This document shows positions 1 to 64,000 of a stretch of DNA of 64,000 bases, in pieces (positions within the stretch are counted from its first letter, which is position 1; each line of letters begins with the position of its first letter). Made by a program: the position numbers and the translations under genes. The notes beneath the pieces were generated by a model. It saw only the letters and a list, made by a program, of their open reading frames with translations. It was not told the DNA's origin and searched no databases. The DNA is taken from NCBI GenBank assembly GCA_021818955.1, contig JAKASR010000002.1, forward strand, positions 233,659 to 297,658, given 5' to 3'. The DNA comes from Acidobacteriota bacterium (GTDB lineage Bacteria > Acidobacteriota > Terriglobia > Terriglobales > SCQP01).

Positions 1-179
1 CCCATCTGGCCAGCCGCCAGTACATCGGTGCGAACAGCTTTCCCAACGACAAGGCCGACCTGGAATCCTGGGTTTCTCAGGCGCAAACCTTGAAGCCGGG
101 TTGCGAAATGCCCGATTTAAACGCGTTCAGCGGCTCTGAATTGCGCGATTTGACCACATTTTTGCGTGAATTGAAATGA
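1..179 (+). CDS. coxB: Cytochrome c oxidase subunit II with fused cytochrome c domain (C-terminal end, partial)
   Basis: Only the last 58 codons are present, reading from base 3 to a TGA at 177-179; the 5' part lies outside the window. The residues HLASRQYIG, a region resembling LESWVSQAQTLKPG, then CEMPDL with a Met that fits the distal heme ligand, and the ending LTTFLRELK, match the C-terminal class I cytochrome c domain fused to subunit II of caa3-type heme-copper oxidases. Subunit II receives electrons from cytochrome c and passes them through CuA to the catalytic subunit. The CuA domain and the CXXCH motif are not visible, so a free-standing cytochrome c of the same family is the alternative. 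Confidence 0.7.
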   Translation, partial: HLASRQYIGANSFPNDKADLESWVSQAQTLKPGCEMPDLNAFSGSELRDLTTFLRELK

Positions 180-540
180 GGCGGGCAGTAGATCGGGATA
201 ATTATTGTCTTTGGAGACGGATGATCAACTACAGCTGCAGAATTTAAATAACTGTAGGGTTTGGGCTGAGTGGCAAGACTGCATGCGCCGACTCGAGTCT
301 TCTTTAATTAAATTAGTAGTATGTATTTGGCTTTTCCCTGGCGCATCGGAGGGGGCGTGCACGTGTCAAGGAATGCGACAGCCGGAATGCAACCCCTTTT
401 CCGGGTTGCAGTTCGTAACAAGCATGTCCTTGGCGGCGAAGCTTTCGCGGGCGCACGACCCACCGAGCCGCCAATACCGGTGTGGTAAAGCCGCAATATA
501 CATATGACCGGGACAAGATCCGCGATGTCATGGGAGCGGC
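180..540. other. Intergenic stretch without a recognisable gene
   Basis: No reading frame here has a recognisable product. Bases about 220-340 are AT-richer than the flanks. There is one strong inverted repeat at 389-409 (GCAACCC, a 7-nt loop, GGGTTGC); no T-run follows it, so it is not a classical terminator, though it could end coxB transcription in another way. The degraded fragment described next begins at the right edge. Confidence 0.5.
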
Positions 541-852
541 GGTGACACCACGCAGGCGCTCGATCAAGCCGATATCATTTTGGTTTCCACCGGCATCCGG
601 CCGGGCGAGGCACGGCAGTTGGGTTTGCGGCCAGCGAGCACGGTGCAAGAAGCCCTGGAAATGGCCTTTTTGCGACAGGGATCCAAGGCCCAGGTAACCG
701 TCTTACGCACCGGGGGCGGGCTGTTGCTTCGGGTTGCCGGCGAAGCCGCCGGACAACGTCCGGCCGCAGCCGGACTCCCCGATGTGGAAACAGTTGCAGT
801 AAAACTGGACAAGTTTTCGGTCATGCGTTGCCTTGCGGCACGGCAACGGTAG
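541..852 (+). pseudogene. Fragment resembling the C-terminus of a LarA-type nickel-dependent racemase
   Basis: An open frame with no credible start reads GDTTQALDQADIILVSTG, then RPGEARQLGLRPASTVQEAL, then AQVTVLRTGG. This pattern (a 'values such as VST' strand, LG(L/F)xPAxSxEEAL, then VLPxGG) is typical of the last about 70 residues of the LarA/DUF2088 family. The frame is closed upstream by a TGA at 505-507 and the N-terminal 300 or so residues are absent. I read it as the remnant of a deleted gene. The tail after about 735 has no similarity I recognise. Confidence 0.4.
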
Positions 853-861
853 CGCGCTCGG

Positions 862-867
862 TATAAT
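862..867 (+). promoter_or_regulatory. -10 box TATAAT, possible leaderless start
   Basis: A perfect TATAAT ends 8 bases before the ATG at 876. Transcription initiating 6-8 bases downstream would start on or next to the ATG, so the message is probably leaderless. No good -35 hexamer is visible at 16-18 bp spacing. Confidence 0.5.
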
Positions 868-875
868 TCTTCTGT

Positions 876-1553
876 ATGAAATTGCAAGGCATGGGGTGGG
901 TGTTGGCCGGCATGATGCTCGCGCTGCCGGCACAGCCGCAAGGCCGTCCCGTCCCGGCCAAAAGCATGCCGACGACGGCTACGGTCGTCTTCACCGATAA
1001 TTTTCCCGGTTCTCAACCGTGCTGGTTTCAGGTAAGCATTACCGCGGATGGCACGGGGCTGTATGGCAGCCAACAATCGGCAAATCAGCCCCAACAATGG
1101 CTGCGGGTACGGTTTACTCCGGAGGATGTCAGCCGCGTATTTCGCTGGGCGCGGGCGCTGGATTATTTCCGCCAGCCGCGCCTCGAAGCGCGGGTCCGGG
1201 TAGGCTTTATGGGCGAAAAGCAGCTAGAATATCGCGGTCCGCGGCACCAAGGCGAGCAGAAATTCAATTACACCCAAGTGCGCGCGGCGGCGGCGCTAGC
1301 GGCTTGGTTTCAAGGCGTTTCCGAAACCGGCGAGCATCGCTTGCGGTTACGCTTCAAGCTGCGCTACGATCCGCTGGGCGTGCTTGCGGAGCTGAATTCC
1401 ATCCGCCGCGACTGGCGCGCGCATAATTTAGCGGCGCCGCAACTGCTTTCCCCGTTGCTGCAGCGCATTGCGTCCGACGAAAGTATGATGGGTGTGGCGC
1501 GATTGCGCGCGCGGGGCTTACTGCGCGATTTCCGCCGCCGCGGCAAAGGCTAA
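876..1553 (+). CDS. Hypothetical secreted protein
   Basis: A 225-residue protein with a likely signal peptide (MKLQGMGWVLAGMMLALPAQ, cleavage near residue 20-22) and no transmembrane segment afterwards. It is rich in Arg and aromatic residues, with an extended beta-like first half (about residues 33-110) and a helical second half. I do not recognise the family; the first half faintly resembles proteins that bind a small substrate by beta structure. No Shine-Dalgarno is present before the ATG, in keeping with the TATAAT box lying 8 bases upstream. It precedes coaD by 38 bp and may be cotranscribed with it. Confidence 0.65.
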   Translation: MKLQGMGWVLAGMMLALPAQPQGRPVPAKSMPTTATVVFTDNFPGSQPCWFQVSITADGTGLYGSQQSANQPQQWLRVRFTPEDVSRVFRWARALDYFRQPRLEARVRVGFMGEKQLEYRGPRHQGEQKFNYTQVRAAAALAAWFQGVSETGEHRLRLRFKLRYDPLGVLAELNSIRRDWRAHNLAAPQLLSPLLQRIASDESMMGVARLRARGLLRDFRRRGKG

Positions 1554-1591
1554 GCCGGCAAAAAAGGCCGCACCTCGATTAAGGAGGCCGA

Positions 1592-2080
1592 ATGTCAGAC
1601 GTCACCGCCGTCTATCCCGGCAGTTTCGATCCTCCCACGCTGGGCCATCTCGACCTGATCACCCGCGGTTGCCGCCTATTCGACCGGCTGATCGTGGGCG
1701 TGCTGCGCAACACTGAAAAAACCCCGCTGTTCAGCGTCGAAGAACGGTTGCAGATGCTGGGCGAAATATGCCGCGGTTTGCCGCAGGTGGAAATCCGTGA
1801 ATTTGACGGCTTGCTGGTCGATTTCGCCGCCCGCGTGGGCGCCCGCGCCGTCTTACGCGGCATCCGCGCCATTAGCGATTACGAATACGAGTTTCAAATG
1901 GCCTGGATGAACCGGCGCCTGGCGCCCGAGTTGGAAACGGTGTTTATGATGCCGGCCGAAGCTTACAGCTATTTAAGTTCGCGCTTGGTCAAGGAAGTGT
2001 TCCAACTCGGACGTCCAGTCATTGGCCTAGTGCCGCCGCTAGTGGAAGCGCGGCTGCATGCGCAGCGGCAAGCGCGATAA
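1592..2080 (+). CDS. coaD: Phosphopantetheine adenylyltransferase
   Basis: A 162-residue protein of normal family length. It converts 4'-phosphopantetheine and ATP into dephospho-CoA, the fourth step of CoA synthesis, in the cytoplasm. The nucleotidyltransferase signature is present: YPGSFDPPTLGHLDLI near the N-terminus with the TxGH-type motif, RGIRAISDYEYEFQMAWMNR in the middle, and the SYLSSRLVKEV motif (ISSxxVRE-like) near residue 130. A strong AAGGAGG lies 5 bases before the ATG. The aminotransferase gene begins 12 bp downstream, so the two are probably one transcript. Confidence 0.96.
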   Translation: MSDVTAVYPGSFDPPTLGHLDLITRGCRLFDRLIVGVLRNTEKTPLFSVEERLQMLGEICRGLPQVEIREFDGLLVDFAARVGARAVLRGIRAISDYEYEFQMAWMNRRLAPELETVFMMPAEAYSYLSSRLVKEVFQLGRPVIGLVPPLVEARLHAQRQAR

Positions 2081-2092
2081 ACTGTAAGAACC

Positions 2093-3295
2093 ATGGCAGT
2101 ACAAGCCCCGTCCGTTTCGCAGCCGGCGCTGGCCGGCCGCATGCAGCGTATTTCCGTCTCCGCCACCGCGGCGGTCGTGATTGAGGCCGAACGGCTGCGC
2201 GGCGAAGGCGCCGAGCTGGTGGATTTTGGCGCCGGCGAGCCGGATTTCCCCACCCCCGCGCACATCAAACAGGCGGCGGTCGAGGCCTTACGCCAGGATT
2301 TCACCCGCTATACCGCCACCGGCGGAATCGCCCCGCTGAAAGACGCCATCTGCCGCCGCCATGCCGCGCTCTGCGGCACCAGCTATCAGCGCGGGGAAGT
2401 GCTGGTCACCCTGGGCGGCAAGCATGCCTTGTTTAACAGCATTTCCGCCCTGGTGGACCACGGCGACGAAGTGATACTGCCTTCACCTTATTGGGTCAGT
2501 TTTTACGACCAGATTACTTATGCCGGTGGCCGTCCGGTGGTGGTCGCGACCGACGAAGAGCGCGGCTTTACCCTGACTCCGGAGATGATCGAAAAAGCAG
2601 TCACGCCGCGCACCCGCGTCATCCTTTTAAACTCGCCCTCCAATCCCAGCGGCGCGGTCTTTGCCCCGGCGCTGTTTCGCGCCGTGCTGGAACTTTGCCG
2701 TGATCGCGGCCTCTGGCTGATCAGCGATGAGTGTTATCTGCAATTCATTTATGAGGGCGCGCCCTACAGCGTGGGCGCCGAGCCGGGCGCGCGCGAGCGG
2801 GTGATCATTGCCGGCTCGCTCAGTAAAACCTATGCCATGACCGGATGGCGGCTGGGCTATGCCCTGGCGCCCAAGCCGGTGATCGAAGCCATGCTGAAGC
2901 TGCAGTCGCATTCCACCTCGAACCCGGTTTCCTTCGTGCAAAAGGCGGCCATCGCCGCCCTGGAAGGCCCCCAGGATTGCGTAACCGCCATGCTCAATGA
3001 ATATCGCCGCCGGCGCGACCTGATTATCGCCGGTCTACGCAGCATTCCCGGGCTGTGCTGCGGCGAGCCGGCGGGCGCCTTTTACGCCTACCCCAACATT
3101 CAAGCCCTGCTGCGACCGGGACTGGATAGCCCCTTGATCTTTTCCCAGCGCCTATTGCGCGAGGCCGGCGTGGTTACCGTTCCGGGCGAGGCCTTTGGCA
3201 CCCGCTCGCACCTACGCTTTTCCTATGCCACTTCCCGCCAGAATATTGAGCGTGGATTGCAGCGCATGCATGAATTCTGCGCCAAACTGAGTTAG
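2093..3295 (+). CDS. Class I pyridoxal-phosphate aminotransferase (aspartate aminotransferase type)
   Basis: A 400-residue fold-type I aminotransferase. Features seen include GAGEPDFPTP near residue 43, the PSPYWVSF loop, NSPSNPSGAVF, ISDECYLQF with the PLP-ring Asp, and the Schiff-base lysine in SLSKTYAMTGWRLGY (about residue 245). The C-terminal LRFSYATS contains the substrate carboxylate-binding Arg. This layout is that of the Ib aspartate aminotransferase group (AspC/AspB type), which transfers the amino group between aspartate and 2-oxoglutarate; exact specificity cannot be read from the sequence. It follows coaD by 12 bp. Confidence 0.9.
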   Translation: MAVQAPSVSQPALAGRMQRISVSATAAVVIEAERLRGEGAELVDFGAGEPDFPTPAHIKQAAVEALRQDFTRYTATGGIAPLKDAICRRHAALCGTSYQRGEVLVTLGGKHALFNSISALVDHGDEVILPSPYWVSFYDQITYAGGRPVVVATDEERGFTLTPEMIEKAVTPRTRVILLNSPSNPSGAVFAPALFRAVLELCRDRGLWLISDECYLQFIYEGAPYSVGAEPGARERVIIAGSLSKTYAMTGWRLGYALAPKPVIEAMLKLQSHSTSNPVSFVQKAAIAALEGPQDCVTAMLNEYRRRRDLIIAGLRSIPGLCCGEPAGAFYAYPNIQALLRPGLDSPLIFSQRLLREAGVVTVPGEAFGTRSHLRFSYATSRQNIERGLQRMHEFCAKLS

Positions 3296-3329
3296 TCTAA
3301 CGAAATTTGAGCCGTACCCTCCGGCCGCG

Positions 3330-3494
3330 TCAGGCCGCCTGCGTGGCGGGCCCGCGTTGCATCTCTCGCCCGCAGCAGCAGCGTGGATTGGAATTGCCCG
3401 CCTGGGTGGCATTCGCCGGGCCGCGCGTCACTTCAATTTCGCAAGCGCAAGCCGGATCGGGGCAGTGATAGGTTTCGCCTTCTTGAAGAGCCAT
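3330..3494 (-). CDS. Small cysteine-rich metallothionein-like protein
   Basis: A 54-residue protein on the minus strand, beginning MALQEGETYHCPDPACACE and containing NPRCCCGREM. Six cysteines and one histidine sit in a HCxxxxCxC...CCCG arrangement, which I know from short bacterial proteins that probably bind zinc or other soft metals. The start is set by GGAGG 4 bases upstream of the ATG (TGGAGGAACCATG when read on the minus strand). The frame closes with TGA at 3332-3330. It lies convergent with the aminotransferase and divergent from the pyrE-like gene. Metal binding is inferred from cysteine spacing only. Confidence 0.7.
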   Translation of the reverse strand: MALQEGETYHCPDPACACEIEVTRGPANATQAGNSNPRCCCGREMQRGPATQAA

Positions 3495-3624
3495 GGTGGT
3501 TCCTCCATTATGTTGGGATTTGCAGTCTGCAGGCCGCTATGCCGGTTGGAAGACATTCGAGGGAAGGTGGATGCTCGCGCTGCGTTGAACGATGGCGCAT
3601 GCTAGCATGCCCTTGGAGGCGGCT

Positions 3625-4230
3625 ATGGAACTGATACCCACCGCAGATGAAGTTCGAGAGTTGCTGGAACGCACTGGAGCGCTGCGGCACGGGCATTTTG
3701 TCAACCGCAAAGGCTTGCATACCGATCAGTGTCTGCAGTTGGCGCTGGCGTTGCGTCATTTTTCCGAATCCAAGGCATTGTGCGTGGGTTTGAGCCGCCT
3801 GCTGCGCGCCCAGGATAAGGTGCGGCGTTATCTGCCCGACATCAGCATTGTCGCGCCAGCCACGGGCGGCTTGCCGGTCGCCTTCGGGGTGGCGGAAGCG
3901 CTACGCGCCGCCCGCACTTATTGGGCGGAAGGCGATGACGGGAAGCTGCACTTTCGCCAATTCATGGAACAACATACGGGCGAGCGCGTGGTACTGGTAG
4001 ACGACATGATACGCACCGGGCGCAAGCTGCGCCAGTTGCGCCAACTGGCCGAACAGGCCGGCGCGGAAGTGCTGGCGATCGGCGTGCTGGCTTCCGAATC
4101 CCTGGCCGAGAATGCCGACTTCGACAGCGTTCCTTTTTGCCGGATGACCCGGGTCGAGCCCCAATACTGGCCGGCGGATGATTGTCCGCTCTGCCGCCAG
4201 CGCCAGCCCCTGACCCAACTTCAGATGTGA
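3625..4230 (+). CDS. Orotate phosphoribosyltransferase-like protein
   Basis: A 201-residue type I phosphoribosyltransferase. The PRPP-binding motif VVLVDDMIRTG lies near residue 125, and the N-terminal RTGALRHGHFVNRKGLHTDQC matches the OPRTase hood/loop with the substrate-contacting Phe-Val-x-Lys region. OPRTase joins orotate to PRPP to give OMP in pyrimidine synthesis. The start at 3625 is preferred over frames beginning at 3592 because TTGGAGG lies 5 bases upstream. The C-terminus holds a CPLC pair (DDCPLCRQRQP) that is not a core PyrE feature, so a PyrE-like paralogue or salvage enzyme remains possible. Confidence 0.75.
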   Translation: MELIPTADEVRELLERTGALRHGHFVNRKGLHTDQCLQLALALRHFSESKALCVGLSRLLRAQDKVRRYLPDISIVAPATGGLPVAFGVAEALRAARTYWAEGDDGKLHFRQFMEQHTGERVVLVDDMIRTGRKLRQLRQLAEQAGAEVLAIGVLASESLAENADFDSVPFCRMTRVEPQYWPADDCPLCRQRQPLTQLQM

Positions 4231-4299
4231 GGCTCGGCAATTCCGGTTCGTGCCGAAAAAAACAACCTACCCAGCCAGCCTGACCGGCGAGCATCATAT

Positions 4300-5502
4300 A
4301 TGGAACTATCGCCCGCAACGCTTCCGGCGATAACAATATCCCGCGCCGGGGCTATACGCTGGAAAAACGGCCATCCCTGGATTTACCGCTCCGACCTTCG
4401 CTCCCCCATCGATTCCCTGCCCACGGCCGGCGCCGTGCCCGTCGCTGATGAGCGCGGAAAGCGGCTGGGCTGGGCCGATTTCAGCCCGCGTTCGGAAATC
4501 GCCTTGCGCCGCTTGAGCTTCGATCCGGCGGCGGTAATCGATCGCGAGTTTTGGCGGCAGCGGCTGGGCGATGCCCTGGCCTGGCGGCAGCGCATAGTCT
4601 CCGAGAGCGAAGCATTTCGCTGGATTGCGGGCGAGGCGGATGGCCTGCCCGGGCTCATTGTGGATGTCTATGGAACCGCGCTCAGCTATCAGATCACCAC
4701 CTCGGCCATGGCCGCGCGCGAAACCGAACTGCAAGCGCTGCTGTCCGAGCTGTTTTCACCCTCGGTGCTGGCTGCTCGCCATGACGCGCGCGTTCGTTTG
4801 CAGGAAGGCCTGCCCATCCAAAGCTCCCTGATCGCCGGGGAATCAAGTTTGGTGCGCGCCCGCGTGAACGGATTGGAGATGGAATGGGATCTGATGAGCG
4901 GCCAGAAAAGCGGAGGATTTCTGGATCAACGCGAAAACTGGCGCGCCCTGGCCGCCTGGGCTCGTCCGGGAATGGATTGCCTCGATGGGTTTACCTACCA
5001 GGGAGGCTTCGCCCTGCATCTGGCCGCCCGCGGCGCCCGCGTTCAAGCCGTGGATTTTTCTCGCGCCGCGCTTGAACGCGCCGAGCGCAATGCCGCGCTC
5101 AACCACTTGAATACGATGGAATGGATCGAGGCCAACGCCTTCGATCTGCTGCGCGAATACGATCTTGAGCGCCGCCAGTTCGATCTCGTCGTGCTCGATC
5201 CCCCCGCCTTCGCCAAAAGCCGCGCGGCTCTGGCCGCGGCTCGCCGCGGCTACAAGGAAATAAATCTGCGCGCGCTCAAGCTGCTGCGCCCGGGCGGCAT
5301 TCTGGCGAGCTGTTCCTGCTCACACCATATGAGCGAATCCATGTTGCTGGAAGTTATTGCCGAGGCCGCCATGGACGCCCGGCGCCGGCTTAAAGTGCTG
5401 GAGCGCCGCACGCAGGCTTTGGATCATCCGGTGCTGCTAACGGTGCCGGAAACGCATTATCTGAAGTGCCTGATCTTCTTGGTTGAGGAATTAAATTATT
5501 GA
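4300..5502 (+). CDS. Class I SAM-dependent rRNA methyltransferase, RlmI-like
   Basis: A 400-residue protein with an N-terminal PUA-type RNA-binding domain (ITISRAGAIRWKNGHPWIYRSD at residues 10-30), an EADGLPGLIVDVYG strand-turn typical of RlmI/YccW, and a C-terminal Rossmann methyltransferase domain (LDGFTYQGGFALHLAARGA for the SAM loop, VVLDPPAFAKSR for motif IV, then ASCSCSHHMSE). RlmI makes m5C1962 in 23S rRNA; homologues with this architecture also include other 23S rRNA methyltransferases, so the modified base is inferred. It is 69 bp after the pyrE-like gene. Confidence 0.85.
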   Translation: MELSPATLPAITISRAGAIRWKNGHPWIYRSDLRSPIDSLPTAGAVPVADERGKRLGWADFSPRSEIALRRLSFDPAAVIDREFWRQRLGDALAWRQRIVSESEAFRWIAGEADGLPGLIVDVYGTALSYQITTSAMAARETELQALLSELFSPSVLAARHDARVRLQEGLPIQSSLIAGESSLVRARVNGLEMEWDLMSGQKSGGFLDQRENWRALAAWARPGMDCLDGFTYQGGFALHLAARGARVQAVDFSRAALERAERNAALNHLNTMEWIEANAFDLLREYDLERRQFDLVVLDPPAFAKSRAALAAARRGYKEINLRALKLLRPGGILASCSCSHHMSESMLLEVIAEAAMDARRRLKVLERRTQALDHPVLLTVPETHYLKCLIFLVEELNY

Positions 5503-5523
5503 AAACAATGGAAATATAAATAG

Positions 5524-5552
5524 TTGACAATCAAACACTAAGATTATATTAT
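5524..5552 (+). promoter_or_regulatory. Sigma-70-type promoter of the hsp20 gene
   Basis: A perfect TTGACA at 5524-5529 is followed after 17 bp by TATTAT at 5547-5552, in a locally AT-rich stretch. The predicted transcription start is near 5559, leaving a leader of about 35 nt. No CIRCE inverted repeat is visible. Confidence 0.6.
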
Positions 5553-5582
5553 TGCAGTTGAGTCATGTTTAATTTTTTACAG

Positions 5583-5594
5583 GAGGATACCCTC
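5583..5594 (+). promoter_or_regulatory. Hairpin enclosing the hsp20 Shine-Dalgarno
   Basis: In the leader, GAGG of the Shine-Dalgarno (5583-5586) can pair with CCTC (5591-5594) around a 4-nt loop, and the ATG follows directly. A weak stem holding the ribosome-binding site is the layout of small RNA thermometers. The stem is only four base pairs, so this is suggestive, not demonstrated. Confidence 0.3.
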
Positions 5595-6005
5595 ATGACG
5601 ACTTTGGTGAGTTGGAAATCAATGCCGGATGTTCACAATGGCCTGGATCAGCTGCTGCAATCGGCGTGGAACGCCCCGGTGGTCGAATGGTCGCCGCGCG
5701 CGGATATTTTTGAGACCGAAAGCGAGCTCAAGCTGGAATTCGACCTGCCCGGCGTGGCCCAGAGCGATCTGGAGCTGGTGGCCGAAAAAGGCGTGCTGAG
5801 CCTGCGGGGCGAGCGCAAAGCGCCGGCCAACATGGATCAGTATCTGCGTGTGGAGCGGGCTTATGGCCCCTTCAGCCGCAAATTTAATTTGCCGGAAAGC
5901 GTGGATGCGGATCGCATCACGGCGCAATTGAATCAGGGCGTGCTGGTGCTGACTTTGCCGAAGCGCGAAGAAAGCAAGCCGCGCCAGATTCAAATCCAGG
6001 CCTAA
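5595..6005 (+). CDS. Small heat-shock protein, Hsp20/alpha-crystallin family
   Basis: A 136-residue ATP-independent holdase chaperone. The alpha-crystallin domain spans about residues 30-130: [23 protein letters not shown], the LRGER strand, [12 protein letters not shown] and the terminal [12 protein letters not shown]. The C-terminal RQIQIQA supplies the IxI-type motif used in oligomer assembly. The start at 5595 is chosen because AGGAGG is 8 bases upstream; an in-frame ATG at 5565 precedes that ribosome site. clpB follows 59 bp later, so a holdase-disaggregase pair on one message is likely. Confidence 0.93.
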
Positions 6006-6064
6006 ATGGGAAGGAAAGCGGCGCGGGCGGCCATTCAGGGCTGCGCGCGCCGCAAAATGAAGTG

Positions 6065-8692
6065 ATGCCATTTCGTTTTGACAAATTGACCTTGAAAGCG
6101 CAAGAAGCGCTGGAAACCGCGCGTGAGCTGGCTACCAACGGCGGTCAGGCGTCGATCGAGCCGATGCATCTTTTGCAAGCGCTGCTGCGCGACCGTGAGG
6201 GGGTAGTGTTGCCGGTGCTGCAAAAGCTGGGGGTCAACCTGCCCGCGTTGGAATCGCAGTTGACGCACGAATTGACGCGCCGCCCGCGGGTGGAAGGCGC
6301 CAGTCTGCAACGCGGCTTGAGCCGCGAATTGGCGCTGTCTCTCGATCATGCCGCGCAGCAGGCGGATAAATTCAAGGATGAATATATTTCCACCGAGCAT
6401 ATGCTGCTCGGATTACTGGCGTTGGAGCACGATCCCGCCAAGGGTTTGCTGGCCTCAAACGGCGTCACCGCCGATCGCGTGCTGCAGGCCCTATTGACGG
6501 TGCGTGGCAGCCAGCGGGTTACCGATCAGAATCCCGAGGCCAAATACCAGGCGCTCGAGCGTTATGCCCGGGATCTGACCGCCTTGGCGCGAAAAAACCG
6601 GCTGGATCCGGTCATCGGCCGCGATGAAGAGATCCGCCGCATCGTACAGGTGCTGTCGCGGCGCACGAAAAATAATCCCGTACTGATTGGGGAGCCGGGG
6701 GTGGGCAAGACGGCAATCGTCGAAGGCCTGGCGCAGCGCATCGTGGCCGGCGACGTGCCGGAGGTCCTGAAGAGCAAGCGCGTAGTCGGGCTCGATTTGG
6801 GGGCGCTGGTAGCGGGCGCCAAATATCGGGGCGAGTTTGAGGACCGGTTGAAAGCGGTGCTGAAAGAAATTGAAGACGCCGGCGGTCAAATCATTCTTTT
6901 CATTGACGAACTGCATACCCTGGTGGGCGCGGGCGCGGCGGAAGGCTCGATGGACGCCTCCAATATGCTCAAGCCCGCGCTCGCGCGCGGCGAGTTGCGC
7001 GCGATTGGCGCGACCACGCTGAACGAGTACAAAAAATACATCGAAAAAGACGCCGCTCTAGAGCGCCGCTTTCAGCCGGTATATGTGGGTGAGCCCACGG
7101 TCGAAGACGCGCTGGCCATCCTGCGCGGGCTGAAAGAACGCTACGAGGTGCACCACGGCGTGCGGATTCAGGATGCCGCCCTGGTGGCGGCGGCGCAACT
7201 TTCCAATCGTTACATCAGCGACCGCTTTTTACCGGATAAGGCCATCGACCTGGTGGACGAGGCGGCCGCTTCGTTGCGCATGCAGTTGGATTCCCGCCCG
7301 GCGGAAATCGAGGCGCTGGAGCGCCGTTTACGGCAATTGGAAATCGAACGCGCCGCGCTGGCCAAGGAAAAAGACCCGAACTCGGTGGAACGGCGCCATC
7401 AGATCGAAGGGGAAATTGCCGATCTGCGCGAGCAGTCGGCGGCGCTGACGGCGCGCTGGAAGCACGAGCAGGAAGTGATTCAGCGGGTGCGCGAAGGCAA
7501 AGCAAAGCTGGAGCAGTTGCAGGCGGAAGAGCAGCAGGCCGAGCGCGCCGGCGAACTCACCCGCGTGGCTGAAATCCGCTATGGGCGCCGGCTGGAAGCC
7601 GAGCGCGCGCTGGCCGAGGCCACCCGCCAGTTGAATCAACTCGACCGCCGGCTGTTACGCGAGGAAGTTACCGCAGATGAAATCGCGCAGGTGGTGGCGA
7701 AATGGACGGGCATCCCCCTCGAGCGCATGCTCGAGGGCGAGACCGAAAAATTGGTGCACATGGAAGAGCGCCTGCACCGCCGCGTCATTGGCCAGGAAGA
7801 AGCGGTGCAGGCGGTCTCCGACGCCATTCGCCGCGCCCGCGCCGGGTTGAGCGATCCGCGCCGGCCGTTGGGCAGTTTCCTATTTCTCGGTCCCACCGGG
7901 GTAGGCAAGACCGAACTCGCCCGCGCTTTGGCCGAATTTCTCTTCGACGACGAACAGGCGATGGTGCGTCTGGACATGAGCGAGTACATGGAAAAGCACG
8001 CGGTCGCGCGACTGATTGGCGCCCCGCCGGGTTATGTGGGCTACGAAGAGGGCGGCCAGCTGACGGAACGCATCCGCCGCCGGCCCTATGCCGTGGTGCT
8101 GCTCGATGAGATCGAAAAAGCTCATCCGGAGGTGTTCAACATTCTCTTACAGGTGCTCGATGACGGACGTCTGACCGATGGCAAAGGCCGGACGGTGGAT
8201 TTCCGCCATACGGTCATCATCATGACCTCCAACCTCGGCAGCTCGCTGCTGCGGCCGGAGGATTTTGCCGAGGAATCCCGCCGAGGCCGGATGCGCTCCC
8301 AGGTAATGGAAGTCCTGCAGGCGCACTTCAAGCCCGAATTTCTCAACCGGGTGGATGACATCATCATCTTCACCCCGCTCAGCGAGGCGCAGATGGAACC
8401 CATCGTGGACCTGCAGCTGGCGCGCTTGCGCGCGCTGCTAGCCGAACGCCAAATTCATTTGGAACTGGCGCCCGCGGCGCGCCAGCTCATTATCCGCCAG
8501 GGCTACGATCCGCAATACGGCGCGCGCCCGCTGAAACGCGCCTTGCAGCGCCTGGTGCAGAATCCGCTGGCGACAGCGGTGTTGAAAGGCGACATCCGCC
8601 CGGGGGCGATCATGGTCGCTGAAGTCGCGCCGAATGGGGAAGAACTGCGCTTCCAGCCGCGGGTGGAGACGCAGCCGGTGCGGGTGGCATAA
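6065..8692 (+). CDS. clpB: ATP-dependent chaperone ClpB
   Basis: An 875-residue Hsp100 disaggregase, full length for the family. In order: N domain (residues 1-150, two Clp repeats), AAA+ 1 with Walker A GEPGVGKT (about 210) and Walker [14 protein letters not shown], the coiled-coil M domain (about 410-530), and AAA+ 2 with Walker A GPTGVGKT (about 610), [13 protein letters not shown] and [15 protein letters not shown]. The M domain distinguishes it from ClpA and ClpC. It unfolds aggregates together with DnaK and, probably, the Hsp20 encoded upstream. The ATG at 6065 is preferred to a GTG one codon earlier. Confidence 0.97.
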
Positions 8693-8753
8693 GCGGAGAG
8701 GTTTGGAACCGGGCGGGGGGGCAATGCATCATTAGAATAGGGTTGGTTGAACT

Positions 8754-9608
8754 ATGCAGATTTTCAAAACCACAGTGCTGCTCGCCGCCTTAACCGGGTT
8801 ATTGATGCTCATCGGCGGCGGCTTTTGGGGCGAACAGGGCATGTTGCTGGCGCTGGTAGTGGCGGCGGCGTTCAACTTCTTCGCCTATTTTTACTCCGAT
8901 AAAATTGCGTTACGCAGTTACCGGGCGGTTCCGGCCAGCCGCGAAGAGCTGCCGCGTGTGTATCGTATTCTGGAAAGCCTGACGGCGCGGGAAAACCTGC
9001 CCATGCCGAAAGTTTACGTTTTGCCCACCGATTCACCCAATGCCTTTGCCACCGGGCGCAACCCACAACACGCCTCGGTCGCGGTCACGCAGGGGATTCT
9101 GAACCTGCTCGACGATGAAGAGATGGAAGGGGTGCTGGGGCATGAACTCGGCCATGTGCGTAATCGCGACATTTTAATCAGCTCGATTGCGGCCACCGTT
9201 GCCGGTGCGATCATCATGCTGGCCCGCTGGGCCGGTTGGGCGGCGTTGTTTGGCGGCTTTGGCGGCGGCGGTCGCGACGAGCGCGAAGGCAATGCGTTAG
9301 GCTTGCTGGCGTTAATGATTTTGGCGCCGATTGCGGCGATGCTGATCCAGATGGCGATTTCGCGTTCGCGCGAGTATGCCGCCGACGCCAGCGGCGCCCA
9401 GTGGACCGGCAACCCGCAAGCCCTGGCGCGGGCGTTGGCCAAACTGGATGCCTATGCCAAACGGATGCCCTTGGCGGCCTCGCCGGCCAGTGCGCACCTG
9501 TTCATTATTCAGCCCGCGACCCGGCAGCGGCTCGCTAATCTGTTTTCCACCCATCCTCCCATTTCCGCCCGCATTCAGCGATTGCTGGGGCATGATTTGG
9601 ATTTCTGA
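8754..9608 (+). CDS. htpX: Zinc metalloprotease HtpX homologue
   Basis: A 284-residue membrane-bound M48B peptidase. Two N-terminal transmembrane segments (residues about 6-22 and 27-46) are followed by the zinc site HELGH (about residue 130), a further hydrophobic pair (about 145-165 and 180-205), and the third-ligand region SREYAADASGA. The PATRQRLANLFSTHPP ending is typical of HtpX. It degrades misfolded inner-membrane proteins; its position 61 bp after clpB suggests a protein quality-control block. A TAGAAT box at 8733-8738 may give a very short leader. Confidence 0.94.
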   Translation: MQIFKTTVLLAALTGLLMLIGGGFWGEQGMLLALVVAAAFNFFAYFYSDKIALRSYRAVPASREELPRVYRILESLTARENLPMPKVYVLPTDSPNAFATGRNPQHASVAVTQGILNLLDDEEMEGVLGHELGHVRNRDILISSIAATVAGAIIMLARWAGWAALFGGFGGGGRDEREGNALGLLALMILAPIAAMLIQMAISRSREYAADASGAQWTGNPQALARALAKLDAYAKRMPLAASPASAHLFIIQPATRQRLANLFSTHPPISARIQRLLGHDLDF

Positions 9609-9789
9609 GTCGTGGTTGATTAAACGCCGATTTCTCATGCTGGCCCGCACAATCTGCTCAGGCCAGAAAGCGAAGAAACCACTCCCAAGGGCTGGGAACA
9701 AAATCGCCTAAAGTTTTTAAGCGGAATTTTTACAGTACCAGTCAGCCGTCAAGCTTGTAATTTCGTACTTCCAGCTTCACTCTAAGGCT

Positions 9790-10164
9790 ATGCAATTGCG
9801 GCTGAAGGCTGTCCTGGCGGCCATCGCGCTATGCCTGCTCGGGGCGGGTTGCCAGCACCATGAGCGGGTATTTGCGGTGCAGTTGAAGAATCTGCCTCCG
9901 CCTCGCGCTGGAAGCCTGCGGCCGCAGCCGGGCCCGAAGGCGCGATTACGCCTGACCAAGACAGCTACCGCCAGCGCGCTGGTGGATATCAATCATGCCA
10001 GCCCGGCGGCGATGGCGCGCTTAGGTTTAAATCGGAAAGAAATTGCGGAGATTCTGCGCGGGCGCCCGTATCGGACCAAACGCGCCCTCTTAAGCCGTGG
10101 CCTGTTGAGCCCGGAACAGTATGCGCAGTTGCGAACGCGGATTATCGCCCATCGCCGGCCCTGA
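9790..10164 (+). CDS. Lipoprotein with helix-hairpin-helix domain
   Basis: A 124-residue protein. The first 21 residues form a lipoprotein signal with lipobox LLGAGC. A basic, proline-rich linker follows, and from about residue 66 a ComEA-like helix-hairpin-helix unit (LVDINHASPAAMARLGLNRKEIAEIL, then RPYRTKRALLSRGLLS). Such domains usually contact DNA backbone or act as small protein modules; when lipid-anchored they may bind DNA at the envelope, but nothing here proves that. Convergent with the next gene (8 bp apart). Confidence 0.65.
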   Translation: MQLRLKAVLAAIALCLLGAGCQHHERVFAVQLKNLPPPRAGSLRPQPGPKARLRLTKTATASALVDINHASPAAMARLGLNRKEIAEILRGRPYRTKRALLSRGLLSPEQYAQLRTRIIAHRRP

Positions 10165-10171
10165 GCCGGGC

Positions 10172-10402
10172 TCAGGCCGCTTTGCTCGGACTCACTCGGC
10201 CGGCGCGCCGGGCCGCCTGTTGCCGGCGGTGTTCTTCCCATCGCCGTTTCGCGGCTTCCGAGATCCGCGCCCGGCCCTCCGGGCTGAGGCGGTTGGCACT
10301 GGCGCCGCTCAACAGTTGCTCTAACGTCCGAATCGCCTCTTGCAGCCGCGCTTGCTCCTGCCGCAGCTCTTGCAGTGATTGCTGTAATTGCTGCATGTTC
10401 AT
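10172..10402 (-). CDS. Small coiled-coil protein with basic C-terminal motif
   Basis: A 76-residue protein. Residues 1-33 are a Gln/Leu-rich heptad helix (coiled coil), followed by RLSPEGRARISEAAKRRWEE (about 39-58), a basic helix reminiscent of NUMOD3-like DNA-binding motifs, then an Arg/Ala-rich tail. I know similar short proteins from acidobacterial genomes, none with an established role. A GAGAAAG sequence lies upstream of the ATG. A nucleoid-associated or regulatory role is a guess from charge and motif. Confidence 0.6.
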   Translation of the reverse strand: MNMQQLQQSLQELRQEQARLQEAIRTLEQLLSGASANRLSPEGRARISEAAKRRWEEHRRQQAARRAGRVSPSKAA

Positions 10403-10610
10403 AGTGTCTTTCTCGTTAACTACCTGGGTCTAGCTATTGGATGAGACGAAAACGAAAAAGGATTATTCATTTTCAAGTTAAAACCAGGGTAGCGGTCGGC
10501 GGAGTAAGTCTCCGGCTGGCAAGTGAGTGATCCGGGAACCTTCCCAAAAGGCTTGGCCTCGAACTCCTTGCCCGAGTGACTGGCGGGAGAAAAGTATAAG
10601 GGCTTAAGGG

Positions 10611-11645
10611 TCAGTGCGACGAGGCGGGCGGGGTGGTCGTAGCGTTGCCGGGGCCGCCGGGACGTTTCAACACCGGCGGCTTGGCCTTTGCGGGCTTATG
10701 CGACACGGGAGTTGGTGAGGACCGCACCCGGAACCCGGCCATATGTTCGTGCAAAATTTTGGCCAAGTGATGCTGCACCCGATCGAATTCGCTGGTATTC
10801 ACCAGATATTGCGGCCGCGGCGGTAAAATCCGCGCGATCTCGCATTCACTCATCCGCACGCGCGCGGGGGTTTGCGGATGGTCGGCAAACATACGGTCCA
10901 TGAGCCCGGGGCGCTGTAACTCCAGTTTTTCGATGTGCTGAAAAGCATGCACCAGGCCCATTGGGTCATAGCCGGCCTTCCACATATATTGCACACCCAG
11001 CCAGTCTGCCTCCTGCTCCTGAGCGCGGCTGAAGCGCACAAATTGCAGCGGCAAGGCAAATCCCGCGCCCTCTTCGACAATCACGCTACCCCAGCCGCCC
11101 GCCATTGGACCGGCGGCGATATCCAGCGGGATAGTGGCCAACTGAAGGAGTGTTTCCTTGGTGGCACGGCGCGTGGCGTGGCGCGCCGCCACATGCGCAA
11201 TCTCATGCGCCATCGGGCCGGCCAGTTCATCCTCGTTGCGGGCGGCCAGAATCAAGCCGGTATTAACGTAAAAAAATCCTCCCGGCAGGGCGAAGGCGTT
11301 GATCGCATCGTTTTGCACGACGTGCACCGTAAACGGCACGGTAGCGTCGGAATTGCGCACCAGATTCTGAGCGATGCGGTTGACGTATTCCGTCACCATC
11401 GGGTCGGTGACCAGCTTCGCATCGCGATCAACCTGCTGCGACAGGCTACGCCCAAGATCGATTTCTTTTTGCCGCGAATAAAAATCCAGGCCGCCGCCGA
11501 CGTTGCGTTTGCCGATCAACAGCGGGTTGGCTTCCGCGCCATGATAGGGTAAATGACAGTTGGGCAAGGCTTTAACTAATTGCGCGCTCACCAGCGGCGC
11601 CAGCAGAAAAATCAGCCCTAAAATAACTAGACGGGAGCGTTGCAT
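10611..11645 (-). CDS. Secreted M48-family metalloprotease (BepA/YfgC-like)
   Basis: A 344-residue protein. A signal peptide (MQRSRLVILGLIFLLAPLVS) leads into an M48 peptidase domain: ALPGGFFYVNTGLI, the zinc motif HEIAHVAARH, and EQEADWLGVQYMWKAGYDP with the third ligand Glu. BepA-type enzymes act in the periplasm on stalled outer-membrane proteins such as LptD. The C-terminal TPRs of BepA are absent; a Pro/Thr-rich tail is present instead. The second of two adjacent ATGs is chosen because GGAGGT ends 4 bases before it. It follows mnmE by 43 bp and may be the last gene of that operon. Confidence 0.88.
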   Translation of the reverse strand: MQRSRLVILGLIFLLAPLVSAQLVKALPNCHLPYHGAEANPLLIGKRNVGGGLDFYSRQKEIDLGRSLSQQVDRDAKLVTDPMVTEYVNRIAQNLVRNSDATVPFTVHVVQNDAINAFALPGGFFYVNTGLILAARNEDELAGPMAHEIAHVAARHATRRATKETLLQLATIPLDIAAGPMAGGWGSVIVEEGAGFALPLQFVRFSRAQEQEADWLGVQYMWKAGYDPMGLVHAFQHIEKLELQRPGLMDRMFADHPQTPARVRMSECEIARILPPRPQYLVNTSEFDRVQHHLAKILHEHMAGFRVRSSPTPVSHKPAKAKPPVLKRPGGPGNATTTPPASSH

Positions 11646-11688
11646 CATGACCTCCGTCGCGGGCGGCAAGACCGACCGGGGGAGTCAG

Positions 11689-13053
11689 CTACTTGCCGAT
11701 ACAAAACGTGGAGAATATCAAGTTCAGTATATCCTCAACCGTAGTTTGCCCTGTAAGCGCATCCAGTTCGTGTAACCCGGCATACAAATCAATTAATAAG
11801 GCTTCATGCGCCACGCCGGCGCGCGCACCCGCTTCGGCGCGTGCCAGCGCCGCAGCCGCGGCTTCGAGATGTTGCGCCTGACGCTGGTGAGTGATCCATT
11901 GCTGGTGATCGCCGCCTTGCGGCAGCAGTTGGCGGCCCAGGCCGGCCTCGAGCGCTTCCAGCCCCGAACCGGTAAGCGCCGAGACGGGCAGCGCGGGCAT
12001 GCCCAACTGATGCTGGGTCCAGGCCGCGGGTAAGTCGCATTTGTTGGCCACCGCGCAAACCCGGGGTAAATTCCGCAACCGCTCGACCAGTTCGCTATCG
12101 GAGGCCTCGAGCGGCTGGCTGCGATCGAAAACTGCCAACACCAGGTTGGCCTCGGCCATGGCTTCGCGCGATTTGGCCATCCCCATCAGTTCCACGCTTT
12201 CGCCTTCCGCGCGCAATCCAGCGGTATCGGCCAGGGTGACGGGAATGCCGCCCACATCCAGGGTTTCGGTAATCACATCGCGCGTGGTGCCGGGTAGCGG
12301 GCTGACCAAGGCGCGATCGCGCCGCAAGAGCGCGTTAAAAAGGCTGGATTTTCCCGCATTGGGCCGGCCGACGATGGCCAGCAGCGCGCCTTGTGCCAGC
12401 AGTTTTCCCTCCTGATAGCTGGCCGCCAGCCGTTCGAATTCCGGCCGTAATTGCGCCAGCGGCTTCAGGATGGCATCCGCAGGCGGCGGCAGGACTTCGT
12501 CCTCGGCAAAGTCAATTGCGGCCTCCAGCCGTGCGATCAGATCCTTCAATTGTAGTTTTTCCGGTTGCAACCGGCGGCTGAGGCTGCCTTCCATCTGCAG
12601 CGCGGCATTGCGGGCCTGAGCCAGCGTCTGCGCTTGGATGAGATCGCGCACGGCTTCGGCCTGCACCAGGTCCAGGCGCCCGTGTAGAAAAGCGCGGCGG
12701 GTGAATTCACCCGGCTCGGCCAGCCGGGCGCCGCGCTCCAGGCATGCGGCCAGCAGCCGTCGCAAGATGACGGGAGCCCCATGGGCGGAAATCTCGACTA
12801 CATCTTCGGCGGTGTAGGAATGCGGCGCGGGAAAGAAGCCAACCAGTACCTCGTCGCGCAGACCATCATCGGTTTCACGCCACCAGGCGTGGCGCAGTTG
12901 CCAGGCGCGCAACTCGCATCCCGGCAGCAGTTGCCGCGCAATCGCCGCCGCCGCCGGGCCGGAGAGGCGCACGATCCCCAAGCCGCCCGCGCCCGGGGGA
13001 GTGGCAATCGCGGCGATCGTATCGGGCAACAGCGGGGCAATGCGATCGGACAT
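11689..13053 (-). CDS. mnmE: tRNA uridine-5-carboxymethylaminomethyl modification GTPase MnmE
   Basis: A 454-residue protein that, with MnmG, modifies U34 of certain tRNAs. N-terminal folate-binding domain: IAAIATPPGAGGLGIVRLSG and the AEPGEFTRRAFLHGRLDLVQAEAV helix. Then a GTPase domain inserted in a helical domain: P-loop GRPNAGKSSLFNALL, PGTTRDV (switch I), DTAG (switch II) and NKCD. The invariant C-terminal FCIGK is intact. The start at 13053 is the ATG 8 bp after the stop of the receiver gene; longer N-terminal forms overlap that gene. MnmE with normal length and motifs is secure. Confidence 0.96.
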   Translation of the reverse strand: MSDRIAPLLPDTIAAIATPPGAGGLGIVRLSGPAAAAIARQLLPGCELRAWQLRHAWWRETDDGLRDEVLVGFFPAPHSYTAEDVVEISAHGAPVILRRLLAACLERGARLAEPGEFTRRAFLHGRLDLVQAEAVRDLIQAQTLAQARNAALQMEGSLSRRLQPEKLQLKDLIARLEAAIDFAEDEVLPPPADAILKPLAQLRPEFERLAASYQEGKLLAQGALLAIVGRPNAGKSSLFNALLRRDRALVSPLPGTTRDVITETLDVGGIPVTLADTAGLRAEGESVELMGMAKSREAMAEANLVLAVFDRSQPLEASDSELVERLRNLPRVCAVANKCDLPAAWTQHQLGMPALPVSALTGSGLEALEAGLGRQLLPQGGDHQQWITHQRQAQHLEAAAAALARAEAGARAGVAHEALLIDLYAGLHELDALTGQTTVEDILNLIFSTFCIGK

Positions 13054-13060
13054 GGCGGCC

Positions 13061-13465
13061 TTAGGCCGAGTCGGGCAGGCCATGGCGCCGCAACAGCGAA
13101 GCCAGATTCTGCGAAAACGCCGAGCGGGGCATGACCAGATCGCAACCGGCGGCCTGAGCCTGTTGTTTCAATTCGGCCTGCAGATGGCTAAGGAATCCCA
13201 CCAGCGTGGTGCGCTTGTAATCGGGCCGCCGGCGGAGTCCGGCGATCAGCTCCAGCGGCTGATTCTGGCGCCCGTTTAAATCCACAATCACCAAGTTGGG
13301 CGGCGGGTTCTGGTCCAACTGCTGTTTCACCTCTTCCGGGGTGCGCACGCAATGCAGCACCACGCCTAGCAGGCGGGCGGTCTCGCGAATCTTGGCGAGA
13401 AAAAATAAATCTTCAACCACGACCAGAATTTTTTTTCCCGGCGCGGCGGGGTCGGAGGACGGCAT
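13061..13465 (-). CDS. Stand-alone receiver (REC)-like domain protein
   Basis: A 134-residue single-domain protein. KKILVVVEDLFF supplies the first strand with the acidic pair, NLVIVDLNG the phosphoacceptor Asp, and TTLVGFLSH the fourth-strand hydroxyl residue. The fifth-strand KP motif of response regulators is replaced by MPRSAF, so the conserved lysine is missing. It may therefore be phosphorylated weakly or not at all. AAGGAAAA lies upstream of the ATG at 13465. The gene starts inside the 3' end of ribH and is 7 bp before mnmE, so it is translationally embedded in the operon. Confidence 0.7.
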   Translation of the reverse strand: MPSSDPAAPGKKILVVVEDLFFLAKIRETARLLGVVLHCVRTPEEVKQQLDQNPPPNLVIVDLNGRQNQPLELIAGLRRRPDYKRTTLVGFLSHLQAELKQQAQAAGCDLVMPRSAFSQNLASLLRRHGLPDSA

Positions 13466-13970
13466 GACGTTTTCCTTCCGGGGCTGGGGGCTGTATTCGG
13501 CGGGCGCGGGAGGGCGGCAGCTTGGCGAACAAACTGGCCATTTCGGCGGCGGCCAACGCCGCTTCGAAGCCCTTATTACCAAACTTCAGGCCGGCGCGAT
13601 CCAGCGCCTCTTCCAGCCGGTCGCAGGTGAGAACGCCAAAGGCGTGCGGCACGCCGCTTTCCAGCGCCGACTGGTCGATGCCTCGTGCAACCTCGCGGCT
13701 GAGCACAGCGAAATGCGGGGTTTGGCCCCGCAAAATCAGCCCCAGACAAATAATCGCATGAAAGCGGCCGCTGGCGGCGGCGCGGCGGGCGGCCGCGGGC
13801 AATTCAAATGCCCCCGGCACGCGCACCACTTCCAGATCGCGGGTGCGGGCGCCCAGCCGTTCCAGCCCATCCACCGCCCCGGCCAGCAGCCGTTCGGTGA
13901 TGTGCTGGTTGAAGCGGCTGACGACCAAACAAAAGCGCCGGCCGCGCGCGCGCAGATCGCCGGCGTGCAT
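13413..13970 (-). CDS. ribH: 6,7-dimethyl-8-ribityllumazine synthase
   Basis: 185 residues. It condenses 5-amino-6-ribitylaminouracil with dihydroxybutanone phosphate in riboflavin synthesis. Motifs: CLVVSRFN, VPGAFELP, GLILRGQTPHF (catalytic His; the usual Glu of GET is Gln here), GVLTCDRLEEAL and KFGNKGFEAALAAAEM. The ATG at 13970 gives the usual MxxGxLxAxGxRF N-terminus; a TTG at 14030 overlapping the previous stop is the alternative. About 35 basic residues beyond the normal end overlap the next gene by 53 bp. Its place among fatty-acid genes is unusual. Confidence 0.88.
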   Translation of the reverse strand: MHAGDLRARGRRFCLVVSRFNQHITERLLAGAVDGLERLGARTRDLEVVRVPGAFELPAAARRAAASGRFHAIICLGLILRGQTPHFAVLSREVARGIDQSALESGVPHAFGVLTCDRLEEALDRAGLKFGNKGFEAALAAAEMASLFAKLPPSRARRIQPPAPEGKRHAVLRPRRAGKKNSGRG

Positions 13971-14026
13971 CCGTCCGGCCCGGCGGGCGGCGGGCGGCGG
14001 ATAAACGGCGGAGCTGAGGCGGCGGC

Positions 14027-14812
14027 TCAACGGCCGGTAAACCTCGGTGGCCGCTTTTCGAGAAAAGCGCGCGTGCCTTCTTTCATGTCTTCGCTATTGC
14101 AAGCCAGCGCGAACAGGCTGGCTTCCAGATGCAGGCCTTCCGCCAGGTTCATTTCCATGCCTTGTCGCAGAGCCTCCAGGCAAAGGCGCAACGCCCAGGG
14201 CGGGTTGGCGGCGATTTTCAAAGCCAGGACTTCGGCGCGGGCGCGCAACTCGGAGGCGGGCACCACATGATTGACCAGTCCCAGGCGGAGCGCTTCCTCG
14301 GCGGAGATAGGCTCGCCGGTCAGCAGCATTTCCAGCGCCGCGCCACTGCCGATCAGCCGCGGCAGGCGCTGCGTGCCGCCATAGCCGGGAATTATGCCCA
14401 GCTTGACCTCCGGCTGGCCCAGGTGCGCGTGCTCGGAGGCCAGGCGGAAACTGCAGCTCAAGGCCAACTCCAGCCCGCCGCCCAGCGCCAGACCATTGAT
14501 CACCGCCAGCACCGGCTTGGGAAATAATTCCAGCCGGCGAAACAGCGCCTGGCCGCGCAGGGCGTGATCGCGCCCGGCGAGCGGCTCGAGCGCCGCCAAT
14601 TCGGCAACATCCGCCCCGGCGGCAAAGGCCTTCTCGCCCGCTCCGGTGATCAGCAGCACCCGGATCGCAGGGTCCAGGCGCAGGCTCTCCAGCGCCTGCT
14701 CGAGTTCATCCAGCAGGAGGCGATTAAAAACATTGAGCTTATCCGGCCGCGACAGCGTAATCCAGGCCAGCGGCGGGCGCGGCTCGATTTTCAGGCAACT
14801 ATATTCCGGCAT
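14027..14812 (-). CDS. Enoyl-CoA hydratase/isomerase family protein
   Basis: A 261-residue crotonase-fold protein. The oxyanion-hole segment AFAAGADVAEL (about residue 65), NGLALGGGLELALSC with the first catalytic Glu, and LGQPEVKLGIIPGYGGTQRL with the second catalytic Glu are all intact, so it should hydrate trans-2-enoyl-CoA to 3-hydroxyacyl-CoA. The ATG at 14812 sits 5 bases after the stop of the dehydrogenase gene; a TTG at 14821 overlaps that stop. It acts between the acyl-CoA steps of the two neighbouring enzymes in beta-oxidation or its reverse. Confidence 0.92.
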   Translation of the reverse strand: MPEYSCLKIEPRPPLAWITLSRPDKLNVFNRLLLDELEQALESLRLDPAIRVLLITGAGEKAFAAGADVAELAALEPLAGRDHALRGQALFRRLELFPKPVLAVINGLALGGGLELALSCSFRLASEHAHLGQPEVKLGIIPGYGGTQRLPRLIGSGAALEMLLTGEPISAEEALRLGLVNHVVPASELRARAEVLALKIAANPPWALRLCLEALRQGMEMNLAEGLHLEASLFALACNSEDMKEGTRAFLEKRPPRFTGR

Positions 14813-14817
14813 GCGCT

Positions 14818-15732
14818 TCAACCCTGCTGGCCGGCGACAAAGGCCCGCGCCGGACGGGGATGTTCGGGATCGCTGTAGTCGTAAAAACCGCGGCCGCTCT
14901 TGCGGCCATGCCAGCCCGCCAGCACCATCCGTTTCAGCAGTGTCGGCGGCGCAAAACGGCGTTCCCGGAATTCATCAAACATGATATTAGCAATGAAATA
15001 GGTCGTATCCAGCCCGACAAAATCCAGCAAGGTCAAGGGCCCCATGGGATGGCCGCAGCCCAGCTTCATGCCGGCGTCGATGTCTTCGATCGTGCCCACG
15101 CCTTCTTCCAGGGCGCGTACCGCATCCAGCAGATAGGGCACCAGCAGGCGATTCACAATGAAGCCCGGCCGGTCGCTGGTGCGCACCGCGGTTTTTCCCA
15201 ACGAGGCGGCGAAAGTTAGCGCTTGTTGAAACACCGCCTCGTCGGTGGCCAGCGTGCGCACCACCTCCACCAGTTTCATGACCGGCACCGGGTTGAAAAA
15301 ATGCATTCCCAGAAACCGCTCCGGGCGGCGGGTTGCCGTGGCCAATTCGGTGATGGAAATCGAGCTGGTGTTGGAGGCGAGAATGGTGTTCGGCGGAGCC
15401 AGTTGATCGAGGCGGGTAAACAATGCGCGTTTCTGGGTTGGATTCTCGACAATCGCCTCGATGATGAGCGGGCACCCGTCCAAATCTTCCAGGCGCAAGC
15501 AAAATTGCAAGCGTCCCAACGCCGATTCCGCCTGTTCGGGCGTGAGTTGATTTTTGGCGCGCAGGCGGTCGAGCGATTTGCGAATGAGCGCCCGGCCGCG
15601 CTCCAGCGGGGCCGCTTCCAGCTCAACCACCTGGGTAGGATAGCCGGCGCTGGCGCAGACTTGAGCAATGCCCGAGCCCATCAGCCCGCAACCGACCACG
15701 CCGACGCGTTCGAACACCCGTGTTTCTTTCAT
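14818..15732 (-). CDS. 3-hydroxyacyl-CoA dehydrogenase (3-hydroxybutyryl-CoA dehydrogenase type)
   Basis: 304 residues. NAD-binding Rossmann motif GVVGCGLMGSGIAQVCASAGY at the N-terminus, then SNTSSISITELA, and FLGMHFFNPVPVMKLVEVV with the catalytic His; the HPMGPLTLLDFVGLDT element of the C-terminal helical domain is present. It oxidises 3-hydroxyacyl-CoA to 3-ketoacyl-CoA with NAD+. The start codon overlaps the thiolase stop as ATGA, showing translational coupling. The length fits the single-domain Hbd/PaaH type, not the multifunctional FadB. Confidence 0.93.
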   Translation of the reverse strand: MKETRVFERVGVVGCGLMGSGIAQVCASAGYPTQVVELEAAPLERGRALIRKSLDRLRAKNQLTPEQAESALGRLQFCLRLEDLDGCPLIIEAIVENPTQKRALFTRLDQLAPPNTILASNTSSISITELATATRRPERFLGMHFFNPVPVMKLVEVVRTLATDEAVFQQALTFAASLGKTAVRTSDRPGFIVNRLLVPYLLDAVRALEEGVGTIEDIDAGMKLGCGHPMGPLTLLDFVGLDTTYFIANIMFDEFRERRFAPPTLLKRMVLAGWHGRKSGRGFYDYSDPEHPRPARAFVAGQQG

Positions 15733-16928
15733 TGCGTGCCCTTTCCCGGGGACATCGCCTCGAATATCACCGCGATTCCCTGGCCGCCGCCGATGCAGGC
15801 GGTGGCCAGGCCGTAGCGGGCCTGCTGCCGGCGCAGTTCGTAGAGCAGCGTCAGCGCAAGCCGGGCGCCAGTGGCGCCCAGGGGATGCCCCAGCGCGATC
15901 GCACCGCCGTTGACGTTGGTGCGCTCGCGATCGAGGCGCAATTCCCGCTCGACCGCCAAGTATTGTGCGGCAAAGGCCTCGTTGACCTCGATGCGGTCGA
16001 TTTCTTCCAGCTTCAACCCGGCGCGCGCCAACGCCTGCTGGCTAGCGGGCACGGGGCCGCGTCCCATGCGCCGCGGTTCAACTCCGGCGACCGCCCAGCC
16101 GGTGACGCGGCCCAACGGGAACAACCCGCGCCGTCGCGCCGTCGCGCCGCGCATAACCACCAGCGCCGCGGCGCCATCGACAATGCCGCTGGCGTTGCCT
16201 GCGGTCACGCTACCATTGCGGCTGAACGCCGGCGGCAGTTGCGCCAACTGCTCCAAGGTAGTTTGCGGACGCCGGTGGTCATCTTCGGCCATGAGTTCGC
16301 CGCGCGGCAGCGCCACCGGCACAATTTCTTCCGCCAGCCGGCCGGCGCGCGCCGCGGTTTCGGCGCGCTGCTGACTGAGCAGCGCATATTCATCCTGCTC
16401 GCGCCGGCTGATGCCCAGGTCGGCGGCCAGCCCTTCGGCGGTTTCGGCCATGTTCAGCCCGCACTGGGGGTCCAACAAGGCGGCCATCAGCGAGTCTTCC
16501 AGCTTGCCTTCGCCCAGACGGAAGCCCCAGCGCGCCCCGCGAATCACATGCGGCGCTTGCGACATCGACTCCATCCCGCCGGCCAGAACCACTTCGGCTT
16601 CGTCGTTTAGGATCAGGTGGGCGGCGCTGATGATCGCCTGCAGGCCGGAGCCGCAGATCCGGTTGACCGTCAGCGCGGGGGTGGTTTCCGGCAAGCCGGC
16701 CTTCAACCCGACATGCCGCGCGCCGTAGAGCGCGTCGCTCGAGGTTTGCAGGGCGTTGCCGAAGACAACGTGATCGAAATCCGCCGCCGCTACCCCCGAG
16801 CGCTCGATCGCGCCCCGCGCCGCCCGCGCCCCCAGTTCCAGCGCGCTCAATTCTTTGAACTTGCCCAGGTAGCGCGCCATGGGGGTGCGCGCTCCGGCCA
16901 CAATGACGATATCCAGCGGCGGCATACG
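15729..16928 (-). CDS. Acetyl-CoA C-acetyltransferase (thiolase)
   Basis: 399 residues, the size of a degradative or biosynthetic thiolase. The nucleophilic Cys is in RICGSGLQAII (about residue 90), the C-terminal pair is NGGAIALGHPLGATGAR (His) and CIGGGQGIAVIFE (general-base Cys). It cleaves 3-ketoacyl-CoA or condenses two acetyl-CoA. The ATG at 16928 follows GGAGGCGGG; longer frames lack such a site. It is the first gene of the run down to mnmE and has an 8-bp inverted repeat 29 bp upstream of its start. Confidence 0.94.
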   Translation of the reverse strand, partial: RMPPLDIVIVAGARTPMARYLGKFKELSALELGARAARGAIERSGVAAADFDHVVFGNALQTSSDALYGARHVGLKAGLPETTPALTVNRICGSGLQAIISAAHLILNDEAEVVLAGGMESMSQAPHVIRGARWGFRLGEGKLEDSLMAALLDPQCGLNMAETAEGLAADLGISRREQDEYALLSQQRAETAARAGRLAEEIVPVALPRGELMAEDDHRRPQTTLEQLAQLPPAFSRNGSVTAGNASGIVDGAAALVVMRGATARRRGLFPLGRVTGWAVAGVEPRRMGRGPVPASQQALARAGLKLEEIDRIEVNEAFAAQYLAVERELRLDRERTNVNGGAIALGHPLGATGARLALTLLYELRRQQARYGLATACIGGGQGIAVIFEAMSPGKGTQ

Positions 16929-16956
16929 CCCGCCTCCCTCTCTATTCCGGATATCA

Positions 16957-16976
16957 CTGCCGGAAACCTCCGGCAG
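16957..16976. promoter_or_regulatory. Inverted repeat, probable operator of the thiolase operon
   Basis: CTGCCGGAAACCTCCGGCAG is a perfect 8-bp inverted repeat with a 4-bp centre, 29 bp upstream of the thiolase ATG and in the thiolase-hemB divergent gap. Size and position fit a TetR- or similar dimer operator. No regulator gene lies nearby. Confidence 0.4.
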
Positions 16977-17179
16977 CAAAGCTAATTGTACGCCCGGCGA
17001 GGCGGCTGTCCCGGCCTAACCATGGTTTTTTTCCTGCTTTCCCTTGTCTGTCCCATCTCTTTACCGCTCTTCCCTTTTACCCTTGCCGCCTTATCCCTTC
17101 TTGCCTTTACGCGGCCCCGCGTGGCGCCGTCTCGCCCGCGGTTTGACCCGGCTGCGCGCTTCCGGCATGATCGAACTTG

Positions 17180-18160
17180 ATGGCATTTCCACTGCATCGT
17201 CCCCGCCGGCTGCGCCAGCAACCCGCTTGGCGGGCCATGATGCGCGAGCATTGGCTCGCGCCCGAGCATCTGGTATATCCCATGTTCGTGCAGGCGGCGG
17301 GCGCCCGCCAGGAGATCGCCTCCATGCCGGGACAATACCGCTGGCCGGTGGCGGAACTGGTGGAAGAAGCGCGGCGACTGCATGAGCGCGGCCTGGCGTC
17401 GCTGATGCTGTTTGGCTTGCCGGAAACCAAAGATGACGAAGGCGGCGGCGCCTGGGCGGAAAATGGCGTAGTGCAGACCGCGACGCGCGCTCTCAAGCGC
17501 GCCTTGCCCGCTTTGCAGGTCATCACCGACGTCTGCCTCTGCGAATACACCCGCCATGGGCATTGCGGCGTGCTGCATGCCACCGCCTCCGGCGTTGAGG
17601 TGCTGAACGACCCCACGCTGGAGTTGCTGGCCCGCACCGCGGTTTCGCATGCCCGCGCCGGCGCCGACATGGTTGCTCCCAGCGACATGATGGATGGCCG
17701 CGTCGGCGCCATCCGCCGCGCCCTCGATAGCGCCGGGTTTGCGCAGACCCCGATCCTGGCCTATGCCGCCAAATTTGCCACCGCCTTCTATGGCCCTTTT
17801 CGCGAGGCGGCGGACTCGGCGCCGCAACAGGGCGACCGCTCCGGCTATCAAATGGACATGGCCAACGGCCGGGAAGCACTGCACGAAATGCAGTTGGATT
17901 TTGAGGAAGGCGCCGACATGTTGATGGTCAAGCCGGCCCTGCCCTGCCTCGATATCCTAGCCGCGGCGCGGGCGCGCTTTCCGGTGCCGCTGGCGGCCTA
18001 TCAGGTTTCGGGCGAATACGCCATGATCAAAGCCGCGGCGCGGGCGGGCTGGCTGGAGGAGGCGCGCGTGGTGCGGGAAACCCTGCTGGCGATTCGCCGC
18101 GCCGGCGCCGACATGATCTTGAGCTATTTCACCCCCGACCTGCTGCCAAACGGGCGCTGA
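17180..18160 (+). CDS. hemB: Delta-aminolevulinic acid dehydratase (porphobilinogen synthase)
   Basis: 326 residues. It condenses two 5-aminolevulinate molecules to porphobilinogen in heme synthesis. The zinc-binding cysteines are in [14 protein letters not shown] (about residues 118-131), so this is a zinc-type enzyme. Further motifs: [33 protein letters not shown] with one active-site Lys, and [13 protein letters not shown] with the Schiff-base Lys. The ATG at 17180 is used; a TTG directly before it is not needed. It is divergent from the thiolase operon. Confidence 0.95.
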
Positions 18161-18251
18161 TTCATCCCTGTCGTCTGAAGACCCGCTTTCGGCCGGGCTC
18201 TTCACCGCGGCGGCGCCGCAACATAAAAGCGGCGGAACCGTTATTTCCCGC

Positions 18252-18280
18252 TTGCATTCCGTGCGCTTCCGGCTTACATA
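18252..18280 (+). promoter_or_regulatory. Putative promoter of thiD
   Basis: TTGCAT (18252-18257) is separated by 17 bp from TACATA (18275-18280); transcription would start near 18287, leaving a leader of about 8 nt before the ATG at 18295. No TPP riboswitch is present upstream. Confidence 0.4.
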
Positions 18281-18294
18281 GAAAATGGGCCTGT

Positions 18295-19146
18295 ATGCAT
18301 AGTCTTTCTGCCGCGCCGATTGTGCTCTCCATCGCCGGTTTCGATCCGGCGGGCGGCGCCGGCGTGCTCGCCGACATTAAAACCCTGGCCGCCAACGACT
18401 GCTACGGCATCGCCGTGGTCACCGCATCCACCGTGCAAAACAGCCGTGCCGCCGAGCGCCTGTTCCCGCTACCGGCGGCGCTGGTGCGCGAACAATTGGA
18501 ATTTCTGGTGGCGGATATTGCGCCGCGCGCGGTCAAGATCGGCATCCTGGCCAATGCCGAACTGGTGGACGCCGTGGCGGAGTTTTTAACCCGCCTGCCG
18601 GGCGTTCCCGTCGTCCTCGATCCCGTGCTGGCTTCCACTTCCGGCTTGGAAATGCTCGCCCCCGATGCGATCCCGCTGCTGCTCGAGCGGTTATTGCCGC
18701 GCTGCACCGTGATTACGCCCAATCGCAATGAAGCCGCGCGGCTGAGCGGCATGGAAGTGATTTCGCCCGCGCAGATGGAAGCCGCCGCGCGCGCTCTCTA
18801 CCAGCGCGGTGCCGCTCACGTCATTATCACCGGCGGCGATTTGGAAAAACCCACCGACCTGTTCTTCGATGGCCGGCAGGCGACCCTATTGGGTGGCGAC
18901 CGCATCCGCACCAACAATACCCATGGCACCGGCTGCACCTTTTCCGCTGCCTTGGCCGCCAATTTGGCCCTCGGCAAGCAAGTAAGCGATGCCGTCGTGC
19001 AGGCCAAGGCCTATGTCAGCGCCGCCCTGAAGCAATCCTACCCGGTCGGCTGCGGTGCTGGCCCGCTGAACCATTTCTTCCGCTGGCATGAGCCGCCCCG
19101 CGCCCAAAATGATCCCGCCCCGCTGGAAGAGCACCTCGGCCGCTAA
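18295..19146 (+). CDS. thiD: Hydroxymethylpyrimidine/phosphomethylpyrimidine kinase
   Basis: 283 residues of the ribokinase fold. It phosphorylates HMP and HMP-P in thiamine synthesis. SIAGFDPAGGAGVLADIKT at the N-terminus, VLDPVLASTSG, the VITPNRNEAARL strand and the anion-hole motif NTHGTGCTFSAALAANLALG near residue 205 are all present. Length is slightly above usual because of a short C-terminal tail. There is little room for a Shine-Dalgarno after the predicted promoter. It ends 3 bp from the convergent lptD stop. Confidence 0.94.
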   Translation: MHSLSAAPIVLSIAGFDPAGGAGVLADIKTLAANDCYGIAVVTASTVQNSRAAERLFPLPAALVREQLEFLVADIAPRAVKIGILANAELVDAVAEFLTRLPGVPVVLDPVLASTSGLEMLAPDAIPLLLERLLPRCTVITPNRNEAARLSGMEVISPAQMEAAARALYQRGAAHVIITGGDLEKPTDLFFDGRQATLLGGDRIRTNNTHGTGCTFSAALAANLALGKQVSDAVVQAKAYVSAALKQSYPVGCGAGPLNHFFRWHEPPRAQNDPAPLEEHLGR

Positions 19147-19149
19147 TAA

Positions 19150-21492
19150 CTAGAACAGCCGCTCACCCGTGCGCAGGTTTCCGAAGCTGGCCACATTGGC
19201 TAGATTGAAGCTAAAAAAATATTCCGGCCCGCGCTTGATATTGAGCAGCGAAAAGCGCCGGTATTCGAACGAAATGCCGCAACAATCCCAGTTATAGGAG
19301 CTTTCGATGGCGCCATACTGCAATACCCCGCGTTCGAGGTCATACGCGGTCGCCAGTCCTACGCTCAAGCCGCGTTGGTTGCGGGCGCCATAGCCGGTGG
19401 AAAAACGAAATTGGTCGAAGGATTTCTGGCCTCCCGGCAACAGTTTGGGGTTTAATCCGGTGGGGGCGCGCACCAGAAAATGGCTACCATCGAAAAACAC
19501 CGAGCCCACATGAAAATCGCCGCTGAAGGCGCTGGCGCGTATGCTGCCGCTCGGGCCTACGTCCAGCCGCCACTCCCCTTCGAAATTCGCCCACGGCGAA
19601 ACCCGCACGATGGAGCTAATGGGCGAGAACGGGCGTGCCAGCGACTCGAAGGCAAATGGCGTGAGTTGGGCGGTGGTCAGAAATACATTGCGATGCCCGG
19701 GAATCAGCGCGCCGCCAAACGTCGGATCGAGAAAATATTTTTGCTCCAGAGTCCAGCTCAGTAGTTCGCGCGAGCTGCCATCCTTGTCTTCGACGTAGAA
19801 GCGGTTGCTGAGTTGGTAATCGAGCTCGCGCGTGTCGGTCAGAATATCGATCGGGTCGAACTGTAGCAGGTGCTGGAAATTGTGCACCCCCGTGGTGTAA
19901 TGAAAAGCTACGCTGGGTTGAAGCACATGTTTCCAGCGCACGCCCAGCCAGCTCCCGGAGCCCTTATAGACTTTTTCCAGGCCTGGCGGGATCCAGCGCA
20001 GTTGCACCCGCTCGGCTGTGCGATTGATGGCTTGATGTATAAGCTGCGGTAAATTTCCTGGAGCGCCGGCGGGGTTCTGCTGGCTCGAATAATAGGTTTC
20101 ATCCACGCCAGCGCTTGCCAGCCAGTCGCCAAAATCGGAGTGCCAAGGCAGAGTCAGTTCCGGCGCCAGGTGTAGCCGGTCAACCAAGCCGGTGCCAAAT
20201 TGGGGTTGCGAGCGGTCGAGCAGGCCCCAATCGGTGTCCCAGGAAAGATACAGCGGCAGCGCGTGCACCAGCTTCCGATCCCAACTGCTCCACCCCAAGC
20301 TGGGCAGACTGGTAATGATAATGTCATCGTTTTTTTTCTGACTTAAAAAATTCTGATAGCGGCGGCCGACGAGCGAATAATCGAACCCATTTTCCTGTTT
20401 TTCAAGAAAGCCGGTGGAGATGGCTTCCGAGTTGATGGCCTGATCTAAGCTGGGTTGGAACACCAGGCGCAATACATAAGCTGACAGATAATCGGCATCC
20501 ACTACGGCGCGAAAGCCGGCGACGGGGGCATGTGAAGCGGCTACCCGCACTTCCTGGCCGCCTTGTCCGAGGCGGTCGAAAACGCCATCCACCCCGACTT
20601 GGAGGCGCGATTCCCTCGTCGGCCGGCTGTCAAGCCGGATGTGCTCGGCCCACCCCCGCGTGCTGTAATATTCGCCGCCCAGGGTCACACCCCAACTGCG
20701 GTTAATAGCCCAATAAAAAGCGTCGCCAAGCACGTTGCCTTTCTGGGTGGAGTGGCCGATGTTGGGTATTAAAAACCCGCTTTGGCGTCCGTTGGCTCTA
20801 AGCGAATGCGTCAGATAGGGGAAATAGAACACCGGCACGCCATAGAACCGAAAAGCGGCGCCATGCAGCGTAGCCGAGCGGCCCAGGGTGAAATCGGTTT
20901 GGTGTGCGGTCAGAGTCCATTTGGGATGGGGCAGCGTACAGGAGGTGATGCTGCCGTCGTCAATGCGAAAGCGGCGCGGGCCCAACTGCAACAGCCGGCG
21001 TCCATGAAAAAACAGGGGATTGTTGGAGAGCAGCATCCGCCGCTGTCCCGCCAGTAATGCCCCGCTAAAGCCGTTGAAATTGTCAAACTCGCCTTGGGAG
21101 TGGGCAAAATCGTAAACCGCGCGCGAGGCGCGAATGCGGGTCTTCTCGCGTGCGTCATAGAGCACGACATGGCCGTCGGCCTCGGCTTTTTTGGTCTGGT
21201 TGTTAAAGGTCAGGCTGTCGCAGTATAGGCGGATGCCGGCGTAATCCAATTCCACCTGGCCGATGGCGTGAATAACCGGTCCCTTGGTCCAGAGCTCGCG
21301 CGCAGACAATGTAGTGGGGCCGCCATTTTTTCTGGATGGCAAAAACAGATGTTGACGGCTTGGCGACGGCGCAGCAGCGGCGGATGTACCTGTTTGAGCA
21401 ATAACCGACTGCGCCCTCGCGCGGGAAAAGCCATGACAAAGAAAGCTCAGCGTGATAACTAAAATACCTAGGCGGATGCGCGGCAAAGGCAT
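19150..21492 (-). CDS. lptD: LPS-assembly protein LptD (organic solvent tolerance protein)
   Basis: 780 residues. Signal peptide (about residues 1-27), an N-terminal OstA/LptA-like jelly-roll (TLSARELWTKGPVIHAIGQVELDYAGIRLYCDSLTFNNQTKKAEADGHV region, about 60-110), then a long beta-barrel with alternating aromatic strands to the C-terminus. LptD with LptE inserts LPS into the outer leaflet, so this organism should be a diderm. Sequence conservation outside the N-terminal domain is low, as usual; the interdomain cysteines of the E. coli protein are not evident. Confidence 0.88.
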   Translation of the reverse strand: MPLPRIRLGILVITLSFLCHGFSRARAQSVIAQTGTSAAAAPSPSRQHLFLPSRKNGGPTTLSARELWTKGPVIHAIGQVELDYAGIRLYCDSLTFNNQTKKAEADGHVVLYDAREKTRIRASRAVYDFAHSQGEFDNFNGFSGALLAGQRRMLLSNNPLFFHGRRLLQLGPRRFRIDDGSITSCTLPHPKWTLTAHQTDFTLGRSATLHGAAFRFYGVPVFYFPYLTHSLRANGRQSGFLIPNIGHSTQKGNVLGDAFYWAINRSWGVTLGGEYYSTRGWAEHIRLDSRPTRESRLQVGVDGVFDRLGQGGQEVRVAASHAPVAGFRAVVDADYLSAYVLRLVFQPSLDQAINSEAISTGFLEKQENGFDYSLVGRRYQNFLSQKKNDDIIITSLPSLGWSSWDRKLVHALPLYLSWDTDWGLLDRSQPQFGTGLVDRLHLAPELTLPWHSDFGDWLASAGVDETYYSSQQNPAGAPGNLPQLIHQAINRTAERVQLRWIPPGLEKVYKGSGSWLGVRWKHVLQPSVAFHYTTGVHNFQHLLQFDPIDILTDTRELDYQLSNRFYVEDKDGSSRELLSWTLEQKYFLDPTFGGALIPGHRNVFLTTAQLTPFAFESLARPFSPISSIVRVSPWANFEGEWRLDVGPSGSIRASAFSGDFHVGSVFFDGSHFLVRAPTGLNPKLLPGGQKSFDQFRFSTGYGARNQRGLSVGLATAYDLERGVLQYGAIESSYNWDCCGISFEYRRFSLLNIKRGPEYFFSFNLANVASFGNLRTGERLF

Positions 21493-21559
21493 GGAGCGCG
21501 GAAAAGGTTGGGCGCTCGCGCATCCCTGGCTGCGGATACCTCAGCCAGAGTGGCAATTG

Positions 21560-21585
21560 CCCGGAAACATTCATTATGTTCCGGG
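21560..21585. promoter_or_regulatory. Inverted repeat in the lptD-RDD divergent region
   Basis: CCCGGAAACAT and ATGTTCCGGG flank a 5-bp centre, apart from one unpaired A in the left arm. The element lies 68 bp upstream of the lptD start and 89 bp upstream of the RDD gene, where a shared operator would sit. It could also form a hairpin in either leader. Confidence 0.35.
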
Positions 21586-21673
21586 AGTATCGCCATGGCT
21601 TATGAAAAATCAGCCATAGCGCCGGGCGAGTGCCGAATTTTTCGGAAGCGCTGGCGCAAGGGCCCTGTTTCCT

Positions 21674-22774
21674 ATGTTTTGTTCGCGATGTGGTTATCAA
21701 AGCTGCAACTGTTCTGTTCCTCCCGCCGCTTCGAGCGACAGCAGCGCGCCCCAGTTGGAAATGGACGCGCAGGATTGGACGGAACCGGAATGGCAAGCCG
21801 AGGTGCGCCAGCGCCTGGAGCGCTATCGTGAGCGCCGCCGCCGACGTGGAGGCGCCGAACAACAGCAATTGGAATTTCAGACGCCCAGGCCCGCCAACCG
21901 GGCCCGCCAGCGGCATCCCGACAACGTCATTCCATTTCAAAAAACGCCCGCTCCGCCCTTGGCCGATCCTATCGATCCCGCCGTGCCGGAGCCTATGCTG
22001 GATCCCTGCACCACGCTTTTCCCGGTCGTCGATCCTGCGTCAACGGCAAACTTCGATGCTCCGGTAAAACTCCCGCTTCCACAGCCACTGGAGATTGAAT
22101 CGCGGGCGCCTTTACCCATTGCAACCGCCGCAACTTTAATTTCCGAGCGCCCGCCCCAGGCCGCCGGCGAGGGATATCCTCCTAAGGTTCTGGATTGCGT
22201 TGAGATTCCGGAGCGCGCGCCGAAACCGGAGCCATTGGCCGATATCGTGCAACCCGATTCGTTCGAGCCAGCGCGGCTTCCACTCCATAGCTATGTGCTG
22301 CCCGCAATGGAAATAGCCGTACGGCCACAACTGCCTGCGACGGCGCCCGCGCGAGTTTTGCCGCGCCCGGCAGCGCCGGTGCGCTTGCGTCTGCTGGCGG
22401 CATTGCTGGATTTCGCCGCCATCGCTGGTTTGACCGCACTCTTTGGCCTTGCCGCAGGCATCACCCTGGGCTTTCCGCACCCGCATCGCGCCAGCGACTG
22501 GGCCATGCTGATGCCATTCCCGGCGCTCTGGGCCATGCTCTATTTTTTGCTTTCCTATTACCTTTGCGGCGCCACTCCGGGCATGCGCCACCTGCGGCTG
22601 CGCGTGCTGGATTTTGAAGGCCATCCTTGCCGCCCTTCCCACCTGCGCCTGCGCGCTTGGGTCAGCCTGCTCTCGCTGGCCGCCCTCGGCGTGGGTTTCA
22701 TTTGGGCTTACGTTGACGATGAAGGGCTGAGCTGGCACGACCATTTGAGCCAGAGCTTCATTGTCCGCGCCTGA
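21674..22774 (+). CDS. RDD-family membrane protein with N-terminal Cys-rich segment
   Basis: 366 residues. It opens with MFCSRCGYQSCNC (four cysteines, zinc-ribbon-like), continues through a long disordered Pro/Ala-rich linker (about 40-230), and ends in an RDD domain from about residue 235: RLRLLAALLDFAAIAGLTALFG (RxxAxxxD), a second membrane span PFPALWAMLYFLLSYYLCG and ATPGMRHLRLRVLD, then a third span. RDD proteins are small membrane proteins of mostly unknown, sometimes transport-related, role. The cytoplasmic Cys-rich head is the feature to note. Confidence 0.82.
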   Translation: MFCSRCGYQSCNCSVPPAASSDSSAPQLEMDAQDWTEPEWQAEVRQRLERYRERRRRRGGAEQQQLEFQTPRPANRARQRHPDNVIPFQKTPAPPLADPIDPAVPEPMLDPCTTLFPVVDPASTANFDAPVKLPLPQPLEIESRAPLPIATAATLISERPPQAAGEGYPPKVLDCVEIPERAPKPEPLADIVQPDSFEPARLPLHSYVLPAMEIAVRPQLPATAPARVLPRPAAPVRLRLLAALLDFAAIAGLTALFGLAAGITLGFPHPHRASDWAMLMPFPALWAMLYFLLSYYLCGATPGMRHLRLRVLDFEGHPCRPSHLRLRAWVSLLSLAALGVGFIWAYVDDEGLSWHDHLSQSFIVRA

Positions 22775-22950
22775 AAGGCCGCTGTTTTTCGGAAACCGTC
22801 GGTGGCAAAGGAATCGCGCCATGGTTTGTGCGCTGTTCCTTTAATTTCTAAATCTCTTTTATTCCAGCGGCCGGCGTTGTATCCTGCCGCTTTCCATTTT
22901 CGTATCCTGAATCGCATACCGTCGCAATTGCCCGCACAGGGAGTCATACC

Positions 22951-25900
22951 ATGCTTTCGCTTACCCGCCGCCTCGGATTCTGTGGGCTGCTATTGTATTT
23001 TGGGGCTTTGCCGCTGGCCGCTCAATCCAGCCTGCATTTCCAGGCCAAGCAGTTCAAGGGCTTGCAATGGCGCCAGATCGGCCCCTTCCGTGGCGGACGC
23101 GTGCTGGCGGTCACCGGTGTGCCCGGCCATCCCCGCACGTTTTATTTCGGCGCCGTCTCCGGCGGAGTGTGGAAAACCACCGATGCCGGCATCAGTTGGC
23201 AACCCCTGTTTCAACATCAGAAGGTTTCCTCCATCGGCGCCATCGCGGTCGCGCCATCCGACCCCAATGTGGTTTATGTCGGTACCGGCGAAAGCTGCCC
23301 GCGCGGCGACCTTTCTTTCGGCGATGGCATGTATAAGTCCGTTGATGGCGGCAAGACCTGGAAGCATATTGGTTTAAACGATACCCGCCATATTGCCGCG
23401 ATCATTGTGGATCCGCAAAATCCCGATCGGGTTTTCGTCGCCGCTCTGGGACACGTCTTCGGCCCCAATTCCGAGCGCGGCATCTATCGCAGCCTGGATG
23501 GCGGCAAGACCTGGCAGCGGGTGCTTTATAAAGACGACAACACCGGCGGCGACGACGTCGTTTTCGATCCTCAAAATCCGCATATCCTGTTCGCCGCCCT
23601 CTGGCAGGTGCGGCGCACGCCCTGGGGCTTTTCCAGCGGCGGACCGGGCAGCGGTCTGTATAAATCCCTCGACGGCGGCGATACCTGGCAGCCGGTTTCC
23701 GGGCATGGTTTTCCCGCCGGCGTGCTGGGCAAAATCGGCGTCGCGGTAGCCGCCAACGGCGAACGGGTCTATGCCCAGATTGAAGCCAAAAAAGGCGGCT
23801 TTTACGTCTCCAACGACCAGGGAAAGCATTGGACGCGGGTCAATGCCAATCACAACCTGCGGCAGCGGGCCTGGTACTTCACCCATGTCATCGCCGATCC
23901 GCGTAACACCAATACGGTGTATGTGCTCAACACCTCGGTCATGCGCTCCACCGATGGCGGGCGGAATTTCACTCCGATGCCGGTGCCGCATGGCGACAAT
24001 CACGGCTTATGGATTGCCCCGCGGCATACCGCTCGTATGATCGCCGGCAACGATGGCGGCGCCGCTGTCTCGCTCGACGGCGGGAAAACCTGGAGTTCGC
24101 AAAACAACCAGCCCACGGCGCAGTTCTACCACGTCGCGACCGACAACCGCTTTCATTACTATCTCTATGGCGCGCAGCAAGATAACTCGACCGTCGCCAT
24201 TCCCAGCCGCACCGATCATGGCGTGATCACGCGCGCCGACTGGTATGATGTCGGCGGCGGCGAGAGCGGGTTTGTCGTGCCTGATCCCTCGAACCCACAA
24301 ATCGTTTATGCCGGCTCCTACGACGGCCTGATTACGCGTTATAACCATGCCAATGGTCAGGAGCAGGATGTCACGCCCTGGCCGGATAATCCCATGGGCG
24401 CGGGCGCGTCCAAGCTGAAATACCGCTTTCAATGGACTGCGCCCATCATGATCTCGCCTTTCCCGCCGCATGCGCTCTATTTTGGCGCCCAGGTGCTGTT
24501 CCGCTCCATCGATGGCGGCCAGAACTGGCAAGTGATCAGTCCCGACCTGACCCGAAACGATAAAAGCAAGCAACATTCCGCCGGCGGGCCGATTACCCAG
24601 GACAACACCAGCGTTGAGTATTACGACACCCTCTTTGCCGTGGCGGAATCGCCGCTAAAACAAGGCGAGATCTGGGCTGGCAGCGACGATGGGCTGATCC
24701 ATCTCACTCGCAACCGCGGTAAAAGCTGGGCAAATGTCACCCCTTCGCAATTGCCCGCGTGGACCAAAATCAGCCAGATCGCACCCTCGCCTTTTTCACC
24801 CGCCGTGGCTTATATTGCCGCCAATCGCCGCAAGCTCGGCGACCTGCGGCCAATGCTATATAAGACTACAAACTACGGTAATAGTTGGGAAGAGATTGAT
24901 GCTGGTCTTCCCGCCGATGCGGTGACACATTCGATCTGCGCCGATCCGGTTCGGCGCGGATTGCTATTCGCCGGCACCGAGATTGGCGTGTTTGCCAGCT
25001 TCGATGATGGAGAGCATTGGTCGCCGCTACAGCTCAATCTGCCCACTGCTCCGGTGCGCGATTTGCTAGTGCATGGCAATGATCTGGTGGCGGCGACCCA
25101 TGGCCGCGCGTTTTGGATTTTGGATAACATTACTCCGTTGCGACAACTACAACAATCGGATTTGAACTCGTTTGCCTGGCTATATGCGCCGGCAGTGGCT
25201 TACCGCCAGCGCGGCGGCGGGTTTTTCATGCGCCACTACGCCGCAATGGGGGTAAATCCGCCAGCCGGAGCAGTGATTGATTACCAGCTCAAGGGCAAAC
25301 CGAAGACTGCAATTACATTGGCGATTTACGATAGCCATGGACAACCGATAGATAACTACGTAAGTAAAAACAAAAAAGGTCCGGCGGGCCGAGGCGGATT
25401 CTTTTTCGGTGGCGGAGCGCCGGCTTTGCCGGCCAAGCCAGGCTTGAACCGCTTTGTTTGGAATCTGCGCTATCCCGCGCCCAAGCGGATTCCCGGCGAA
25501 GTGACCTGGGGTTTTCCCCAGGGAGCGTGGGTATTACCCGGCAACTATCAGGTGAAGCTGACAGCCGCGGGCAAAACCTTTACCGCGCCGCTCGAGGTCA
25601 GGCTCGATCCGCGCGTGCATGCCACGCCCGCTCAACTGGCCCAACAATTGGCCTTGATGCAGCAAATCAATCGCCAGGTCGCAGCCGCGCATGCGGCGGT
25701 GATCCATATGCAATCGCTCCAGCGCCAGCTCTCCATGTTGAACCAGAGATTGGCGGGCGATGCCGGCGCCAAGCCGGTTGCAAAAGACGCGCAGGCGCTC
25801 TCCAAACAACTCGGCCAGGTGATTGCCGCCATCGCGCAGTTGAAATCGAAAAGCGGCGAGGATGCCCTCAATTACCGCATCAAGCTCGATGCCAAGCTGG

Positions 25901-26139
25901 AAAATCTTGCCGGTACGGTCGAAAGCGCCGATACCGCGCCCACCGCCGCCTCCTATGCCGTCTACCGGCGGCTGAGCGGCGAGTTGGGCACGCAGTTGGC
26001 CGTCATGCATCAGCTCGAAAATCGCAACCTGGCGCAGCTCAATCGCCAGATTGCGCATGATCACATTCCGATGATCGGCCTGCCGGCGCGGAAATCCAAA
26101 GGCCGCCATCTTCGCCCCGCCGCCAGCGGAAAACGGTAA
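22951..26139 (+). CDS. Secreted BNR/VPS10-type beta-propeller protein
   Basis: 1062 residues with signal peptide (about 1-25). Repeated Asp-box motifs of the form SxDGGxTW (SVDGGKTW, SLDGGKTW, SLDGGDTW, STDGGRN, SIDGGQNW) and the WR.IGPFRGGRV opening mark the BNR/sortilin-like propeller, here covering about residues 30-740. The C-terminal third has a FlgD-like Ig strand region (about 760-850) and a helical coiled region (about 900-1040). Family members are often labelled glycosyl hydrolase, but no catalytic residues are evident. It is likely secreted, of unknown substrate. AGGGAG precedes the ATG. Confidence 0.82.
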   Translation: MLSLTRRLGFCGLLLYFGALPLAAQSSLHFQAKQFKGLQWRQIGPFRGGRVLAVTGVPGHPRTFYFGAVSGGVWKTTDAGISWQPLFQHQKVSSIGAIAVAPSDPNVVYVGTGESCPRGDLSFGDGMYKSVDGGKTWKHIGLNDTRHIAAIIVDPQNPDRVFVAALGHVFGPNSERGIYRSLDGGKTWQRVLYKDDNTGGDDVVFDPQNPHILFAALWQVRRTPWGFSSGGPGSGLYKSLDGGDTWQPVSGHGFPAGVLGKIGVAVAANGERVYAQIEAKKGGFYVSNDQGKHWTRVNANHNLRQRAWYFTHVIADPRNTNTVYVLNTSVMRSTDGGRNFTPMPVPHGDNHGLWIAPRHTARMIAGNDGGAAVSLDGGKTWSSQNNQPTAQFYHVATDNRFHYYLYGAQQDNSTVAIPSRTDHGVITRADWYDVGGGESGFVVPDPSNPQIVYAGSYDGLITRYNHANGQEQDVTPWPDNPMGAGASKLKYRFQWTAPIMISPFPPHALYFGAQVLFRSIDGGQNWQVISPDLTRNDKSKQHSAGGPITQDNTSVEYYDTLFAVAESPLKQGEIWAGSDDGLIHLTRNRGKSWANVTPSQLPAWTKISQIAPSPFSPAVAYIAANRRKLGDLRPMLYKTTNYGNSWEEIDAGLPADAVTHSICADPVRRGLLFAGTEIGVFASFDDGEHWSPLQLNLPTAPVRDLLVHGNDLVAATHGRAFWILDNITPLRQLQQSDLNSFAWLYAPAVAYRQRGGGFFMRHYAAMGVNPPAGAVIDYQLKGKPKTAITLAIYDSHGQPIDNYVSKNKKGPAGRGGFFFGGGAPALPAKPGLNRFVWNLRYPAPKRIPGEVTWGFPQGAWVLPGNYQVKLTAAGKTFTAPLEVRLDPRVHATPAQLAQQLALMQQINRQVAAAHAAVIHMQSLQRQLSMLNQRLAGDAGAKPVAKDAQALSKQLGQVIAAIAQLKSKSGEDALNYRIKLDAKLENLAGTVESADTAPTAASYAVYRRLSGELGTQLAVMHQLENRNLAQLNRQIAHDHIPMIGLPARKSKGRHLRPAASGKR

Positions 26140-26202
26140 GGCAGGGTAGCGCTAAGTCAGGCGGCGGCTAGCTTTACGTTTGGTGTGCGTTGAGGAAAAT
26201 TG

Positions 26203-27549
26203 ATGCAAGCGGAGATTTCACGGCCATCGGTGGTTTCGCATCTTGGTTTGTCGTCTTCAGCTGGCTGGAAGCTGGCGGCGAATAGCTGCTTTCTGGCGCT
26301 GGTTGGTCTGCTCGTTCCGGCCGGGCGCGCCCAAAAGCCCAAGTACACGCCGCAGCAGATCGCTAAATACCGCGCTAAAATGCGCGCCCGCCGCGCCAAG
26401 TACGAAGCTCAACTGCATCGCCGCGAGCGGCGCGAAGCCGCCCTGGCGCCCACGCCACCCATGGGCTGGAACAGTTGGAACCACTTTGCCGGCCGCATCA
26501 ATGCCCGCATCGTCCGCCAGACCGCCGACGCCATGGTCGCCAGCGGCATGCAAGCCGCCGGCTACAAGTACATCAATATTGACGACACCTGGGAAGGGCG
26601 GCGTGATGCCCGCGGACGCATTCATCCCAATGCCAAATTCGGCAGCATGAAGGCGCTCGCCGGTTATCTCCACTCCAAGGGCCTGAAACTCGGGATTTAT
26701 TCCTCGCCCGGTCCGAAAACCTGCGCCGGGTACGCCGGCAGCTATCGGCATGTGCGCCAGGATGCACGCAGCTATGCCCGCTGGGGCATCGATTATTTGA
26801 AGTACGACTGGTGCAGCGCCAGCCAGGTATATAAGCTGCAGCAACTGCCGCAGGTCTATTTGAAAATGTATCGGGCGCTGAAAGCCACCGGCCGCTCCAT
26901 CGTCTTCAGCCTCTGCGAATACGGCTGGCTCAATCCCTGGCACTTCGGCCCGTTCGTCGGCGGCAATCTCTGGCGTACCACCGGCGACATCAACGATACC
27001 TGGAAGCGCATGAGCCAGATCGGCTTCAGCCAGTCGCACCTGGCCCCTTATGCCGCTCCCGGACATTGGAACGACCCTGACATGCTGGAAGTCGGCAACG
27101 GCGGCATGACCGAAGACGAATATCGCACCCACATGAGCCTGTGGGCGATGCTGGCCGCACCGCTGATCGCCGGCAACGACCTGCGCCACATGTCCGCCTC
27201 CACCCGCGCCCTGCTCACCAATGGCGACGTTATCGCCGTGGACCAGGACCGGCTCGGACGCCAGGGCTATCGCATCTGGCGCAGCGGCCGCCATCCCCAA
27301 CAAGATCGCGAGATCTGGATCAAGCCGCTTGCCGGCGGCGCGAGCGCCGTCGCCTTTTTCAATCGCGGCCCGCGCCCGGCTTCCCTCACCTTATTCTGGT
27401 CGCAACTGGAGCTGCGGCCCCCGCTCCAGGCGCGCAATCTCTGGACCCATCAAAATCACAGCCTGCTGCAGCCGGCCTACACCGTCTCCGTCGCCTCCCA
27501 CGGCGTGGTCCTGCTGCGCGTCAAACCCACCTCGCTGGTTTTGCATTGA
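26203..27549 (+). CDS. Alpha-galactosidase, GH27 family
   Basis: 448 residues, with an N-terminal signal-like hydrophobic stretch (about 20-42) then a (beta/alpha)8 barrel: PTPPMGWNSWNHFAGRIN, YKYINIDDTWEG, LKLGIYSSPGPKTCAG, IDYLKYDWC with the nucleophilic Asp (about residue 200), and PGHWNDPDMLEVG with the acid/base Asp (about 291). A beta-sandwich C-terminal domain follows. It removes terminal alpha-linked galactose from oligosaccharides. GAGGA lies 6 bases upstream of the ATG at 26203. The upstream BNR gene ends 63 bp before it. Confidence 0.93.
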   Translation: MQAEISRPSVVSHLGLSSSAGWKLAANSCFLALVGLLVPAGRAQKPKYTPQQIAKYRAKMRARRAKYEAQLHRRERREAALAPTPPMGWNSWNHFAGRINARIVRQTADAMVASGMQAAGYKYINIDDTWEGRRDARGRIHPNAKFGSMKALAGYLHSKGLKLGIYSSPGPKTCAGYAGSYRHVRQDARSYARWGIDYLKYDWCSASQVYKLQQLPQVYLKMYRALKATGRSIVFSLCEYGWLNPWHFGPFVGGNLWRTTGDINDTWKRMSQIGFSQSHLAPYAAPGHWNDPDMLEVGNGGMTEDEYRTHMSLWAMLAAPLIAGNDLRHMSASTRALLTNGDVIAVDQDRLGRQGYRIWRSGRHPQQDREIWIKPLAGGASAVAFFNRGPRPASLTLFWSQLELRPPLQARNLWTHQNHSLLQPAYTVSVASHGVVLLRVKPTSLVLH

Positions 27550-27595
27550 AAGGACGCGGATGTTTCGTCAGTTTTTATTACAAAGCGAAGGCTCC

Positions 27596-27783
27596 AAACG
27601 TAACGGCCGAGCCGGACAGTAGTTCATATCCGAAAGCGCAGGCCGAAGCGCGGAGGTTGCCATTAGAGCCCGCGCCAATCAACGTCAAAAAACTTTCGGC
27701 ATCCATAAGTATTCGCAACGCGTCCGGTTACGGCTGGACCTTTGCGAAGCACCGGTGCCGAAAAGTAAAAGCGGCCGAGCCGC
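27596..27783 (+). repeat. Dispersed intergenic repeat, copy 1
   Basis: About 188 bp between the alpha-galactosidase and miaA. It begins AAACGTAACGGCCGAGCC and ends AAAAGTAAAAGCGGCCGAG followed by CCGC. The same ends and interior (GCAGGCCGAAGCGCGG, the GTATTCGCAA-type hairpin arm) recur in the other copies. It reads in the same orientation as copy 2, and opposite to copies 3-6. Confidence 0.8.
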
Positions 27784-27802
27784 GGTTCACTATCATGAAC
27801 TC

Positions 27803-28741
27803 ATGCCCAGCGCGGTGCAGTCTCTGCCTCCTTTAACCTTAGCGGTCGTTGCCGGGCCCACCGCCAGCGGCAAGACCGCGCTGGCGCTCGCCCTGGCCGA
27901 ACAGCTCAACGGCGAGATCGTCAACTTCGATTCCATGCAATTATTTCGCGGCTTCGACCTGGGCACGGCCAAACCCTCGCCGGCGGAACAAGCCCGCGTG
28001 CCGCACCATTTCATCGGCGAATTCGAGCCTACGGAAGCCATGACCGCCGGCGAATATGCCCGCCGCGCCCGCCCGCGCCTGGCCGCCATCGCTGCCGGCG
28101 GGCGCCTGCCGGTGCTGGTCGGCGGCAGTGGATTCTATCTGCGCGCCCTGCTCGATGGCCTGTCGCCGCTGCCGCCCGCCTCGCCCGAGCTGCGCCGGCG
28201 TCTGCGCCGCCGCTCCCCCGAGCGGCTGCATCGCTTGCTCCAGCGGCTCGACCCGGAAGCCGCCCGCCGCATCGCCCCGCGCGACGCTGCGAAAGCCATT
28301 CGCGCGCTTGAACTCCGCTGTCTCACCGGCAAGCCGCGGCAGGCCGCCTGGAGCGCGCATCCGCCTGAGCCGATGCCGGCCGTGCGCGCCCTTAAGCTCG
28401 GTCTCGCCCCGCCCCGCGCCGCGCTTTATGCCCGCATTGACCGCCGCGCCGGAGAAATGTTTGCCGGCGGCATTCAGGCCGAAACCCGCCGCCTGCTCGA
28501 ACGCTATCCCGCCGATCTCAAGCTGTTTGCCGCGCATGGCTATAAACAGGCTTGCGACCTGCTGCTGCGCCATGCCGATTTCAACGCCGCCCTGGCCGAA
28601 GCCCGTCAGGAGCAGCGCAACTATGCCAAGCGCCAGTTCACCTGGTTTCGCCGCGATCCGGAAATCCACTGGCTCGCCGGTTTTGGCGATGAGCCCGCTG
28701 TCCAGGCGGCGGCGCTGGACTGGGCGCGCTCGAAGCTGTAG
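27803..28741 (+). CDS. miaA: tRNA dimethylallyltransferase
   Basis: 312 residues. It adds the dimethylallyl group to A37 of tRNAs that read codons beginning with U. P-loop GPTASGKTALALALAE near the N-terminus, DSMQLFRGFDLGTAKPS, PHHFIGEFEPTE and VLVGGSGFYLRALLDG are all in place, with the RNQRNYAKRQ-like arm (EQRNYAKRQFTWFRRD). The ATG at 27803 (MPSAVQS) is preferred over 27755 because the earlier one lies in the repeat. A TATCAT 6 bases before suggests a leaderless message. Confidence 0.93.
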   Translation: MPSAVQSLPPLTLAVVAGPTASGKTALALALAEQLNGEIVNFDSMQLFRGFDLGTAKPSPAEQARVPHHFIGEFEPTEAMTAGEYARRARPRLAAIAAGGRLPVLVGGSGFYLRALLDGLSPLPPASPELRRRLRRRSPERLHRLLQRLDPEAARRIAPRDAAKAIRALELRCLTGKPRQAAWSAHPPEPMPAVRALKLGLAPPRAALYARIDRRAGEMFAGGIQAETRRLLERYPADLKLFAAHGYKQACDLLLRHADFNAALAEARQEQRNYAKRQFTWFRRDPEIHWLAGFGDEPAVQAAALDWARSKL

Positions 28742-28978
28742 ATCAACTGTCAGTCTGGTATCTCATTGATTCTATTCACTATCACTGACATGCCGGACAA
28801 GTTTGGCGCGCGATTATTTTTGTTTCCGTGCAATGCGTTTGGTTTTGAAATTTATGAGCGTCAATCTCATTTTTATTCCAGTCTCGTGTCCGTTTCCGCC
28901 CGCCGTCTTGTGCTTTCGCCACCGATTCAGTAGTGTCAATCTTTACCGGTATTTTGTTGCCATGGGGAGATGGTAAGT

Positions 28979-29950
28979 ATGCGCTATCGCAAGCTGGGCC
29001 GCACCGGCATGGAGGTCAGTGAACTGGGTTACGGCGCCTGGGGTATCGGGCAGTTCATGTGGGTCGGCGCCGACGATGAAACCTCGCTAGCCTCGCTCCA
29101 AGCAGCGCGCGCTGCCGGTGTCAATTTTTTCGATACCGCACTGGCCTATGGCGAAGGCCACAGCGAACAATTGATCGCCCGCGCCTTTGGCCGCTCGCTC
29201 GAGGTGATCGTCGCCACCAAAGTCCCTCCCAAAAACCTGATCTGGCCGGCTCAGCCCGGTTCATCCTTGGCCGAGGTTTTTCCCCGCGAACACGTCTTTG
29301 GCTCGCTGGAAACCTCGCTGCGCAATCTGGGCCGCGAGCGCGTCGATCTGTTTCAGTTTCATGTCTGGAATGATGACTGGGCGGACGCGCCGGAGTGGCG
29401 GCGCATGGTGGAAGAAATGAAGGCCTCGGGCAAGGTGCGCGCCATCGGCATCTCGATAAACGACCATCAGCCGGCCAATTCGTTGCGCGCCCTGGCCACC
29501 GGCCTGGTGGATGTGGTTCAGGTGATCTACAACATTTTCGACCAGTCCCCGGAAGACGAGTTGTTTCCCGCCTGCCGGCGGCATAACGTTGGCGTCATCG
29601 CCCGCGTCCCCTTCGACGAGGGCAGCCTGACCGGCCATATCCGGCCCGATACGAAATTTCCCGAAGGCGACTGGCGCAATGAATATTTCGCCGGCAACCG
29701 CAAGCGCGAGGTCTGGGACCGGGTGGAGCAGATTTGCGCCGATCTGGGCATCCAGCCATCCGAGTTGCCGGCGCTGGCGCTGCGGTTCTGCATCAGCATG
29801 CCGGACGTGAGCACCGTCATTCCCGGCATGCGTACGCTGGCGCATGTGCGCTCGAATGCCGCCGCGGTGGAAGAAGGCCCGCTGGTCGCGTCCGCGCTGG
29901 CCAAGCTGCGCCCGCACCGCTGGGTGCGCAATTATTATGCCGAGCACTGA
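28979..29950 (+). CDS. Aldo/keto reductase family protein
   Basis: 323 residues of the (beta/alpha)8 AKR fold. The catalytic tetrad is visible: Asp in FFDTALAYGEGHSE with the following Tyr, Lys in VIVATKVPP, and His in FQFHVWND. The NADPH-binding C-terminal part is RFCISMPDVSTVIPGMRTLAHVRSN. The substrate is unknown. The ATG at 28979 is preferred because GGAGA lies 9 bases upstream; an in-frame ATG at 28970 overlaps this site. The about 230 bp before it show no gene. Confidence 0.92.
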   Translation: MRYRKLGRTGMEVSELGYGAWGIGQFMWVGADDETSLASLQAARAAGVNFFDTALAYGEGHSEQLIARAFGRSLEVIVATKVPPKNLIWPAQPGSSLAEVFPREHVFGSLETSLRNLGRERVDLFQFHVWNDDWADAPEWRRMVEEMKASGKVRAIGISINDHQPANSLRALATGLVDVVQVIYNIFDQSPEDELFPACRRHNVGVIARVPFDEGSLTGHIRPDTKFPEGDWRNEYFAGNRKREVWDRVEQICADLGIQPSELPALALRFCISMPDVSTVIPGMRTLAHVRSNAAAVEEGPLVASALAKLRPHRWVRNYYAEH

Positions 29951-30003
29951 ATTGTACGAAAGGAAAGCGGCCTTGTTCTCTTCTGCCAATAGAAAAATTT
30001 CTA

Positions 30004-30212
30004 AAAGCGTTAACGGCCGAGCCGGGCAGCAGTTCATGTCCGAGATCGCAGGCCGATGCGCGCGGTTCCTGTCAGCTCCCGCGCCTGTTAGCGGCAATAG
30101 TCAGCAATTCCGCAGGAATTGCGCCCAGCAATATCGGGTGGGCAATAGCTCTGGATGCGGCCGGACGATGGCGAAAGCGCCAGCGCTTAAAAGTAAAAGC
30201 GGCCGAGCCGCC
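30004..30212 (+). repeat. Dispersed intergenic repeat, copy 2
   Basis: About 209 bp between the aldo/keto reductase and the M28 peptidase. Ends are AAAGCGTTAACGGCCGAGCC and AAAAGTAAAAGCGGCCGAG plus CCGCC, the same as copy 1. It carries one perfect 19-bp palindrome (30104-30122, GCAATTCCGCAGGAATTGC) in the middle. The middle hairpin arm is more degenerate than in copies 3 and 5. Confidence 0.8.
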
Positions 30213-30239
30213 TTCATCCCGCCGCGTGCGGCGGAAGCT

Positions 30240-32429
30240 GTGCGTTTAGCCATCAGCTCATTATTAGCGATTGCGGTCTTGGCGGTGGCGCTGAACGCGC
30301 AGGCGCCGGCGCCTGCGCCCGCCCAGCCGCAAGCGGCCACCGCGGCCACGGCGGCACGGTTGCGTGGTTTTTTGCCCGCCGCCGCGGCTCAGGAATTAAA
30401 TTGGGAGCGGCAAATGCAGGCGCTGCCCCAGGCCGCCTCCTTGCGCGCCAGTCTCAAGCGGCTTACCGCCCAACCCCATGTCGCCGGCACGCCTTACGAC
30501 CGCTCCGACGCGCTTTATGTGGCCGCGGTCTTCCGCCATGCCGGATTGCACACCCGCATTGTGCGCTATTCGGCGCTGTTGCCCTACCCCGCCGAGGTCA
30601 GCATTGAACTGGTGCGGCCTCAATCGCAGCCGCTGGCCAACTACGAAGCTCCCATTCCCGGCGACCGCTTTTCGGCGATGAAGAACGCCGTGATCGGCTT
30701 CAATGCCTACTCTCCCTCCGGTGACGTCACCGCGCCGGTGGTCTATGCCAACTACGGGCTGGAAAACGACTATGCCGAACTGAAACGCGATGGCATTTCC
30801 ATCCGCGGCAAAATCGTGCTGGTACGTTATGGCCGTTCCTATCGCGGCATCAAGTCGGAGCTGGCGGCGGCGCACGGCGCGGCCGGATGCCTGATTTATT
30901 CCGACCCCAATGACGATGGCTATCACGCCGGCAATGCTTATCCGCTCGGCTCCTATCGCCCCGCCACCGGCATCCAGCGCGGCTCGATTCTGAACAACAA
31001 CTATCCCGGCGCCCCGCTGAAGCCGGGACAGGCGTATCCGGCCGGGGAAGCGGCTGCATGGAAAGCGGCGCTGCCGACCGTTCCCACCGCGCCCTTGTCC
31101 TACACCGCGGCCGAGCCGATTCTGGCCGCGCTCACTGGCCTGCCCGCGCCGCGTTCCTGGCAGGGCGGGTTGCCGTTTACCTACCATCTCGGCGGCAACG
31201 GCAGGGTGCAGGTGCATATGCGCCTGCGCATGGATTTCCGTTATCGCACGATTTGGGATATTATCGGCCGCCTGGACGGTCATGAGCCGGGCGAGGTGCT
31301 GGTGGGCAATCACCGCGACGCCTGGACCTTCGGCGCGGTCGACCCGAATAGCGGCACCATGGTGCTACTGGAGCTGGCGCGCGCGTTGGGCCGCTTGCAT
31401 GCCGCCGGTTGGCAGCCGCGGCGCACCATCCGCCTCTGTTCCTGGGATGCGGAAGAATTCGCCCTGATCGGCTCGACTGATTACGCCGAACGCCATCTGG
31501 CCAATCTGCGCAAGCAGGCCGCCGTCTATCTCAATATGGACGAAGGCGACTTCGGTCCCTACTTTTCGCCCGGCGCGGTGCCTTCGCTTCGCCGCCTGAT
31601 CTACGCCGCCGCCCGCGGCGTCGCCGCTCCCCCGGTGACGCCCACGGGCTCGGTGATCCCGCCGCCCGGCTGCACTCCCCGCACGGTTTTCGATCTCTGG
31701 CAATGCCAGCGGGCGGCGGCCGCGCCCGCCGCCGGTCCACCTCCGGCCGGGCCGCCTCCCATCGGTGTGATTGGCGGCGGCAGCGACTTTGAACCCTTTC
31801 TCGATTACGTGGGCGTGGCCACCGCCGATATCAGCTTTGCCGGACCTTACGGCGTTTACCATTCGCTCTACGACGATTTTCATTACTTTCGCACCCAGGA
31901 AGATCCGCGCTTCGACTACGGCGTGACTTGTACCCGGGTGATGGGCGTGCTTACCATGCGTTTGGCCGATGCCAATTTGTTGCCGCTGAATCTGAACGAC
32001 TATGCCGGCGCGATCAGCCGTTATGTTGCCGAACTCCAGCACAAACAGGCGACCGGGCCGGGAGCGCAATTGAACTGGCCGCGCGTGGAAACCGCCGCGC
32101 TGCGCCTGCAATCTGCCGCGCGCCAATTCAGCGTCCGAGCCCGGGCCGCCCTGACCGGCTCGGCGCAGCATCCCCGCCGCTTGGCGCGCTTCAATGCCGC
32201 GCTGGCGGGCTTCGAACAGAACCTGCTGCTCCGCCGCGGTCTGCCCGGCCGCCCCTTTTATCGCAACCTGATCTTTGCACCCGAAATCACTCGCGGCTAT
32301 GCCACTGCGCGCTTGCCGGGCGTAAGCCAAATGCTGAAAGAGAAAAATTGGCTGGGGGCTTCAGTCCAACTGCGCTACCTTTATGAAGCGCTGCAGCGCG
32401 CGACCATTCGGCTCCAGACCGTGCGCTAA
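30240..32429 (+). CDS. Secreted M28-family peptidase (glutamate carboxypeptidase II / transferrin receptor-like)
   Basis: 729 residues from the GTG at 30240, which opens a clear signal peptide (VRLAISSLLAIAVLAVALNA). A PA domain (about 150-260) is followed by the M28 zinc-peptidase core: GNHRDAWTFGAVDPNSGT (ligands His and Asp), SWDAEEFALIGSTDYAE (catalytic Glu and ligand) and YHSLYDDFHYF. A C-terminal dimerisation-type domain closes the protein. It should remove residues from peptides outside the cytoplasm. An in-frame ATG at 30168, inside repeat copy 2, would add a 24-residue repeat-encoded leader. Confidence 0.85.
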   Translation: MRLAISSLLAIAVLAVALNAQAPAPAPAQPQAATAATAARLRGFLPAAAAQELNWERQMQALPQAASLRASLKRLTAQPHVAGTPYDRSDALYVAAVFRHAGLHTRIVRYSALLPYPAEVSIELVRPQSQPLANYEAPIPGDRFSAMKNAVIGFNAYSPSGDVTAPVVYANYGLENDYAELKRDGISIRGKIVLVRYGRSYRGIKSELAAAHGAAGCLIYSDPNDDGYHAGNAYPLGSYRPATGIQRGSILNNNYPGAPLKPGQAYPAGEAAAWKAALPTVPTAPLSYTAAEPILAALTGLPAPRSWQGGLPFTYHLGGNGRVQVHMRLRMDFRYRTIWDIIGRLDGHEPGEVLVGNHRDAWTFGAVDPNSGTMVLLELARALGRLHAAGWQPRRTIRLCSWDAEEFALIGSTDYAERHLANLRKQAAVYLNMDEGDFGPYFSPGAVPSLRRLIYAAARGVAAPPVTPTGSVIPPPGCTPRTVFDLWQCQRAAAAPAAGPPPAGPPPIGVIGGGSDFEPFLDYVGVATADISFAGPYGVYHSLYDDFHYFRTQEDPRFDYGVTCTRVMGVLTMRLADANLLPLNLNDYAGAISRYVAELQHKQATGPGAQLNWPRVETAALRLQSAARQFSVRARAALTGSAQHPRRLARFNAALAGFEQNLLLRRGLPGRPFYRNLIFAPEITRGYATARLPGVSQMLKEKNWLGASVQLRYLYEALQRATIRLQTVR

Positions 32430-32546
32430 AGCAGCCGCGGGCATCCAGGCTTGTAGTGCACCGCATTTTGATCGACAATAGCGCGTCGAAACGAAGAGTG
32501 ATTGCGGCTTCATTCCCCCGGTTGAGAAGTCCTCGTTACAGGGCTC

Positions 32547-32816
32547 ATGGTCATTGTTTGCTGCAATTGTCAGTCGCGGAATACCGTCCGCGTCAAACGT
32601 ACCGCAGGTGAGCGGTTGCGAGGGGTTCGCACGGCCTGGAATTGCCGCGATTGCGGCCGCCGCTTTACTCCCAGGCAGGTAAAGCATTGCTGGCGCTGCG
32701 GCAGCGACTTGGATCGTCGCCGCCGCTCGCAATGGGGCGATTACCTGATGGCGATTTTTGGGCTGCGGCCCTATTCCTGCCGGCGCTGTGCCGTGCGCCG
32801 CTACCGTAAGGGTTAA
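32547..32816 (+). CDS. Small zinc-ribbon protein
   Basis: 89 residues, strongly basic, with cysteine pairs CCNC near the start, CRDCGRRF (about 33), CWRCG (about 48) and CRRC near the end; the pairs fit two zinc ribbons. Between the last two pairs is WGDYLMAIFGLRPY, a short hydrophobic helix. Related proteins from acidobacteria are uncharacterised; RNA or DNA binding is inferred from charge. It follows the M28 gene by 117 bp and its last four bases overlap the convergent next gene. Confidence 0.7.
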   Translation: MVIVCCNCQSRNTVRVKRTAGERLRGVRTAWNCRDCGRRFTPRQVKHCWRCGSDLDRRRRSQWGDYLMAIFGLRPYSCRRCAVRRYRKG

Positions 32817-33451
32817 CTCCTGCTGGATTTTTTCAGGCCCAGCCGCGCGATAACTGCCGGAGGGCAGCCCGTCCAGCCGGCCTGGGGTTCATTGCCCAAA
32901 TACGGCAAATCGCGCATGCCCATCCGGCTGGTATAGAAACCGCTGACCACAAGATCGCGCAGCCGATTGAAAAAAGCGACTCCGGCGGCATCCGCCGGAG
33001 CGGCTTTCGCCGGATACGCAATGCGGTCGAGCATCTGCCGTTGGCGCGCACGCGAACAATGGGCGAAAGCTTCGCCATAGACACGGCGGCACTTCTGGTC
33101 GAGCCAGGCCAGGCCGCCGCGTATCTGATCGAGCAAAAATCCGCCCTTCAGCCCCAGCCAGTCGTCAATAAATTCGGGAACGCCGGCCTCGCTGGCGTTG
33201 CCCGTAACCGAGTCCGCCGGCACAATCCAATCGGCCAATATTTTCAGCGTCTGCCATTCCTGTGCATTCAAGATGCGCGGGTAGGGCCGGGTGGCGTCGC
33301 CCGGAGCGCCTGGCGAAAAAGCTTGAAAAGTCGCCGCGCCGGCGGCGTAAGGCGCGCTCGCCAGCGCGGCCGCCACGGGCATTCCCGCCGCGATTTTCAG
33401 CAGGTCGCGGCGCTCGAAACGCAAAGCGGTTTTCGCAGAGCCGGATTTCAT
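32813..33451 (-). CDS. Gluconate 2-dehydrogenase subunit 3 family protein (Tat-exported)
   Basis: 212 residues. The N-terminus has a twin-arginine signal (ERRDLLKIAAGMPVAAALAS). The mature part, LNAQEWQTLKILADWIVPADSVTGNASEAGVPEFIDDWL onward, is the subunit-3 domain that partners GMC flavoproteins of membrane-bound gluconate or other sugar/alcohol dehydrogenases. The start at 33451 is the ATG 6 bases after AAAGGAG. It is the last gene of the ten-gene operon and lies 24 bp after the GMC gene, so the two probably form a complex and may be co-exported. Confidence 0.88.
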   Translation of the reverse strand: MKSGSAKTALRFERRDLLKIAAGMPVAAALASAPYAAGAATFQAFSPGAPGDATRPYPRILNAQEWQTLKILADWIVPADSVTGNASEAGVPEFIDDWLGLKGGFLLDQIRGGLAWLDQKCRRVYGEAFAHCSRARQRQMLDRIAYPAKAAPADAAGVAFFNRLRDLVVSGFYTSRMGMRDLPYLGNEPQAGWTGCPPAVIARLGLKKSSRS

Positions 33452-33475
33452 GGACATCTCCTTTCAGTGGGTTGC

Positions 33476-35167
33476 TTATACGCTGCCTTGACGCGCCAGC
33501 CGCACGACGTTTTCTGCCGTGCGCCAAGCTAGAGCCATGATCGTCAATGTGGGATTTTTATCCGCCAGGCTGACAAACGGCGCGCCATCGGAAATAAACA
33601 GATTTTTGCAGTCCCAGGCCTGGCAGTAAGAATTGAGCACGGATGTTTTCGGATCGCTGCCCATGCGCGCGCCGCCAACTTCGTGGATGCCCTGGCCGCC
33701 CACCGATATGCCCCATTGCCGGTCCGCGCCGGCCGAGGCGACGACGCGACCGCCACCGGCTTCGACGATTTGCTGAAAGGTGGTTTGCATATGCTGCGCC
33801 ATCTGCAACTCTTCCTCGCCCCACTGGAAATGAAAACGCAGCACCGGTATGCCCCACTCGTCCAGCGCTTGCGGATCCAGTTCGCAATAGCTGGCGGCGT
33901 TAGGAATCATCTCGCCGCGCCCGGCAAAGCTTACGAAGCTGCCGTAAACTTCGCGGCAGGCCTGTTTGAAAGCGGGGCCATATCCGCCTCCGGTCAACTC
34001 TTCCGTTCCCGAGAGAATGCCCGGCATTGGCATGCCGGCGCGGCCGCCATAAAACTCGATGTGATAGCCGCGGGAAAACGGCAAGGTTTTCCGTTCGCTG
34101 CCGTAGTTCCACCAGGGCATATAGAGGTGCATGCCTCCCACGCCGTCTTCATTGTGCGGCGGCAAATTGCGCAGCGCCGGAAAATATCCGGTGACATCGC
34201 TCATCACTGTGTCCATGAGATAACGCCCGACCAGCCCGCTGGAGTTGGCCAAACCGTTGGGATGGCGCGGGCTGCGCGAGTTCAGCAGCAGCCGCGCGGT
34301 TTCGCAGGAGCTAGCGGCCAGCACCACCACCTTACCGCGCACGCGCACTTCCCGGCGGCTGCTCTTGTCGATGTAAGCAACGCCATGCGCGCGGCCATCG
34401 GCCCCGGTCAGCACCTCGCGCGCCATGGCATTGAGGCGGATTTCGAGTTTGCCGGTGAGGCGCGCCGGATTGAGCAACACCACGGGCGAGGTGAAATTCG
34501 AGCCCAGGCGGCAGCTCCGGCCGCACTGCGACACATAGTGGCAGGCTGGCCGCCCGCGATGCGCGCGGGTGAGTATCGCCAGCCGCGAGGGGATGCAAGG
34601 GATGTGCAGCTTGCCGCAGGCTTGCTGGACCAGCAGTTCGTAACATCGCGGATCGGGCGGCGGTAAAAAATCGCCATCCGGCAGGTTTTCGATCCCTGCC
34701 GGCGAGCCGAACACGCCAATCAGACGCTCGGTATAGGTGTAATACGGCGCCAGCTCCTCGTAGCGGATGGGCCAGTCAAACCCTTTGCCGTCGCGGCTGT
34801 AGGGTTGGAAATCATAGGGCCCGTTGCGCAGCGAGATGCGGCCCCAGGAGTTGGTGCGCCCGCCCAGCATACGCGAGCGAAACCACATGAACTGCTCGCC
34901 CGGCGCGGTCAGGTAGGGTTCTCCCGGCACCTGCCAACCGCCGACCGCGGCAAGAAAATAATCGAACTTGTTCTCGTCTCCGCCGCCGTGATAAGGCACG
35001 TCGTATTGCCATTCCAGCCACTTGGAATCGCGCGCGGAATCGAAATCTCCTCCGGCTTCAAGCATCAGGCAACGCGCGCCGGCCTGGGTGAGCACATAAG
35101 CGGCCATGCCCCCGCCTGCACCAGAGCCGACAATAATAGCGTCATAAATATCATTGTTTTCCGGCAT
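33476..35167 (-). CDS. GMC-family FAD-dependent oxidoreductase
   Basis: 563 residues. The FAD dinucleotide motif is IVGSGAGGGMAAYVLTQAGA with the LEAG acidic end (about 10-40). Further in: MLGGRTNSWGRISLR, a fingerprint SSCETARLLLNSRS, and the C-terminal IHEVGGARMGSDPKTSV with the catalytic His, then DKNPTLTIMALAWRTAENV with the Asn. It resembles the flavoprotein subunit of gluconate and related dehydrogenases. It has no signal of its own, so export would depend on the Tat signal of subunit 3. Start ATG at 35167 overlaps the preceding gene by 17 bp. Confidence 0.9.
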   Translation of the reverse strand: MPENNDIYDAIIVGSGAGGGMAAYVLTQAGARCLMLEAGGDFDSARDSKWLEWQYDVPYHGGGDENKFDYFLAAVGGWQVPGEPYLTAPGEQFMWFRSRMLGGRTNSWGRISLRNGPYDFQPYSRDGKGFDWPIRYEELAPYYTYTERLIGVFGSPAGIENLPDGDFLPPPDPRCYELLVQQACGKLHIPCIPSRLAILTRAHRGRPACHYVSQCGRSCRLGSNFTSPVVLLNPARLTGKLEIRLNAMAREVLTGADGRAHGVAYIDKSSRREVRVRGKVVVLAASSCETARLLLNSRSPRHPNGLANSSGLVGRYLMDTVMSDVTGYFPALRNLPPHNEDGVGGMHLYMPWWNYGSERKTLPFSRGYHIEFYGGRAGMPMPGILSGTEELTGGGYGPAFKQACREVYGSFVSFAGRGEMIPNAASYCELDPQALDEWGIPVLRFHFQWGEEELQMAQHMQTTFQQIVEAGGGRVVASAGADRQWGISVGGQGIHEVGGARMGSDPKTSVLNSYCQAWDCKNLFISDGAPFVSLADKNPTLTIMALAWRTAENVVRLARQGSV

Positions 35168-36452
35168 CCATAACCGCCTTTCTAAACAACACCTGCTTTC
35201 TGCCATTCCGTTTCATCGCTGACAATGCCAGCAGATGAAGCGGATTGGAGTTGTTGCCGCGATTGTCAAAACGTATCGCACCAGAGATTCCGGTATAGCC
35301 GCGGCCACTGGCGAGCCAGTCGCGCACTCGCGCCCGGTTAGGGCCGGCGTGGCGCAACGCAGCGGCGATCAACCGGATGGCGTCATAAGCTTCATCCGCC
35401 ACCGGGCTGGGTGCCTGCCCCGTGATGTGGCGATAGTTGCGCACAAAGCGCACGCGACGTGCCGACGCCGCGCCGCTAGCGGCCACCGTGTAAATCGCCG
35501 GCATGGATCTGGCGCTGGCCGCAGTCATGGTTGAGTTGCCGGCATTCTCCACGCGCGATGTAAAACTTAGTCCAGCGCCAACTTGCGCGGCCGACTGCGG
35601 CAGATAAATCGGGGGTGCGGGTTGCGCGGCACGCAGCGCGTACAATAACCGCCGGGTTTGCGACGGCTGAGTCCATAGCACGATCGCCTGTGAGCGCCGC
35701 TCGAGGAGTAATGCTTCAAGTTCCGCGACCGCCGTTCCGGGCCGCAGCGGATCGAGTTGTAATACTGACGGGGGCAAGGCATGGAGCGCCCGGACTGCGC
35801 GCTGGAAGGCGTGCAAGCCGGCGCGGCCGTCTTGATCGTGGCTGGCGACAATCAGCACCCGCGATTGACGGGACCGTTGGTAAATGGCGCGCGCCAGCGC
35901 TTGCGCTTCGGCCCGGTCGCCGGGCGCCAGCCGGAATATCCAGGGCATGTCAATTTGCGTGACAGTGGTATCGCTGGAAAGTGTCATCACCGGAAGCCCG
36001 ACTTTGTTGCCGACCTGTAAGCTTAAATGAGCCAGATTGCCGCTCGACGTGGTCAACAGCGCCACCGTGTTTTGCCCAAAAATCAGCTGCAGCAGGCGGT
36101 CGTCAGCGCGGCCCCAGGCTGGCCCGCTGGCGTCGGCAATCGCCAACTTTGGCGTCATGCCTGCAGGCCAGCCGCGCCGCGCGGCATCGCGCAGCGCCAG
36201 CCGCGCGGCCTTAATGACCGCTTCGCCGGCCGCCCGGTCCGGACCACGAAGCGGCACCCATAACCCGATGTGCAGTCCGGCGCGGGGCAGATCGAAACTC
36301 GCGGCGCGCCGCGGCCCGGCATAACTCGCACCCCGTGTCGCCAAACTGGCGTAAGGATGCAGCGGCTGCTGAGCCTTTAGCGCCCAAATACTGGCCAACG
36401 CCAAAATCACGACCGCTACGGCCAGCGCCAGGTATTTGCTTGAGGAATTCAT
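35151..36452 (-). CDS. Periplasmic-binding-fold protein, Peripla_BP_6-like (second copy)
   Basis: 433 residues with an N-terminal hydrophobic segment (about 8-26) serving as signal or anchor. The rest has the two-lobed branched-chain amino-acid binding fold: HIGLWVPLRGPDRAAGEAVIKAARLALRDA, GQNTVALLTTSSGNLAHLSLQVGNKVGLPVMTLSSD, FRLAPGDRAEAQALARAIYQ. It is divergent from the neighbouring binding protein but similar in layout. No ABC permease or ATPase is present in the operon, so transport is doubtful and a periplasmic ligand-binding or sensing role is more likely. Confidence 0.78.
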   Translation of the reverse strand: MNSSSKYLALAVAVVILALASIWALKAQQPLHPYASLATRGASYAGPRRAASFDLPRAGLHIGLWVPLRGPDRAAGEAVIKAARLALRDAARRGWPAGMTPKLAIADASGPAWGRADDRLLQLIFGQNTVALLTTSSGNLAHLSLQVGNKVGLPVMTLSSDTTVTQIDMPWIFRLAPGDRAEAQALARAIYQRSRQSRVLIVASHDQDGRAGLHAFQRAVRALHALPPSVLQLDPLRPGTAVAELEALLLERRSQAIVLWTQPSQTRRLLYALRAAQPAPPIYLPQSAAQVGAGLSFTSRVENAGNSTMTAASARSMPAIYTVAASGAASARRVRFVRNYRHITGQAPSPVADEAYDAIRLIAAALRHAGPNRARVRDWLASGRGYTGISGAIRFDNRGNNSNPLHLLALSAMKRNGRKQVLFRKAVMDAGKQ

Positions 36453-36461
36453 GGAAATGAT

Positions 36462-37865
36462 TTAGCGCCCGGCGGCAGCCAGGCAGCCCGGCCATGTATT
36501 TGCGCGCCAATCGCTGCGGCGCTCGGGCCAATAGATGAAATGTCCTTTTTCGACGCGGGCCATGGTGACCGGCGCGATGTTGTTCAGGGTGTAATCGAAA
36601 AAAGCCGTACCGCTGACACCCCGGTATGAATGCAAGGCATAGTGTTTCAGCGCGCCCATGATCCGGGCGCGATTGAGCCCGGCTTGGCGTATCGCCGTGA
36701 TCAGCATATTCATGCCGTCATAGGCATAGGCGGCGTAGGCGTCCGGCGCGGTATGGAACCGGCGCGTGTAACGGAGGCGAAACCGCAGCCATTTTGCACT
36801 GAGCCGCGTAGGATCGATTGCTGAAACCGCCACTAGCCCGTCGGCTGACGCGCCGGCGGTTTTGAGCAGGGCGGGATACGCAACCCGGCTGGATCCAAAC
36901 ACCGGCTGATGCATGCCCATCGCCCGCATCTGCCGTACGATTAGCCCTGCCTGCCGGGCATTGGCCCACAGCACTAGGCCGTCCATTCCCAGCCGCTGCA
37001 GCTCGCGCAAGGGCCGGGTGAAATTCGTCTCGTACGGCGCAAATTTCACCACCACACTCGGCTGCGCTCCCAGGCGCCGCGCGGTGTTGAAAAATACTTT
37101 GTCGCCCAGCCGGCCGTAACGCGCATTGACCCGCAAGATGGCAACATGCTGCAAGTGCAGATGGTTGAAGATGTAGTCGGCGAGCGCATAACCCTGCTGG
37201 CGATCGTCGGGGAAATTGTGCAGCAGCCAAGGAATGCGGGTCTCGGTGACGGTGGGATCGGTGGTCGCGGTATCGACGATCGGCAACTGAATTTTCAGCG
37301 CAGCGCGCAGCGCGATGTGAGTGGAGGCGCCATTGACCGAACCCAGCATGCCCCACACCTGCTGGCGATAGCGCATGCGCACGATTTCGATGGCGGAGGC
37401 GCCCCACAGCGGTTTATCGTTGTGAATTTTCAGCGCGAAGGGCTTACCGTGATAGCCGCCATGAGCATTGGCTTCCGCAAGCGCCAGTTCGGCGCCGCGC
37501 AGCATAGCCATACCGTAAGCGGCGTTAGCATACTCGGGCTGCAGCGGGCCGAGAAATCCCAGGTTGATCGCAGGCAGCTTGCGCCAATCGGGCGTCGGCA
37601 GGCTGCGCGCCGCACCATCGTACGCCAGCGTATCGGGCTGCACGTACCAAAGCGCATAAGGCTTGATATAGCGGCCAAACGGGAATGCCTGGGCGGGCAT
37701 ATTGGCATAACGCATCGCCTCGAGCCGCGCGCGCGACGGGCGGGGAACGCAGGCCGCCGATTGCGCCCCCGCCGGCACGACGGATACCGCCATCGCCATT
37801 CCCGCTAATGCGCCGGCCGCCCAGCGCACGATGCGATTGGATTGAGTTTTCGTGACGAATTTCAT
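36462..37865 (-). CDS. Periplasmic-binding-fold protein, Peripla_BP_6-like (first copy)
   Basis: 467 residues with a clear signal peptide (WAAGALAGMAMAVSVVPAGA, cleaved about residue 36). The fold matches branched-chain/amide binding proteins: LGFLGPLQPEYANAAYGMAMLRGAELALAEANAHGGYHGKPF, VWGMLGSVNGASTHIALRAALKIQLPIVDTATTDPTVT, DGMNMLITAI, and the VRGVSG-type tail. The start at 37865 follows GGAG and overlaps the DAHP synthase stop as ATGA. PQQ-dependent alcohol dehydrogenase loci of methylotrophs and pseudomonads also carry a lone binding protein of this fold; the match here is by layout, not proven homology. Confidence 0.78.
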   Translation of the reverse strand: MKFVTKTQSNRIVRWAAGALAGMAMAVSVVPAGAQSAACVPRPSRARLEAMRYANMPAQAFPFGRYIKPYALWYVQPDTLAYDGAARSLPTPDWRKLPAINLGFLGPLQPEYANAAYGMAMLRGAELALAEANAHGGYHGKPFALKIHNDKPLWGASAIEIVRMRYRQQVWGMLGSVNGASTHIALRAALKIQLPIVDTATTDPTVTETRIPWLLHNFPDDRQQGYALADYIFNHLHLQHVAILRVNARYGRLGDKVFFNTARRLGAQPSVVVKFAPYETNFTRPLRELQRLGMDGLVLWANARQAGLIVRQMRAMGMHQPVFGSSRVAYPALLKTAGASADGLVAVSAIDPTRLSAKWLRFRLRYTRRFHTAPDAYAAYAYDGMNMLITAIRQAGLNRARIMGALKHYALHSYRGVSGTAFFDYTLNNIAPVTMARVEKGHFIYWPERRSDWRANTWPGCLAAAGR

Positions 37866-38818
37866 TTCCGGCTCCAGGAATTCGGGGTTGTCCTTCCGGA
37901 CGCCATGCCGGCTTCGGCCAGTTCCGCTTCGCTCCAATTCGCTTCTGGCGAATTCCCCGGACGGCGCTGCTGAATGAAACGGCTAATGCGTTCGAGAGTA
38001 GCGGGTTCGATGGCCTGATCGGCATCGCATAACGGCCGACATAAGCTGCGCGGCAGCGCGATTTCTATCAGCAGGCCATCGCTGCCAGCCTCGATAGCGG
38101 CACGGCTGGCGGGCTCGACCCGCGCGGCGATCCCGGTAGCGTGGCTGGGATCCACGATGATGGGCAAGAAAGTGGCAGCCTGAGCCGCCGGGATGACATT
38201 TAAATCCAGCGTGAAGCGTGAATATTCCCCTGCCGTGTGCGACCGGATGCCGCGCTCACAGAGCACGATATTGAGATTGTTTTCCAGCGCGATGTATTCC
38301 GCCGCTCCCAGCCATTCGCACAAGCTGGCGGCCATGCCGCGTTTCAGCAACACCGGCTTGCCCGAACGTCCGACTTCCACCAGCAGCGGATAGTTCTGCA
38401 TGCTGCGCGAGCCAATTTGCAACATGTCGGCATAGCGGGCGACGGTCTCCACCAGCCGCACATCAATCACCTCGGTCACCACCGGCAAGCCGGTGGCGTC
38501 GCCGGCCTCGCGCAAAATCTTCAAACCTTCCAGTCCCAAGCCCTGAAAATCGTGCGGCGAGGTGCGAGGCTTATAGGCGCCGCCGCGCAGCATGTGCGCT
38601 CCGGCCTGGCGCGCCGCTCGCGCCAGCGCCAAGGTCTGCTCGTGGTTTTCCACGGCGCACGGGCCGGCAATCACCACCGGCTGGCCAGCGCCAATCACGA
38701 TTGCGCCCACACGCGCCGGCCGCCGGCCGCCAGCGCCGTACTCCGGGTTGGTTTGCCGGCTGATCAGCGGGCATACCCGCGGCAGGTCTTCCACCTCAAG
38801 TTTTCCGGCGATGCGCAT
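37862..38818 (-). CDS. 3-deoxy-7-phosphoheptulonate (DAHP) synthase, type I-beta
   Basis: 318 residues. It condenses phosphoenolpyruvate and erythrose 4-phosphate into DAHP. Motifs: VVIAGPCAVENHEQ (PEP site), AHMLRGGAYKPRTSPHDFQGLG, LPVVTEVIDVRLVE, ADMLQIGSRSMQNYPLLVEVG, KPVLLKRGMAAS and IIVDPSHATGI with metal-site His. These match the AroG/AroA(beta) family. The N-terminal ACT-like regulatory extension is short (about 45 residues before the barrel), so feedback control may be missing. AAGGAGG precedes the ATG at 38818. Its presence among periplasmic redox genes is odd: no other shikimate gene is nearby. Confidence 0.9.
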   Translation of the reverse strand: MRIAGKLEVEDLPRVCPLISRQTNPEYGAGGRRPARVGAIVIGAGQPVVIAGPCAVENHEQTLALARAARQAGAHMLRGGAYKPRTSPHDFQGLGLEGLKILREAGDATGLPVVTEVIDVRLVETVARYADMLQIGSRSMQNYPLLVEVGRSGKPVLLKRGMAASLCEWLGAAEYIALENNLNIVLCERGIRSHTAGEYSRFTLDLNVIPAAQAATFLPIIVDPSHATGIAARVEPASRAAIEAGSDGLLIEIALPRSLCRPLCDADQAIEPATLERISRFIQQRRPGNSPEANWSEAELAEAGMASGRTTPNSWSRK

Positions 38819-38875
38819 CTCGCCTCCTTGAGTCCTCCAATGCAGGTCGCGACGGCAGTTCCGTCGCTTGGCCAC

Positions 38876-39364
38876 TTAACTCTCGTCGGTTTCGAAAATC
38901 GCGATTGCTTCCATCTCGATGAGCAATTCGGGCCGGCATAGGATGGCTTGAATGCCGGTTGAGGCGGGCAGCGGATCCAGCCCTTGACGCCGGAAAAATT
39001 CCGTCCGGATCTCGTTAAAGGCTTCGTAATCGCGTTCGATATCGCGTAGATAGCAGGTGGTGCGCACGATGTCTTTCCAACTCGCGCCTTCGGCTTCGAG
39101 CAGGGCGGTGATGTTCTCGTACGCCCGCCAGGCCTGGGCGCGGAAATCACCCGGATTGACGCTGCGCCCATGCTCGTCCACGCTGGCGGTCCCGGAAATG
39201 AACAGGAACGCCACGCCTTTGATGTTGACCCGCAAGCCGCGGGAAAACGATGAGGGTTTGGCGTAGCAATAGGCCTCGTTCAGCACCTGCGGCGCGCTTA
39301 TCGCTTGCTTAGTGACGTGCGTATGCGGGGCGAGCGTGAGGTTGGAGTCGGTTTTGATCATCAT
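38876..39364 (-). CDS. RidA family protein
   Basis: 162 residues; the family core is about 125-130 and the extra N-terminal stretch (about 1-35) is specific to this protein. Core motifs: FLFISGTASVDEHGRSVNPGDFRAQAWRAYENI, DIVRTTCYLRDIERDYEAFNEIRTEFF, and the C-terminal PASTGIQAILCRPELLIEMEAIAIF. The conserved Arg of RidA imine deaminases is seen in ILCRPELLIE. RidA hydrolyses reactive enamines/imines, or acts as a chorismatase-like hydrolase in some members. CAGGAGAA precedes the ATG. The gene starts inside the 3' end of the preceding propeller gene (56-bp overlap). Confidence 0.82.
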   Translation of the reverse strand: MMIKTDSNLTLAPHTHVTKQAISAPQVLNEAYCYAKPSSFSRGLRVNIKGVAFLFISGTASVDEHGRSVNPGDFRAQAWRAYENITALLEAEGASWKDIVRTTCYLRDIERDYEAFNEIRTEFFRRQGLDPLPASTGIQAILCRPELLIEMEAIAIFETDES

Positions 39365-40529
39365 AATGGATTCTCCTGGAAGGGCTGGCGAAACCATGGC
39401 TCAAGCCGGCGGCGGTCGCCACCCAGATATCGCGGCCTTGAAAGGCCAGGCTAAGGATGTAGTTATGCGCAATCGAAGATGCAGTTTCGAGCTTGCGCTG
39501 GCGACCGTGGGGATCGGTGATGAGAATTTCGCCCCGCCCCAGCCGCGCGGCGCTGCCTGAGTCAAGCGCTCGCCAGTTCGCCGGACGATAAGTGACCCAT
39601 ATGTGCGTGGCGGGATCGAATTCGCAGAGCCCTCTTTGCGTCGCCGCCCATACCCGCCGGCCTTCGAGCGTGACGCCATTGATGAAATTGGAAGCCAGCC
39701 CGCTATCCTGGCGCAGGTAGTTATGCCAGCGCGTGCCATCGTAGCCGCTCAAGCCGAAATACGTTCCCGCCCAGAAGGTGTTGCTTTGCGGCCCATGCGC
39801 TAGGCTGCTGACCATATTGCTGATCAGCCCCTGATTGCGGTAGAGCACAATCTCCGCCGAGCCGTCCGGATCAAGGTACGGGCGCCAGGTATGCTGGCGC
39901 AAGTCGTACGTCACCACCCCGCCGCCCCAAAGCCCCATGTAGGCTTTATGTGGTCCAATCGACAGGGCGTACGCCCAGGGCTCCTTGAAGGGCGCGCTGG
40001 GCTGGCCCAGCACGCTGTAAATGCGCCAGGTATGAGTCCAGATGTTGAGTCGGCTGACGCCGGCGGCGGTTGCCGCCCAGACGTAGTGGCCGCGCACCGC
40101 GACGTTGTACACCAGATCATTGGCCAGGCCGCTCGACAGCACGGTGTAATGCGTGAACTTGCCGCCGGAATAGCGGCTTAATCCCCCCAGCGCTCCCACC
40201 CAGACCGCGCCAGTGGCGTGATCCACCGCCACTGACATGACCGCATAGCCGGCCAGGCCGTCATCGCGGGTAAAAACTTTTTGCACCTGGCCATTTTCGA
40301 TTAACGCCAGCCCATGCTCCGTGCCCGCCCAGACTTTGGCACCCTGGATCGCAACGCTATACACTTCGCCTGCGGGAAAGCCGTTGGCAGGCGTGTAGTT
40401 GATCCAGCGGGTATAGAGTGGCGGAGTTTGCGCCGTCGCCGCGCCCAGCAAGCCGACGGCCAGCAGCACACCGGCGCCCAGCCGCCTGAGCATGGAGTGC
40501 ATGGAGAAATCATAGGCATGCGAATTCAT
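39309..40529 (-). CDS. Secreted beta-propeller protein (two-component-regulator propeller type)
   Basis: 406 residues. Signal peptide at about 13-33 (LRRLGAGVLLAVGLLGAATA). About seven blades of the Reg_prop kind follow, each with a VWAGTxxGLxxI-like strand (VWAGTEHGLALIENG, VWVGALGGLSRYSGG, VWAATAAGVSRLN, FWAGTYFGLSGYDG, VWAATQRGLCEFDP, IWVATAAGLSHG). Such repeats occur in sensor domains of hybrid histidine kinases, but no kinase is attached here. The last about 18 residues run into the RidA gene, and its start overlaps the previous stop as ATGA. Confidence 0.8.
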   Translation of the reverse strand: MNSHAYDFSMHSMLRRLGAGVLLAVGLLGAATAQTPPLYTRWINYTPANGFPAGEVYSVAIQGAKVWAGTEHGLALIENGQVQKVFTRDDGLAGYAVMSVAVDHATGAVWVGALGGLSRYSGGKFTHYTVLSSGLANDLVYNVAVRGHYVWAATAAGVSRLNIWTHTWRIYSVLGQPSAPFKEPWAYALSIGPHKAYMGLWGGGVVTYDLRQHTWRPYLDPDGSAEIVLYRNQGLISNMVSSLAHGPQSNTFWAGTYFGLSGYDGTRWHNYLRQDSGLASNFINGVTLEGRRVWAATQRGLCEFDPATHIWVTYRPANWRALDSGSAARLGRGEILITDPHGRQRKLETASSIAHNYILSLAFQGRDIWVATAAGLSHGFASPSRRIHYDDQNRLQPHARPAYARH

Positions 40530-42457
40530 AACGTTTTCAGAAAATCAATCAGCTCGTTGAGCTGTTCTTTGTTCATATCGGAGGTGATGCCGTGCTGGTC
40601 GTGCGGATTGAATTTCGTCCAGATCTCCTCAAGCGTTTTTGCCTCCCCGTTGTGCAGATAGGGCGGACGCATATAGATGCCTTCCAGCGAGGGCACTTTA
40701 AAGGCCTGGACATTGTCTTCCGCGGTTGCGGTGCCGACGTTCATCAGCACGCGCGAGGTGTAATGCGTCAGCGGGGCATGGCAGGTATAGCAGCGGTCCT
40801 TCACCGGGATGAACGCGCCGGTATTGGTATTCGTCCGGAAAAACAACTCGCGCCCGCGTGCCTGCTCAGCGGTCAGCCGTCCGCCGGGCTCAAGATATGG
40901 ATTGGGAGGCAGGCGGCGCGCGTTGATGTATGTCACCAGATCTTGCACTTGCCTCGGACTAAAACCCTGCGAGCGGAAGATATACATCGCCGTGCGCGGG
41001 CCATCCTGCGTCGCCAGATTAGGATTTAACCCGTTCCACTTGAATGGCGAGGTGCCGCGAATCGCCAGTAAAGTTTTGTTTTCGACAATGTCCTGCCCCA
41101 GGTGCGGGACTTCAAAACTCCATACCAGCCCATCTTCAAAGCCTTCATCAGGATGGCAGGTGGCGCAGGCAAGCTCGCCATAATTCGAGTGCCCGGCGCT
41201 GAAAAATAGCTGTTGTCCCCGCCGCTTCGCCGTGAGCGGCTGGCGGCCGCCCAGCGCAATCGTGCCAGCTATGACTAGCCGATCGAGATCGACTATGGTG
41301 ATGGTGTCGTCGGCGCGATTGGCGATGTAAGCAAAATGATCGCCGGCCACCACCGCGGTGGGATCGTGTCCGGTGGGCAGGCGGCGGACAATGAAATGCC
41401 GGGCAGCATCCAGCCGCCGCGTCAACTCGACCGGCGCGGTGTTCAGAAAATGATTGAGTTTGTCCAGGTTCAGGATGGAGACCCGATCGGCGCCGGAAGC
41501 GGTAATCAGCGCCCAGGGCGTGTGCAGCGCTACCGCCGCGCCAAATCCGTTGGCATAGGCACGATCCAGATTATCCAGCAGCACTTCTCGCACCCGCGGT
41601 CGGCCGCCCTTGAGCTGAACAATAGCTAACCCGTTCCCCGCATACCAGTCGTGCCGCAACGTTATCAGCGGCACCAGATTGTGCGGTTGCAGGTAGGGGA
41701 TGAGCAGTTCGCCCCCGTGCCGCGGCGACGCCTGCGCGATGTGGCGCATTTGAATCGCATCGGGAATAAGAATGCGTCTCGCCACCTGCCGCGTTGCCGT
41801 ATTTATCAGCGTTAATTGGTCCACCGGGCTTTGATCGGCGGGACCAGGCTGCGCCAGCAGGTTGGCGATGGCGATCCAGGGCCTGCCTTGTATGCGTGCC
41901 GCAAATTCCGGAAAATGACCGGACGAGAGCCGGCTGATTTCGCGCCCGCTGGACAGCCGGAGAATCGAAATGTCATTGCCCAGCGCGTTGGCCACATAAA
42001 GAAACCGCCCCGCCGCATCGATCGCCATACCTTCCGGGCCCCATCCTGCCGGAAGAGTGCGCGTTACCTGCAATTTGCGCGTATCAATCTCGCTGACCGT
42101 TTGGCTCCAGGAGTTGGCCGCATACAACTTCCGCCCATCTGCCGAAAGCGCCAGCGCTTTCGGATGCCGTCCCACCGGGATGGCGGCAATCACACTGCGC
42201 GTGCGGGTATCGATCGCCAGCACCTCATTACGGCCCTCGCAGGCCACATACAGCCGCCGGCCATGCGGTGACAGCTTCAAATCCACCGGGTTGAAATAGC
42301 GCCGGCGGGCGTAAACGCTCGCCCAGTATTGGCTGCCATGCCGTGTTCGCCGCATCGCCAGGCTGGCCGCCGCCAGCGCCAGAATCGCGAGCGCCCAGAT
42401 GGCGCGGCGACTGGCCCCGCGGCGGATCCAATGCGCGCACTGTAACCCGGTTTTCAT
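40526..42457 (-). CDS. YVTN beta-propeller protein with two C-terminal c-type heme sites
   Basis: 643 residues. An N-terminal membrane-spanning signal (AIWALAILALAAASLAM, about 19-36) is followed by a YVTN/lactonase-like propeller (about 55-410: GRRLYVACEGRNEVLAID, GRKLYAANSWSQTVSEID, GRFLYVANALGNDISIL). The C-terminal third has CATCHPDEGF (about 432) and CYTCHAPL (about 557), the pair of CXXCH motifs of MauG/cytochrome c peroxidase-like diheme proteins, with a Met in SDMNKEQ that could be a ligand. It should be a periplasmic electron carrier or peroxidase on a propeller platform. Its start overlaps the FG-GAP stop as ATGA. Confidence 0.85.
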   Translation of the reverse strand: MKTGLQCAHWIRRGASRRAIWALAILALAAASLAMRRTRHGSQYWASVYARRRYFNPVDLKLSPHGRRLYVACEGRNEVLAIDTRTRSVIAAIPVGRHPKALALSADGRKLYAANSWSQTVSEIDTRKLQVTRTLPAGWGPEGMAIDAAGRFLYVANALGNDISILRLSSGREISRLSSGHFPEFAARIQGRPWIAIANLLAQPGPADQSPVDQLTLINTATRQVARRILIPDAIQMRHIAQASPRHGGELLIPYLQPHNLVPLITLRHDWYAGNGLAIVQLKGGRPRVREVLLDNLDRAYANGFGAAVALHTPWALITASGADRVSILNLDKLNHFLNTAPVELTRRLDAARHFIVRRLPTGHDPTAVVAGDHFAYIANRADDTITIVDLDRLVIAGTIALGGRQPLTAKRRGQQLFFSAGHSNYGELACATCHPDEGFEDGLVWSFEVPHLGQDIVENKTLLAIRGTSPFKWNGLNPNLATQDGPRTAMYIFRSQGFSPRQVQDLVTYINARRLPPNPYLEPGGRLTAEQARGRELFFRTNTNTGAFIPVKDRCYTCHAPLTHYTSRVLMNVGTATAEDNVQAFKVPSLEGIYMRPPYLHNGEAKTLEEIWTKFNPHDQHGITSDMNKEQLNELIDFLKTL

Positions 42458-44145
42458 CGGCTAGAGGCGAGGCCTTTCGCCGGCGCTTCGGCTGGTTCCG
42501 TGATATGCAATATCTGGTTGGCGGCGATATTTTTCAGTACCTGCACCGTGCCGCTGGGCCAGCGCAGCGTCAATTCATCCACTTGCGCGTGATCTCCCAG
42601 CCCGAAATGCGGCCGCGGATCGGATTGCGACAGGTAGCCGGATTCCGAGATCGCTTCCACCATCTGGCGCAGGCTGCCGGCAACCGCCTCCAGGCGCGTG
42701 CCGTAACCGTCACGGTTACTGCGCGTGCCTTCAAGCTTGATCGTGAGCCAGTGCGCTCGCGCGCCCGCCGGCGGGGTATTGTGCAGCAAGATGCCCGGCT
42801 CTCCCAGCGTAGTCAGAAATGCATCGACATAGCCGTCGTTGTCGTAATCGCCGAAACAGGCGCCGCGGCATACGCGCCGGCTCGCGAAAAAACTATCGGG
42901 CGCGCTTGGCGCCAGATGAAAGCCGCCCTGGCGGTCGTTGCGCAGCAGCAGGCTCTTCATCGGAATCTGCCAAGCCAGGCCGCCGTCGCCGATAAAGATG
43001 TCTTTCCAGCCATCGTTGTCGTAATCGAGCACGCCGTCGCCCCAGGCGACGTATTGCCCGCAGATGCGACCAATTCCCGATTCGTTCGTGCGATCGATAA
43101 AATACGGGCGCTGCCCGGACCGGGCGTTTTGGTAATAGCGATGAAAACTGGCGTCGGAGACGAACAGGTCGAGCCAGCCTTGGTTGTGCATGTCGGAAAA
43201 AATCGGCCCCATCGCCGTAGTCGCTTCCCCGTTTTGCCCATACGCCACGTTTTGCTCGACGGCCACGTTGCTGAAGGTGCCATTGTGGTTGTTGTGGTAA
43301 AGGAAGCTCGGCATGGTGTCGTTGGCGACGAAAATGTCCGGCCAGCCGTCGTTGTCGTAATCACCCACGGTTACGCCCATGGCCCGTCCCGGAGTGCGCG
43401 CAATGCCCGACTCGCGCGATACGTCGGTGAAGGTGCCGTTGCCGTTGTTGTGCAGCAGGCGGTTGAATTCCGGGTCGTAGTCGAGAGGGCCAGGGTAGTT
43501 GTCGCCGGGATAGTAATGCCGGTAGTTGGGGACGAAGCGCAGGTAATTGCCGATGAATAAATCCAGGCGCCCGTCGCGATCGTAATCGAGGAACGCCGCG
43601 CCGGTGGCATAGTGCGGATTGAATACTCCGGCGTCGCCGGTGACGTCGGTGAAGGTGCCGTCGCCGTTATTGTGGTAAAGCACCGAATGCCGGTAACCGG
43701 TGACAAAGATATCCGGCCAGCCATCGTTATCGAAATCGCCTACGGTGACACCGATACCGAAGCCCACCCCGCCGACGCCGGCCGCGCGCGTGACGTCGGT
43801 AAAAGTGCCATCGCCATTATTGCGATAGAGATGGTTGCTGGCGCTCAGGCCATCGGGAGCGGAATGATTGGTGACGCCTTCGACAAAACGTCCGTTGACC
43901 ACATAAAGGTCGAGCAGGCCGTCGTTGTTGTAATCAAGCCAGGCGCAGCCCGAGCCGGTGCCTTCCAGAATCGAACTGAGGTGCTTCTCTCCAAAGCTAT
44001 GCCGAAAGCGTATGCCCGAGGGCGCCGTGACATCGAGAAATTGCGGCGCGGGCGGCAGATCGGCCGCGCGGGTGGTGCCCCGCAGCGCCCAGGCGGGAAT
44101 TCCCGCCGCGGCGCCGGCCAACAATTGTCGTCGCGTCAGCTTCAT
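42454..44145 (-). CDS. FG-GAP/UnbV (CRTAC1-like) calcium-binding repeat protein, Tat-exported
   Basis: 563 residues. MKLTRRQLLAGAAAGIPAWAL is a twin-arginine signal. Repeats of the form DxDNDGxxDIFV (DYNNDGLLDLYV, DFDNDGWPDIFV, DYDRDGRLDLFI, DYDNDGWPDIFV, DYDNDGWKDIFI, DYDNDGYVDAFL) give a calcium-binding integrin-like propeller. The C-terminal ASPIC/UnbV domain is from about residue 465 (LTIKLEGTRSNRDGYG, SGYLSQSDPRPHFGLGDH, LTLRWPSGTVQ). These proteins are found on bacterial surfaces and in metal-oxidation loci. The start at 44145 follows GAGGTCCCG and overlaps the next gene's end as ATGA. Confidence 0.87.
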   Translation of the reverse strand: MKLTRRQLLAGAAAGIPAWALRGTTRAADLPPAPQFLDVTAPSGIRFRHSFGEKHLSSILEGTGSGCAWLDYNNDGLLDLYVVNGRFVEGVTNHSAPDGLSASNHLYRNNGDGTFTDVTRAAGVGGVGFGIGVTVGDFDNDGWPDIFVTGYRHSVLYHNNGDGTFTDVTGDAGVFNPHYATGAAFLDYDRDGRLDLFIGNYLRFVPNYRHYYPGDNYPGPLDYDPEFNRLLHNNGNGTFTDVSRESGIARTPGRAMGVTVGDYDNDGWPDIFVANDTMPSFLYHNNHNGTFSNVAVEQNVAYGQNGEATTAMGPIFSDMHNQGWLDLFVSDASFHRYYQNARSGQRPYFIDRTNESGIGRICGQYVAWGDGVLDYDNDGWKDIFIGDGGLAWQIPMKSLLLRNDRQGGFHLAPSAPDSFFASRRVCRGACFGDYDNDGYVDAFLTTLGEPGILLHNTPPAGARAHWLTIKLEGTRSNRDGYGTRLEAVAGSLRQMVEAISESGYLSQSDPRPHFGLGDHAQVDELTLRWPSGTVQVLKNIAANQILHITEPAEAPAKGLASSR

Positions 44146-45599
44146 CGGGACCTCACGATTTTTTTCACTGGGGCTACGCCGGGCATTCCGAACGTTATTG
44201 GCGCCTGCCGGCGTTTCAGCGCCAGTGGCCAGCGGTTCGCCGGCGCCAGCGCGGGATTGCCATGGCAGCTTTGGCAGCCCGCGTCTTCGCCCGGGCGCAC
44301 CCAAATCCAACTGCGCTGCGCTTCGACAATTGCGCCGCGCGCGTCGAGCAATTCAAACCGCAATGGCAGGTCGGCGGGCAGGCGGAGATAAAACGAGCCA
44401 TCGGGCTCGATCGGCGCGCTGCCCAGCGTCGCCGCCCGGCCGTTTCGCAGCGCTTGCACCCGCACGCGCGCCAGCCGGGCGCGCGGCCAGCGCCCATTCG
44501 GAGCCATCATCGAACGGTAGGCGTTCAGGCAGATCACGCGTCCGCTGGGCAGGGGATGAAGAATGCTGAAATACCGCAGCGGCATCAGCCGTGGCTCCAG
44601 CGGCGTCGCCTGGCTGCAACTGGCTGCGCTTGTCTGATAGAGCTGCGCCACAATGGCGCGGGCCGCCGCGTTGTAAACGTAAATGCCGCAACCTGGCGCC
44701 GTCTTCGACATGGCATGTGCGGCCAGGGCGCCGCTCAATAGCCATTTCGCGCCATCCAGCAACCGGGCCGAACCGAATTGCGCCCCCGAGGGTGGCAGCA
44801 GTGCCGCTTGCGGCGACTGCGGCCGATACCACGCCAGCGCACCGGTAGCCGTGCCCGGCTGCCGCGCAATGAACAGGATGGTGCCATCGGCCAATTCTCG
44901 CGCCTGCCCCGCGTTCGTGGCGCGCGGATAGCGCCAGCGCAGCAGCCGCAACTCCGAGCCATCCGGACGCATCGTGTAAAGCGCCCGCCGCTGGCTGTCC
45001 GCCGCGCGCGCGAGTGGCGCAGTAGCCGAAACTAAAATCCGGCCATTGTGTAGCACCGCTTCCACCCGGAAATTGCCGGGGCCGAAGGTGATCGGATGCG
45101 CCTGCGATCCATCCGACCGTGCGACGTAGATTTGCGCTCCCAGCGGTCCGATAGAACCGCCGCTGCAGCTATAGAGAATATGGCCGCCGGGCAGCCAAGC
45201 CGGCGCTAGGCAATCGGCCGCGCCGTGCGTTAACTGCCGCTGGCCTCCGCCGGCTGCAGTCATTTGCCAGATTTGCCAGCGCCCGCCGCGCCGTTGCTTG
45301 CCGGCAAACAGCAGTTTTTTACCTGAGTACGAAATTCGCGGATCGGCGGCAGCATAAAAGTCCGGCGTCAGCATTACCGGCTGCCCGCCCCCAGCCGGCA
45401 TGCGCATCAATCGGCTGCCATGCGGAAAGCGCCATACAGCCGAGTTGAGCGTGGCTTGCGGCGCCTCGACGAAGACAAAACCCGGCAGCGCGCACTTAAT
45501 GCTGCGCTGCGAGCCTGCCGCTAAAAACCCAAGATTGGCCAGGGAAAAAACCGCCGCAATGACGAATGAAAATTTCAATCTCCACACACCCAGCCGCAA
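44142..45599 (-). CDS. TolB-like propeller with C-terminal c-heme motif (HzsA-middle-like)
   Basis: 485 residues; first gene of the operon. A signal peptide covers about residues 8-30. The body is a TolB/WD40-like propeller (residues about 60-280: GGGQPVMLTPDF, RQLTHGAADC, ARSDGSQAHPITFG). The C-terminal part (about 370-460), with GSAPIEPDGSFYLRLPADLPLRFELLDARG and then WVRPGEDAGCQSCHGNP, is the HzsA-middle pattern with one CXXCH heme site. The start is a TTG at 45599; an inner GTG at 45587 or TTG at 45578 (just after GGAGA) is possible because no strong Shine-Dalgarno precedes the first codon. Confidence 0.75.
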   Translation of the reverse strand: MRLGVWRLKFSFVIAAVFSLANLGFLAAGSQRSIKCALPGFVFVEAPQATLNSAVWRFPHGSRLMRMPAGGGQPVMLTPDFYAAADPRISYSGKKLLFAGKQRRGGRWQIWQMTAAGGGQRQLTHGAADCLAPAWLPGGHILYSCSGGSIGPLGAQIYVARSDGSQAHPITFGPGNFRVEAVLHNGRILVSATAPLARAADSQRRALYTMRPDGSELRLLRWRYPRATNAGQARELADGTILFIARQPGTATGALAWYRPQSPQAALLPPSGAQFGSARLLDGAKWLLSGALAAHAMSKTAPGCGIYVYNAAARAIVAQLYQTSAASCSQATPLEPRLMPLRYFSILHPLPSGRVICLNAYRSMMAPNGRWPRARLARVRVQALRNGRAATLGSAPIEPDGSFYLRLPADLPLRFELLDARGAIVEAQRSWIWVRPGEDAGCQSCHGNPALAPANRWPLALKRRQAPITFGMPGVAPVKKIVRSR

Positions 45600-45620
45600 G
45601 AAAAAGCCGGCTCAATGATG

Positions 45621-45649
45621 ATTTAATAAGTCGCGCACCCGGCAGTCAA
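45621..45649 (-). promoter_or_regulatory. Promoter of the ten-gene operon
   Basis: On the minus strand TTGACT (45649-45644) is followed after 17 bp by TTAAAT (45626-45621). The start would be near 45614, about 15 nt before the first TTG codon. Match to the sigma-70 consensus is five of six and four of six. Confidence 0.45.
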
Positions 45650-45767
45650 TGCAAACCTGTGCCCAGGCGCATGATAAAAGGCCAGGAAATTCCATGGTTT
45701 AACTAGAAGCACCTAGTGGCTTCCGAGTATAGTTATCTCTATCATTAAATTAAATTTGCAGTCTCCA

Positions 45768-46075
45768 AGCGGCACGGCCGCTTTTACTTTTAGGCGCTGA
45801 CGCATTCGCAATGATCCGGCCGAAACCGGACACATGGCGAATACTCATAGATGCCGGGCATGGCTGGGCGCAATTCCTGCGGAATTGCCGGCTTGCTTAA
45901 TGCAATTCCTGCGGAATTGCCGGCTTGCTTAATGCAATTCCTGCGGAATTGCTTGGTATCATCGTTAATAGGCGCGGGACCTAATAGGAACCCCGCGCTT
46001 CGGCCTGCGGGCAGCTAGAGTTTCTCTGAAATTGCCAATGACGAAAACTGCTATCCGACTCGGCCGTTAACGCTT
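45768..46075 (-). repeat. Dispersed intergenic repeat, copy 3 (longest)
   Basis: About 308 bp, opposite orientation to copies 1 and 2. On the + strand it begins AGCGGCACGGCCGCTTTTAC and ends CGGCCGTTAACGCT. It contains the conserved GGTTCC-loop GCGCGGG/CCCGCGC stem (about 45972-45998 region) and the CCGGCCGAAACCGGAC hairpin near 45820. Compared with copies 1 and 5 it has about 100 extra bases in the middle, mostly the palindrome array listed next. Confidence 0.85.
45870..45952. repeat. Three tandem 19-bp palindromes with 32-bp spacing
   Basis: GCAATTCCTGCGGAATTGC occurs at 45870-45888, 45902-45920 and 45934-45952, exactly 32 bp apart with an identical 13-bp spacer (CGGCTTGCTTAAT). Each unit is a perfect inverted repeat with a 3-nt centre and is REP-like. 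The same palindrome occurs once in repeat copy 2 (30104-30122). Confidence 0.8.
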
Positions 46076-46117
46076 ATTGCGAACATAAAAAAAACCACAT
46101 AACTTTTTTTCAAAAAA

Positions 46118-46224
46118 GGTGCTACCAGGGCTTAAATATACGCCTAATTCATTTAATATCTGTTATTTAACCTGGTGGCACCCTGACGAAAAAAGGTGCC
46201 ACCTGTGCCCCCCAAGGCGCCACC
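46118..46224. promoter_or_regulatory. Array of four GGTGSYACC-type motifs
   Basis: GGTGCTACCAGG (46118-46129), CCTGGTGGCACC (46171-46182, an imperfect inverted copy of the first), GGTGCCACC (46195-46203, the exact reverse complement of GGTGGCACC) and GGCGCCACC (46216-46224) sit in an AT-rich gap upstream of the alpha/beta hydrolase, outside the dispersed repeat. Spacing and symmetry suggest operator sites for a dimeric or looping regulator, or two long hairpins. The motif is not seen elsewhere in the window, but I did not search exhaustively. Confidence 0.4.
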
Positions 46225-46291
46225 AATATTCAATTCGCGAAATCACGAAAAACCATTGGCCACCGGATACCGTTAAGGGGAAACTCTAATC

Positions 46292-47203
46292 ATGTTTCCG
46301 CCTTATTCCTGCCGCCCGGTCCGCTTCGAGACGCCACGGCAATTTTTGCTGGCTGGACTCTGGTTCGGCGGCGAGCGTCCCCGCCAAGCATTCATATTTG
46401 TACACGGTTTGGGGGGCTCTGCCTTTTCGCATCAGGACTGGCTGGCGCCGCTGGCCGGCCGCCGCAACGCCGTGCTTTATTTCAACAATCGCGGCCACGA
46501 TACTGTAGCCGGATTGCGGCAGATGAGCCGGACCTCGAAGCCGGGCCATCCCTATGCCTGCGCCGGCGTTGCCCATGAAGTTTTCACCGATTGCGTGGAC
46601 GATTTACAAGGTGCGGTGAATCTTTGCCGCCGCCAGGGAACGCGGCGGATCTATCTCGCCGGCCACTCGACCGGTTGCCAGAAAATCGTCTATTACCTCA
46701 GCCGCGCCCGGACACAGGCGCGCATCGCCGGCGCCGTGCTGCTCTGTCCGATTAGCGATTACGCCGGCGCGCGGCATACGAATGAAGCCCGCCGCCACCG
46801 CGCGGAACGGGTGGCCCGCCGCCTGGCGCGGAACGGGCGCGGGCATGAATTGCTGCCGGTGCGTCTTTGGCCCGGTCCCGGCGCAACGGATTGCCAAGCG
46901 CTCGACGCCCAGCGTTTTCTAAGCCTTTATACACCCGATAGCGCGGAAGAGATTTTTACTTACGCCCAGCCCGGAAAAATTCCACGCGCGCTGCGAAAGA
47001 TCAAAATTCCGTTACAGGTGATTCTAGCCGGCGCGGATGAATACGCCGACCGCCCCGCCGAAAACTTAGCCGCCTGGTTCGCGGCAAATATGCGCTCGTG
47101 CCGTGCCGAGATCCAAATCGTCACTGGCGCTTCGCACAGCTTCCAGGGCCACGAAAGCCAGCTCATGCGCCTTCTCCGCCGCGGGTTGCCGCCGCGCGCT
47201 TGA
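46292..47203 (+). CDS. Alpha/beta hydrolase
   Basis: 303 residues. Oxyanion-loop HGLGGSAFSH (about 38), nucleophile elbow AGHSTG (about 127), acidic residue in LAGADEYADRPAEN (about 250), and catalytic His in TGASHSFQGHE near the end. The overall form resembles the DUF1749-type acyl hydrolases. No signal peptide, so cytoplasmic. AAGGGG lies upstream of the ATG. The substrate is not indicated by the neighbours: repeat elements flank it on both sides. Confidence 0.82.
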   Translation: MFPPYSCRPVRFETPRQFLLAGLWFGGERPRQAFIFVHGLGGSAFSHQDWLAPLAGRRNAVLYFNNRGHDTVAGLRQMSRTSKPGHPYACAGVAHEVFTDCVDDLQGAVNLCRRQGTRRIYLAGHSTGCQKIVYYLSRARTQARIAGAVLLCPISDYAGARHTNEARRHRAERVARRLARNGRGHELLPVRLWPGPGATDCQALDAQRFLSLYTPDSAEEIFTYAQPGKIPRALRKIKIPLQVILAGADEYADRPAENLAAWFAANMRSCRAEIQIVTGASHSFQGHESQLMRLLRRGLPPRA

Positions 47204-47207
47204 GGCG

Positions 47208-47319
47208 CACGGCCGAAACCGGACGCATGGCGAAATTTCTTCGATATTGAGCAGGTTGAAGGCAATTTCTTCGAAATTGCCATTGACGAAAACTACTGTC
47301 CGACCCGGCCGTTAACGCT
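47208..47319 (-). repeat. Dispersed intergenic repeat, copy 4 (internally truncated)
   Basis: About 112 bp. The right side CGAAAACTACTGTCCGAC then CCGGCCGTTAACGCT is conserved, and CGGCCGAAACCGGACGCATG marks the hairpin, but the AAAAGTAAAAGCGGCCG end is missing. Its middle holds a perfect inverted repeat GGCAATTTCTTCGAAATTGCC at 47261-47281 (listed as GGCAATTTC, TTC, GAAATTGCC). The element spans the convergent gap and enters the 3' end of the next gene. Confidence 0.75.
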
Positions 47320-50300
47320 GGGGGGGGTGGCGACGGTGATATTGCCGCGGAGGTGGATGTGGTCGGAGGCGGCGACGGCGACGGCGAAGTCGCGGAACTT
47401 CTGGTAGCGGCTCGGAGGAATCAGCAGCGGCGGCAGGTCGAGCACGCGGTCGTAGCGCACGATGTTGCCAATTTGGCTGTAGTCGGCGGTGAAGACGCCA
47501 TAGCCGCCCTGGAGCTTGCCCGAGGGCGGCAGGGCGGCGAGCCGGAAGCCGGGGGGCAAATCCACTTCGACGCGGGTAATGCCGAACAGCGGCGCGGGCA
47601 GGATAAGCGGATATTGGCGATAAGAGAGCGAAGCGTAACGGCTGAGCAGGTTGACGCGGCTGACCAGGTGGCGGATGGTCCAGCTATTGCCGGCAACGGT
47701 GGCGAAGCCGGAAGCCTGTCCCTGGATGTGGATCAAGAGCGAAAGCGCGGCGTGGTGCAGATTTTCGATATGGCCGCTCAGGGCGATGCCGGTGGGATAG
47801 GTGCCCAACAGCAGCGACTGATAGATCTGAGGCAGGCGGGTGGCGGGCTGGCTTTCGAGCGCCTGGCGAATCTGCTCGGCGGCGAGGCCGCGGAATTCCA
47901 GGGTTAAATTCAGTTGGGCGGAGCCATCCGGCTGAAGCTGGGCGCGGATAGTCTCGACGGTGGCGTCGAGGGTGGAAGAGGAGACGGGGACGGTTGCGAA
48001 AGGATGCGGGTGGGTATCGCCGGCGAGCAAGGCCAGGCCGCCGCGCACGGCAGGTGCGATGTAGCCGGGCTGGGCAAACTGCTGGTTGAGGTCGTACCAG
48101 TTGCGATTGCCTTTCGGTCCGACGCGCACCAACGGATAGGTGAACTGGAAGATATTGGGAATCTGCAAGCTGGAATTGTCGGTGACGGCGCGGGCGAGGG
48201 CGAGCCGCCAGGGGACGCGGGCGGCGCTGAGCAGGCCGAGAAAGACAGCGAGGCGGCTGCCGCTGCGGTCATGAAAATCCTGAGCGCCAGGCGAGAAATC
48301 TTCCCCCGGCCGCTGTTCCTGCTGGCGAATGTGCGCGGCCACCCAGGCAAACAGCGTATCGGCCCGGGCGCGGTTGCCGGAAACGCCGGCGGTCAAGCGC
48401 AGCGCCTGGGCGCGCATGGAAGGGGTGAAGCGGCGCACGGCATAGAGCCGGTCGGACCAGTAGGCGGCAATCTGACGCCAAGCCAGCGGACTGCTGACCC
48501 AGACTTTAGGCACAAGCCGCTGGTAGGGCGGCATGTTGGGCTCGGAAATCACCATACGGGTTTTCTGAACCAGCCATTCGCGCGAGGTCCAATCGTTGCC
48601 GCGCTGGATTTTAGGCTTGCCGGGAAAACGCGCCTGCTGGATGGTCAGGGGAAAATGACGAGGGCTGAGCACGACGTAGTCGGAAAAGTTATACGGCTCG
48701 CGATTGGAGTTGAAGATGAAATACATGTCGTTATCGAGCGCGCCGCCGACCACACTCGAAGGGGGAAAATGCTCGACATATTCGGTTTCGATGTAATCGC
48801 CCGGCTCCAAGCCGGGCATGGAGATGCTGGTGCGGCCATCCATGCGCTCGGGCAGGATGATGCTGCCGTTGGGCTTAAGAGTGCGAATGGTGATCAGGTC
48901 GCTGCCGGGAGGGATTTGCACGGTGCCGTGCATGGCGATACCGGTTTTATCGAGGACGCGGAAGATCTGGTGGATATAGGCATCGCGACTGTGGTCGGGA
49001 TTGATGCGGTCCACCATTTGATCGAAGACGAGAATGGCGGAGGCATTGGGATACTGCACGGCGCTGGGAGCATGGGCGAGAATCTGGCGGGCGGAGTGAT
49101 ACCACGGCAACCAGAATTTGGAGCCGGCGAGGAAGTCGGCGTCGCGGCGCAGGCCATTGCGGTTGAAGTCGTGGGCCTGGAGCCAGGCGATTTCGGCCCG
49201 GCGTCCGCGGGCCAAGCCGACCGCGCCGGCGGCGAGGGCGGCGAGTTTCCAATCGTCGGGAAATTCGCGCACGTCGGTTTTGGCGGCGGCGAGGGCGGCG
49301 GCGTTCTCGCCGGCCTGGAGCAAGGCATTGAGGCGGTCGCGGCGCAGGCGCGCCGAGCTGGGATCGCGCCGGATGGCGGCAGTCAGCAGGCGGACGGCGA
49401 TTTGCGGACGTCCGTGGGTAAGCCAGTACATGCCGAGGTAGGGTGCGGCGCGGGGGCGGAGGGCCATGCGCGCCAGCATGGAGCGGGCCAGGCGGGCGTC
49501 GTTCAGTTGGGCAAAGCCGGCGGCATTGCCGATGGCGGCCCAATCGCTGGGCGATTCGGCCAAGGCCTGGCGCAGGGCGCGCAGGGCTTCCGGAGTCCAG
49601 CCCTGATGGCGGAAAAAGCGGAAAGCTTCCCAATCGCAGACGGCGAGGCCGCGGCCCCAGCAGCGCTGGAAAGCGGCAGCGGCGGCATCGGTTTTGCCCT
49701 GGGATTCGGCCACTTCGGCCTGGCGCAGCCAAGCGGGCACGGCCGAGGGATCGGCGGCCAAGGCGCGGCGGGCGGCGGCGGTGGTTTGGGCGGCGGAATA
49801 ACCCGGACCGGCGTCGGGCAAAGCCTGATCGGCCTGGGCGAGCGCCAGCCAGATGGGGGTGGCCTGGGGCGCCAGGCGAGAGGCCTGGAGCAGCAGCGGG
49901 CGGGCGGCGACGGGGTTGCCATCCTCCATCCGCCAGGCACCATCAAGCCAGAGTTTCACCGGATCGGAGCCAGGCACATGGCTTGCCCAGGTAGCAATCG
50001 TCGGTGGCGGGGGCAGCAGACGCGGGGGTGCGCTCAAGCGCGCCCCGGCGGGCAAGCGTTCGGCGCTGGCGAGCGGGGCGCCATTTTCGGGGCGCAGCAT
50101 GAGATTGAACACGCGCTCGCCATCGCCGGCCAGCATGACCACGACGCGATTCCAGCCGGCCTGAAGGCGCAGCCGCGCCACGGCGGTGGAATTCGAGTAG
50201 CGGGCGCGGCGATCATTGGCGACGACGGGCGCGCCATTGATCCAGATTTTGACGGAGCAGGGCGAATAGACGCGCAGGCCGGCAACGAGCGGGCGCGGCA

Positions 50301-51192
50301 CGCGCAGGAAAGAGACGGCGTAGAAGGCGCCGCGGCCTCCCCAATCGGGTGGAAACAGCACGCCGCCGTGGCGGGCGTCGTAGCTCTGGCCGGGGCGCGT
50401 CCGGTTCCCGTCGCGATAAGGTCCGCGGAGTTGGGAGACCAGCGGCGAGGCGGTATCGAAGGCCAGATTGGGCCAGAAGCCGAAGGGGCCGTAGAGCCGC
50501 CAGTGCTGGGGGCGTCCGGCGGTTGCGAGGGCGGCGGCCGCCAACTCGGCGGCGGGAGTGCGGGCGGTGCCGCGCGGCAAGGGCAACTGCAATTCCAAGC
50601 GGCCCAGCATGTAGGCGGTCACCGGGTTGGCGAAGCGGCACTTGAAGAGGCTGCGCAGCTCGGGAGCGGAAGTGGCAAGCAGCGTGCCCTGTCCGCCCAG
50701 ATGCGCGCTCAAATAACGCGCCGCCCATTCGGCTGCAGGATCGTTAGGAGCGAGGCGCACGAGCGCCAGCGCGGCGCGCGAGGCCTGGAATTGGCGGCCT
50801 TCACTCTCGGCCTGGGTAAATTCCGTCCAAAGCGCGGCGCGATCATCGGGACTGGCGACCAGCGCGCGGCGCGCGTCGCGCATCGCTCGTTTTTTTTCGG
50901 CGGGCGAGCCGTAAAACCATTCCACCCACGCGCGCTCGCCCAAGCCGCGGGCCGAGCGCAGCGAGCGCGGCAGCCGATCGAGGAAGCTGGTGGCAGGCAC
51001 GGCGGCGGATGCGGGCGCAGGTGCCGCGGCGAGCGCGGGAGCGGGTGCAGGGATGAGACCGACAGCTAAGGCAAATGCCAGAAGGCCGCCAAACCGAAAG
51101 TTATCCGCTATCAGCCGCCAGCTGCCTGCTGAAGGAAGAAGAAATTTAAATCTGCGGATGGCGGCGGAAGAGTGGGGTTGAAAAAATCGCAT
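47293..51192 (-). CDS. Giant secreted TPR protein with DUF3857 and degenerate transglutaminase-like domain
   Basis: 1299 residues: signal peptide/anchor (about 33-57), TPR-rich helical half (about 70-720), DUF3857 (about 730-880: DAYIHQIFRVLDKTG, MPGLEPGDYIETEY) and a transglutaminase-like region from about 930. Where the active paralogue has FGDCKDKA, this one has FHDRSGSRLA, so the catalytic Cys is absent; the His strand is QFTYPLVRV. It is therefore probably a pseudoenzyme, maybe the structural partner of the upstream gene, 6 bp away. The last eight residues (SVNGRVGQ) come from repeat copy 4. Confidence 0.85.
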   Translation of the reverse strand: MRFFQPHSSAAIRRFKFLLPSAGSWRLIADNFRFGGLLAFALAVGLIPAPAPALAAAPAPASAAVPATSFLDRLPRSLRSARGLGERAWVEWFYGSPAEKKRAMRDARRALVASPDDRAALWTEFTQAESEGRQFQASRAALALVRLAPNDPAAEWAARYLSAHLGGQGTLLATSAPELRSLFKCRFANPVTAYMLGRLELQLPLPRGTARTPAAELAAAALATAGRPQHWRLYGPFGFWPNLAFDTASPLVSQLRGPYRDGNRTRPGQSYDARHGGVLFPPDWGGRGAFYAVSFLRVPRPLVAGLRVYSPCSVKIWINGAPVVANDRRARYSNSTAVARLRLQAGWNRVVVMLAGDGERVFNLMLRPENGAPLASAERLPAGARLSAPPRLLPPPPTIATWASHVPGSDPVKLWLDGAWRMEDGNPVAARPLLLQASRLAPQATPIWLALAQADQALPDAGPGYSAAQTTAAARRALAADPSAVPAWLRQAEVAESQGKTDAAAAAFQRCWGRGLAVCDWEAFRFFRHQGWTPEALRALRQALAESPSDWAAIGNAAGFAQLNDARLARSMLARMALRPRAAPYLGMYWLTHGRPQIAVRLLTAAIRRDPSSARLRRDRLNALLQAGENAAALAAAKTDVREFPDDWKLAALAAGAVGLARGRRAEIAWLQAHDFNRNGLRRDADFLAGSKFWLPWYHSARQILAHAPSAVQYPNASAILVFDQMVDRINPDHSRDAYIHQIFRVLDKTGIAMHGTVQIPPGSDLITIRTLKPNGSIILPERMDGRTSISMPGLEPGDYIETEYVEHFPPSSVVGGALDNDMYFIFNSNREPYNFSDYVVLSPRHFPLTIQQARFPGKPKIQRGNDWTSREWLVQKTRMVISEPNMPPYQRLVPKVWVSSPLAWRQIAAYWSDRLYAVRRFTPSMRAQALRLTAGVSGNRARADTLFAWVAAHIRQQEQRPGEDFSPGAQDFHDRSGSRLAVFLGLLSAARVPWRLALARAVTDNSSLQIPNIFQFTYPLVRVGPKGNRNWYDLNQQFAQPGYIAPAVRGGLALLAGDTHPHPFATVPVSSSTLDATVETIRAQLQPDGSAQLNLTLEFRGLAAEQIRQALESQPATRLPQIYQSLLLGTYPTGIALSGHIENLHHAALSLLIHIQGQASGFATVAGNSWTIRHLVSRVNLLSRYASLSYRQYPLILPAPLFGITRVEVDLPPGFRLAALPPSGKLQGGYGVFTADYSQIGNIVRYDRVLDLPPLLIPPSRYQKFRDFAVAVAASDHIHLRGNITVATPPSVNGRVGQ

Positions 51193-51198
51193 GCCGGG

Positions 51199-54100
51199 TT
51201 AACGGCTCCTCTGCCGATCGAATACTTGGGGCAAATTCTCTAAAAATGCCATAGCGGCGGGGCCAGGCCGCAGCGAGGCGGACTGGGGATGGGCGTAGAT
51301 GCCGGCATCCAGTTTGGCATCCACCTCGACCCAGAAGCGGCGGAAGGTGGCGTATTCGGCCACGGGGATAACGGACTTGAGGGTTTCCAGGCGCATATTC
51401 CATTGCAGCCGGCCGTTGGTCAACTGCGTGGTGTAGTCAAAATTGGCAAAGGGAGTATGCAGATGCAGCGCCGCGGGGGGAGTAAGGGTATAGCCGGGCG
51501 GGAGCTGCAGATCCACCGATTCGACAATCAACTGCGGCGAGCCGACATGCACCGGGGTGTGGCGGGTAGCGAGCGGGGCCATGCGCGGCACCCAAATCAG
51601 CGGCTCAAACTGGCGGGGGAGGCGGAGTCCGCCATTGGGCTGAGGAGCGGCAAAGCGCGGCGCGCGAGCATGAAAGACAATGGTCAGCGGACGGTCGTAA
51701 TGATTGGGGTTGAGGGCGCGGGCGCGGGTGACGGTCAGCCCGGGCAAATCCTGGCGCAGCATCGCCTGCATCACACCCGCCTGGCGTCCGACGATCTGCA
51801 TGGCATGGCGGTAATAGGGCGCGCTCTGCCCGACCACGGTGACTTGCGCGCGGAACTGCAGACGGCCCTTGGAATTCACGCTACCGGTGATGGTGCGGAC
51901 CATGGAATTCATTGCCGCCGGCAAGACCGGCGTAATAACCGGTTGCAGCGGAATGGCCCGAGCGGCGGGCGAGGATTGGGGATCGAGGCCATCGGCGCGC
52001 AGATCGCCGCCAACGGGAATGCGGAAGACCAGCGCATGCTGATCGAGTTCGGGCAATTCCCGCGCGCCGTTGTACTCGGCGGTGCCATCCAGATACCAGC
52101 CCAACTCGGGAACATAGACGATGGCGTGGTCGAAATCGCCAATGGCGGGGATGCGGGTGGAGACGTGGCCCAGATCGCGGGTGCGCACGAGCACGATGTC
52201 GGCGGCAATGCCGGCGCGCGCCAGCATGGCAATCAGCAATGAAGCTTTGTCTTTGCAGTCGCCAAAGCGGCGGCGGAAGACTTCGCTGACGGGATAGGGG
52301 CGGTAGCCGTGAATGCCGAATTCCAAGGCGACATAGTGGGTGTTGCGAATGACGTAGCTGTAGATCGCCTTGACCTTGGCCTGATCGTTGGGCAAGCCGC
52401 GCACCAGCCGGTCAGTGGCGCGCTGAAGATCGCCATCCATGACAAAAGTGTCGCGGATCAGGCCCTGATACCAGTGGGCAAAGGCGGTCCAATTACCGAA
52501 GGCGGAGACGATGACATAGGGAATCTGCTCGATCGAGGGCGGGCCGTTGGGTTCGCTGGTGTAGCCCGGCTGGTTGCGCAACTGCCAGCGATAGATTTTC
52601 ATGCCGTCGCGGGTTTCCACATTCGCCTGGCCGGTGAAACGCACCGCATCGGAATAGAGCGGCAAAGAGGCCGGAGACAATACCACTAATTGCTGGCGCA
52701 ACGTAGGGGCGGAAGTCTGGAACGGCTGCAGCTCGCCAAAATAGTTGCCGTAGAGCGATTCCAGGGTAGTGGGCATCATGCGATAGGCGATCTGGACATA
52801 ATCGCCGGGGCGCAGCGAGGGCATGACCACATAACGGTTGCGGACGTTGTAATAGGTTTCGTAGCCGACCGACTGGCTGACGAGGGAGTCGCCGGGAGCG
52901 GGGGCATCGGTAGTGGAACCGTCGGGGTGGTAAACGCGCGCGGCGAGATAATGCACTTCCTGGCGGCGGGGATCGTAAGTAACCGAATAGCTGGCCAGGG
53001 CTTCGGCGCCAACGCGATTGTTGACGCGAAAGATCTGCTGCACGTAGCGACCGACGTTGCCGGAGGGAAAGATGCGGATGACGGTGGTATTGGCGACGAG
53101 GCCGATGGGGCCAACCAACAGCGCGGGATGGGGGTGGCGACGCAAAGCGGCGATGGCGGCGGCAGCGGCGATGCGATAGGGGCGATAGAAGCTGGCTTCA
53201 CGATGGCCGCCCTGCAACAGATGCAGGCGGCTGGCCAGGGTGGAATTTTGGGGATCGAGCCGAAGCGCGGTCTGCCAGGCGCGGATGGCGGCGGTGGGCT
53301 GGCCGGCGGCGTATTCCAACTCGCCCTGGCGGCGCCAGAGCTTGTGTCCGTTGGGCTGGAGGCGCAGCGCGGCGGCGAGGGCTCGGCGGGCGGCGGCAAA
53401 GTTGCCTTGGCCGCCGAGAATTTCCGCCAGCATCCATTGCACCCGGCTGGTGGGGTCTTCAGCCAGCACGGTTTGAAGAGTGCGCGCGGCGGCGCGGGAA
53501 TGGCCGTTATGTAACTGTTCGTAGGCGAGCTGATGGAAGAGGGCGGGATTTTTACGATTATTGGGGAAGGCGGCCTCGGTCCAGGCCTGGGCATCGGCAT
53601 GCAGGCCGAGATGCAGCAAGGTTTGGGCGACGGGAACGGCGAGGCCATTGATAGCGGCGGCGCCCACCGCGCGCAAACGCCGTTCCAGGGCTAGCGCTTG
53701 CGGGGCGAGGCCCATGCCGGCATAGGTTTCGAGCAAGCCTAGAGCGGCATGGGGAGCGGCGAGCCATTGTTGCGGTGAGGCGGAAGCGAGTGAAGCGGCG
53801 CCGCCCCAGCGGGCTTTTAAGGCGGCGATGAAGTCGCGGCGGGCGGGCCAGAACTCGCTGCGGCTGAGTTCAATTTCTCCCCGGCGGGCGAGGGCTTCCG
53901 CATAGCCGGGGCCGGGGCCGTTTTCTAAAACGCGGCGCAAGGTGCGGTAGGCGCGTCCCTGGTTGGTATCCATCTCGGCAAAATCCAACTCGATGCGGCG
54001 CCAGCGGAGGGCGGCGGGAGCGCTCGCGGTGGGAATGGCACCGTTGGGAGCGGCCAAGGCCTCAGCCTGCTCCAAGGCGTAGTTCAGTGTATTACTGCCG

Positions 54101-55152
54101 CGATTGAAGTTGGCTTTTTGATAGAGGATCCAGGCGTAATGCTGCCAGCCGGCGGCGGTGGTGGCGGCGGCCCGCGCTATGGCGGTCAGGTCGGCGACGG
54201 CAAATTGAGGCGCCGGCTGCGCCGCCCAATCCGGGGCGGGATGCGGCCGAGCGCTGGAATGTAACGCCAGCGGGCGGCCATTGGGGGTGGTGGCGCGCAA
54301 GGCGAAAATCCAAACCTCGCTTTCGAGCTCGCCATCTTTTACCAAGACCTGGTTCCAGCCGGCGGCCAGGCGCGCTGGAATGACGTGCATATCGAAGCCA
54401 TCACCGGGGTGAATCATGGCTTCGGAAAACAACAGCTCGCCGTTGACCCACAGGCGAGTCGAGCCGCTATCGGATAAACGCAGCGCGACCTGGCGCGCGC
54501 GTGGGCTGTAGATCCAAGTGGCCAGATAAGCGGAGACCGCCTCGCGAGGGCTGAAATAGCGCCCCAGGCGGATGCGTCCGAGAGCCGCCGGCCATTCCAG
54601 GCGGCGCCAGCCGACGCTGCCGGATTTGCCGGGATAATGCGCCGCCAGATTGATGCCGCGCTCGGGGCCGACGGCTTGAGCGATGGCGTCGGGAGTGGAG
54701 TTGTCGAAGGGGCCGACCATCTGCCAATGGCGGAGCAGGCCGAGCTTGCGCCAGAGTGCCGCGGCGGCGGCGGGTTCGCCCAGGCGCTGCTGCTCGCGCG
54801 CGATCTGGTTATCGAGTTCCGCCTCGATCAGCGGCGGCTGTCCGGTGGCGGCCAGTTGCCGCCATGCCGCCAGCGCCCGGCGCGGGTCGGGCAGCCAGGG
54901 ACGCAGCTTTTCCATGCGATTCAAGGCCGCGGCGCGCGCCGGCAGGCTTCTCGCCGATTGAAAACGGCGCAACGCCGCCTCAAAGCGCACGAGGGGCGGA
55001 GCGGGGTCCGAAGCCGGCGCCGGCGGGACGGCAGGCCCGCGCGAGGCGGCTCGAACGCCTGGCGGCTGAAAAGCGGCGAATAAAAAAAAGAAGAGAAACG
55101 CTGGGACAGCGGTAAAAACTTTGCGCATTCGGGCCAAGGCCTTGTTTTTCAT
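51199..55152 (-). CDS. Giant secreted TPR protein with DUF3857 and transglutaminase domain
   Basis: 1317 residues. Signal peptide (KVFTAVPAFLFFFLFAAF), TPR half (about 80-700, for example ALRRVLENGPGPGYAEALARRGEIELSRSEFWPARRDF), DUF3857 (about 710-850: VGRYVQQIFRVNNRVGAEALA, MPSLRPGDYVQIAYRM), and a transglutaminase core: FGDCKDKASLLIAML (catalytic Cys, about residue 966), FDHAIVYV (His) and YLDGTAE (Asp). Such proteins are widespread in acidobacteria and bacteroidetes, with unknown substrates; a peptide- or protein-processing role in the periplasm is inferred. The ATG at 55152 starts the signal peptide. Confidence 0.87.
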   Translation of the reverse strand: MKNKALARMRKVFTAVPAFLFFFLFAAFQPPGVRAASRGPAVPPAPASDPAPPLVRFEAALRRFQSARSLPARAAALNRMEKLRPWLPDPRRALAAWRQLAATGQPPLIEAELDNQIAREQQRLGEPAAAAALWRKLGLLRHWQMVGPFDNSTPDAIAQAVGPERGINLAAHYPGKSGSVGWRRLEWPAALGRIRLGRYFSPREAVSAYLATWIYSPRARQVALRLSDSGSTRLWVNGELLFSEAMIHPGDGFDMHVIPARLAAGWNQVLVKDGELESEVWIFALRATTPNGRPLALHSSARPHPAPDWAAQPAPQFAVADLTAIARAAATTAAGWQHYAWILYQKANFNRGSNTLNYALEQAEALAAPNGAIPTASAPAALRWRRIELDFAEMDTNQGRAYRTLRRVLENGPGPGYAEALARRGEIELSRSEFWPARRDFIAALKARWGGAASLASASPQQWLAAPHAALGLLETYAGMGLAPQALALERRLRAVGAAAINGLAVPVAQTLLHLGLHADAQAWTEAAFPNNRKNPALFHQLAYEQLHNGHSRAAARTLQTVLAEDPTSRVQWMLAEILGGQGNFAAARRALAAALRLQPNGHKLWRRQGELEYAAGQPTAAIRAWQTALRLDPQNSTLASRLHLLQGGHREASFYRPYRIAAAAAIAALRRHPHPALLVGPIGLVANTTVIRIFPSGNVGRYVQQIFRVNNRVGAEALASYSVTYDPRRQEVHYLAARVYHPDGSTTDAPAPGDSLVSQSVGYETYYNVRNRYVVMPSLRPGDYVQIAYRMMPTTLESLYGNYFGELQPFQTSAPTLRQQLVVLSPASLPLYSDAVRFTGQANVETRDGMKIYRWQLRNQPGYTSEPNGPPSIEQIPYVIVSAFGNWTAFAHWYQGLIRDTFVMDGDLQRATDRLVRGLPNDQAKVKAIYSYVIRNTHYVALEFGIHGYRPYPVSEVFRRRFGDCKDKASLLIAMLARAGIAADIVLVRTRDLGHVSTRIPAIGDFDHAIVYVPELGWYLDGTAEYNGARELPELDQHALVFRIPVGGDLRADGLDPQSSPAARAIPLQPVITPVLPAAMNSMVRTITGSVNSKGRLQFRAQVTVVGQSAPYYRHAMQIVGRQAGVMQAMLRQDLPGLTVTRARALNPNHYDRPLTIVFHARAPRFAAPQPNGGLRLPRQFEPLIWVPRMAPLATRHTPVHVGSPQLIVESVDLQLPPGYTLTPPAALHLHTPFANFDYTTQLTNGRLQWNMRLETLKSVIPVAEYATFRRFWVEVDAKLDAGIYAHPQSASLRPGPAAMAFLENLPQVFDRQRSR

Positions 55153-55341
55153 TATAGCTGGCAGATTGAAAGGGAACGCAAGGGATGGGGGAAGCAATGG
55201 GCGCCGGCTGCGCCGCGCGTAGAGAATTTATCCAGACGCCCACCTATGACGACGCTTTCTACAGAAGGAAAAAGAACTGAAGATTCAATTGAAAAAATGC
55301 CAAAAGGGAGCAGTGGGCATGCAAAACCCTAAACTATACGC

Positions 55342-55851
55342 ATGGCGAAGATCAGCGCAGGGCTGCTGATGTACCGCCGGCGAGGCGGGGCGGCGGAAGT
55401 CCTGTTAATTCACCTGGGCGGGCCGTTTTGGGCGCGGAAGGACGAGGGCGCCTGGTTTATTCCCAAAGGCGAAATCGAGTCCGGGGAAGACCTGCTCGCC
55501 GGAGCGCGACGCGAATTCGAAGAAGAAACGGGCTTTGCCACCCCGGCAGTGGATGGCGGCTCGCCCTCCCCGGGGGGAGAAGCCGGCTCATCTTCTATAT
55601 ATATGCCGCTGGGCGAGACGCGGCGGTGCGGCGGCAAGACGATGGTGGTATTTGCCTTTGCCGGCGATTGCGACCCCGCCCAGGCGCACAGCAATACATT
55701 TGAAATGGAATGGCCGCCGCGTTCCGGACGGCGACAGGAATTTCCGGAAGCCGACCGCGCGGGGTGGTATGCGCCGGCCGAGGCGGAGAGGAAAATCCAT
55801 CCCGGCGAGCGCATTTTTCTGGAGCGGCTGGCGGTCGCTATTGCACGGTGA
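55342..55851 (+). CDS. NUDIX hydrolase (COG4119-like)
   Basis: 169 residues. The NUDIX box [22 protein letters not shown] (G-x5-E-x7-RE-x2-EE-x-G) is intact, and the opening AKISAGLLMYRRRGGAAEVLLIHLGGPFWARKDEGAWFIPKGE is that of COG4119 NTP pyrophosphohydrolases. It hydrolyses nucleoside diphosphates linked to another moiety, but the substrate is not readable. The start ATG has no Shine-Dalgarno; TATACG lies a few bases before it. The stop overlaps the convergent gene end by 14 bp. Confidence 0.9.
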   Translation: MAKISAGLLMYRRRGGAAEVLLIHLGGPFWARKDEGAWFIPKGEIESGEDLLAGARREFEEETGFATPAVDGGSPSPGGEAGSSSIYMPLGETRRCGGKTMVVFAFAGDCDPAQAHSNTFEMEWPPRSGRRQEFPEADRAGWYAPAEAERKIHPGERIFLERLAVAIAR

Positions 55852-58800
55852 GTGATAGCGAAGTCGAGCGCGAAATCGAGCTATTGGCAGCGGTGACGGT
55901 TAAGGTGTAGGTGCCCGCGGGGGTACCTGCCGGCGCCGACGGAGTGGACGCGGTTGTGCCGCCGCCGCAACCCGCAAGCGAGAGCGCCAGCAAAGCGCCG
56001 GCGCAAAGTGCCAGCCAACGGCGCTTGCGGTCCGCCAGCCAAGCCAAGCCGAGCGCGCAAGCCAGGGCGCCCAGAGCGTAGAACATCCAGGGCAGACGCG
56101 GGGGCACGAGCGGGAAGGCCGGCGGGAGCAGGCTACGGGCGGTGGTGGATACGCTGACGGCGATGCTGGTGGCGGAATTGGAGAGCGTTACCGAGGCCGG
56201 ACTGGCGGTGCAAGTGGCTTGGGTGGGAGCTCCGGTGCAGCTCACCGTAACCGTGCCGCTCAAGCCGCCCTCGGGGGTGAGAGCGAGGTTATATGTGGCC
56301 GTACTGCCGGCGGTAACGGTGGCCGAACTGGAAGCGCCGCTGGCGGGACCGAATTGCAGATCCTGGCCGGTACCGCTCAAGCTGACGGATTGCGGGCTGT
56401 TGGCGGCGTTATCGGTGATGGTTAAGGTTCCGCTGCGGGTACCGCTGGCCGAGGGCGTGAACGTGACCGAGATGGAACAGTTGGCGCCGGCAGCCAGGCT
56501 GGAGCCGCAGGTGCTGGTTTGGGCAAAATCTCCGCTAATGCCAATGCCGCCGATGGTCAGCGTGGCCGAGCCGGGGTTGGACAAAGTGATCGTTTGCGCG
56601 GCGCTCGTGGTGGAAACTATCTGGCCGGAAAAACTCAGGCTGGCGGGAGACACACCGGCCAAGGGCGCGGCGAGGGTGGCGGTGCCGCTCAAGCTCACCG
56701 ATTGCGGACTGCCGGAAGCGTTATCGGTAATTGTCAACGCGCCGGTGCGCGCGCCCGTAGCGGTTGGAGTGAAAGTTACCGAGATGGCGCAATTGGCGCC
56801 AGCGGCCACACTGGAGTTGCAGGTATTGGTTTCGGCGAAATCACCACTAGCGGCAATCGAGGTGATCGACAAGGAAGCGGTGCCGGTATTGGTCAAGGTC
56901 ACGGTTTGAGCGGCACTGGTAATGCCGGTGGGCTGGGAGGCGAAGGTCAAAGCGGCGGGCGAGAGCGCGACCAGGGGCGCGCTCGCGGGCAGGGGCGCGA
57001 TGGACCAAACGCCGCGGCCATGAGTGGCGGCCAGCAATTGATAGGATCCGGTGTTGTCGAAGGCTAACTGGAGGATGGCGGTATTGGGCAGGCCGGAGCC
57101 AAGCTGTTTCCAGGTTTCGGCCGCGCCGGCGGCGCCGCCATCGGTGGCGACAAAGACGCCGACATCGGTGGCGACATAGATGTTCTCCGCCGCCTGCGGA
57201 TCGATGGCCACCCAGTTGGCGGGCGCATCAGGCAAGTTGCCGGTAATGTCGACCCAGTTGGCTCCGCCATCGGTGGTCATCAACACATGGCTGCCGCCGA
57301 AGCCCTGCAGGGCGAGGTAGGCGATCTGCGGATTGGTGGGATGAACGGAGATCGAGCTGATCGGGCCAAAAGCGAGCGAGAGGCCGGAATTCACAAAACT
57401 ATATGTAGTCCAAGTCGGCGAGCTGCTCAGGGCATTGGCGGTGTACATCACGGAAATAGAACTATCACTGGTAAAGCCGGCGGCAGCATAAATGTAATTG
57501 GCGTTGCCGGGCGCGCTGGCCACGGCGGTGATGCAATCGTAACTATACTGCGCGCAACCGGCATTCATTACCGGGCTGATGGCGCTCCAGCCCGTATTGA
57601 TGGAGGCGGGCATGGCTGGGCCGCGATAGACGGCATCGCCGCCGAACAGCATAGTGGAGTTATCCGCAGGCTCAAGCTGATACGGGGCAATGAACTGGGA
57701 ATTTGGGGGCAAATTTAAAATGGGGTTATACCCGCCGGAGCAACCGGACGAGTAATACACATCGGCATGGGTGTAAGAGAAAAAGCAGTCGCCGGCCGTG
57801 TCGAAGGCGCTGTTGCCTCCATCCCCCCCGAAAAATTCCTTCCAGCCCACCGAACCGGTGGTGTATTCGGTGCCATTGTCCTGGGTGCCACCCATGATTT
57901 CGCCGGCTATCCGGGGATTGCCGGCGATGCTATAGAACTGTAGCGCACTGAGCGAGGCATTGAGATCGCTCCAAACCGCGCCGGAGTCGGTCGAGGACCA
58001 GACGCCGCCATCGTTGCCGACGAACCAGGTGGTGTTACCGCCCACGGTTTCGGTGGCGAACGCATGCTGATCGGGATGCACGATGCCGTTGGTATAGGAG
58101 TTGGTGAGATTGCTCCAGGTGGTGCTGGTGCTATTCACGCTGGAAGCCTGCCAGGCATCAATGCCGCCGACTAATAAAGAAGAAGCATTGGGCGGTGCGG
58201 CGATCCAAATGTCGTAATAACCCTGATGATTGGAGCCAAATAAGCCGGCGGGCGCGGCCAGCGGAACCCAGGTCGTTCCGCCATCACTGGACATCGAAAG
58301 GCCGGTATCGCAACCGGTGGTCTGTCCGCTACTACAGGCCACGCCCACGGACAAATTTCCGGAACTGTCGCTGGTGAGGGCATAAAGCACGCCGGCACGA
58401 TCGGCCAAGGCCACCCGCCCGACCGAACCGGTGCCGCTGGGCATGGGGCCGTTAATTTGGGTCCAGGAATTGCCCTGGTCGGTGGATTTATACATCGTGC
58501 CGGAGATGACGGTGTAATACGTTTTGCTGCCGGGGTCATAGACCAGGCTGTCGCAATTATCTCCGCTCCCACCAAACGCTTGAGTCCAGGTTGCGCCGCC
58601 GTCGAGGGAGCGATAGACGCCGCCGAAACGATAAGTTCCATTGGTATTAAAGAGAACCGAGGACGACGTGGTGTGAAAGTTAGTTGCATTGCTGGCGGCC
58701 GCAAGCACGATCGAGGGATTGACGGGATCGACCAGGATGGCACTCCAACCCATGCCGATAAACTGCAGCGGGCAGGTGACGCTTTGGCAGGTATCGTCCT

Positions 58801-59428
58801 GGGTAATCAACGACCAGGTCTGGCCGCCATCGGTGGAACGCAGGATGCCCATGCCGTAATAGGAGTCGCCCGAATCGTTGGGCTCACCGGTGCCCACCAG
58901 GATGGTGCTGGGCGAGGTCCCGGGAATTACTGCGATGGCGCCCACCGATAAGGACTGGGTGGGATCGCTGATCGGGGTAAAAGTGGGGTTGGCACTGAGG
59001 GCGTTAGTGGATTTCCAGACGCCTCCGTAAGCGGTGCCGACATAGACGGTGTTGCCGGTCGCATCGTTGGGATCGAGGGCAATGGCCGTGACCCGGCCAC
59101 CGACATAGCCGTAATAGCTATCCAGTTCGGGTGCGGGGCCGAGAAAGCTCCAACTGCCGCTGGTGACGACGGGAGCGGCGCCCAGGCGCGATGCGCCGTC
59201 GCGAGGCCGCGCGATGGGGTAGGGCGCAAAGGGAATTTGGCCGCGCTGGCGCAAGGCCCGATAAAGATGAATGGCGGGCGGCAGATTATCAAAGGACTGG
59301 CGGGCGCGCAGGAAAAATTCCTGGCGCTCGCGCCGGTGATCAGCGGGGCGTGTAGCGCGGCCGGTTGGCGCTTGTGACCATACTAAGCCCGCCGACAGGA
59401 TTAATTCCCAGAAGAAAATGCGTCGCAT
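55838..59428 (-). CDS. Secreted BNR-propeller protein with choice-of-anchor (Ig-like) repeats
   Basis: 1196 residues. Signal peptide MRRIFFWELILSAGLVW; BNR/Asp-box propeller (about 70-840: SLDGGATW, STDQGNSW, SSDGGTTW, TTDGGANW); two choice-of-anchor D Ig modules (about 845-1040: LTFASQPTG, TLTNTGTASLSITSI, LSFSGQIVS); then a Pro/Thr-rich linker, a membrane segment (PWMFYALGALACALGLAWLA) and a cell-surface-like tail. It is likely exposed at the cell surface. Starts at 59503 and 59428 are both possible; the latter starts the signal peptide directly. A role in adhesion or polymer binding is inferred. Confidence 0.82.
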   Translation of the reverse strand: MRRIFFWELILSAGLVWSQAPTGRATRPADHRRERQEFFLRARQSFDNLPPAIHLYRALRQRGQIPFAPYPIARPRDGASRLGAAPVVTSGSWSFLGPAPELDSYYGYVGGRVTAIALDPNDATGNTVYVGTAYGGVWKSTNALSANPTFTPISDPTQSLSVGAIAVIPGTSPSTILVGTGEPNDSGDSYYGMGILRSTDGGQTWSLITQDDTCQSVTCPLQFIGMGWSAILVDPVNPSIVLAAASNATNFHTTSSSVLFNTNGTYRFGGVYRSLDGGATWTQAFGGSGDNCDSLVYDPGSKTYYTVISGTMYKSTDQGNSWTQINGPMPSGTGSVGRVALADRAGVLYALTSDSSGNLSVGVACSSGQTTGCDTGLSMSSDGGTTWVPLAAPAGLFGSNHQGYYDIWIAAPPNASSLLVGGIDAWQASSVNSTSTTWSNLTNSYTNGIVHPDQHAFATETVGGNTTWFVGNDGGVWSSTDSGAVWSDLNASLSALQFYSIAGNPRIAGEIMGGTQDNGTEYTTGSVGWKEFFGGDGGNSAFDTAGDCFFSYTHADVYYSSGCSGGYNPILNLPPNSQFIAPYQLEPADNSTMLFGGDAVYRGPAMPASINTGWSAISPVMNAGCAQYSYDCITAVASAPGNANYIYAAAGFTSDSSISVMYTANALSSSPTWTTYSFVNSGLSLAFGPISSISVHPTNPQIAYLALQGFGGSHVLMTTDGGANWVDITGNLPDAPANWVAIDPQAAENIYVATDVGVFVATDGGAAGAAETWKQLGSGLPNTAILQLAFDNTGSYQLLAATHGRGVWSIAPLPASAPLVALSPAALTFASQPTGITSAAQTVTLTNTGTASLSITSIAASGDFAETNTCNSSVAAGANCAISVTFTPTATGARTGALTITDNASGSPQSVSLSGTATLAAPLAGVSPASLSFSGQIVSTTSAAQTITLSNPGSATLTIGGIGISGDFAQTSTCGSSLAAGANCSISVTFTPSASGTRSGTLTITDNAANSPQSVSLSGTGQDLQFGPASGASSSATVTAGSTATYNLALTPEGGLSGTVTVSCTGAPTQATCTASPASVTLSNSATSIAVSVSTTARSLLPPAFPLVPPRLPWMFYALGALACALGLAWLADRKRRWLALCAGALLALSLAGCGGGTTASTPSAPAGTPAGTYTLTVTAANSSISRSTSLSLTVQ

Positions 59429-59530
59429 TCCGAGTTTCACGAGACGATAACCTCTGATTGAGAGCTGGCGAGATATTATCCACTTACGGTCGATTCCAAA
59501 CAAGCCTTTTTTTGTCGAACTGTCGAACTA

Positions 59531-59592
59531 AGGCGGCTCAGCCGCACAGTTCCGCCGGAAGTCGCTCGGGACCTAAAAAGAAATTCCGCGCG
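59531..59592. repeat. Degenerate partial match to the dispersed repeat (copy 7, tentative)
   Basis: GGCGGCTCAGCCGC (end-like) followed by CGGGACCTAAAAAGAAATTCC, which resembles CGGGACCTAAAAGGAACCCC of copy 5. Similarity is patchy and could be chance. A direct repeat GTCGAACT x2 precedes it (59513-59528). Confidence 0.35.
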
Positions 59593-59658
59593 AACCCGGC
59601 CGGCGAGCATTACTTTGTAAACATCATTATAATTATGGCCACCCAGCCTCTCACTACG

Positions 59659-60129
59659 ATGAAGCCACAACTACTATCATTGACATTTATTTTTCTTGGC
59701 AGCGCCGGCATGGCCGTCGGCTGCCATCGGAGGGCGCCGATCACGCAGATCAAGCCGCAACTCGCCCCAACCGCGGCGGCCCGACCCGCCTCGCCGCCCG
59801 CCCAGACGAAAAAAGCTCCGCAGACCAAGCCGGCCACACAGGCAACGCTGCGGCGCGAACGGCAGGCGGCGGTGCACGGCTCCCCGCAGGCAGCTTACCG
59901 GCTGGGCGAGTATTATGCTTCCCGCGATCGGTTACGCGCCTACAAATGGTTTTTACTCGCCAAAGCCAGGCTAGTCGGCACCAATCCGATTTACTGGATG
60001 GTTTCCCGGAAATTAAATGAACTCAGGCAGCATATGACGCCAGAACAAGTAGCGCAGGCCATCGCCGCCGCGCGGAAAATCAATCCAGATGCCGGGCCGC
60101 GGCTGCGCAAAAAACCAGCTACCAGATGA
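59659..60129 (+). CDS. Sel1-repeat lipoprotein
   Basis: 156 residues. The signal MKPQLLSLTFIFLGSAGMAVGC ends in a lipobox-type Cys. A Pro/Lys-rich linker (about 28-60) precedes one Sel1-type helical pair (HGSPQAAYRLGEYYASRDRLRAYKWFLLAKARL, about 76-108) and a further helix. A TATAAT at 59628-59633 places a transcription start just upstream, making the ATG at 59659 (and not 59635) the likely start. The lipid anchor and Sel1 unit suggest an envelope scaffold. Confidence 0.65.
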   Translation: MKPQLLSLTFIFLGSAGMAVGCHRRAPITQIKPQLAPTAAARPASPPAQTKKAPQTKPATQATLRRERQAAVHGSPQAAYRLGEYYASRDRLRAYKWFLLAKARLVGTNPIYWMVSRKLNELRQHMTPEQVAQAIAAARKINPDAGPRLRKKPATR

Positions 60130-60140
60130 AGGGGAAAAGG

Positions 60141-60333
60141 CGGCGGCACGGCCGCTTTTACTTTTAGGCGCTGACGCTTTCGCAAAGGTCCGGCCGAAAC
60201 CGGACACATTGCGAATACTCATGGATGTCGAAAGTTTATTGTCGTTGATAGGCGCGGGACCTAAAAGGAACCCCGCGCTTCGGCCTGCGATTTCGGACGA
60301 AAACTGCTGTCCGACTCGGCCGTTAACGCTTTC
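60141..60333 (-). repeat. Dispersed intergenic repeat, copy 5 (best preserved)
   Basis: About 193 bp between the Sel1 lipoprotein and the GH39 gene. On the + strand it begins GGCGGCACGGCCGCTTTTAC and ends ACTCGGCCGTTAACGCTTTC. Three stems are perfect: TTCGCAA/TTGCGAA enclosing GTCCGG/CCGGAC (60179-60215), GCGCGGG/CCCGCGC (60252-60278) and TCGGAC/GTCCGA (60293-60314). It has no inserted palindrome. Confidence 0.85.
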
Positions 60334-60458
60334 GGTAAAGGCGGATATCAGCGGCCAACTGCCAACTGCCAACTGCCAGGCCATGCCTCCCGCCGTTCAT
60401 CCAGAGCAATAAATTGCGGCTGATTTACACTACGGAATGGGATGAAGGTGAGGGCTTT

Positions 60459-62033
60459 ATGAAACTCATACGCATCGGATGGATGGCGGGGCTGGGGATG
60501 AGCCTGGGAGCATTCGCCGCAGGAGCGGGGATAACGACTCATCCATTAACGCAGGCCGCCAGCCGCCAGACGGCAGCCGCGGGCGCAGGCCGCATAGTGC
60601 GCATCAACCTGCATGCGCCCACGCGGCCATTTCCGCATTATTGGGAACGTATGTTCGGCTCGGGACGGGCGATACTGGCATTGCGGCAAAGCTACCGGCG
60701 CGACCTGACGGCGGTGCACCGCGCCACCGGATTCGGCTATATACGGTTTCACGGCATCTTCGACCGCGGCGTCGGGTTATATCACCTCGCGCCGGATGGA
60801 CGGCCGATCTATAACTGGACTTATGTCGATCAGATATACGATGGCTTGCTCAAACGTGGCGTGCGCCCTTATGTGGAGTTGAGTTTCATGCCCCGCCAAC
60901 TGGCGGCGAACCCGACGCGGCAAGGCTTTTGGTACCACCCTTTTATCGCGCCACCGAAAAGCTACCGGCAGTGGGGATCGCTGATCCGGCATTTCGCGCG
61001 GCACTTGGTCGAGCGCTATGGGCTGGCGGAAGTTTCGCGCTGGTATTTCGAGGTCTGGAACGAGCCCAACATCGGTTTCTGGGCTGGCGTACCCAAGCAG
61101 GCCAGCTATTTCCGGCTTTACGACGCAGCCGCACGCGCGATTAAAAGCGTCAGCCCCGAGCTGCGCGTGGGCGGCCCCGCGACAGCGCAGGCGGCCTGGG
61201 TGGGACGCTTTATCGCGCATTGCGTACGTCACCAGGTGCCGGTGGATTTCGTCTCTACCCATGTCTATGGCAACGACACCCCGAAGGTGATCGGGGCCAC
61301 GCACCCGGTTTCGCGCCAAGTGCTGGTGGCGCTGGCGGTGGCGAAGGTGTATCGCGAGGTGAAAGCCTCGGCGCGTCCCGATTTGCCCATCATTTTCAGC
61401 GAGTACAACGCCAGCTACAGCAATGAAGTGAGCGTCACCGATTCGCCCTTTATGGGACCGTGGCTGGCCAACACCATACGGCTCTGCGCCGGGAAGACCA
61501 AGATCATGTCGTACTGGGCCTTTTCGGATGTGTTTGAAGAGCAGGGGGTCAAACATACGCCGTTTTACGGCGGCTTTGGACTGATGGCCGAGGGACATAT
61601 TCCGAAAGCCGCCTTCAACGCCTTCCGCCTGCTGCATGAGCTGGGCACGCGCCGGCTACCGGTGGCTTCGGACGCGGCACTGGCCACGCTCGACGCCGAC
61701 GGCAATGCCGCCATCGCGGTGTGGAACTATGCGCCGGCGCGCGGCGGCGGCGCGCCGCGGCGGTTCGAATTGCGTTTTCCCGGGCTGCAGCACGCGCGCC
61801 GGGCGTATATCCAAGTGCTTGATGCTACGCACGGCAACGCCCTGGCCGCGTGGCGGGCGATGGGCAGTCCGGCGTTTCCCACGCGGGCGCAGACGCGAAG
61901 CCTGCGGCGGGCGGCCCGGCTGGGAGTTCCGCGGCTGGCGGGGGTGGCGCCCGAGCACCCGAGCCTAAAGTTGAGCTTGCCGCCGTATGGGCTGGCGTTG
62001 ATCAGGCTCAGGAATGGAAGAGCGAGGAGATAA
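60459..62033 (+). CDS. GH39-family glycoside hydrolase (beta-xylosidase-like)
   Basis: 524 residues. Signal peptide about 1-24. The (beta/alpha)8 catalytic domain has the clan-A signatures: WYFEVWNEPNIGFWAG with the acid/base Glu (about residue 200) and PIIFSEYNASYSNE with the nucleophilic Glu (about 313). RPYVELSFMPRQLA is a typical strand-3 region. A C-terminal beta-sandwich follows. Substrate (xylosides, idurono- or other glycosides) is not determinable; beta-xylosidase is the commonest activity. GGTGAGG upstream of the ATG at 60459 supports this start. Confidence 0.88.
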   Translation: MKLIRIGWMAGLGMSLGAFAAGAGITTHPLTQAASRQTAAAGAGRIVRINLHAPTRPFPHYWERMFGSGRAILALRQSYRRDLTAVHRATGFGYIRFHGIFDRGVGLYHLAPDGRPIYNWTYVDQIYDGLLKRGVRPYVELSFMPRQLAANPTRQGFWYHPFIAPPKSYRQWGSLIRHFARHLVERYGLAEVSRWYFEVWNEPNIGFWAGVPKQASYFRLYDAAARAIKSVSPELRVGGPATAQAAWVGRFIAHCVRHQVPVDFVSTHVYGNDTPKVIGATHPVSRQVLVALAVAKVYREVKASARPDLPIIFSEYNASYSNEVSVTDSPFMGPWLANTIRLCAGKTKIMSYWAFSDVFEEQGVKHTPFYGGFGLMAEGHIPKAAFNAFRLLHELGTRRLPVASDAALATLDADGNAAIAVWNYAPARGGGAPRRFELRFPGLQHARRAYIQVLDATHGNALAAWRAMGSPAFPTRAQTRSLRRAARLGVPRLAGVAPEHPSLKLSLPPYGLALIRLRNGRARR

Positions 62034-62215
62034 CTCGAGCCTGGCTTTGGGCCGTTGGGCGCAAAACCTCCGGTTTTGCTTTCGGGTGCTCAACGACCCT
62101 CATTTATCTCCATATATAAATCCGCCGCCTCGCGGCAATTGTTTGGATAATTTCTGAGAAATTGTCCTGCGGCCTCGCGCTACTCGCGGTTTCTACTGGA
62201 ACTTCGCTTTGCCTC

Positions 62216-62608
62216 GCCGTGCTGAACCCAGGGCCCTGCTGGCGCCCGCCCTTTGCCGCGCAGAATTGCTGCTGGCCGGCAATATGCGCCGCGCGGCGTG
62301 CGCTTTTATCGGCATTGCGTTCGATACACGTGCCATGCGGGCGCATAGCATCGAGTTCCAGCGGCGTTTAGGCTAACTATCCCATCAGGTTCGGAAGCGA
62401 TGCCTCGACGCTCGACCGGCACCATGCCGGCGATGCAATTCCCGACACGCTGGTGCTGGACCGCGACGGCGTCATTCGCTTTCACATTCTCGGCGAGATG
62501 CGTCCGGGCGAACTGGAGGCGAGACTGAATAGGCTGTTGCAGCGCATGGACGGGAGCGCTCCAGCGGCCAAGGCAGTCCATTTGGCCAACCGACACGGCC
62601 AAAAATAA
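62216..62608 (+). pseudogene. Decayed TlpA/ResA-type thioredoxin-fold gene
   Basis: Two frames together give a thioredoxin-like C-terminal half: frame 1 encodes CAFIGIAFDTRAMRAH and EFQRRLG up to a stop at about 62374, then frame 2 (from about 62375) continues YPIRFGSDASTLDRHHAGDA, IPDTLVLDRDGVIRFHILGE and ends with TAA at 62606. A 2-bp loss would explain the frame change. The CxxC end is also broken (about 62216-62260). It has no intact start. Confidence 0.6.
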
Positions 62609-62683
62609 GCGGCACAGATTTACTGCGAGCGCCGCGGCGGGGCACGTAGGGGCCAGGTATAATCTTCAAAGCCCTACAGCATC

Positions 62684-63346
62684 ATGAGCGACACAATTTC
62701 AGCCAAGGCAGCATCGGCGCGCAGCCGGCTGCGGCGCCTGCCACAACGCGGCTCGCACGAGCGCGAGACGATTTATGCGATTCTGGACGCCGCCTTCCTG
62801 GCGCATGTTGGTTTCTGCGTGGAGGGGCAGCCGTTCGTCATTCCCACGCTTTATGGACGCGAGGAAGACCTACTATATTTGCACGGCTCCGCCGCCAGCC
62901 GCATGCTGGACACGCTCGATGCCGGCGCGCCGGCGTGCGTCAACGCCACGCTGGTGGATGGCCTGGTGCTGGCCCGCTCGGCCTTTCACCATTCGATCAA
63001 CTATCGCTCGGTGGTGGCGTTCGGACGCGCGCGCAAGCTTGCCGAGGCGGAGCGCAAGGCGCATGCGCTGCGCGTCATTTCCGAGCACTTGCTGGCCGGG
63101 CGTTGGGCGGATGCGCGCCCACCCAGCGCGCAGGAATTGAAGGCCACCTCGGTGCTGGAATTCACAATCGAGGAAGCCTCGGCGAAGATGCGCAGCGGCC
63201 CTCCGGTGGACGATGAAGAGGATTACGCGCTGCCGGTTTGGGCGGGCGTGCTGCCGCTGGAGCTGCGGGCGAGGACGCCAGAACCGGATACGCGATTGGC
63301 CGCCGGGATGGCGCCGCCGCGGTACTTGCTGGAATTTAAAAAATAG
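62684..63346 (+). CDS. PNPOx-like FMN-binding split-barrel protein
   Basis: 220 residues of the pyridoxamine 5'-phosphate oxidase-like fold: ERETIYAILDAAFLAHVGFCVEGQPFVIPTLYGREEDLLYLHGSAASRMLDTL (strands 1-3) and FHHSINYRSVVAFGRARKL, with the conserved NYRS pattern of the NimA/flavin-nucleotide-binding group. Function could be flavin or heme handling, or reduction of nitro compounds; not determinable. A TATAAT at 62658-62663 lies 20 bases before the ATG. The C-terminal PPRYLLEFKK abuts repeat copy 6. Confidence 0.82.
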   Translation: MSDTISAKAASARSRLRRLPQRGSHERETIYAILDAAFLAHVGFCVEGQPFVIPTLYGREEDLLYLHGSAASRMLDTLDAGAPACVNATLVDGLVLARSAFHHSINYRSVVAFGRARKLAEAERKAHALRVISEHLLAGRWADARPPSAQELKATSVLEFTIEEASAKMRSGPPVDDEEDYALPVWAGVLPLELRARTPEPDTRLAAGMAPPRYLLEFKK

Positions 63347-63425
63347 CGGCTCAGCCCCTTTTAATTTGAGGCGCAAACGCTTTCGCAATGATCCGGCCGA
63401 AAGCGGAGGCATGGCGAATACTCAC
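63345..63425 (-). repeat. Dispersed intergenic repeat, copy 6 (half element)
   Basis: About 81 bp: only the AGCGGCTCAGCC end and the TTCGCAATGATCCGGCCGAA hairpin arm through GGCGAATACTCAC are present; the GGCCGTTAACG end is missing. It begins at the stop codon of the PNPOx-like gene and separates it from the convergent DUF763 gene. Confidence 0.7.
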
Positions 63426-63455
63426 ATCGCCGCGCTCCACCGGCAGCGGAATCTT

Positions 63456-64000
63456 TCAAAAAAGGCGGAGCTGGGCCGCGGCGGGGCGTGGACGCGGCGC
63501 ATCGTCGAAGACGGCGCGGCCGTTCCAGGAAGGCGACCGGGCGCGCTCGCGCGCGATCACGGCGGGGAAATCGGCGCGCGGCTCCAGGCCGCGCTCGACG
63601 GCGCGGGTCAGGCGATCAAGGCGGCGGAAGGCGTCGAGTTTTTCGCGATGACCGGCGCGCGCGGCCACGAGCGCACGGCGCAAGACGGCAATCGATTCAT
63701 CATAGACGGCGAGCGGCACGGGGAAGGGATGTCCGTCTTTGCCGCCCAGGGCGAAGGCAAACCGCGCCGGATCGGCAAACCGCGCCGGAGCGCCATGCAC
63801 CACTTCGGCGATCAGGGCCAGAGCTTGCAGGGTGCGCGGTCCCAAACCTTCGACCAAGAGCAGGCCGGCGAAGTCGCGCAGTTCGCGCTCATGCGCCATC
63901 GCCAGCACCGCGCCGAGGCGGGTTAAATCCAGATCCAGCGCGCGCACATCGTGCCGCCGCGGCATCACCAGGCGGCGCGCTTCGTCCAGCGCCGAGCCGA
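63456..64000 (-). CDS. DUF763 domain protein (partial, 5' end beyond window)
   Basis: Open to the end of the window on the minus strand; the visible 181 or so residues are the C-terminal part. Motifs: RLVMPRRHDVRALDLDLTRLGAVLAMAHERELRDF, LLLVEGLGPRTLQALALIAEVVHG with a helix-hairpin-helix-like GLGPRTLQAL, and FALGGKDGHPFPVPLAVYDESI. This is the DUF763 family, of unknown function; the HhH segment suggests nucleic-acid contact. The stop is at 63456. An internal ATG at 63968 is probably not the start. Confidence 0.85.
   Translation of the reverse strand, partial: GSALDEARRLVMPRRHDVRALDLDLTRLGAVLAMAHERELRDFAGLLLVEGLGPRTLQALALIAEVVHGAPARFADPARFAFALGGKDGHPFPVPLAVYDESIAVLRRALVAARAGHREKLDAFRRLDRLTRAVERGLEPRADFPAVIARERARSPSWNGRAVFDDAPRPRPAAAQLRLF

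Follow-up and report, generated by a model that had tools for sequence, protein, structure and literature searches.

Genes A and B, two adjacent giant genes on the 64,000-nucleotide stretch of an Acidobacteriota genome analysed here as a whole (the window), probably encode a Cys-dependent enzyme and its dedicated, catalytically dead partner subunit, a proposal made without activity, complex or substrate data. The partner subunit is the simplest reading of B; its retention, its fixed order after A and the repetition of the same arrangement are not adequately explained by simple decay. The enzyme/pseudoenzyme pair put forward by the first-pass annotation is borne out by the sequences (Table 1), and the pairing is backed by the joint occurrence and fixed order of the two genes, by their overlap and by the repeated independent origin of the arrangement; as far as alignments can tell, live/dead pairing was confirmed to be much more general than originally noticed.

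Table 1. Features of the A-B locus, in positions of the window.
Feature	Position	Strand	Remark
Gene A, 1317-aa exported protein	51199..55152	-	1317 aa counted from ATG
A DUF3857 domain, residues 697-862	52567..53064	-	Pfam
A Transglut_core domain, residues 912-1019	52096..52419	-	Pfam
A conserved EFGIH loop, residues 944-948, N-terminal to Cys966	52309..52323	-	
A Cys966, predicted triad nucleophile	52255..52257	-	
A His1009, predicted triad member	52126..52128	-	
A Asp1022, predicted triad member	52087..52089	-	
Intergenic gap of 6 bp, stop of A to start of B	51193..51198	.	
Gene B, 1299-aa pseudoenzyme, paralogous to A over its full length but lacking the catalytic Cys and His	47293..51192	-	
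B DUF3857-like domain, residues 715-885	48538..49050	-	
B pseudo-transglutaminase domain (residues 895-1040), devoid of Cys	48073..48510	-	
B Gly978-Ser979-Arg980 replacing G-D-C-K-D-K	48253..48261	-	
B Tyr1019 at the catalytic-His position	48136..48138	-	
B Asp1034 at the Asp position	48091..48093	-	Retained in about half of orthologues

The two genes and the altered catalytic site

The genes flanking A-B (46292-47203 and 55342-55851) both lie on the opposite, plus strand, so that A-B looks like a two-gene unit. Also on the minus strand, the window encodes a protein with a match to the middle domain of hydrazine synthase alpha (PF18582, 60 bits) and a weak match to PD40 repeats (44142-45599), and a protein of 1221 aa in which sortilin/BNR-like repeats are combined with Ig domains of the HYDIN/ASPM type (55838-59503). 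Most of B is covered by an antisense open frame of 1051 aa (47914-51069, plus strand), probably just the mirror of a GC-rich coding sequence.

The two proteins share 23% identity (BLASTP) and are homologous over nearly their full length (about 1128 columns, probability 100 in the profile comparison). In A, an N-terminal beta-sandwich is followed by TPRs, DUF3857, a transglutaminase-like core and a C-terminal DUF3858-like domain, an architecture that B shares; PF12969 (DUF3857) and PF01841 (Transglut_core) scored 97.6 and 41.7 bits, both above the gathering score, and the TPRs also exceeded the Pfam cut-off. The motifs previously quoted for an intact Cys-His-Asp triad (FGDCKDKA, FDHAIVYV and YLDGTAE) were all recovered, C966 being the sole Cys among the 1317 residues, and the triad proved invariant in 105/105 distinct A orthologues from three phyla (115 in the alignment before duplicate removal), too consistently for chance. 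The catalytic domain is the best conserved part of A, at 45-51% to distant orthologues; that A is active is inferred from its invariant triad only. For B, the coordinates given earlier for a downstream protein without Cys and His matched ours, and FHDRSGSRLA and QFTYPLVRV were found in it. The accompanying claim that both proteins keep a signal, TPRs and DUF3857 stood for A, while for B the DUF3857 domain was clear from profile alignment and predicted structure and is merely borderline by Pfam (PF12969 matched partially at 24.5 bits vs. a cut-off of 24.6), and the TPR matches remained under the Pfam cut-offs. The N-termini of both proteins are signal-like as judged by eye, and their export rests on this inspection, without a signal-peptide predictor.

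No Transglut_core match was returned for B by the Pfam search. When the two proteins were aligned jointly with MAFFT, the Cys fell in an uninformative gap, and the site was read from a profile alignment and the register of secondary structure. In the former, the Cys of A is opposite a three-residue gap in B (GD-CKD-K vs. G-S-R), and in the AlphaFold models the helix that starts at C966 in A starts at R980 in B and is three residues shorter, a register taken without superposed coordinates. Because Cys is absent from B beyond residue 519, another Cys from its own catalytic half cannot fill the site, and the observation that would have refuted the pair, a substitute Cys in the active site of B, was not made. 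Cys is absent from every readable B orthologue (78 distinct rows), and the loss of Cys and His, being conserved across 78 distinct orthologues in three phyla, is not a matter of chance. B therefore lacks the triad and meets the criterion of a pseudoenzyme (homologous fold, catalytic residues lost, loss conserved), its lack of activity being inferred.

At the altered site G978 is present in 77/78 and R980 in 67/78 distinct B orthologues. Such conservation where the former catalytic helix begins is what would be expected had B acquired a new chemistry or ligand-binding function based on this G-N/S-R motif, but the remaining pseudo-catalytic domain is poorly conserved (16-24%), unlike an active site, and unrelated residues occupy the position in other dead lineages, making this a very improbable account.

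Of the structure predictions called for by the first-pass annotation, of the pair and of the complex, those of the single chains gave confident models for residues 101-1299 of B (pLDDT 92.6, pTM 0.91) and 118-1317 of A (pLDDT 89.4, pTM 0.78), whose catalytic halves both matched PDB 3KD4 (Z 30.7 for A and 18.1 for B). The beta-sandwich fold could not be identified from the structure matches of VIA-align, which lists mostly TPR matches. Among the lowest-confidence stretches of A, modelled alone, is the nearly invariant E944-H948 loop (pLDDT under 50), and in the profile alignment the stretch adjoining this loop is shortened in B.

Conservation of the pair across genomes

Orthologous pairs were taken from 36 loci within the phylum and 80 loci of named genomes (mainly Acidobacteriota and Myxococcota, with one Planctomycetota), the latter survey being seeded on the A alignment and not on B, which offers no sufficiently conserved stretch; loci common to both sets were dropped from the final counts. 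Many of the surveyed genomes are metagenome assemblies, and some loci are affected by contig ends or frameshifts. The pair is conserved across Acidobacteriota, Myxococcota and the one Planctomycetota genome, so the paired loss for which a survey had been proposed was met in three phyla. Wherever the genes are adjacent the order is A, then B, with the start codon of B at the position of a 4-nt overlap in 31/33 and 28/48 loci of the two sets; most orthologous loci thus have a 4-nt stop/start overlap where the source genome has its 6-bp gap. The giant pair is missing from most Acidobacteriota: of 396 genomes of the phylum that were sampled, 31 contain a B scoring over 500 bits, with A adjacent wherever the contigs were intact.

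No B adjoined A in 23/80 loci, some of them at contig ends. When 20 genomes of Myxococcota and Planctomycetota, picked mostly because B had not been seen adjoining A, were searched whole, a match to the B profile was found elsewhere in all of them, in several cases tens of kb from A on the same contig, and Cys was absent in 14/14 of the B copies read. In Myxococcaceae the two genes are unlinked; loss of B in this family was considered and rejected, since B was found elsewhere in the genome, and tight co-translation of A and B is consequently not universal. Co-occurrence of the live and the dead paralogue, a prozyme-type criterion, was met in the genomes checked. In five Myxococcaceae loci with split B (L197, L198, L199, L201 and L208) a Ser/Thr-kinase-like ORF precedes B on the same strand at a distance of 52-92 bp, one member of this cluster reading LGHYMLLEKLGAGGMGEV. 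Apart from A and B themselves, no conserved neighbour recurred across lineages, the neighbour clusters consisting of small or spurious ORFs.

In the tree, A and B form two clades with 99% support for the split and similar internal branching, and their duplication seems, as far as the sequences allow, to be older than the divergence of these phyla, provided that the pair did not pass from one to another by transfer. A mirror-tree correlation (rho 0.44) was discarded as evidence of coupling, since shared ancestry alone yields such a value.

These distributions bear on two further readings of B. That it is a decaying duplicate without function would agree with the lost catalytic residues and the weakly conserved pseudo-catalytic domain, but a long intact ORF has been kept in three phyla, invariant positions are present and B occurs in the checked genomes that have A, so that decay is strongly disfavoured and scarcely credible. 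Another possibility is that B acts alongside A as a non-catalytic binding protein (a scaffold or substrate receptor) without forming a stable complex, its fold being kept for a ligand. The DUF3857 domain is conserved about equally in A and B, and the split, non-adjacent genes of Myxococcaceae are compatible with such a role; the gene overlap, the matched clades and the single live copy per cluster described below favour stoichiometric coupling instead, and we consider the binding protein unlikely, without dismissing it.

One live copy in tandem DUF3857 clusters

A second DUF3857 tandem in the source genome likewise consists of one live and one dead copy. Tandem DUF3857 loci were drawn by domain position, blind to the state of the site, and copies were classified by alignment, five non-family or unreadable ORFs being excluded by hand. 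Exactly one copy with Cys and His, accompanied by one to three dead copies, was found in 53/54 loci, and none of the 54 had two live copies; the exception (L239, G071:C3:87500-94410) comprises three dead copies at the end of a contig. When labels were shuffled (5000 shuffles), the number of loci with exactly one live copy averaged 26 and never exceeded 40. The value of 53/54 is not a p-value, since the loci are not phylogenetically independent. Four of them (L182-L185) had already been seen before the draw, and a few loci of the second draw (e.g., those of G000, G178, G232 and G304 and their relatives) come from families encountered earlier. L244 and L282 lie at contig ends.

The residue at the Cys site of the dead copies is highly variable, with S, G, P, A, R, N, E and W among those that occur; in a single dead copy (L219) the Cys was kept and the His lost, and seven dead copies retained the His. 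In L242, L247, L248 and L249, dead copies with Cys replaced by Asn and with His and Asp kept have a live copy adjacent on the opposite strand. L290 (G171:C46:112000-121000) is a lone dead DUF3857 gene, with a live/dead pair elsewhere in its genome.

Loci with a single recognised DUF3857 copy served as control and had the triad in 38/40 cases. These apparent singletons came from two draws, the first of which favoured high scorers and was biased to live copies, and L216 was counted among them because its neighbouring ORF remained unclassified. The proteobacterial plasmid copies are single and live. Since intact-triad singletons are common, proteins of this fold do occur without a dead partner, and the fold as such does not require one. 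This weighs against B acting as an inhibitor-like partner, or as a zymogen brake on A that is later released, a role that could be imagined for an exported enzyme in need of control, given that a dead copy can fill a substrate or dimer site; we hold it improbable. Of the two possibilities raised by the first-pass annotation, a heterodimer or an inhibitor-like partner, a heteromer, or an activating role of B, fits somewhat better than an inhibitor, in the absence of complex or activity data.

A single origin of all dead copies was tested and rejected (p-AU 1e-54, or 0.012 without the young pair L284), the latter value calling for caution because the group was defined after earlier trees had been viewed. 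Parsimony required five changes for the dead copies (bootstrap 4-5), and dead clades tend to pair with the live clade from the same loci. In the Bacteroidota, P. distasonis carries a live 652-aa gene followed by a 527-aa gene that matches 3KD4, and Persicobacter provides two further live/dead cases. The live-plus-dead arrangement has apparently evolved about five separate times in several bacterial phyla, if these phylogenies are correct, which suggests that the live copy needs the dead one as its partner.

A proposed heteromer and its relation to known systems

In the mechanism we propose, A would be a secreted or periplasmic enzyme of the transglutaminase-like (papain-like) superfamily, made together with B from one two-gene unit, and its likeliest chemistry would be extracytoplasmic hydrolysis of peptides or amides, or transamidation, the activity itself being inferred. 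A and B are inferred to form a complex in which B, enzyme-like in fold, would supply a binding or allosteric half. B might order the E944-H948 loop beside Cys966 of A: the loop is near-invariant in A, is modelled with low confidence and adjoins a stretch shortened in B, so a partner could order it, although this remains a hint that rests on the low pLDDT of A modelled alone. Alternatively, the TPR, beta-sandwich and DUF3857 domains of B might serve to dock the substrate. Extending the proposal beyond this locus, we incline, with less assurance, to the view that the products of clustered DUF3857 transglutaminase-like genes form heteromeric enzymes, each with a single catalytic subunit and at least one dead subunit, and that this organisation would have arisen on about five occasions in phyla as different as Acidobacteriota, Myxococcota and Bacteroidota, the sole solved structure found for the family being that of a non-catalytic subunit labelled a protease.

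That structure, 3KD4 (BDI_1141 of Parabacteroides distasonis, a DUF3857/DUF3858 "putative protease"), is the top structural match of the C-terminal halves of A and B and has the same domain order. As read from the alignment, it appears to be dead itself (Cys to Pro), and its counterpart adjoins a triad-bearing DUF3857 gene in the P. distasonis record. It differs from A and B in being about 527 aa long, the half with the TPRs and the beta-sandwich being absent, and belongs to a dead lineage independent of that of B. Its dead state was not found stated in the literature searched, where 3KD4 occurs only as a fold match; DUF3857 was mentioned in a single paper, only in passing, and PF12969, DUF3858, BDI_1141 and "transglutaminase pseudoenzyme" were not found. 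The present results offer a testable model for this widespread, uncharacterised family and caution against calling all of its members proteases or transglutaminases, since 64/117 tandem copies lack the catalytic Cys-His pair.

LapG and other BTLCPs are exported papain-like cysteine peptidases, a likeness to A, from which they differ in domain architecture, and to our knowledge they have no dead tandem paralogue. Well-studied pairs of an enzyme and a dead paralogue come mostly from single eukaryotic lineages, whereas one bacterial family seems here to have reached the live/dead design repeatedly, and the near rule of one live copy per cluster offers a natural replicate set on why dead subunits evolve. 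The BTLCPs, or bacterial transglutaminase-like cysteine proteases, are placed in the superfamily in PMC4866520. Within the same superfamily, EPB42, FBXO21 and human menin are transglutaminase-like pseudoenzymes that, like B, have lost their catalytic residues (PMC10318531), but they are described as single proteins rather than as members of an operon with a live paralogue. In the trypanosomatid AdoMetDC/prozyme (PMC5201418) and deoxyhypusine synthase (PMC3663545) pairs, a dead paralogue born by duplication activates the live enzyme; these pairs likewise join an active enzyme to a dead paralogue, and differ from A-B in their unrelated folds, their eukaryotic hosts and in having a proven activation, which for A-B is no more than an inference.
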